Shown: piece after piece, positions 1 to 34,567 of the stretch | How the letters are laid out: each line of letters starts with the position of its first letter | Numbering within the stretch: position 1 is the stretch's first letter | Assembly (NCBI GenBank): GCA_007131685.1 | Contig: SLQD01000080.1 | Coordinates: forward strand, 1-34,567 | Length of the DNA stretch: 34,567 nucleotides | Direction: 5' to 3' | Source of the DNA: Paracoccaceae bacterium | Lineage (GTDB): Bacteria; Pseudomonadota; Alphaproteobacteria; Rhodobacterales; Rhodobacteraceae | Notes under the pieces: model-generated | The model's database searches: none | Told to the model about the DNA's origin: nothing | The model's input: the letters and a program-made list of their open reading frames with translations, nothing else | Translations under genes and position numbers: made by a program

Positions 1-218
1 AGCGCGGCGCCGAAGACGATGAACCCGATGCCCGCGATGCGCGGGAAGAGCTGCGGGCTGATCCCGGAGGTGCTGCGCCCGAAAAGCGCCGGCGGCTCGG
101 CGACCTGATACGGCGTCAGCACGAAGATCGCCGCACCGAGCAGTATCGAGCCGAGCGCGACCACGGTATTGAAATTGAACCGTTTCGGGCTGTCGCCGCG
201 CGCCTGCTCGTCGCTCAT
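1..218 (-). CDS. TctB-like small membrane subunit of a tripartite tricarboxylate transporter (partial, runs off window start)
   Basis: Reverse-strand reading from ATG at 218: MSDEQARGDSPKRFNFNTVVALGSILLGAAIFVLTPYQVAEPPALFGRSTSGISPQLFPRIAGIGFIVFGAAL; TctB-like TM1 and 'SPQLFPR' region. Confidence 0.6.
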   Translation of the reverse strand, partial: MSDEQARGDSPKRFNFNTVVALGSILLGAAIFVLTPYQVAEPPALFGRSTSGISPQLFPRIAGIGFIVFGAA

Positions 219-243
219 GCCCGCGTCCTTTCGCGCGGCGCGC

Positions 244-1143
244 TCACGCCGCGCCGCCAAAGAGCAGCGCGAACCAGACGATGCCGGGCAGACCGGCGAG
301 TGTGAGCGCGGTGGAGACCACGATGACGCCCGCGATGCGCTCGGGCGCGCGGTCGAAACGTTCGGCGAAGATCATGTTGATGACCGCCGCCGACATCGTC
401 GCCATGATCCAGACCACCCCGGCCTGCGGGCCCTGCAGGCCGAGTGCCGCGATGATCGCGAGCGCCCCGCCCGCCCCGGCGGCGAAGCGCAGCGCCGACA
501 TGCCCACCGCCACCTTCAGATCCGCCACCTTGAGCCGCGCCAGCGACACCCCGAGCAACAGCAGCATCGCCGGGATCACCAACCCCGCCAGAAGCTCCGT
601 GCTGCGCGCGATCCAGCCCGGCACCGGCCATTCGAGGACGAGCACCAGGATCGTCACCGCGCTGGCATGGATCACCGGCTGGCGCAGCAGCGCGCCGGGA
701 TCGAAGCGCCCCGCGCTGATCACGAGGCCCAGCGTGTTCTGCGATATCGAGACGACCAGAAAATACGCGATCGCCAGCGCGAGCCCCTCGACGCCGAACG
801 CCATCGCCGCGAGCGGCAGCCCCATATTGCCCGAGTTGCCGTGCATCGCCGTCAGAAGATAGGTGTGCAGCGGCATGTCGAGCACCCGCAGCACCGCAGC
901 GCCGATCAACGTCGCCACCGCGATCGCGCCGGCCGCCGCGAGCGCCATCTCCCCGACCTCGCTGACCCGGATCTGCGCGCCCGTCAGTGTCGAGAAGATC
1001 AGGCAGGGCGTGCCGACGCGCAGCACCACCGCGCCGATCGTGTCCGAGTCGAACGGCAGCCCGAGGCGCGCCCAGGCCAGCCCCAGCGCCACGATCACGA
1101 AGACCGGCGCGCTCAGCGCAAGCAGCTCCACAATCACGCCCAA
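244..1143 (-). CDS. AEC family (auxin efflux carrier type) permease
   Basis: 299 aa hydrophobic ORF with AEC-like features (FSTLTGAQI, HGNSGNMGLPLAAMAFG); apparent TTG start preceded by GAGGGG. Confidence 0.85.
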   Translation of the reverse strand: MGVIVELLALSAPVFVIVALGLAWARLGLPFDSDTIGAVVLRVGTPCLIFSTLTGAQIRVSEVGEMALAAAGAIAVATLIGAAVLRVLDMPLHTYLLTAMHGNSGNMGLPLAAMAFGVEGLALAIAYFLVVSISQNTLGLVISAGRFDPGALLRQPVIHASAVTILVLVLEWPVPGWIARSTELLAGLVIPAMLLLLGVSLARLKVADLKVAVGMSALRFAAGAGGALAIIAALGLQGPQAGVVWIMATMSAAVINMIFAERFDRAPERIAGVIVVSTALTLAGLPGIVWFALLFGGAA

Positions 1144-1200
1144 CCCCCTCGATCCCGCCCTCGGACATGCCGGGCGCGCCGAAACCGGGGGCCCTGCACG

Positions 1201-2142
1201 TCATGCGTCCCCCCCGTCGGATGGGCGTTCGCATCCGGCCGCACGCTCCATCACCCGGCAGACCGCCGCGGCGTCGAGATGGGCGAGCCCCTGCGCGCTG
1301 GCGGCATGGTAATACTGCACGGCGAGCTGGTAGAGTGGGATCGGCACCCCCATCCGCGCCGCGTGTTCGGCGATGATCGGCGCATCCTTGAGCGGGACCG
1401 AGAAATTCATCCCCTCGCGCGCATAGTCGTTCTGCGCCATCAGCGCCCCGCGCACCTCGAACATCGCCGAGCTCGAGCCGCTGCCCGAGATCACCTCGTG
1501 AAACATCTCCGGGTCGAGCCCGGACTTCATCGCCAGCACCATCGCCTCGGCCGCGACCGTGTTATGAACGAGGTTGAGGATGTTGCCGCAGAACTTGGTC
1601 TTGGAGCCGTGGCCGAACGGGCCGACGAAATGCGTCTTCCTGCAGAACGTCTCGAGCACCGGGCGGATCGCGGAGTAGTCGTCGCGCGCCCCTGAACAGA
1701 AGGCCGTCAGGCCGCGTTCTAGCGCCATGATCCGGTTGCCGCTCACGGGGCAGTCGAGCGCGCGCCGGCCGCCCGCGGCGAGGATGTCGCGCGCCGCCTC
1801 CTTGTCGGCGACCGCGAGGGTGGACATCTCGACGATGACCTGGCCGCCCTCGGGAAGCGGCGCGTCGGCGAGCGCCCGGCTCACCTCGGCGAGCGTGCCC
1901 GCCGAGGGCAGGCAGGTGAAGATCACGGGGCAGTGCGCGCCGGCATCCGCGAGATCCGGCGCGGGCACGATCCCGGCGCGCTGCGCGGCGGCGCGCGCCT
2001 GCGGGTCGGGATCGACGCCGTGCACCGCGTAGCCTGCGGCGGCGATGTTCGCGGCCACCGCCGAGCCGAGCACCCCGAGACCGACGAAGCCGATCGCGGC
2101 GCCGGGCGCGCCTGCGGCGGGGGGCGCGTCCGGCGCGCTCAT
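1201..2142 (-). CDS. NAD(P)-dependent oxidoreductase, 3-hydroxyisobutyrate dehydrogenase family
   Basis: N-terminal Rossmann GFVGLGVLGSAVAANIAAAGYAVHGVDPD, substrate motif DCPVSGN, K in GSKTKFCGN; overlaps the upstream gene by ATGA. Confidence 0.9.
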   Translation of the reverse strand: MSAPDAPPAAGAPGAAIGFVGLGVLGSAVAANIAAAGYAVHGVDPDPQARAAAQRAGIVPAPDLADAGAHCPVIFTCLPSAGTLAEVSRALADAPLPEGGQVIVEMSTLAVADKEAARDILAAGGRRALDCPVSGNRIMALERGLTAFCSGARDDYSAIRPVLETFCRKTHFVGPFGHGSKTKFCGNILNLVHNTVAAEAMVLAMKSGLDPEMFHEVISGSGSSSAMFEVRGALMAQNDYAREGMNFSVPLKDAPIIAEHAARMGVPIPLYQLAVQYYHAASAQGLAHLDAAAVCRVMERAAGCERPSDGGDA

Positions 2143-3128
2143 ACCCGCTCGATCCCGCCGCTCGCGGTGGAGCGGATGATCGCCTCGAAGCTGGCCACGT
2201 TGGCACGCATCTCGTCATGGGTTACGGGATAGGGCGCGATGCCGCGCACGGCCTGCGCGAAGGCCTCGAGATTGGCGCGCACCACCGGGTGCGGGGCGAA
2301 GAAACGGCTCGTCGGCTGCCCGCCGCGCAACATCTCGAGCATGTCCCAGCCCGCCGGGGTCTCCGGATGGGCCCGGTCGCGGATCTCCGTCCAGCCCTCG
2401 GCGCCGAACACCGCGAAGCGCCCGATGAAGGGCGTGGCGAGCAGCGCCGTGAGTGTCGCCGAGGCGCCATTCGCGAAACCCAGCGTGATCGACAGCGTGT
2501 CGCCATTGGCGAAGTCCGATCCGCGCGTAGCAAGCCGCGCCCAGACCTCGTGCGGGCGCCCGAGCAGCGCGATCGACAGATCGACGAGATGGATGCCGGT
2601 TGCCGAGAGCGGCCCCGCCGGCGCCTCCTCGGGCGAGAAGCGCCAGTTGTCGCGCGGCAGGGCGAGAAACTTGTCCTGGCTGAAATTGCCCTCGATGTTG
2701 AGGATCGCGCCGAACGCGCCGCGGGCGAACCGCTCGCGCAGCTCGATGATCGCGGGCTCGAACCGGCGCTCGTGACCGATCCCGAGCACCACCCCCGCAC
2801 GCTCGACCGCGGCGAGCGCCGTCTCGACCTCGGCGCGTGTGGTGCAAAGCGGCTTTTCGCAGAAGACATGCCGCCCGGCCTGCGCGGCGGCGGCGATCTG
2901 CTCGGCATGGAAGCGGTGCGGCGAGCACAGCACCACCGCCTCGACGCGCGGATCCTCGAGCGCCGCCTCGAACCGGTCGGCGACGCGCAGACCGGCGCCT
3001 TCCGCGTTGGCGCGCGCGGCCGGGTCGGGCTCGACGGCGAGGACTGGGTCGAGGAGCGCGCTTTCGCGTGCCTGCGCGGCGATCGTGCGCCCCCACCAGC
3101 CCATCCCGACGATGGCGATTGCGGTCAT
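2139..3128 (-). CDS. Gfo/Idh/MocA family oxidoreductase
   Basis: MTAIAIVGMGWWGRTIAAQ, CEKPLCTT (EKP motif), GIHLVDLSIALLG. Confidence 0.92.
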   Translation of the reverse strand: MTAIAIVGMGWWGRTIAAQARESALLDPVLAVEPDPAARANAEGAGLRVADRFEAALEDPRVEAVVLCSPHRFHAEQIAAAAQAGRHVFCEKPLCTTRAEVETALAAVERAGVVLGIGHERRFEPAIIELRERFARGAFGAILNIEGNFSQDKFLALPRDNWRFSPEEAPAGPLSATGIHLVDLSIALLGRPHEVWARLATRGSDFANGDTLSITLGFANGASATLTALLATPFIGRFAVFGAEGWTEIRDRAHPETPAGWDMLEMLRGGQPTSRFFAPHPVVRANLEAFAQAVRGIAPYPVTHDEMRANVASFEAIIRSTASGGIERV

Positions 3129-3192
3129 GCTCCCCCCTCACGCCGGGCGCCCCGGCGATCCGGGCCCGCCGCGCAGCGCGTGACCCGATGCC

Positions 3193-3203
3193 TTGATATA
3201 TCA
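3193..3203. promoter_or_regulatory. Operator-like palindrome TTGATATATCA upstream of the Gfo/Idh/MocA operon, overlapping a putative -10
   Basis: TGATATATCA (3194-3203) is a perfect 10-bp palindrome; on the minus strand a TTGACA lies about 17-19 nt upstream of the ATATAT region. Confidence 0.45.
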
Positions 3204-3441
3204 CCGGGCGCCGTCGGCCTGTCAATCCTCGTGGTGTTGATCGGGTGACAATTTGCCTTCGGCGCCGTTGAACGCCCTTCTCAAGGGCGCGCCGATACCG
3301 CAGCCGCGCGGCGTGATTGCCATCGGGCACCCGCCATGCGATCATCGGCTGATATCTGTTCGTTGCCGCTCGCTTTGCGGTAGCGGGCGCACGGGTGCCG
3401 GTGCGCCACGGGCGCGCGGGCCGCGGATCGGGGAGACGGAC

Positions 3442-4386
3442 ATGCAGTGCAGCCTTCGCGACATGGCGATCTTCGTCGCCGCCTTCGAGGAGCGTTCGTT
3501 CACCGCCGCCGCGCGCCGCGAGCACACGACCCAGTCCGGCGTCTCGCAGCATATCCGCAATATCGAGGATCTGCTCGGCGTGCAGCTCTTCCTGCGCGAG
3601 CGCGTCGGCGTCGCCCCGACCCCGGCGGCGGCGCGCTTCTATCGCAGTTGCCTGCGCGTGCTGCGCAGCCACGCCGATGCGCATGGCGAGATGGCGCGCT
3701 TTCGCGGCGGCGCGGCGGGGCAGCTGCGCATCGGGCTGATGCCGACCCTGACCAGCGCCGCCCTCGCCCCGGCCCTCGAGACCTTCATGCAGGACGCGCC
3801 CAATGTCGCCGTGCGCGTGACCGAGGGGTACGGCACTGCGCTCACCGCGATGGTGCGCGCCGGCGAGCTCGATTTCGCCATCGTGCCGGCGCAGTGCGGC
3901 GGCGACGGGATCAGTGCGCGGCCCTTCCTGCGCACCCGGGAGGCGCTCGTCTCGCGCGGGCTGAGCGGGGTCGGTCGCCGCGCGCCGGTGCGGCTGCGCG
4001 ATCTCGGCGCGCTCGACCTGATGCTGCCGGGGCAGGGCAATCCGCGCCGCCGCGCGATCGATGCCTATTGCGCGGCGGCCGGCGTCGCGATCGGCCGCGT
4101 CCAGGAGCTCGACACCGTGCTCGGGACACTCGATTTCGTTGCGCGAAGCGACTGGATGACGGTGCTGCCCGCGATCGCGACGGCGCGCGAGCAGCGCCGG
4201 CTGAGCATCAACCCGATCGTCGATCCGCCGCTCACGCTCGAGCTGGCGCTGATCGAGCCGGCCCGCCGTCCGCCGCCGGCGCATGCCGAGCATTTCCTCG
4301 GGCTGCTGCGGCTGGAGGCGCAGCGCCTCGGCGAGCGCGACGCGGTGCACCGCGCCCCGGCTCAGGCGATGGCGGACACCCTGTGA
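3442..4386 (+). CDS. LysR family transcriptional regulator
   Basis: MQCSLRDMAIFVAAFEERSFTAAARREHTTQSGVSQHIRNIEDLLGVQLFLRERVGVAPTPAA, canonical LysR HTH; start chosen at the ATG after GGGGAGACGG. Confidence 0.93.
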   Translation: MQCSLRDMAIFVAAFEERSFTAAARREHTTQSGVSQHIRNIEDLLGVQLFLRERVGVAPTPAAARFYRSCLRVLRSHADAHGEMARFRGGAAGQLRIGLMPTLTSAALAPALETFMQDAPNVAVRVTEGYGTALTAMVRAGELDFAIVPAQCGGDGISARPFLRTREALVSRGLSGVGRRAPVRLRDLGALDLMLPGQGNPRRRAIDAYCAAAGVAIGRVQELDTVLGTLDFVARSDWMTVLPAIATAREQRRLSINPIVDPPLTLELALIEPARRPPPAHAEHFLGLLRLEAQRLGERDAVHRAPAQAMADTL

Positions 4387-5300
4387 GCGCGGTGCGAATC
4401 GCCGGCTACCAGGGTCCCGCCTCGATCAACACGGAGGCGCTCGAGGCCCTCGCTGCGGGGCTTGATGCCGAGCGGCCCGAGGGGCTGGCGCAGGAGCTGT
4501 GCGCGGACGTGACGGCCGCAGGCGGCACCGCACAGGACCTGTTCGCCGATCTCGAGGCCGGGGGCACCCAGATCGGCTACATGGCCTCGGGCTACCTGAC
4601 CGCGCGGGTCCCGGAACTGGCGGTGCTCGACCTGCCGTTCTGCGTCGACGACCGCGCGCGGGCGCATGCCGCGCTCGACGGCGCGGTGGGCGCGCGCCTG
4701 CGCGACGCGATCGCGGCGCGCACCGGGCTTCGGGTGCTCGGCCTGTGGGATAACGGCTTTCGCCATGTGTCGAGCCGCACCGGGCCGCTGCGGCATCCGC
4801 GCGACTGCCGCGGGCTGCGGGTGCGCACGATCGACAATCCGATCTATGTCGAGACCATGGCCGCGCTCGGCTTCGAGCCGGTGGTGACCGATGTCGCCGA
4901 GCTGCGCGCCGCGGTCGCCCAGGGGCGCGTCGATGCGCAGGAGAACCCGCTCACCAACACGGTCAGCTTCGATCTGCACCGCCATCACGGCCATGTCGCG
5001 CTGACGCGGCATTTTCACGGCGTGATCCTGCTCGTCGCGCATGCCGGGTTTCTCGACGCGCTCGCCCCGGCACGGCGCGACCGCCTCGATGCCGCGGTGC
5101 GCGCCGCGACGACCCTGCAGCGCCGCCGTGCCGAGGAGCAGGAGGCCGCCGCGCTCGCGACGATGCGCAACGCCGGGGTGCGGATCACGGCGGCGCCCGA
5201 TCTCGACCGCGACGCGTTTCGCGCCGCCGCTGCGCCCGTGCTCGCGCGGGCGCGGGGTGCGCTGCCGGACGATCTCGTCGCGCGCTATCTCGGCGCCTAG
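4383..5300 (+). CDS. TRAP-type DctP-like solute-binding protein homologue lacking a signal peptide
   Basis: GTG start overlaps the LysR TGA (GTGA). Translation VSAVRIAGYQGPASINTEALEALAAGL...LAVLDLPFCVDD...RGLRVRTIDNPIYVETMAALGFEPVVTDVAELRAAVAQGRVDAQENPL matches the DctP fold signature; no secretion signal. Confidence 0.8.
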   Translation: MSAVRIAGYQGPASINTEALEALAAGLDAERPEGLAQELCADVTAAGGTAQDLFADLEAGGTQIGYMASGYLTARVPELAVLDLPFCVDDRARAHAALDGAVGARLRDAIAARTGLRVLGLWDNGFRHVSSRTGPLRHPRDCRGLRVRTIDNPIYVETMAALGFEPVVTDVAELRAAVAQGRVDAQENPLTNTVSFDLHRHHGHVALTRHFHGVILLVAHAGFLDALAPARRDRLDAAVRAATTLQRRRAEEQEAAALATMRNAGVRITAAPDLDRDAFRAAAAPVLARARGALPDDLVARYLGA

Positions 5301-6217
5301 ACGCCGAGCCCCGCCGGCATGCGCCAGCCCGCCGCGGACAGCTCGCCGCGCAGCGCCGCGGTCTGCTCGGCGGTGAGCGGTTGCAGCGGCAGCCGCAGCG
5401 CCGCGAATCGCGCGTCACCGGTCTGCTCCGCGATCACCGCCTTCGCCGCGGGGATCAGCGGGTAGCGCCCGAAGATCTCGCGCACCTGCGCGACCTCGCC
5501 CTGCAGCGCCTCCGCCTGCGGCGTGCCGAGCGCGTCGTAGAGCGCTCGGATCGCGGCCGGGTTGATGTTGCCCGAGGCGGTGATGCAGCCGACCGCGCCG
5601 AGCGCGTGCGCCCGCGCGAGCACCCCTTCGGAACTCGGGAAGACGCGAAAGCCGGGAAACCGCGCGAGTATGGCGGCGGTGTTGTCCCAGTCGCCGGAGC
5701 TGTCCTTGATGCCCATCACGGTGTCGGGAAAGTCGCGCAGCAGCGTCTCGATGAGCTCGTGCGGGATCGCCACGCCGCTCATCTGCGGGATGTGATACAG
5801 CCACAGGCCGAGCGCGTCGGAGCCCACCGCCTCGATCAGCGCCGCGTACCAGGCATGCAGTCCCTGCGCCGAGACCGGCTTGTAATAGAAGGGCGGCAGC
5901 GCCAGCACCCCGCCGCAGCCCAGCCCGACGGCATGGCGCGTCAGCGCGACCGTATCCCCGAGCGCGCACATCCCGACCCCGGGCATCAGCCGCTCCGGCG
6001 GCACGCCGGCCTCGACGAGCGCCTCGAGCAGGCTCATGCGCTCGGCAGGAGTCATCGAATTGGCCTCGCTGGTGGTGCCGAACACCGCAAGGCCGTGCGC
6101 CCCGCTGTCGAGCAGCCACTTGCAAACCGCGACGAAGGCTGCCGGGTCGGGCGCGCCGGTTCGATCGAAGGGCGTGATCGCCGGGACGAGCAGCCCGGCG
6201 AAGTCGGTTTTCGGCAT
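5297..6217 (-). CDS. Dihydrodipicolinate synthase / N-acetylneuraminate lyase family protein
   Basis: MPKTDFAGLLVPAITPFDRTGAPD, GTTSEANSMT, LYHIPQMSG (Tyr), GIKDSSGDW (Schiff-base Lys); GGAGAGAG before the ATG. Confidence 0.92.
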   Translation of the reverse strand: MPKTDFAGLLVPAITPFDRTGAPDPAAFVAVCKWLLDSGAHGLAVFGTTSEANSMTPAERMSLLEALVEAGVPPERLMPGVGMCALGDTVALTRHAVGLGCGGVLALPPFYYKPVSAQGLHAWYAALIEAVGSDALGLWLYHIPQMSGVAIPHELIETLLRDFPDTVMGIKDSSGDWDNTAAILARFPGFRVFPSSEGVLARAHALGAVGCITASGNINPAAIRALYDALGTPQAEALQGEVAQVREIFGRYPLIPAAKAVIAEQTGDARFAALRLPLQPLTAEQTAALRGELSAAGWRMPAGLGV

Positions 6218-6323
6218 CTCTCTCTCCATCCTCGGCGCGGCGACGCGGCATGCGCGCGCCGGACCCTCCAGCGTCGCCACGGCGCGGCGCCTGCACGGCC
6301 CGCACCCGATCACGATCATCTGA

Positions 6324-6334
6324 CTGATATCTCA
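6324..6334. promoter_or_regulatory. Operator-like site CTGATATCTCA upstream of the DHDPS-family gene
   Basis: Differs from TTGATATATCA at two positions; minus-strand TTGCGC-N17-GATATC promoter-like arrangement. Confidence 0.35.
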
Positions 6335-6377
6335 TGTTGTCGTCCGCTGCGCAATCATCCCGTGCACGATCCGGTGG

Positions 6378-6399
6378 CGGGCCGTCGCGCGACGGCCCG
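6378..6399. repeat. 22-bp perfect palindrome CGGGCCGTCGCGCGACGGCCCG
   Basis: Direct inspection; lies in the intergenic region between divergent DHDPS-family and GntR genes. Confidence 0.9.
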
Positions 6400-6520
6400 G
6401 GCGGACAGGCCGCGGCATGCTCCGCAGCCTGGCGGCGGCGCCGCTGCGCCGGGCATCGGGGCGTGCCCGTCGCCGCGTGCGGATGCGACCAGACGCTTCC
6501 ATTGAAACGGATCGTGGGTC

Positions 6521-6531
6521 TGAAATATCAA
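6521..6531. promoter_or_regulatory. Operator-like site TGAAATATCAA (reverse complement TTGATATTTCA) upstream of the GntR gene
   Basis: 10/11 match to TTGATATATCA; a TTGAAA lies 16-17 nt upstream of the AATATC/ATATCA hexamer. Confidence 0.4.
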
Positions 6532-6582
6532 GCTTGACAGGAACCGCATTTGCGCGTTTTCTCGGCGCCCAGGGCAGCCGGG

Positions 6583-7275
6583 ATGGCGCGGATGCAGGAA
6601 GTTGACGGGCCGGTGCTTGCACGCACGGATATCTACAGAAGGCTGCGCGCCGAGGTGCTCAGCTGCGCGCTGCGCCCGGGGCAGCAGTTTCAGGAGCGCG
6701 ATCTCGTCGCGCGATTCGGCGTTTCGAAATCGCCGATCCGCGATGCGCTGATCAAGCTCGAGGCGCAGGGCCTCGTCGAGGTGCTGCCGCGCAAGGGATA
6801 TCGCGTTCCGCCGATCGACCTGCGCGATGTCAAGGAGATGTATGAACTGCGCCAGATGCATGAGCGTGCGTGCATCCAGGGGATGATCGGCGCGGCGACG
6901 GCGGAGACGTTCGCCGGGCTCGATGCCTACCGCGCCGCGCCGGACAGTTCCGATCTCGCCGCCTGGGTTGATTACAACCGCAGGTTTCACGCCTTCATCG
7001 CCGGGCATTGCGGCAATCGCCGGCTCGCCCGGATGGCCGTCGAGCTCATCGAGGAGTTCGACAGGCTGACCTATTTCGGGGTCGCGCATACCCGGCAGAT
7101 CTCGACCGACGCCTTCGTTGCCGAGCACTGCGCGATCATCGATGCGATTCAGGCGCGCGACAGCCGCAAGGCCGTCGCGCTCGCGCGCCAGCATGTCGAA
7201 AGCTCGCGCCGGCGCGTGCTCGACAATCTCGAAACCGCCCCGGTCGTCAGGACCCGCCCCGGCGCGGTCGCATGA
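6583..7275 (+). CDS. GntR family transcriptional regulator (FCD-type C-terminal domain)
   Basis: YRRLRAEVLSCALRPGQQFQERDLVARFGVSKSPIRDALIKLEAQGLVEVLPRKGYRV wHTH; helical FCD-like C-terminus. Start could be 6583 or 6592. Confidence 0.92.
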   Translation: MARMQEVDGPVLARTDIYRRLRAEVLSCALRPGQQFQERDLVARFGVSKSPIRDALIKLEAQGLVEVLPRKGYRVPPIDLRDVKEMYELRQMHERACIQGMIGAATAETFAGLDAYRAAPDSSDLAAWVDYNRRFHAFIAGHCGNRRLARMAVELIEEFDRLTYFGVAHTRQISTDAFVAEHCAIIDAIQARDSRKAVALARQHVESSRRRVLDNLETAPVVRTRPGAVA

Positions 7276-7321
7276 CGGGGCCGGGTCCGCCCCCGGCGGC
7301 CCTGCATCAAGCGAGGAGGAA

Positions 7322-7741
7322 ATGATGAGCGACGATCCCTATGCGGGCTGGCCCGCCGGGCTGCGCGAGGAGATGGAGGCGAACGCCTGGAACCCCTGCG
7401 TGGGCAGCGTTCTCGTCTCCGAGGATGAGCGCGTGCGCGTGTGGCATCTGCACATACCGGCCGGCAAGCGCTGCCCGTTCCACCGCCATGTGCTCGACTA
7501 TTTCTGGACCTGCCACTCGCATGGCAGCGCGCGCAACTACTTCGAGGGCGGCGCGACCCGCGAGGTTGCGCATTTTCCGGGCGATACGCGCCACATGACC
7601 TACGGGCCGGGCGAGTACAAGCTCCACGCCGTCGAGAACACCGGCGATACCGACCTGCTCTTCACCACGGTGGAGTTCAAGGACAGTGCGAACGCGCCGC
7701 TCGACGTGCCGGGCGAGGCGCGGCTCAAGGCCACGGCCTGA
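7322..7741 (+). CDS. Cupin domain-containing protein
   Basis: VWHLHIPAGKRCPFHRHVLDYFW...[32 protein letters not shown] upstream. Confidence 0.8.
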   Translation: MMSDDPYAGWPAGLREEMEANAWNPCVGSVLVSEDERVRVWHLHIPAGKRCPFHRHVLDYFWTCHSHGSARNYFEGGATREVAHFPGDTRHMTYGPGEYKLHAVENTGDTDLLFTTVEFKDSANAPLDVPGEARLKATA

Positions 7742-7770
7742 GCGCGCGGCAAGGCGAAAGGATCCTGTCG

Positions 7771-8916
7771 ATGTATGCTCATCCCGGCGTGACCACCGCG
7801 CCCGAGATGCCTGTGCCCGAGCGCATGTGTGCATGGGTCCTGGGCGATCCCGGCGCGCTGCACCACACGACCAAGCCGACCCCGGTGCCGCGGCGCGGCG
7901 AGGTGCTGGTGCGGATCGATGCGGTGGCCATCTGCGCGACGGATCTCGACGTGATCGCCGAGGGGCCGCCGGCGCTCATCGAGGGCGGGCCGCCCTTCAA
8001 CAGGAACTTCACGCCGGGCCACGAATACATGGGCACCGTCGCCGCGCTCGGCCCCGGCGTCGACGAGTTCGCCATCGGTGACCGCGTCACCGTCGAGATC
8101 CACGCCGGCTGCGGGCAGTGCAAGCGCTGCCGCATGGGGATGTATACCTCCTGCCTGAATTACGGCCTGAATTACGGCGACCGCGACAAGGGGCACCGGG
8201 CCAACGGCTTCACCACCGATGGCGGTTTCGCCGACTACGCCGTCAACAACATCAACACGCTGATCCGCATCGACGACGCGATGAGCGATGCCGAGGCGAC
8301 GCTCGTCGTCACCGCGGGCACCTCGATGTATGGCCTCACGGAGCTCGGCGGACTCATCGCCGGCGAAGGTGTCGCGATCACGGGGCCGGGCCCGATCGGG
8401 CTGCTCGGCGTGGCCGTGGCAAAGGCGCTCGGGGCGTCGCCCGTGATCCTGACCGGCACGCGCGACGCCCGGCTCGCCGTCGGGCGCGATCTCGGCGCCG
8501 ATCATACGGTGAATGTCCGCGAGCGCGACCCGGTGGAGGCGGTTGCCGCGATCACCGATGGCCACGGCGTCGATTACGTCGTCGAGTGCTCCGGCGCCCC
8601 CGGCGCGATCGACCAGGCCGGCCGGATGGTCAATCGCGGCGGGCGGATCTGCCTTGCCGCGTTTCCGCATGACCCCGATCTCATCGACGTGGCCCATCTG
8701 GTGCGCAACAACATCTACATCTACGGCATCCGCGGCGAGGGGCGCAGCGCGACGCACCGAGCGCACGCCTTCATGGCCCAGAAACGCTTCGATGCGACGC
8801 GGATCCACACCCACAGCTTCGCGATGGACGAACTCGAGACCGCGCTTCGCTATGCCCGCGAGCGGGTCGAGGACGCGATCAAGGTCGTGGTGCACAATCG
8901 CGAGCCGGCTGGCTGA
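7771..8916 (+). CDS. Zinc-dependent alcohol dehydrogenase (MDR family)
   Basis: GHEYMGTVAALGPGV, structural Zn Cys cluster CGQCKRCRMGMYTSC, nucleotide-binding GPGPIGLLGVAVAKALGA. Confidence 0.93.
   Translation: MYAHPGVTTAPEMPVPERMCAWVLGDPGALHHTTKPTPVPRRGEVLVRIDAVAICATDLDVIAEGPPALIEGGPPFNRNFTPGHEYMGTVAALGPGVDEFAIGDRVTVEIHAGCGQCKRCRMGMYTSCLNYGLNYGDRDKGHRANGFTTDGGFADYAVNNINTLIRIDDAMSDAEATLVVTAGTSMYGLTELGGLIAGEGVAITGPGPIGLLGVAVAKALGASPVILTGTRDARLAVGRDLGADHTVNVRERDPVEAVAAITDGHGVDYVVECSGAPGAIDQAGRMVNRGGRICLAAFPHDPDLIDVAHLVRNNIYIYGIRGEGRSATHRAHAFMAQKRFDATRIHTHSFAMDELETALRYARERVEDAIKVVVHNREPAG
8155..8178 (+). repeat. Perfect 12-bp in-frame tandem duplication (CTGAATTACGGC x2) inside the alcohol dehydrogenase gene
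   Basis: Direct inspection; encodes (LNYG)(LNYG). Confidence 0.95.
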
Positions 8917-8981
8917 AGGCACCGGGCAGGGCCGGCGCCGCGAAGGCTGCGAGTGCCCTCGCGGGTGCCATGCAATCGCGA

Positions 8982-9443
8982 TCAGACGGGAAGCGGCCGA
9001 TCCTCGATGATCGCTTCCATGGTGAAGTAGGAGGTCACGGTCTCCAGATCGAGTTTCTCGATCAGGCGCTGGTAGACGAGGTCGTAGGTCGTCATGTCGC
9101 GCGTCACGATCCGGAGCATGTAGTCGTAGTCGCCGCCGATGCGGTAGAAATCGACGATCTCCGGGATGGTGGCGACGTGCTGGCGAAAGCGGCGCAGCCA
9201 GTCGGCGGAGTGGCTGCGGGTGCGGATCATCGTGAAGACGACCAGACTGAGGCCGAGGGCATGGCGATCGATGCGCACCGTGCGGCCGCGGATGATCCCC
9301 CGCGCCTCGAGCTTGCGCATGCGCCGCCAGCAGGCGTTCTGTGACAGCCCGACCGTCTCGGCCAGCTCGCGCTGCGATTGACCGGCGTCGCGCTGCAGCT
9401 CGGTCAGTATCCGCCGATCGATATGATCGATTCCATCGCTCAT
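8982..9443 (-). CDS. Lrp/AsnC family transcriptional regulator
   Basis: IDRRILTELQRDAGQSQRELAETVGLSQNACWRRMRKLEARGIIRG HTH plus RAM domain GGDYDYMLRIVTRDMTTYD. Confidence 0.95.
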   Translation of the reverse strand: MSDGIDHIDRRILTELQRDAGQSQRELAETVGLSQNACWRRMRKLEARGIIRGRTVRIDRHALGLSLVVFTMIRTRSHSADWLRRFRQHVATIPEIVDFYRIGGDYDYMLRIVTRDMTTYDLVYQRLIEKLDLETVTSYFTMEAIIEDRPLPV

Positions 9444-9549
9444 GCGTCTATCAAAGTCCCGTTTCGCAGGCTGTCACCGGATATATTTGAGACAATTTCG
9501 CATCCGGGCGCAAGTATCGTTGCGGCGTTGCCTTGACCCGGGAGACCCG

Positions 9550-11007
9550 ATGACCTCGCTCGATGCGTTCCGCCAGACCCTGAAACGCCGGGATGCGCTC
9601 GATGCCCTTCGCAGCGGACTGATCGGCGACGGGGTCGAGATCGAGACCCCCTTCGGCACGCAATCGCTGCTTTATGCCGATTACGTCGCCTCGGGGCGCG
9701 CGCTCGCGCAGGTCGAGGACTTCGTCGCCCGCGCGGTGCTGCCTTACTACGCCAACAGCCATACCGAGGCCTCCTTCTGTGGCGAAATGATGACGCGGAT
9801 GCGCGCCGAGGCGCGCGCGGTGATCGCGCAGGCCGTGGGGGCGGGCCCCGATTGCCATGTGGTGTTCGGCGGTGGCGGCGCGACGGCGGGACTGAACCGC
9901 ATCGCGGGCCTGCTCCGGCTGCGTGATCGCGTCATGGCCGGTGAACGTGTCGTGGTGCTGATCGGGCCGTACGAGCATCACTCCAACATCCTGCCCTGGC
10001 GCGAGACGGGCGCCGAGCTGCGGATGATCCCCGAGGCGCCGGGCGGGGGCGTCGATCTCGCCGCGCTGGAGGCGGAACTCCTGCATTCCCGGGATGCGGG
10101 CTGCATCCTCGGCAGCTTCTCCGCGGCATCGAATGTCACCGGGATCGTGACCGATCCGGACCCTGTCACCCGCCTGCTCAAGCGCCACGGCGCGCTCGCG
10201 GTCTGGGACTATGCCGGCGGCGGGCCCTATCTGCCGATGCGGATGACCCCGTCGCCGGATGCGGCCAAGGACGCGATCGTCTTCTCGCCGCACAAGTTCC
10301 CCGGCGGGCCGGGGGCCTCGGGCGTGCTGATCCTGCGCGACAGCGTGATCGCGCGCGAGACGCCGACGCTGCCGGGCGGCGGCACGGTGCGGTTCGTCTC
10401 GCCACGGGGGCACGACTACAGCGCCGATGTCAGCGTGCGCGAGGAGGGGGGCACGCCGAATGTGGTGGGTGACATCCGCGCCGCACTCGCCGTCATGGTC
10501 AAGGAGGTGGTCGGCACTGACGCGATCGGCGCGCGGGACGCCGCGCTGCGCGCGCGGGCGCTCAACGCCTGGTCCGGCTGCCCGCCGCTCGAGCTGCTCG
10601 GCAGCGACGTCACCTCAGCGGCCCTGCCGATCTTCTCCTTCCGCATCCGCGACGGCGCGGGCGGCTTCGTGCACCATCAGCTCGTCACCCGGATGCTCAG
10701 CGATCACTACGGCATCCAGGCGCGGGGCGGCTGCGCCTGTGCGGGGCCCTATGCCCATGCGCTTCTGGGGCTCGACGACGCCGCCTCTGACCGGCTGCGC
10801 GCGCGGATCCTGTCGGGCGACGAGCTCGCCAAGCCGGGCTGGACACGGCTCAATCTGAGCTGGCTGCACAGCGACGCGCAGGCCGCGCGCATCATCGACG
10901 CTGTGGCCGATCTCGCGTATCGTGCGCCGGATCTCGCCCGGCACTACCTGGTCGATCCGGCCACGGCGCGGTTCCGGGCGACCGCCGTGACCGGGGAGAC
11001 GGCATGA
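9550..11007 (+). CDS. Aminotransferase class V-fold PLP-dependent enzyme (cysteine desulfurase-like)
   Basis: MTSLDAFRQTLKRRDALDALR...VFGGGGATAGLNRIAGL, PLP Lys in FSPHKFPGGPGASGVL, C-terminal RGGCACAGPYAH. Confidence 0.88.
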   Translation: MTSLDAFRQTLKRRDALDALRSGLIGDGVEIETPFGTQSLLYADYVASGRALAQVEDFVARAVLPYYANSHTEASFCGEMMTRMRAEARAVIAQAVGAGPDCHVVFGGGGATAGLNRIAGLLRLRDRVMAGERVVVLIGPYEHHSNILPWRETGAELRMIPEAPGGGVDLAALEAELLHSRDAGCILGSFSAASNVTGIVTDPDPVTRLLKRHGALAVWDYAGGGPYLPMRMTPSPDAAKDAIVFSPHKFPGGPGASGVLILRDSVIARETPTLPGGGTVRFVSPRGHDYSADVSVREEGGTPNVVGDIRAALAVMVKEVVGTDAIGARDAALRARALNAWSGCPPLELLGSDVTSAALPIFSFRIRDGAGGFVHHQLVTRMLSDHYGIQARGGCACAGPYAHALLGLDDAASDRLRARILSGDELAKPGWTRLNLSWLHSDAQAARIIDAVADLAYRAPDLARHYLVDPATARFRATAVTGETA

Positions 11008-11095
11008 GGCGGCGGACCGGCGCCCACTTGTGTTCGTCGGCCGGGCATTTCATCTTGAAGCCGCCGCGCTGCGGGCGAAGCACGGGAGATGTCTC

Positions 11096-12568
11096 ATGAG
11101 TGAACGACCGACCGCCGCGACAGCTCCGCTCGATGGGCTCGAGGCCCTGAACGCGCGCGTGCGCTACGATCTCGAATGCCTCAACCTTCCCGCCGCGAAC
11201 TGGGTGCCGGAGACGACCGGCCCGCGCGGCGAGAAGGTGCATGACGTGGTGATCATGGGCGGCGGCATGTGCGGGCTCGTGGCGGCCTTCGCGATGCTGT
11301 CGGGCGGCATGCGCAACATGCGCATCCTCGATCGCAATCCGGAAGGGTACGAAGGGCCCTGGCTGACCTATGCGCGCATGGAGACGCTGCGCTCGCCCAA
11401 GACGCTGCCGGGGCCGGCGCTCGGCATTGGCAGCCTGACCTTCCGTGCCTGGTTCGAGGCAAGGTTCGGCAGCGCGGAATGGGAGCAGCTCGACAAGATC
11501 CCGCGGCCCATGTGGATGGAGTATCTGCGCTGGTATCGCCGGGTGCTCGACCTTCCGGTGGAGAACCGCATCGAGATCACCCGCGTGCGCCCCGAGGGCG
11601 ACCTGCTGCGGCTCGAGTTGAGCGGGGCGGCGGAGGAGTCGATCCTGACGCGGCGGCTGGTGATGGCGACCGGCCGCGACGGCACGGGCCGGGCGAACAT
11701 CCCCGGCTTCGTCTCCGGGCTGCCGGAGCATGCCTGGGCGCATTCCGCCGACGAGATCGATTTCGCCGCGCTGCGCAACAAGCGCGTGGCGGTGGTCGGG
11801 GTCGGGGCCTCGGCCGTGGACAACGCCGCAGAGGCGCTCGAACACGGCGCCGCCGAGGTGCGTCACCTGATCCGCCGCGACAGCATGCCCACGATCAACA
11901 AGATGATGGGCATCGGCTCCTACGGCTTCACGCACGGCTTCGCCGCGCTCGACGACGCCTGGCGCTGGCGCTTCATGCATTACTCCTTCGCGACCCAGAC
12001 GCCCGCGCCGCGCGGATCGACGCTGCGCGTTTCGCGTCATCCCAACGCGTATTTCCATTTCGGTGCCGGGGTCGAGCGCGCGCGCATGGACGGCAACGAG
12101 ATCGTGCTCACCACGCCGCGCGGCGAGCTGCGCACCGATTACCTGATCCTCGGAACCGGCTTCACCGTGGAGCCCGATGCGCGCCCCGAGCTCGGCGAGG
12201 ATGCCGACCGGATCCTGCTGTGGAAGGACCGCTACACCCCGCCGCCGGAGCTCGACCACCCGGATCTGGGCAACTTCCCCTATGTTTCCGGCGACTTCGC
12301 CTTCCAGGAGCGCGAGCCGGGGACGGCGCCGTGGCTGACGAGGATCCACTGCTTCAATTACGGCGCGAGCCTGAGCATGGGCAAGGTCAGCGGCGACATC
12401 CCCGGGATCAGCGAGGGCGCGAGCTGGCTGTCGAGCGCGATCGCGGCGGCGCTCTACCGCGAGGATGTGCAGACGCACTGGCAGCAAATGCTGGACTATG
12501 ACAAGCCCGAGCTGCTCGGTGACGAGTGGCGCGAGTCGGACTGGCCGAGGCGGCGGGACGTGGCATGA
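11096..12568 (+). CDS. FAD/NAD(P)-binding oxidoreductase (flavin monooxygenase-like)
   Basis: VIMGGGMCGLVAAFAMLSGGMRNMRILDRN dinucleotide fold, second Rossmann RVAVVGVGASAVDNAAEALEHG, YLILGTGFTVEP. Confidence 0.88.
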   Translation: MSERPTAATAPLDGLEALNARVRYDLECLNLPAANWVPETTGPRGEKVHDVVIMGGGMCGLVAAFAMLSGGMRNMRILDRNPEGYEGPWLTYARMETLRSPKTLPGPALGIGSLTFRAWFEARFGSAEWEQLDKIPRPMWMEYLRWYRRVLDLPVENRIEITRVRPEGDLLRLELSGAAEESILTRRLVMATGRDGTGRANIPGFVSGLPEHAWAHSADEIDFAALRNKRVAVVGVGASAVDNAAEALEHGAAEVRHLIRRDSMPTINKMMGIGSYGFTHGFAALDDAWRWRFMHYSFATQTPAPRGSTLRVSRHPNAYFHFGAGVERARMDGNEIVLTTPRGELRTDYLILGTGFTVEPDARPELGEDADRILLWKDRYTPPPELDHPDLGNFPYVSGDFAFQEREPGTAPWLTRIHCFNYGASLSMGKVSGDIPGISEGASWLSSAIAAALYREDVQTHWQQMLDYDKPELLGDEWRESDWPRRRDVA

Positions 12569-13044
12569 GCATGCGTATTCTCGAAGATGCGGGGGCGGTG
12601 CCCGATGCTGGGCCGCTCGCCGATGCCGTCGCGTTCCGCGAGCGGCTAATGGAGCTGACCGAGGCGAGCCACGAGGCCGCGTTGCGCCCCGCGCAGCCGG
12701 GCGGGCTGAGCCATGGGCTGCGCGCCGCGATCGCCGCTCGGATCACGCGCCATTACGCCGAAACGGCCCTTGCGGCGCATTACGATGCGCTCGCGGCCGG
12801 GGCGCCCGAGGCGGCGCTGGCCGAACCTGGCGCCATGAGCGATGATGCCCGCCTCGCCGCCATTCTCGCCTATGTCGACAAGGTCACCCTCTCCCCGAGC
12901 ACCGCCAGCCGCGCCGATATCGACGCGCTGCGCGCGGCCGGGATCGCCGAGGGCGATATCGTGCGCCTCGCCGGGCTCGTGGCCTTCGTGAATTATCAGC
13001 TCCGCGTCGCGCTGGTGCTGCGTGGTCTGGCGGGTGCCGCATGA
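12565..13044 (+). CDS. CMD (carboxymuconolactone decarboxylase-like) domain protein, resembling the Avi_7170 family
   Basis: MSMRILEDAGAVPDAG...YVDKVTLSPSTASRADIDALRAAGIAEGDIVRLAGLVAFVNYQLRVALVLRGL; ATGA overlaps at both ends. Confidence 0.7.
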   Translation: MSMRILEDAGAVPDAGPLADAVAFRERLMELTEASHEAALRPAQPGGLSHGLRAAIAARITRHYAETALAAHYDALAAGAPEAALAEPGAMSDDARLAAILAYVDKVTLSPSTASRADIDALRAAGIAEGDIVRLAGLVAFVNYQLRVALVLRGLAGAA

Positions 13045-13637
13045 GCCGGGTGGTGCGCAAGTTCACGACGCGGGTGCCGAAATGGCGGCCCCATGTCACG
13101 CCGCTCGATCTCGACGCGGCCACCGAGGAGCAGCGCGCCGCGCTCAGCGAGACACCCTCCAACACGAAGATCTCGGACTATGTGCTCGTGCTTGCCCATG
13201 ATCCGCAGGCGCTCAACGCGCGCACGCCGCTGTTCAACGGGATCATGTATGACGAGGGCGGGCTGTCGCGCGCCGAGCGCGAGCTGGGTGCCACGGCGGC
13301 CTCCTTCGTCAATCGCTGCATCTTCTGCGCCGCCGTTCATGCGAGCCGCTACAACCAGATCACCGGTGACGAAACACTGATGCACAAGCTGTTTCTCGAC
13401 GGTGCCGCTGCCGATCTGCCGGACCGCGAACAGGCGATCCTTCGCTTTGCCGTCAAGCTGTCGGAATGTCCGCCTGCGATCGGTGCGGAGGATTTCGAAG
13501 CGCTGCGCGCGGCGGGGCTCGACACGCAGGAAATCCTAGACCTCGCGCTGTCCACGGCACTGTTCGGATGGGCGAACCGGCTGATGCACACGCTCGGTGA
13601 GCCGGTCGACGATCGCCACCCGGCCGAAACGGAATAA
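13041..13637 (+). CDS. Alkylhydroperoxidase (AhpD-like) domain protein with CxxC, resembling the Avi_7169 family
   Basis: FTTRVPKWRPHVTPLDLDAATEEQ...GATAASFVNRCIFCAAVHASRYNQITGDE; redox CIFC-x3-H. Confidence 0.8.
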   Translation: MSRVVRKFTTRVPKWRPHVTPLDLDAATEEQRAALSETPSNTKISDYVLVLAHDPQALNARTPLFNGIMYDEGGLSRAERELGATAASFVNRCIFCAAVHASRYNQITGDETLMHKLFLDGAAADLPDREQAILRFAVKLSECPPAIGAEDFEALRAAGLDTQEILDLALSTALFGWANRLMHTLGEPVDDRHPAETE

Positions 13638-13661
13638 CCACTCACCAACAGGAGAACCGAC

Positions 13662-14642
13662 ATGAAACGCATCCTTGCCTGCTCCACCGGCCTTCTCGGC
13701 GGGGCCGTACTCGCGGCATCGGCCGCCACCGCCCAGGAGATCCGCGTCGCCACGGTGGTCTCGGCCCCGCATCCCTGGATCGACGCTGCCGAAGTCTTCA
13801 AGGAGGAGGTCGAGGCCCATACCGACTACACCGTCGAGATCTACCCCGGCGGCCAGCTCGGCGATGACGAGACGGTCGTGGACGAGATGCGGATCGGCAC
13901 GGTCGATGTCACGATCGGCGGGGTGGGCAATATCTCGCCCTTCGTGCCCGAGTTCGAGTTCTTCGCGCTGAGCTACCTCTTCGCCGACATGGACGGCTTT
14001 CGCGCGGTCACCGACCGCGAGAGCGAGGTCTTCGCGTTCTTTCACGATGTCGTCGCCGAGGCCGATGTCGGGCTCGAGCTTCTGGCGCTCACCGGCGGCG
14101 GCACCCGCAATCTGAGCACCGCCGAGGGCCCCGTCACCCATCCCGACGACCTCGACGGCGTGCGCATGCGCACCACCGGCGCGCAGCTCGACCAGGACAC
14201 CTGGGGCGCCCTCGGCGCCGTGACCACCTCGCTGCCCTGGACCGAGCTCTACTCGGCGGTCCAGACCGGAGTGGTCAGCGCGTTCGAGAGCACGATCAGC
14301 GGCTATGTCGGATCGAACCTCTTCGAGGTGGCGCCCTATCACAGCAAGACCGAGCATCAGGTGATGATGAGCCATATCTCGATGGCGTCGCTGCGCTGGG
14401 ATCAGCTCTCGGAAGACGAGCGCGAGGTGATCGTGCGCGCCGCGGACATGGCCGGCCGGCACGGCACCGAGATGGGCGTGCAATACGACGCCGAACTCAT
14501 CGAGGAACTCGCCGACCGCGGCGTCACGGTCAGCGAGGTCGATGCCGAGGCCTTCATGGCCGCGACGGGGGCGCTGCACGAGGAGTATGCTGCCGAACTC
14601 GGGCTGAGCGATCTGCTCGAGACCGTTCGCGCGCTTCAGTGA
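13662..14642 (+). CDS. TRAP transporter substrate-binding protein DctP
   Basis: Signal peptide MKRILACSTGLLGGAVLAASAATAQ; EIYPGGQLGDDETVVDEMRIGTVDVTIGG, GVRMRTTGA; SD AGGAGA. Confidence 0.92.
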   Translation: MKRILACSTGLLGGAVLAASAATAQEIRVATVVSAPHPWIDAAEVFKEEVEAHTDYTVEIYPGGQLGDDETVVDEMRIGTVDVTIGGVGNISPFVPEFEFFALSYLFADMDGFRAVTDRESEVFAFFHDVVAEADVGLELLALTGGGTRNLSTAEGPVTHPDDLDGVRMRTTGAQLDQDTWGALGAVTTSLPWTELYSAVQTGVVSAFESTISGYVGSNLFEVAPYHSKTEHQVMMSHISMASLRWDQLSEDEREVIVRAADMAGRHGTEMGVQYDAELIEELADRGVTVSEVDAEAFMAATGALHEEYAAELGLSDLLETVRALQ

Positions 14643-14650
14643 AGTCCCGC

Positions 14651-14683
14651 CCCGCCCGCAGCCCGGCCACGGCTGCGGGCGGG
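14651..14683 (+). promoter_or_regulatory. Intercistronic stem-loop between TRAP dctP-type and dctQ-type genes
   Basis: CCCGCCCGCAGCC-(CGGCCAC)-GGCTGCGGGCGGG: perfect 13-bp stem, 7-nt loop, no T-tract. Confidence 0.85.
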
Positions 14684-14700
14684 CCCGCCGGAGTCCGCGC

Positions 14701-15201
14701 ATGCGCCTGATCAATGACTGGATCGAGCGGCTCTTCATGTTCGTGGCGAGCACGCTCTTCGCGCTGTTCATCGCCTGCATCTTCTTTCAGGTCGTCGCCC
14801 GGAACTACCTGCGCATCTCGGTGGGCTGGACCGACGAGGTCGCGCTGATGTGCTTCGTGTGGTCGGTGTTCCTCGGGGCGGCCGTCGCGCTGCGCCGGCG
14901 GGTGCACTATGTCGTCGACATCCTGCCGCCAGGCTACGTCAACGCGACCAACGCGCTGCGGCTGTTCGGCGCCATCGCCTGCCTGCCGGTGATCTACGTG
15001 CTCGTCGTGCACGGCTACACCTATGCCGACATGGGCTGGCGGCGCAGCTCGGTGTCGCTGCGGCTGCCGCTCTTCTACATCTTCGCCGCGATCCCGGTCT
15101 CCGGCGTCGCGATGGTCCTGTTCTCGGCTGAGGTGATCCTCGAGGACATCCGCCGCCTGCGCGCGCGCACCCCGCCGCCGCGCATCGATGAGACGTCCTG
15201 A
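14701..15201 (+). CDS. TRAP transporter small permease (DctQ)
   Basis: Four-TM protein, ARNYLRISVGWTDEVALMCFVWSVFLGAAVALRRRVHYVVD. Confidence 0.92.
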   Translation: MRLINDWIERLFMFVASTLFALFIACIFFQVVARNYLRISVGWTDEVALMCFVWSVFLGAAVALRRRVHYVVDILPPGYVNATNALRLFGAIACLPVIYVLVVHGYTYADMGWRRSSVSLRLPLFYIFAAIPVSGVAMVLFSAEVILEDIRRLRARTPPPRIDETS

Positions 15202-15204
15202 CAC

Positions 15205-16494
15205 ATGCCCCCTGTTCTGACGCTGATCCTGAGCTTTCTGGTCTTCATCGCGCTGCGGGTGCCGATCGCCTTCGCGATCGGGCTCGCCTCGATCGTGACG
15301 ATCTATCAGCTGGGGATCCCGCTGACCTCGGTCGTCACGCAGATGTTCTCCTCGATCAATTCCTTCCCGCTCCTCGCGGTGCCGTTCTTTCTGCTGCTCG
15401 GGCGGCTGATGAACGATGGCGGCATCACCGACCGGCTGCTGAAGTTCGCGGATGCGACCGTCGGCCATATCCGCGGCGGGCTCGGCCACATCAACGTTAT
15501 GGTGTCGATGATGTTCGCGAGCCTGTCGGGTTCGGGCGCGGCCGACACGGCGAGTGTGGGCGCGGTGATGATCCCGGCGATGAAGAAGGCGGGCTATCCG
15601 CCCCGCTTCGCCGTCGCCCTGACGGCGGCCTCGTCGGTGATGGGCGGCATCATTCCGCCCTCGATTCTGATGGTGATCTACGGCGCGTTCGGCAACGTGT
15701 CGGTGGGGGCGCTGTTTCTGGGCGGGATCGTGCCCGGATTGCTGATCGGCGCCTCGCAGATGGGCTACACCTACTACGTGGCGCGCAAGATCGGGCTGAA
15801 GGCCGAGGGCGAGTTCTCGCTTTGCACGATGTATCGCACCGGGGTGACGGCGCTGCCGCCGATGATCCTGCCCGTGATCATCCTCGGGGGGATCACGCTG
15901 GGCGTGTTCACGGCCACCGAGGCGGCGGCGATCGCCGTGATCGTCGGGCTTGCGCTGGCGCTGCTGCTCTATCGCTCGATCCGCCCCTCGGGCATGCCGC
16001 AGATCCTGTCGGACTCGGTGATCGCCTATTCGCTGCCGATGTTCGCGGTCGCCTCGGCCGGGATCATGGGCTGGCTGATCGCCTATCTCGGGGTGGCGCG
16101 CGAGGTCGCGGAGTTCATCACCTCGGTCACGCAGACGCGGATCGGGCTGATGCTGCTCGTGGGCGGCTTCCTGCTCGTGGTGGGCACGGTTCTCAGCCCG
16201 GTCACGGCGGTGATCATCTTCCTGCCGATCATTCAGAGCATCGCGAATTTCGGCGGCATCGACCAGATCCATATGGGGCTCATCGTCGTGCTCACGCTGA
16301 CCCTCGGCCTCGTCACGCCGCCCTACGGAATCTGCCTGCTGATCGCGACGCAGATCGGCGGCATCCCGACGCCGCAGGCCTTCATCGCGATCCTGCCGCT
16401 TGTCGGGATGGTGCTCGCGATCATCGTGGCGGGGATCGTGTTCCCGGGCCTGTTCCTCTACCTGCCCTGGACGCTGATGCCCGGCTCCTTCTGA
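15205..16494 (+). CDS. TRAP transporter large permease (DctM)
   Basis: SLSGSGAADTASVGAVMIPAMKKAGYPPRFAVALTAASSVMGGIIPPSILMVIYG, characteristic DctM motif. Confidence 0.96.
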   Translation: MPPVLTLILSFLVFIALRVPIAFAIGLASIVTIYQLGIPLTSVVTQMFSSINSFPLLAVPFFLLLGRLMNDGGITDRLLKFADATVGHIRGGLGHINVMVSMMFASLSGSGAADTASVGAVMIPAMKKAGYPPRFAVALTAASSVMGGIIPPSILMVIYGAFGNVSVGALFLGGIVPGLLIGASQMGYTYYVARKIGLKAEGEFSLCTMYRTGVTALPPMILPVIILGGITLGVFTATEAAAIAVIVGLALALLLYRSIRPSGMPQILSDSVIAYSLPMFAVASAGIMGWLIAYLGVAREVAEFITSVTQTRIGLMLLVGGFLLVVGTVLSPVTAVIIFLPIIQSIANFGGIDQIHMGLIVVLTLTLGLVTPPYGICLLIATQIGGIPTPQAFIAILPLVGMVLAIIVAGIVFPGLFLYLPWTLMPGSF

Positions 16495-16789
16495 GCGCGC
16501 CGGCGCCCCGGCAGCCGGTCCCGGCATCCATGCGCCCGCAATGGCGCTTATGGCGCAGTGCCGCGGCCGCAAGGGCCGGCGGCGCGGGCGCCGGGCGCAT
16601 GCGGGCTCGGTCACGAAACCGACATGAAGGTTTGCTTGGCGCGGCGCATGAACCGCGAGGCGCCCCGCTCCGAATGCCCGCCCGCGAGGCGCGCGACCTC
16701 GGCGACCGCGCGCGGGCTTGCCGGTCTGCGCCACCCGCTCACCGGTTGCGGTGGGTCATGCCATGCGCCGCGCAATCAGGCAGGAGCCC

Positions 16790-17080
16790 ATGTTCTTAAC
16801 GGTGTTTATCGCGGCGGCTCTCGCGCCCGCCGGCATCGACGCGCCGAACACCGGCCATCGCCACCTGCTCGTCAATGCCGACCCCGACGCCATCGACATG
16901 GATGCCAGCCTGCCCGCCACCGACGAGATCCTGCGTTTCGGCACCGGTCCGGCCGAGGCACGGGTGAAGCTGCCCGCGGGCACGAATGAGCTGCGCCTGC
17001 TGCTCGGCGACGCCAATCACATCCCCCACGACCCGCCGCCGATGTCGGAGGCGATCACCGTAACGGTGGCGTGGCGTTAG
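16790..17080 (+). CDS. DUF4399 domain-containing protein (short form)
   Basis: [20 protein letters not shown]...[29 protein letters not shown]4399 core. Confidence 0.8.
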
Positions 17081-18588
17081 AGCCCCAGCTTCGCGGCCAC
17101 GATCTCGTTGACGGCCTTGGGGTTGGCCTTGCCGCCGGTGGCCTTCATCACCTGGCCCACGAACCAGCCCGCGACCTTGGGGTTGGCCTGCGCCTTGGCG
17201 ACCTGGTCGGGATTGGCGGCGACGATCTCGTCCACGGCGGTCTCGATGGCGCCCGTGTCGGTGACCTGCTTCATCCCGCGCGCCGCGACGACCTCGGCCG
17301 GGTCGCCGCCCTCGGTCCAGAGGATCTCGAACAGATCCTTGGCGATCTTGCCGGAGATCTCCTCGGCCGCGATCAGGTCGAGCACCCCGCCGAGCTGTGC
17401 GGCGCTCACCGGAGAGTCATCAATGCCCAGCTCCGCCTTGTTGAGCCGGCCGAAAAGCTCGTTGATCACCCAGTTCGCCGCCGCCTTGCCGTCGCGGCCC
17501 GCGGCGACCTCCTCGAAGAAGGCGGCGTTCTCGACCTCGGCGGTCAGCACCCCGGCATCGTATTCGGTGACGGCGTAGTCGCGCACGAAGCGCGCCTTCT
17601 TCTCGTCGGGCAGCTCGGGCAGCGACGCGGCGATCTCGGCGATCCAGTCCTCCTCGAGTTCGAGCGGCAGCAGATCGGGGCAGGGGAAGTAGCGGTAATC
17701 ATGCGCCTCCTCCTTGGAGCGCATCGAGCGCGTCTCGCCCCGGTCCGCATCGAAGAGCCGCGTCTCCTGCACCACGCTGCCGCCATCCTCGAGGATCGCG
17801 ATCTGGCGGCGGGCCTCGAACTCGATCGCCTGCTGGATGAAGCGCATCGAGTTCATGTTCTTGATCTCGCAGCGCGTGCCGAGATGGCCGAAATCCTGCG
17901 TTTGCTGATACCTCTCGTAGTCGCCGGGGCGGCAGACGCTGACATTGACGTCGGCGCGCAGGTTGCCCGACTGCATGTTGCCCTCGCAGGTGCCGAGATA
18001 ACGCATGATCTGGCGCAGCTTCGCGATATAGGCCGCGGCCTCCTCGGGGCCGCGGATATCGGGGCGCGAGACGATCTCCATGAGCGCGACCCCGGTGCGA
18101 TTGAGATCGACGAAGCTCATCGCCGGGTCCATGTCATGGATCGACTTGCCGGCGTCCTGCTCCATGTGGATGCGCTCGATGCGCACCCGCCGCGCGATCC
18201 CCGGCGCCATGTCCACGATCACCTCGCCCTCGCCCACGATGGGATGGTAGAGCTGGCTGATCTGGTAGCCCTGCGGCAGGTCGGGGTAGAAGTAGTTCTT
18301 GCGATCAAACGCCGAGAAGCGGTTGATCTCGGCGCGCAGGCCCAGCCCGGTGCGCACCGCCTGCGCGACGCAGAAATCGTTGATCACCGGCAGCATCCCC
18401 GGCATCGCGGCATCGACGAAGGACACATGGCTGTTGGGATCGGCGCCGAACTCCGTCGACGCGCCCGAGAACAGCTTGGCCTTGCTGGCCACCTGCGCAT
18501 GCACCTCCATGCCGATCACCAGCTCCCAGTCGGACTGCGCACCGGCGATCACCTTGGGCTGCGGGGCCTCGAAAGTCAGGTCGAGCAT
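17077..18588 (-). CDS. gatB: Asp-tRNA(Asn)/Glu-tRNA(Gln) amidotransferase subunit GatB
   Basis: [75 protein letters not shown]. The 638-aa ORF is an N-terminal overextension. Confidence 0.98.
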
Positions 18589-18769
18589 GGACGGTCTCCT
18601 TGGCAGGCGCCGCGGTTCTAGGCCAGCGCCGCGCGCCGGGCAAGGGAGGATCGCGATGCGCAAGACCTCGCCGAAATCGCCCCCCTTCGCACCCGAGGGT
18701 TGCCCGCCTCTGCGATTCGCCTGCACCTGACCCCGGCCGGGCAGGACCCGGCGGAGCATGGACAGTGCC

Positions 18770-19387
18770 ATGAAACTCAGTAAATCCCTGAAATACGGGC
18801 CGCTTGCCGCGGCCTTGATGCTGGTGGCGGCGTGCAGCACCGAAAGCGCGGACGCCACCGACGAGGCGGGCTTCGCGATGCTGCCGGAGACGCGCTGGGA
18901 CCATCGCCCGGAGGCCGAAAGCTGGACCGAGGCCACGATGAGCGCGCTCACGAGCCATGGCGCGCCCATGGTCGAGCAGACCCCCGCCGACATCGCCGCC
19001 TTCTGCCCCGGCTACGAGACCGCCAGCGTCGACGAGCGCGCCGCCTTCTGGACCGGCCTGTTCTCCGCGCTCGCACGCTACGAAAGCGGCTGGCGGCCCG
19101 ATGCCGCGGGCGCGGGCGGGCAGTATCGCGGGCTGTTGCAGATCTTCCCGCAGACAGCGCGCTATCACGGCTGCAACATCAACGGCGCGGGCGAGCTCTA
19201 CGAGGGCGAGCGCAACCTGTCCTGCGCCGTGCGCATCGCCACCGAGGCGGTGACCCGCGACGGCGTCGTCGCCGGCCAGCCCGGCAGCTGGGGCGGTGTG
19301 GCCGCCGACTGGCCGCCGCTGCGCAACGCCGACAAGCGCAACGAGATCGCCGCCTTCACCCGCGCGCAGGATTACTGCCAGGGATGA
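18770..19387 (+). CDS. Lysozyme/SLT-like transglycosylase lipoprotein
   Basis: Lipobox [43 protein letters not shown] resembles SLT/lysozyme-like catalytic region. Start could be 18758 or 18770. Confidence 0.75.
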
Positions 19388-19395
19388 TCCTGGCA
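19376..19395 (+). terminator. Hairpin at the 3' end of the SLT-like lipoprotein gene
   Basis: TGCCAGG-(GATGAT)-CCTGGCA 7-bp stem spanning the stop codon; no T-tract. Confidence 0.3.
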
Positions 19396-19461
19396 CCATC
19401 GTGAGAGCCTGCGGCGGACTCGCGGCTTGCGCCGTCGCCGCCGCACGCACAGGATCGCGTC

Positions 19462-19719
19462 ATGACTGAACATTCCGACACGCCGACTGCGCTGCTGACC
19501 CGCCCGTAATGCGGCGCACAGCACCGCGAGGCGATGCCGACCGATGCATGCCTGTGGCATCACGAATGCCCCGCCTTCGCCGCACTGCTGCGCCCGCGCG
19601 CCGGCGATTGCTGAGTGTTCTGCTCCTACGCCGACACCCCGGTGCCCGCCGGTGCAGGCCGGCGGGAGCTGCTGATCACTCCAGCATCCGGCCCACCATC
19701 TCGCCCATGTCGCGGCTGA
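19462..19719 (+). pseudogene. GDCCVxC domain (seleno)protein, degraded or recoded (in-frame TAA at 19507 and TGA at 19612)
   Basis: Manual frame: MTEHSDTPTALLTRP*CGAQHREAMPTDACLWHHECPAFAALLRPRAGDC*VFCSYADTPVPAGAGRRELLIT...; MPTDAC / ALLRPR-GDC-VFCSY signature of the GDCCVxC family. No listed ORF covers this frame. Confidence 0.8.
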
Positions 19720-22231
19720 GCCCCTCCGTTGCGCGGATGCGTTCGAGCTCGGCACGGATCAGCGTCTGCCGCTCCGGGTCATAGCGCCGCCAGGTGTCGA
19801 AGGCCGCGGACATGCGCGCCGCCGTCTGCGGATTCAGCGGATCGAGCCGCAGCAGCCAGTCGGCCACGAGCCGGTACCCGGCGCCGGACGGGTCATGGAA
19901 CCCCGCCGCATTGGCGGGCAATGCCCCGATCACGGCGCGGAAGCGGTTCGGATTGGTCCAGTCGAAGTCCGGATGCTCCGTCAGCGCCTGAGCCGCCGCA
20001 ACGGCGCGCCCCGGCGCGGCGCGGGTGATCTGCAGCATGAACCACTTGTCGAGCACGAGCCGGTCATGGCCCCACTGCCGGTAGAAATCGGCCACCGCCG
20101 CGTCCCCCGCGCCGATCTCGATCAGCGCCGAGAGCGCGCCGAGCTGCTCGGTCATGTTGTCGGCCGCCGCAAAGAGCCTGTCCGCCCGCGCCCCGTCATC
20201 GACCCGCGCCATTAGCCGCAGCGCCGCCAGCCGCAACGCCCGGCACCCCGCCGCCTTTGCCGAGGGTGAAAACGGCCCCGGCAGGGCCATGTCCTCGTAA
20301 AGCTCCCCGAGCACCGGCGCGAGTCGCGCCGCCATCGCCTGCATCAGCCGCTCGCGCGCCGCGTGGATCGCTCCCGGATCCGGCACCGCCCCCGCATCGT
20401 GAAGGCTCTGGGCCATGGTGTCGTCGGAGGGCAGCCCCAGCGCCAGCGCCCGGAAAGCCGGGTCGAGTCCGTCATCGCGCAGCATTCGCGCCAGCGCGTC
20501 GAGGTAGTCCGGCCCCGGCGCGGCCCCATCGGTGATCATCCGCGCCAGCACCTCGCGCGCCAGCGCGCGCCCCGCCTCGAACCTGTTGAACGGGTCCGTG
20601 TCATGCGCGAGCAGAAAGGCCCGCTCCTCGGCCGTGCTGTCGCGCTCGACGATCACCGGCGCGGAGAAGCCGCGCAGGATCGACGGAATCGGCCGCTCGC
20701 CAAGCCCCTCGAAGGCAAAGCTCTGTTCCGCCTGCGAAACTTCGAGCACCGTCGTGGCCTGCAGCTCGCGCCCGTCGCGCCCGAGAAGCCCCACCGCCAC
20801 CGGGATCGGCACCGGCGCCTTCTCCGGCTGGCCGGGCGTCGGCGGCGTGCGCTGGCGCAGCGTCAGCCGATAGCTCGCCCCGTCCCAGTCCTCCGTCACG
20901 CCGAGCCGCGGCGTGCCGGCCTGCTCGTACCAGCGCTTGAACTGCGCCAGATCGCGCCCCGTGGCGTCCTCGAACACCCTGAGCCAGTCCTCGATCGTGC
21001 AGGCCTGCCCGTCATGGCGCTCGAAATAGAGATCGAGCGCGGCCCTGTAACCCGCCTCGCCGACCAGAAGATGCAGCATGCGGATCAGCTCCGCGCCCTT
21101 TTCGTAGACGGTCGCGGTATAGAAATTGTTGATCTCGACGTAGGAAGCGGGGCGCACCGGATGCGCAAGCGGTCCGTCATCCTCGCGAAACTGCCGCGCG
21201 CGCAGCGTCAGGACATCCTCGATCCGCCGCACCGCATGGCTGCGCATGTCGCCCGAGAACTGCTGATCGCGAAAGACCGTCAGCCCCTCCTTGAGCGAAA
21301 GCTGGAACCAGTCGCGGCAGGTGATGCGGTTGCCGGTCCAGTTGTGGAAGTATTCATGCGCGATGATCGCCTCGATGCGCTCGAAATCGGCATCCGTCGC
21401 CGTCTCCGGCGCGGCGAGGACGAACTTGGAGTTGAAGATGTTCAGCCCCTTGTTCTCCATCGCGCCCATGTTGAAGTCGTCGACGGCGACGACGTTGAAG
21501 ATGTCGAGATCGTATTCGCGCCCGTAGACCTCCTCGTCCCAGCGCATCGAGCGCTTGAGCGCCTCCATCGCGAAGCCGCAGCGCCCCTCGTCGCCCGGCC
21601 GTACCCAGATATTGAGCGCCACATCGCGCCCCGCGCGGGTGGTGAACCGGTCACGATGCGCCACCAGGTCCCCCGCCACCAGCGCAAACAGGTAGGACGG
21701 CTTGGGATGCGGGTCCGCCCATTCCGTCCAGCCCGCACCCACCGGGTTGCCGTTCGACATCAGCACCGGCATGTCCGACTCGATGCGCACCCGGAACGGC
21801 GCCATCACGTCGGGACGGTCGGGATAATACGTGATCTTGCGAAACCCCTCGGCCTCGCATTGCGTGCAATACATGCCGTTCGACATGTATAGACCCTCGA
21901 GCGCGGTGTTGGCCTCCGGCGCGATCTCGACCTCGGCGGTCCACTCGAAGCCGTCACGCGCAAGCAGCTCCTTGGGGATCGTCACCCCGCCCGCCTCGGG
22001 CTCCAGCGCGACAGGCACCGCATCGATCGCCGCCGAGACGAGCCGCAGCCCCTCGCCATCGAGCCACAGATCGCCGGGCGCCGGATGCGCCGGGTTGGGC
22101 CGGAAGCGGATCCGCGAGCGCACCCGCGTCGCCTTCGGGTCGAGCCGGAAATCGAGCGCGACATCCTCCACGAGATAGGCCGGCGGGGTGTACTCGCTCA
22201 GATGGATCGCCTGCGGCGCTGCGTCTTTCAT
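19676..22231 (-). CDS. pepN: Aminopeptidase N
   Basis: MKDAAPQAIHLSEYTPPAYLVEDVALDF, GAMENKGLNIF, HEYFHNWTGNRITCRDWFQLSLKEGLTVFRDQ (HExxH-x18-E). Confidence 0.98.
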   Translation of the reverse strand: MKDAAPQAIHLSEYTPPAYLVEDVALDFRLDPKATRVRSRIRFRPNPAHPAPGDLWLDGEGLRLVSAAIDAVPVALEPEAGGVTIPKELLARDGFEWTAEVEIAPEANTALEGLYMSNGMYCTQCEAEGFRKITYYPDRPDVMAPFRVRIESDMPVLMSNGNPVGAGWTEWADPHPKPSYLFALVAGDLVAHRDRFTTRAGRDVALNIWVRPGDEGRCGFAMEALKRSMRWDEEVYGREYDLDIFNVVAVDDFNMGAMENKGLNIFNSKFVLAAPETATDADFERIEAIIAHEYFHNWTGNRITCRDWFQLSLKEGLTVFRDQQFSGDMRSHAVRRIEDVLTLRARQFREDDGPLAHPVRPASYVEINNFYTATVYEKGAELIRMLHLLVGEAGYRAALDLYFERHDGQACTIEDWLRVFEDATGRDLAQFKRWYEQAGTPRLGVTEDWDGASYRLTLRQRTPPTPGQPEKAPVPIPVAVGLLGRDGRELQATTVLEVSQAEQSFAFEGLGERPIPSILRGFSAPVIVERDSTAEERAFLLAHDTDPFNRFEAGRALAREVLARMITDGAAPGPDYLDALARMLRDDGLDPAFRALALGLPSDDTMAQSLHDAGAVPDPGAIHAARERLMQAMAARLAPVLGELYEDMALPGPFSPSAKAAGCRALRLAALRLMARVDDGARADRLFAAADNMTEQLGALSALIEIGAGDAAVADFYRQWGHDRLVLDKWFMLQITRAAPGRAVAAAQALTEHPDFDWTNPNRFRAVIGALPANAAGFHDPSGAGYRLVADWLLRLDPLNPQTAARMSAAFDTWRRYDPERQTLIRAELERIRATEGLSRDMGEMVGRMLE

Positions 22232-22290
22232 GGGGGCTCCTTTCGCTGGCGCGAGAGTAGGGCGCGGACAGGCCAGCTTCAATGGGCTGG

Positions 22291-22318
22291 TCATCCGCGT
22301 CGAACTGGACCATAAGAA
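22291..22318 (+). promoter_or_regulatory. Possible ECF-type promoter upstream of photolyase (TCATCC-N16-TAAGAA)
   Basis: Pattern match by eye to an SigE/RpoE-like element of Rhodobacterales; spacing not verified. Confidence 0.25.
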
Positions 22319-22363
22319 GAACATCGGCGCGGTTTTGACCTCGGGGCGAGGGCGGTTATCTGC

Positions 22364-23869
22364 ATGCGGATGCAAGGGGTGAGCATCCTGTGGTTCAAGC
22401 GCGATCTGCGCATCGCGGATCACCCGGCGCTGGCGGCTGCGGCCGGGGCCGGGCCGGTGCTGCCGCTCCACATCGTCGAGCCCGAATATTGGGCGCTGCC
22501 CGACACCTCGGCGCGGCAATGGGCCTTCGCGGCCGAATGTCTCGAGGATCTGCGCGCCGATCTCGCCGCGCTCGGACAGCCGCTGGTGGTGCGAACGGGC
22601 GATGCCGTCACGGTGCTGCGCGGGCTGGCGCAGGCGCACGGCGTCGCGCGGATCGTCTCGCACGAGGAAACCGGCAATCTGTGGACCTTCGCGCGCGACC
22701 GGCGGGTCGCGGCCTGGGCGCGCGATGCGGGGATCGCGTGGCGGGAGCTGCCGCAATCGGGTGTGGTCCGGGGGCTGCGCGGCCGTGACGGCTGGGCGGC
22801 GCGGCGCGATGCCTTCATCGCCGCCATCCCCGCCGAAAAGCCCGCCGCGCTGCCGCCCATCCCCGGCATCGAGCCCGGCCCGATTCCCACCGCCGCGCAG
22901 CTTCGCCTAGCCGCCGACCCATGCCCGCATCGCCAGCCGGGCGGGCGCGCGCGGGCGATGGAGACGCTGGACAGCTTCCTCGAACTGCGCGGGCGCGATT
23001 ACCGGCGCGAGATGTCCTCGCCGCTCACCGGCGAGCGGGGCTGCTCGCGGCTGTCGCCGCATCTCGCGCTCGGCACGCTCTCGGGCCGCGAGGCCGCGCA
23101 GGCCACCGCGGCCGCGAAGGCCGCCCGTCGCGGCGAGAAGGGCTGGGGCGCGAGCCTGAAGAGCTTCGAGAGCCGTCTCGCCTGGCGCGACCATTTCATG
23201 CAGAAACTCGAGGATGCGCCCCGCATCGAGACGCATTGCCTTCACACCGCCTTCGAGGATCTGCGCCCGCGCGAGCCGGACGCCGCGCGGCTGCGGGCGT
23301 GGGAGCGCGGCGAGACCGGGCTGCCCTTCGTCGATGCCTGCATGCGCTATCTGCGCGCCACGGGCTGGCTCAATTTCCGCATGCGCTCGATGCTCACGGC
23401 GGTGGCGTCCTATCATCTATGGCTCGACTGGCGCGCGACCGGGCCGCATCTGGCGCGGATGTTCACCGATTACGAGCCCGGCATTCACTGGAGCCAGATG
23501 CAGATGCAGTCGGGCACCACGGGCATGAACGCGCTGCGCATCTACAACCCCGTCAAGCAGGGGCACGATCAGGATCCCGAGGGCACCTTCACCCGCCGAT
23601 GGGTGCCCGAACTCGCCGACGTGCCCGATCACGTCCTGCACGAGCCCTGGAAATGGGAGCGCGCGGGCACGCTCCTCGGCCGCGCCTATCCCGAGCCCGT
23701 CATCGATGTGGCCGCTGCCGCCCGCGCCGCCCGCGCCGCCTTCAAGCAGGCCCGCGCCGGCGCCGATTACCGCGACGAGTCCCGCCGCCTCGTCGCCCGC
23801 CACGCCAGCCGCAAGGGCCGCACCCCGCGCCGGCGCGGCCACCGCGACCAGATGAGCCTCGATCTGTGA
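22364..23869 (+). CDS. Cryptochrome/deoxyribodipyrimidine photolyase family protein
   Basis: [83 protein letters not shown]. Start could be 22364, 22370 or GTG 22379. Confidence 0.95.
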
Positions 23870-24042
23870 TGGCGCGGATGCGGCGCAAATCCGACCTGCC
23901 CGCGAAGACCTGCGCGACCTGCGGGCGCTCCTTTGCCTGGCGGCGCAAATGGGCGCGCGACTGGGACGCGGTGCGCCACTGCTCCGAGCGCTGCCGGCGC
24001 AGGCGACGCGGCGATTGCACCGCGCCGCGCTTCGGGGGATGA
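23869..24042 (+). CDS. DUF2256 domain-containing small zinc-ribbon-like protein
   Basis: [57 protein letters not shown]; CxxC...CSxRC; start overlaps the photolyase stop (TGATG). Confidence 0.9.
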
Positions 24043-24068
24043 TCGCCCCGAACCAACCGGAGGCGACA

Positions 24069-26204
24069 ATGAGCGACAGGATCACGCGCGCGGGGCTCGA
24101 TGTGGATGCGGGGCTGGCTCGCTTCATCGAGGAGGAGGCGCTGCCGGGGACCGGTATCGCGGCGCCGGCCTTCTGGGAGGGTTTCGCGGCGCTGCTGCGC
24201 GACGTCACGCCGCGCAACCGCGCGCTGCTCGACCGCCGCGCCGAACTGCAGGGCGAAATCGACGCCTGGCACCGTGCCCGCCGCGGCCAGCCCCATGACG
24301 CCGAGACCTATCGCGCCCTGCTCGAGGAGATCGGCTATCTGCTTCCCGAAGGCGCCGATTTCGAGATCGAGACCGATCGCATCGATCCGGAAATCGCGCC
24401 GCTTGCCGGGCCGCAGCTCGTCGTGCCGATCACCAATGCGCGCTACGCGCTCAACGCCGCCAATGCGCGCTGGGGGTCGCTCTATGATGCGCTCTACGGC
24501 ACCGATGCGCTGGGCGATGCGCCCCCCACGGGGGACTTCGACGCCGCCCGCGGCGCGCGTGTCGTGGCCTGGGCCAGGGACTTCCTCGACCGCTCTGCCC
24601 CGCTCGCGCAGGGGTCACACAGGGAGGCGGCGGGCTACCGCATCGTCGATGGCGCGCTCGTGCCCGCGCTCGCCGATCCGGCGCAGCTCGTGGGCTACAC
24701 CGGCGCACCCGACGCGCCCGAAAGCATCGTGCTGCGGCGCAACGGGCTGCATGTGATGCTGGTGATCGACGCCGAGCACCCGATCGGGCGCGACGATCCC
24801 GCGCATCTGGCCGATATCCGGATCGAGGCCGCGATCTCGGCGATCATGGATTGCGAGGACAGTGTCGCCGCCGTGGATGGCGAGGACAAGACGCTCGCCT
24901 ATCGCAACTGGCTCGGCCTGATGCGCGGCGACCTTGGCGCCGAGATCGAGAAGGGCGGGCGCAGCCATACCCGCCGCCTCGCTGGTGACATCGCGCTCAC
25001 CGGCCCCGACGGCGCGCCGCGGCGCCTCAGGGGCCGCGCGCTCATGCTGGTGCGCAATGTCGGCCACCTGATGACCAGCCCGGCCATCACGATGGACGGC
25101 GCCGAGGTCTTCGAGGGGCTGATGGATGCGGTGATCACCACGCTGATCGCCATGCACGACCTGCGCAAGATCGAGGGGCCGCGCAACTCCGAGGCCGGCT
25201 CCGTCTATGTCGTCAAGCCGAAGATGCACGGGCCCGAGGAGGTCGCCCTAACCGATGCGATCTTCACCCGCGTCGAGGAGCTGCTCGGACTGCCGGCGCA
25301 CACCGTCAAGCTCGGCATCATGGACGAGGAGCGCCGCACCTCCGTCAACCTCAAGGAATGCATCCGCGCCGCGCGCCACCGCGTCGCCTTCATCAATACC
25401 GGCTTTCTCGACCGCACCGGCGACGAGATCCATACCTGCATGGAAGCGGGCCCCGTCCTGCGCAAGGGCGACATGAAATCCACCACCTGGATCCAGGCCT
25501 ACGAGGACCGCAACGTGGATATAGGGCTGGCCTGCGGGCTGATGGGGCGCGCCCAGATCGGCAAGGGAATGTGGGCGATGCCCGACCGCATGGCCGCGAT
25601 GCTCGAGGCCAAGATCGCCCAGCCCAAGGCCGGCGCCAACACCGCCTGGGTGCCCTCGCCAACCGCCGCGGTGCTACACGCAACGCATTATCACGCCGTC
25701 GATGTCGCCGCCGTGCAGCGCGAGCTCAGGGCCGGCGGCACGCGCGCGCGCCGAGACGATCTGCTGGTGCCGCCGCTGGCGCGGGGCGCGAACTGGTCCG
25801 AGGACGAGATCCGCGCCGAGATCGAGAACAACGCCCAGGGCATCCTCGGCTACGTCGTGCGCTGGGTCGATCAGGGAATCGGTTGCTCCAAGGTGCCCGA
25901 TATCGACGATGTCGCGCTGATGGAGGACCGCGCCACCTGCCGAATCAGTTCGCAGATGCTCGCCAACTGGCTGCATCACGGCGTCGTCTCCGAGGACCGG
26001 GTGATGGCCGCGATGCGCAAGATGGCCGAGGTCGTGGACCGGCAGAACGCCGATGATCCCGCCTATGCACCCATGGCGCCGGGCTTCGACGGGCCCGCCT
26101 TCCGGGCCGCCTGCGATCTCGTGTTTCGTGGCCGCGAACAGCCCTCGGGCTACACCGAGCCGGTGCTCCATGCCCGCCGGCGCGAACGCAAGGCGCTCGG
26201 ATGA
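24069..26204 (+). CDS. glcB: Malate synthase G
   Basis: Full-length 711 aa; [59 protein letters not shown]. Confidence 0.97.
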
Positions 26205-26210
26205 GCGGGC

Positions 26211-26843
26211 TCAGCCGCGCCGGGTAAAGACGCTGGTCTGGAACTTCTGCACTGCCCCCTTCGGCGTGACATGGTCATGCCGAAGCGAAGTCTGCGCGGC
26301 AAACACGCCCGGCGCGTGGCGCTCGAGCATCGCCGCGAGGGCCTCGGGGCTGTAGCGCTGCACCGGCAGCCCCGAGCATTTCTCCGGCCCGTCATCGGCG
26401 AAGGTCGCGATCACGGCATGCCCGCCCGCAGCCAGCGCCCGCTCCAGCGCCGCGACATAGGCTTCCCGCTGCGCCTGCGCGGTCAGGAAATGCAGCACCG
26501 CCCGATCATGCCAGAGCGCGTAACGCTGCGGTGGCACCCACTCGATGATATCGGCCTCGATCCAGTGCACCTGCGCCGCCGCCTCCCCAAGCCGGGCGCG
26601 ACTGGCCGCCAGCGCCGCGCCCGAAAGATCCAGCACCGAAACCGGCCCGAACCCGCGCGCCAGCAGCGCATCCACCAGCCGCGACGTCCCGCCGCCGACA
26701 TCGATCACCGGCGCGCCCGGCGTGAGCCGTGCCGTGACGAGGTCGAGCGAGGGCTGCGGCACATCCTGATGCCATGTCAGCGCCGCCTCCGGGCGCGCCG
26801 CATAGACCTCGTCCCAGTGCGCGCGTGTCCTGTCGGATGCCAT
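26211..26843 (-). CDS. Class I SAM-dependent methyltransferase
   Basis: HWDEVYAARPEAALTWHQ, VIDVGGGTSRLVDALL (motif I), VLDLSGAAL. Confidence 0.88.
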   Translation of the reverse strand: MASDRTRAHWDEVYAARPEAALTWHQDVPQPSLDLVTARLTPGAPVIDVGGGTSRLVDALLARGFGPVSVLDLSGAALAASRARLGEAAAQVHWIEADIIEWVPPQRYALWHDRAVLHFLTAQAQREAYVAALERALAAGGHAVIATFADDGPEKCSGLPVQRYSPEALAAMLERHAPGVFAAQTSLRHDHVTPKGAVQKFQTSVFTRRG

Positions 26844-26983
26844 CCCGTTTTCCGCCTCAAGCCATATTCAGGTTCCTGAACCTGATCTGGGCGCGCGGCG
26901 GTCGCTGCGCAAGGCCGGCCCGGCCCTCGACCGGGGCGCGCAAACGCCCTATCTTGCCGGGGCAAATCGAGGAAGGCGCATAC

Positions 26984-27757
26984 ATGACCCGCCCCGTCGT
27001 CGGCATCATCGGCAACAGCCATCTCATCAACGATCAGTACCCGGCCCATGCCGGCGGCACCATGAACAGCGAGGCCGTCGCCCATGTCGCGGGCTGTCTG
27101 CCGCTCCTGATCCCGTCGGATCCGGACCTCGTCCGGGTGCCGGAACTGCTCGAGGTCTGCGCGGGATTCGTGCTCACCGGCGGGCGGCCCAATGTCCATC
27201 CGGAGGAATACGGCGAGCACTGGACCGAGGCGCACGGCGCGGCGGACCGGGCGCGCGACGCCGTCGCGCTGCCGCTGGTGCGCGCCTGCGTGGAGCGTGG
27301 TCAGCCCGTGATGGGGCTGTGCCGTGGTTTCCAGGAGGTCAATGTCGCGCTGGGCGGCACGCTCTATGCGGAGGTGCGCGATCTGCCCGGGCGCATGAAT
27401 CATCGCATGCCCCCCGATGGCACGCTCGACGAGAAGTTCGCGCTGCGCCATCGCGTCTCCTTTTCGCGCGGGGGCCCGTTTCACCGCCTGATGGGCGCCG
27501 AGGAGGTGATGACCAATACCCTGCACGGCCAGGCGATCAATCGCGCCGGCGCGACCGTGGTGATCGATGGCCGGGCCGATGACGGAACACCCGAGGCGCT
27601 CTACGTGCGCGATGCGCCGGGCTTCACCATGTCGGTGCAGTGGCACCCGGAATACAACGCGGCGAACGATCCCGTCTCGCGCCCGCTCTTCGAGGCCTTC
27701 GGCGCGGCGGTGCGCGACTGGGCGCAGGGCGGCGCGGCGCGGCGGATGACGGCCTGA
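26984..27757 (+). CDS. Gamma-glutamyl-gamma-aminobutyrate hydrolase family (class I GATase-like) protein
   Basis: FVLTGGRPNVHPEEYG, GLCRGFQEVNVALGGTLYAEV (nucleophile Cys), SVQWHPEY (His-x-Glu). Confidence 0.92.
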   Translation: MTRPVVGIIGNSHLINDQYPAHAGGTMNSEAVAHVAGCLPLLIPSDPDLVRVPELLEVCAGFVLTGGRPNVHPEEYGEHWTEAHGAADRARDAVALPLVRACVERGQPVMGLCRGFQEVNVALGGTLYAEVRDLPGRMNHRMPPDGTLDEKFALRHRVSFSRGGPFHRLMGAEEVMTNTLHGQAINRAGATVVIDGRADDGTPEALYVRDAPGFTMSVQWHPEYNAANDPVSRPLFEAFGAAVRDWAQGGAARRMTA

Positions 27758-27761
27758 ACCG

Positions 27762-28172
27762 GTGCGGCGCGCCATTGCCATTGCCATCGTCATCGTGGCG
27801 GCGGGGGTGATCCTCGCGGGGGGCTGGGCGTGGCTCGGGCGCGATACCGGCGGTGCGCCGATCGTCGCGGTGACGGTGCCGGAGCTGTCGGCGCACGAGG
27901 CGGCGGGCGCGGCGCTCTACGAGACGCATTGTGCCGCATGCCACGGCCCCGACGCCGCCGGGCGCGCCGGGACCGCGCCGTCGCTCGTGCACGAGATCTA
28001 CGAACCCGGCCATCACCCGGACGCAGCCTTCGTCGCCGCCGTCGAGCTCGGCGTGCATGCCCATCACTGGGATTATGGCGACATGCCCGCCGTGCAGGGG
28101 CTCGATCGCGACGCGATCGCCGCCATCACCGCCTATGTGCGCGCGCTGCAGCGCGCCAACGACATTCACTGA
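27762..28172 (+). CDS. Membrane-anchored monohaem c-type cytochrome
   Basis: N-terminal TM; CAACH haem motif in YETHCAACHGPDAAGRAGTAPSL; DMPAVQGLDRDAIAAITAYVRAL. Confidence 0.88.
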   Translation: MRRAIAIAIVIVAAGVILAGGWAWLGRDTGGAPIVAVTVPELSAHEAAGAALYETHCAACHGPDAAGRAGTAPSLVHEIYEPGHHPDAAFVAAVELGVHAHHWDYGDMPAVQGLDRDAIAAITAYVRALQRANDIH

Positions 28173-28297
28173 CGCCGCGCGCGCGGCGCGGGCGGTTATT
28201 CGCGCGCAGTATCGGTCATTCGCGCATCACGGCTTGTGCGGCGCCGGCCGGCGCGCCATGCCGGCCGACAGCGTGGCTTGCGAAAGGACCCCGGCGA

Positions 28298-29533
28298 ATG
28301 AGCACCCTCCACGCATCACCGACCGACAGCGCCGGGCGCCTCGCGGCGCTCGACATCCTGCGCGGCTTCGCGCTGTTCGGGATCCTCGTGATGAACATCC
28401 AGGCCTTCGCGATGATCGCGGACGCCTACACGCATCCGGTCGTCACCGGCCCGCTCGAGGGGGCGGAGTTCGCCGTCTGGCTCGGGGCGGAGCTGTTCTT
28501 CAACAACAAGTTCATCGCGATCTTCACGCTTCTGTTCGGCGCCGGGATCGTCCTGATGACCGGGCGCGCGGCCGAGGGCGGCGATGACGGGAGGCGCCTG
28601 CATCGCCGGCGCATGGCGGGGCTCGCGGTGATCGGGCTGGCGCATGGGTACCTCCTGTGGTTCGGCGACATCCTGTTCGTGTATGCCGTCTGCGGGCTGA
28701 TCGCGGTGCTGGCGCGGGACTGGCCGGTGCGCCGCCTGATGCGCTGGGCGCTGGGTCTGTTCGCACTGCCGATGCTGACCGGCGCGCTCATAACGCTGGC
28801 GATGCTGCAGCTTTCCGCGGAGGATCTCGAGGCCCTGCGCGCCGAGGTCTGGGCGCCGCCGGCCGATGCCATCGCCGCCGAGATCGCCGCCTATCGTGGC
28901 TCCTGGATCGAGCAGATGGCCGCGCGTGTGCCCGAATCCTTCGGCATGCACAGCTTCGTGCTGCCCACCGAGGGGATCTGGGGCACGCTGGGGCTGATGC
29001 TCGCCGGCATGGCGGCGTTTCGCTCCGGGCTCATCACCGGGGCCTGGTCGGACGCCGCCTATGTGCGCCTCGCGCTGGGGGGGTTCGCGGTCGGGCTGGT
29101 GCTGGCCGGGACGGGGGCGTGGCTGAATTTCCGCATGGGCTGGCAGATGGAGTATTCGCTCTATTTCGGGCGCATGCTCAATCACTGGGCCGGGCCGGTG
29201 ATGGGGGCGGGCTGGATCGGGCTGATGATGCTCGCGGCGCGGCGGCTGCCGGCGTTGGCGACGGCGATCTTCGCGCCGGTGGGGCGCACGGCGCTGTCGA
29301 ATTACCTGCTGCAATCGCTGATCTGCACCTGGGTGTTCTACGGGCACGGGCTGGGGCTGTTCGCCGCGCTCGACCGGGTGGAGCAGCTCTGGGTCGTGCT
29401 CGGCGTGTGGCTGGTGATGCCGGTGTGGTCGCGGCTGTGGCTGACGCGGTTTCGCTTCGGCCCGGCGGAGTGGCTCTGGCGCTCGATGAGCTATGGCCGG
29501 ATGCAGCCGCTGCGCAAGCCCGCGGCATCGTGA
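28298..29533 (+). CDS. DUF418 domain-containing membrane protein
   Basis: RLAALDILRGFALFGILVMNIQAFA, FNNKFIAIFTLLFGAG, PVGRTALSNYLLQSLICTWVFYGHGLGLF. Confidence 0.93.
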   Translation: MSTLHASPTDSAGRLAALDILRGFALFGILVMNIQAFAMIADAYTHPVVTGPLEGAEFAVWLGAELFFNNKFIAIFTLLFGAGIVLMTGRAAEGGDDGRRLHRRRMAGLAVIGLAHGYLLWFGDILFVYAVCGLIAVLARDWPVRRLMRWALGLFALPMLTGALITLAMLQLSAEDLEALRAEVWAPPADAIAAEIAAYRGSWIEQMAARVPESFGMHSFVLPTEGIWGTLGLMLAGMAAFRSGLITGAWSDAAYVRLALGGFAVGLVLAGTGAWLNFRMGWQMEYSLYFGRMLNHWAGPVMGAGWIGLMMLAARRLPALATAIFAPVGRTALSNYLLQSLICTWVFYGHGLGLFAALDRVEQLWVVLGVWLVMPVWSRLWLTRFRFGPAEWLWRSMSYGRMQPLRKPAAS

Positions 29534-29556
29534 CATCGCAAGCGAGGGAGGCGATC

Positions 29557-29913
29557 ATGCAAGATGACGGTATCGACACGCAAACCGGGGACCGGGCGCG
29601 GCGCAAGCGCTTCGGCCAGCAGCTTTCGCTCATCGCGGGCGGGGCGGCGCTGGTGTGGCTGGGGCTGGCGCTCGGTCTCGGGCTCGGGCTGGGGGCGGGG
29701 CTGGTGGGCGCCGGTCTCGTGCTCGGGGTCGAGCAGGGCGCGCGGCGGCATTACGGATTGCGCCTCGATGCGGGCTGGCTCGTGGTGTCGGCGATCGCGG
29801 TGCTCGCGGGCGGGTTGATGATGGCGGAGGTGTCCGTGCCGGTGGGCGCGCTGATCCTCGTGGGGCTGGGGCTTGCCGTGGCGGCATCGGCGCTGTCGCG
29901 CCGCGGCGGCTGA
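29557..29913 (+). CDS. Small hypothetical membrane protein
   Basis: MQDDGIDTQTGDRARRKRFGQQLSLIAGGAALVWLGLALGLGLGLGAGLVGAGLVLG...; multiple TM helices, Gly/Leu rich. Confidence 0.65.
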   Translation: MQDDGIDTQTGDRARRKRFGQQLSLIAGGAALVWLGLALGLGLGLGAGLVGAGLVLGVEQGARRHYGLRLDAGWLVVSAIAVLAGGLMMAEVSVPVGALILVGLGLAVAASALSRRGG

Positions 29914-29974
29914 TCGGGCCTTGCGCGCGGCCGCGGCCGGGGTATCCTCTCCCCGAAGTTGCCGGGGCCGCGCC

Positions 29975-30502
29975 ATGCGAGTGCTCATCGTCTACGCCAC
30001 CACCGAGGGCCAGACCCGCAGAATCGCGCGCTTTGCCGCCGATCATCTCGGCGCGGCGAGGCATTCCGTCGAGCTTCTGCATGCCGCCGACGGCGACGAT
30101 CTCGACCCGGCGCGCTTCGACACCGCGATCCTCGCGGGATCGGTTCATGCCGGCGTCTACCAGGAAGAACTGACGGGCTTCGCGCGCGACCATGCCGCGG
30201 CGCTCGGGGCGATGCGCACGCTCTTTCTTTCGGTGTCGCTCTCGGCGGCGGGCACGCATCCGGAGGACTGGCGCGGGCTCGATGCGGCGGTCGAGCGGTT
30301 CTGCAACGAGACGGGCTGGACGCCGGGGCGCATCGCCCATGTCGCCGGCGCGCTGCGATTCTCGGAATACAGCTTCTTTCGCTACTGGGCGATGCGCTGG
30401 ATCGCGCAGCACCGCGACGAGAGCGTGCAGGGCGGCTCGGATGTCGAATACACCGACTGGGACGCGCTGCGCGCCCTGCTTGATGAATGGGCCGCAGGCT
30501 GA
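29975..30502 (+). CDS. Flavodoxin domain protein (HemG-like)
   Basis: MRVLIVYATTEGQTRRIARFAADHL (FMN phosphate loop), AGSVHAGVYQEELTGF, SYSFFRYWAMRWIAQH-like C-terminus. Confidence 0.8.
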   Translation: MRVLIVYATTEGQTRRIARFAADHLGAARHSVELLHAADGDDLDPARFDTAILAGSVHAGVYQEELTGFARDHAAALGAMRTLFLSVSLSAAGTHPEDWRGLDAAVERFCNETGWTPGRIAHVAGALRFSEYSFFRYWAMRWIAQHRDESVQGGSDVEYTDWDALRALLDEWAAG

Positions 30503-30568
30503 GCGCATCCGATTGCCCCGCCCGCGCGATCTGGTATGGCGTTGCCCGAGGCAGCATCGGGAGGGACC

Positions 30569-32656
30569 ATGGCCGGCTCCGTGGCTTATGAACGCAAGGG
30601 ACGCATCGCGCTCATCCGAGTGATGAATCCGCCCGTCAATGCGCTCTCGCAGGCGGTGCGCGCCGGGCTCGATGACGCCATGGAACAATTCGCCGAGGAT
30701 GACGACGCCGCGGCGGCGGTGATCCTCGGTGACGGGCGCAGCTTCATCGCGGGCGCGGATCTGTCCGAATTCGGCAAGCCGCCGCAGCGGCCCTATCTGC
30801 CCGACGTCATCAACCGCATCGAGGCCGCCGACAAGCCGGTGATCGCGGTGATCCATGGCACGGCGCTCGGCGGCGGGCTCGAGGTGGCGCTCGGGGCGCA
30901 TTACCGTGTCGCGCTGGAGGGGGCGTCGGTCGGGCTGCCGGAGGTCACGCTCGGCGTGGTGCCCGGTGCGGGCGGCACGCAGCGCCTGCCGCGGCTGACG
31001 GGGCTCGAGCCGGCGCTCGACATCGTCACCTCGGCGCGTCGGGTGCCCGCCGCCGAGGCCGCCGAGCTCGGCATCGTCGATGCGCTGCGCCCCGCAAGCG
31101 ACCCGGCCGAGGCCGGCGTCGCCTTTGCCGAGGAACTGCTCGCGGCGGGGCAGGGGGTGCGCCGGGTGCGCGAGCTGCCCGCCCCCGGGATCGACGCGGC
31201 GATGCTCGATGCGTGGCGCGACAAGGTCGCCGCGCGCGCCGGGGGCCAGATCGCCCCGGTCACCGCCATCGACGCAGTCGCCGCCTGCGCGCTGCCCTTC
31301 ACGGACGGGCTCGCCGAGGAGCGCCGCCTTTTCGAGCATCTGCGCGAAAGCCCGCAGCGCGACGCGCTCGTGCATGCCTTCTTCGCCGAGCGCAAGGTCG
31401 CCCGGCTGCCCGAGCTCGAGGATGTCGCGGCGCGCGCGCTCGGCCATGTCGGGGTGATCGGGGGCGGCACGATGGGGGCGGGTATCGCCGTGGCGGCGCT
31501 GCTCGCGGGGCTCGAGGTCACGCTGATCGAGCGCGACGGCGAAGCCGCCGAGGCCGCCGCCGCCAGCATCGGCAGGACCCTCGAGGGCAGCGTGCAGCGC
31601 GGCAAGCTCTCCGCAGGCGCGCGCGACGAGATCCTGACCGAGCGCTTGCGCGCGCTCAGCGACTACGACGCGCTCGCCCGCGCCGATCTCGTCATCGAGG
31701 CGGTGTTCGAAAGCATGGAGGTCAAGCAGGAAGTCTTCGCCCGGCTCGATACGGTGTGCCGCCCCGGCGCGGTGCTGGCCACCAACACCTCCTATCTCGA
31801 TGTCGGCGCCATCGCCGCGACCACCTCGCGCCCCGCCGACGTGATCGGGCTGCACTTCTTTTCGCCCGCGCATGTGATGAAGCTGGTCGAGGTGGTGGTG
31901 CCCGAGGGGGCGGACCCGCAGGCCGTTGCCACGGGCTTCGCGCTCGCCGCGAAGATGCGCAAGATCGCCGTGCGCAGCGGCGTGTGCGACGGCTTCATCG
32001 GCAACCGCATTCTCTCGGCCTATCGCGCCGCGGCCGATCACATGGTGCTCGACGGGGCCTCGCCGTTCGAGATCGACCGCGCCGTGGTCAATTTCGGCTT
32101 CCCGATGGGGCCCTATGCGATGAGCGATCTCGCCGGGCTCGACATCGGCTACATGACCCGCCAGCGCAAGGCCGCCACCCGCGATGCGCGCGAGCGCGTG
32201 CCCGTCCATGCCGACCGGCTCTACGAGCTCGGCCGGCTCGGGCGCAAGACCGGGCGCGGCTACTACATCTATGACGACGAAACGCCCAAGGGCCGCCCCG
32301 ATCCCGAGCTCGACACCCTGCTTGCCGATATCCGCGCCGAGCTGGGCATCACGCCGCGCAGCTTTCCGGGTGACGAGATCCGCAAGCGCTATATCGGCGC
32401 CATGGTCAACGAAGCGGCGCGGGTCGTGGGCGAGGGGGTCGCGCGGCGTCCGCTCGACGTGGATGTGGTGCTGCTGCACGGCTACGGCTTCCCGCGCTGG
32501 CGCGGCGGGCCGATGAAGCACGCCGACCAGATCGGCCTCTATCACATCCTTGCCGATATCCGCGCGCTCGCGCAGGAGGATGATTTCTTCTGGGAGCCGG
32601 CGCCGCTGCTGGCCGATCTGGTCGCCAGGGGCGCGGATTTCGACAGCCTCAACTGA
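30569..32656 (+). CDS. Bifunctional enoyl-CoA hydratase / 3-hydroxyacyl-CoA dehydrogenase (FadJ-type)
   Basis: RSFIAGADLSEFG, HGTALGGGLEVALGAHYRVA, GVIGGGTMGAGIAVAALLAGLEVTLIER, LHFFSPAHVMKLVEVV. Confidence 0.95.
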   Translation: MAGSVAYERKGRIALIRVMNPPVNALSQAVRAGLDDAMEQFAEDDDAAAAVILGDGRSFIAGADLSEFGKPPQRPYLPDVINRIEAADKPVIAVIHGTALGGGLEVALGAHYRVALEGASVGLPEVTLGVVPGAGGTQRLPRLTGLEPALDIVTSARRVPAAEAAELGIVDALRPASDPAEAGVAFAEELLAAGQGVRRVRELPAPGIDAAMLDAWRDKVAARAGGQIAPVTAIDAVAACALPFTDGLAEERRLFEHLRESPQRDALVHAFFAERKVARLPELEDVAARALGHVGVIGGGTMGAGIAVAALLAGLEVTLIERDGEAAEAAAASIGRTLEGSVQRGKLSAGARDEILTERLRALSDYDALARADLVIEAVFESMEVKQEVFARLDTVCRPGAVLATNTSYLDVGAIAATTSRPADVIGLHFFSPAHVMKLVEVVVPEGADPQAVATGFALAAKMRKIAVRSGVCDGFIGNRILSAYRAAADHMVLDGASPFEIDRAVVNFGFPMGPYAMSDLAGLDIGYMTRQRKAATRDARERVPVHADRLYELGRLGRKTGRGYYIYDDETPKGRPDPELDTLLADIRAELGITPRSFPGDEIRKRYIGAMVNEAARVVGEGVARRPLDVDVVLLHGYGFPRWRGGPMKHADQIGLYHILADIRALAQEDDFFWEPAPLLADLVARGADFDSLN

Positions 32657-32729
32657 GGGGGTAGCGCGGCCTTGCCCCGGCACGGCCGCGTCCCTACCCT
32701 GCGGGCGCAAACAACAAGCGAGCAGCGCC

Positions 32730-34567
32730 ATGTCCGCCGATGATCTCCTCTCCGGCCAGCCGGATGACTACAACGCCGCCTCGATCGAGGTGCTCGAGGG
32801 CCTCGAGCCCGTTCGCAAGCGCCCCGGCATGTATATCGGGGGCACGGACGAGCGCGCGCTGCACCATCTCGTCGCAGAGGTCCTCGACAACGCGATGGAC
32901 GAGGCCGTGGCCGGCCATGCCTCGCGCATCGAGCTGTCGCTCGGCGCGGACGGGGCCGTCACGGTCACGGATAACGGCCGCGGCATCCCCGTCGAGCCGC
33001 ACCCCAAGTTCCCCGACAAATCGGCGCTCGAGGTGATCCTGTGCACGCTGCATTCGGGCGGCAAGTTCTCGGGCAAGTCCTATGCGACCTCGGGCGGGCT
33101 GCACGGCGTCGGCGCCTCGGTGGTCAATGCGCTCTCAGAGCACATGCGCGTCGAGGTTGCGCGCGGGCGCGAGCTCTTCGCGCAGGAATTCGTGCGCGGC
33201 ATCCCGCAAGGCCCCGTCGCGAAGGTCGGCCCCGCACCCAACCGGCGCGGCACCACCATCACCTTCAGCCCCGACCCGGAAATCTTCGGCTCCCAGACCC
33301 TCAAGCCCGCACGGCTGCACAAGCTCGCCCGCTCCAAGGCGTATCTGTTCTCGGGCGTCGAGATCCGCTGGAAGTCCGCCATCGATGACGGCGAGACGCC
33401 GACCTCGGCGACGTTTCACTTCCCCGGCGGGCTGGCCGATTACCTGCGCGAGCAGCTCGCCGACGCCACGACCCATGCCAGCCAGCCATTCGCCGGGCGC
33501 GTCGCCTTCGACGGGCGCGGCCGCGCGGGCTCGGTGGAATGGGCGATCAACTGGACGCCCTCGCGCGATGGCTTCATCCAGTCCTACTGCAACACCGTGC
33601 CCACCCCGGAGGGCGGCACGCACGAGCAGGGCTTCTGGGCCGCGATCCTCAAGGGCATCCGCGCCTACGGCGAGCTCGCAAACAACAAGAAGGCCCAGCA
33701 GATCACCCGCGAGGATCTCATGGGCGGGGGCTGTGCGCTGGTGTCGTGCTTCATCGCCGAGCCCGAATTCGTCGGTCAGACGAAGGACCGGCTGGCCACG
33801 GCCGAGGCCGCGAAGCTCGTCGAGAACGCGGTGCGCGACCATTTCGACAACTGGCTCGCCGCCGACCCGAAGGCCGCGGGCGCGATCCTCGACTACCTCG
33901 TGCTGCGCGCCGAGGAGCGCCAGCGCCGCCGCGCCGAAAAGGAGACCGCGCGCAAGACCGCCACGCGCAAGCTGCGCCTGCCCGGCAAGCTGGTGGACTG
34001 CACGGCGGCCTCGCGCGAGGGCACGGAGCTGTTCATTGTCGAGGGGGATTCCGCCGGCGGCTCGGCCAAGGCGGCGCGCTCGCGGGCGACGCAGGCGCTG
34101 CTGCCGCTGCGCGGCAAGATCCTCAACGTGCTCGGCGCGGCGAGCTCCAAGCTCGGCCAGAACCAGGAGATCAGCGACCTGACGCAGGCGCTGGGCGCGG
34201 GGCTGGGGGCGAAGTTCCGGCTCGACGATCTGCGCTACGAGCGCATCATCATCATGACCGACGCCGATGTGGACGGGGCGCATATCGCGGCGCTGCTGAT
34301 GACCTTCTTCTATTCGCAGATGCGCCCGCTCATCGACGAGGGGCATCTCTACCTCGCCTGCCCGCCGCTCTACCGGCTGACGCAGGGGGCGACGCGGGTC
34401 TACGCGCTCGACGAGGCGGAAAAGGACGCGCTCATGGAAAAGGGCCTCGGCGGCAAAGGCAAGGTCGAGGTGTCGCGGTTCAAGGGTCTCGGCGAGATGG
34501 ACTCCAAGGATCTCAAGGAAACCACCATGGACCCGGCCACCCGGCGCCTCATCCGCGTGCGCATCGA
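32730..34567 (+). CDS. parE: DNA topoisomerase IV subunit B (partial, runs off window end)
   Basis: SIEVLEGLEPVRKRPGMYIGG, DNGRGIPVE, TSGGLHGVGASVVNALS, VEGDSAGGSAKAARSR, MTDADVDGAHIAALL. No stop in the window, so absent from the ORF track. Confidence 0.95.
   Translation, partial: MSADDLLSGQPDDYNAASIEVLEGLEPVRKRPGMYIGGTDERALHHLVAEVLDNAMDEAVAGHASRIELSLGADGAVTVTDNGRGIPVEPHPKFPDKSALEVILCTLHSGGKFSGKSYATSGGLHGVGASVVNALSEHMRVEVARGRELFAQEFVRGIPQGPVAKVGPAPNRRGTTITFSPDPEIFGSQTLKPARLHKLARSKAYLFSGVEIRWKSAIDDGETPTSATFHFPGGLADYLREQLADATTHASQPFAGRVAFDGRGRAGSVEWAINWTPSRDGFIQSYCNTVPTPEGGTHEQGFWAAILKGIRAYGELANNKKAQQITREDLMGGGCALVSCFIAEPEFVGQTKDRLATAEAAKLVENAVRDHFDNWLAADPKAAGAILDYLVLRAEERQRRRAEKETARKTATRKLRLPGKLVDCTAASREGTELFIVEGDSAGGSAKAARSRATQALLPLRGKILNVLGAASSKLGQNQEISDLTQALGAGLGAKFRLDDLRYERIIIMTDADVDGAHIAALLMTFFYSQMRPLIDEGHLYLACPPLYRLTQGATRVYALDEAEKDALMEKGLGGKGKVEVSRFKGLGEMDSKDLKETTMDPATRRLIRVRI

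Follow-up and report, generated by a model that had tools for sequence, protein, structure and literature searches.

We found that a DctP-fold protein encoded in the window (the whole 34,567-nucleotide stretch of Paracoccaceae DNA analysed here) belongs to a family of TRAP-type solute-binding proteins without signal peptides, which lie in operons for acid catabolism served by a transporter of another type, TctABC. Since these proteins have no export tag and are set among genes for that other transporter and for acid degradation, the family probably works inside the cell on an imported acid. What we propose, with about even confidence, is a cytosolic component of the pathway, acting on the carboxylate after its import, that is, an enzyme derived from a solute-binding protein and belonging to an old leaderless clade. 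The following genes of the window bear on this proposal, with L130 denoting an orthologous locus from the same genus and L136 and L137 two further ones.

3-260, minus strand: tctB fragment for the N-terminal part, truncated at the contig edge; it has no Pfam match and, across 67 aa, shares 63% identity with the L130 protein of the TctB cluster
244-1143, minus strand: AEC-type membrane transport protein (Pfam Mem_trans, 2e-16; 73% identical gene in L130)
1201-2142, minus strand: HIBDH-type dehydrogenase (Pfam NAD_binding_2/NAD_binding_11; 69% identical gene in L130)
2139-3128, minus strand: Gfo/Idh/MocA oxidoreductase, first in the divergent operon (Pfam GFO_IDH_MocA, 2e-21)
3442-4386, plus strand: LysR-type regulator, ATG 3442 to TGA 4386 (Pfam HTH_1, 3e-19; LysR_substrate, 9e-34)
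4383-5300, plus strand: leaderless DctP-fold protein, 305 aa, GTG 4383 to TAG 5300 (Pfam DctP, 6e-50)
5297-6319, minus strand: DHDPS-family lyase, convergent (Pfam DHDPS, 2e-39; a homologue adjoins the DctP gene in L136 and L137)
6583-7275, plus strand: GntR/FCD regulator (Pfam; two homologues flank the L130 DctP gene)
7322-7741, plus strand: small cupin-like protein, a cupin by appearance only, with no match in Pfam or NCBIfam (72% identical in L130, 57% in L137)
7771-8916, plus strand: Zn-dependent alcohol dehydrogenase (Pfam ADH_zinc_N, 1e-27; in L136 and L137 a 69% identical gene directly follows the DctP gene)
13662-16494: dctPQM set with a secreted DctP

The open reading frames and Pfam confirmed the arrangement described in the initial annotation, a LysR gene followed by a DctP gene whose GTG at 4383 overlaps the LysR stop codon as GTGA. 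That the overlap is exactly 4 bp is likely rather than proven, because translation could equally well start at a second GTG, at 4392 (VRIAGYQ..). The ligand-binding hallmarks had been described as retained, and both RVRTIDNP and QGRVDAQENPL were found; it also proved correct that no dctQM genes adjoin the gene, the nearest dctPQM set, about 8 kb away, having its own secreted DctP. At its other end, the DctP gene converges on the DHDPS-family gene, and their stop codons fall in a shared 4 bp (5297-5300); the true start of the lyase may be inside its ORF. The contig ends within the tctB-like gene, which cuts short the divergent operon (Gfo/Idh, HIBDH-type, AEC); the operon probably continues into tctA/tctC beyond this point. 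The genome of the window (assembly 92.6% complete) yielded no cognate TctA; the best match there to the same-genus TctA reached 40% and lay on another contig. NCBIfam gave no specific reaction or pathway for the neighbouring enzymes, and the best scores of the window enzymes all fell under the equivalog cut-offs.

The DctP frame is open back to 3447, inside the LysR gene. Upstream of 4383/4392 it would encode a charged stretch rich in Pro and Arg, with no signal peptide. From either GTG, a few residues at most separate the start of the protein from its first strand (E4-7 in the AF2 model). All readable orthologue N-termini, which were judged for an export signal by eye, start a few residues (at most about 20) before a GGYQ..S[VI]HTRA-type motif (e.g. 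FGGYQ..SVHTRA). An upstream start with a signal peptide was rejected on the upstream translation and these orthologue N-termini; the hydrophobicity score also used against it is weak evidence, because Rossmann enzymes score high too. The earlier claim that the gene is leaderless was thus borne out, and orthologues with a signal peptide, named there as a refutation, were not found at any readable N-terminus. Since readable orthologues start near the mature fold and form one clade apart from the secreted DctPs, leaderlessness is old and selected, and not a result of decay or of a start-site error.

By searching genomes of the same genus, family, order, class and phylum together with public genome contigs, we obtained about 39 orthologous loci (the window, L031-L044, L130-L149 and L166-L169), mainly from alpha- and betaproteobacteria. 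Several are MAG contigs, L038 is truncated by the end of its contig, and L041-L044 are closely related to each other. The observation goes beyond chance: the orthologues, at 32-57% identity, keep the gene, its start position and the pocket residues. The family is sparse, being present in 6 of 298 genomes of the family draw, 10 of 395 of the order draw and 5 of 385 of the class draw, with the window's genome counted each time; it was met again in one further family of the phylum, where 4 of 251 genomes had an orthologue, one of them 100% identical to L034. No matches were obtained in a plasmid search. A profile search of 399 phylum genomes at E<=1e-60 returned, beyond the window, five ordinary DctPs (L151-L155), which were rejected as family members, all five being without GYQ and signal peptides being readable in L151, L153 and L155. 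A tree built from 32 leaderless DctPs and 94 others places the leaderless proteins in one clade that includes L046 (SH-aLRT 100, quick method), and L151-L153 are sister to the leaderless clade plus L046; the base of the clade is uncertain because of long branches (L149, L046). Thirteen columns are invariant in the family, and the members read show no signs of decay. L046 (5600-6800) is itself an actinobacterial (Ilumatobacter) MAG fragment in which the N-terminal part does not share a frame with an apparent other gene; this N-terminus looks like a chimera, frameshift or truncation. The contig of L043 is filed under a Chitinophaga pinensis MAG; its protein and gene order match those of betaproteobacterial L041/L042, and the placement is probably a binning error.

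The AF2 model of the window protein (pLDDT 94.8, pTM 0.91) has the solute-binding fold, and the best 50 PDB matches in a fold search were all TRAP solute-binding proteins, mostly at a TM of about 0.9. R148 is invariant in the leaderless sequences (32/32), is also found in all secreted DctPs compared, and aligns with the conserved family Arg of 4p9k and 4pdh. Its equivalent in SiaP, Arg-147, occurs in 96.8% of DctPs, and the interaction of this Arg with the carboxylate confers high-affinity binding (PMC4646407). R127, N188 and H210 are common to most secreted DctPs, and G8, Y9, Y66, C142, F164, N192 and G213 hardly occur outside the leaderless clade. Y9 would presumably match the pocket position of SiaP Asn10, which we take as a lead only. 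Among the nearest structures, 4p9k, 4pdh, 4nq8 and 4xeq were reportedly solved with short hydroxy-acids, e.g. D-erythronate or pantoate; such acids suggest themselves as candidate ligands worth trying.

The conserved context of the family is catabolic, with a TctABC transporter, Gfo/Idh and HIBDH-type dehydrogenases, a DHDPS-family lyase, a Zn-dependent alcohol dehydrogenase and a cupin. Neighbourhood genes were called by our own script and clustered by single linkage, and 35 leaderless loci were compared with 63 secreted-DctP loci by Fisher tests, in which relatedness and unequal locus lengths are ignored: TctC was found in 24 against 3, Gfo/Idh in 24 against none, and DctM in three (L033, L139, L149) against 59. 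TctA, the Zn-dependent alcohol dehydrogenase and DHDPS occur in 15, 14 and 11 of the 35, respectively; HIBDH-type genes occur in 14 and also in 15 of the 63 secreted-DctP loci. On the same strand, the gene next to the DctP gene is in many cases TctC, TctB, Gfo/Idh, HIBDH-type or AEC, either overlapping it by 1-4 bp or separated from it by a short gap, and TctC stands directly upstream in three further loci. L130 shares with the window the AEC, HIBDH-type and cupin-like genes at the identities listed above, two GntRs and TctB; in the region L130:8542-11319 the leaderless DctP gene lies between two GntR/FCD genes, 51% and 56% identical to the single GntR of the window. Directly downstream of the DctP gene, L136 and L137 have the Zn-dependent alcohol dehydrogenase and the DHDPS-family gene (42%). 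In L041-L044, HpcH/HpaI-aldolase and BKACE genes are transcribed away from the family gene, after which come Gfo/Idh, PdxA-like and two TctC genes; the substrate there possibly differs from that of the window. One lineage (L145:10372-11115, minus strand; also L144, L146 and L148) has, a short way upstream of the DctP gene, a conserved gene for about 245-252 aa, whose L145 copy matched nothing in Pfam or NCBIfam.

The initial annotation had proposed a binding fold moved to the cytosol as a ligand sensor, a buffer or a partner of the LysR protein. The conserved, undecayed cytosolic fold with its pocket is supported; the link to LysR is not, and we consider it very unlikely that the protein is a dedicated LysR partner fixed by translational coupling. 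The GTGA overlap is present in the window, and the LysR gene and the Gfo/Idh operon diverge, as is usual for LysR regulators, but the proposed survey of relatives showed the overlap at only 1 of 35 loci, the window itself. L131 has a LysR gene upstream at a distance of 618 bp, and in no other of the 35 loci is LysR the direct upstream neighbour; the orthologues overlap TctC, HIBDH-type or Gfo/Idh genes in its place. The L130 DctP gene has no LysR beside it, a 46% identical LysR being about 14 kb off, and in a search of G001, G329 and G565 a LysR of the window type at E<=1e-40 was absent from G329 and G565, although both have orthologues. Inverted repeats between the divergent operons revealed no clear LysR site. 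A LysR partner is thus disfavoured because the overlap is not conserved. The same annotation took such a lack of conservation as pointing to a decayed transporter protein; the overlap is indeed unconserved, but decay is contradicted by the conserved leaderlessness. A decayed subunit or mis-called start would fit a gene orphaned from dctQM in a frame open far upstream, and is scarcely credible against about 39 loci in which the start position is kept, 13 columns are invariant and the members read show no sign of decay.

An enzyme is more likely than a LysR partner. According to our proposal, TctABC would import a hydroxy-acid or sugar-acid, and the cytosolic DctP-fold protein would close on this acid or the next intermediate via R127/R148/N188. 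The family-specific Y9, Y66 and N192 and the conserved H210 would then perform one conversion step, which may fall before or between those of the Gfo/Idh, HIBDH-type, Zn-dependent alcohol dehydrogenase and DHDPS-family enzymes. We infer the catalysis, and the ligand would be the Tct substrate or its product. An enzyme is favoured because the gene occurs together with enzymes and a transporter and not with one regulator, and because of the residues invariant only in the family; overlaps or short gaps join it to Tct, dehydrogenase and other catabolic genes, and no single kind of regulator accompanies it. What counts against an enzyme is that, judged from the alignments, the canonical binding residues are all kept, as in a plain binder, and no single missing reaction can be named because the neighbouring enzymes vary between lineages. 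A cytosolic binder serving as sensor, buffer or channelling protein, which would bind the acid unchanged and signal a regulator or supply an enzyme without requiring LysR, is possible, yet rather unlikely and not favoured. The TRAP carboxylate-binding residues and fold are intact, the Arg/carboxylate contact in SiaP giving high affinity (PMC4646407), and nearby regulators are of several kinds (LysR, GntR/FCD, GntR/UTRA); however, none is constant, the direct neighbours are mostly Tct or enzyme genes, and LysR and GntR/FCD regulators carry their own ligand-binding domains. The frequent adjacency of tctA/B/C would also suit a periplasmic binding protein whose export signal escapes recognition and which serves the Tct membrane part or another transporter. 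This is highly improbable, as TctC is already encoded in the Tct operons, receptors of the DctP family belong to TRAP and not to TTT transporters, and no readable N-terminus has an export element.

The family resembles the DctP TRAP solute-binding proteins (PF03480; SiaP, 4p9k, 4pdh) in the whole fold, in R148, R127 and N188, and in the QENP and NGFRH motifs. Unlike them, its readable members have no signal peptide, the dctQM partner is missing at nearly all loci, and it has the extra invariants G8-Y9, Y66, C142 and N192 and a separate clade. The TctC/Bug receptors (PF03401) of the same operons are periplasmic, come from a separate gene and belong to a different Pfam family, and the window protein has no PF03401 match in Pfam. 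Enzymes are known to have evolved from solute-binding proteins, such as cyclohexadienyl dehydratase and MqnD, cited there (PMC7683729); they likewise re-use a solute-binding fold for a non-transport job, whereas they come from other solute-binding protein families and catalysis here is putative. Cytosolic single-domain proteins matching such Pfam profiles are a recognised class, about 1% of all the proteins retrieved there being predicted to be cytosolic, and the consulted part of that paper names no leaderless DctP family tied to TctABC operons (PMC9602780). At the title and abstract level, a literature search gave no report of a leaderless DctP family.

We know of no example of an enzyme descended from TRAP DctP binding proteins, and we suggest, tentatively, that this cytosolic family of alpha- and betaproteobacteria, acting on acid imported by TctABC, may be one. 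Its members are likely annotated as transporter subunits, because the genes match TRAP solute-binding-protein models. Here a binding fold would be re-used inside the cell beside an unrelated type of transporter, providing a testable case of a binding protein becoming an enzyme or a cytosolic sensor, and the family marks a set of uncharacterised acid-degradation operons.
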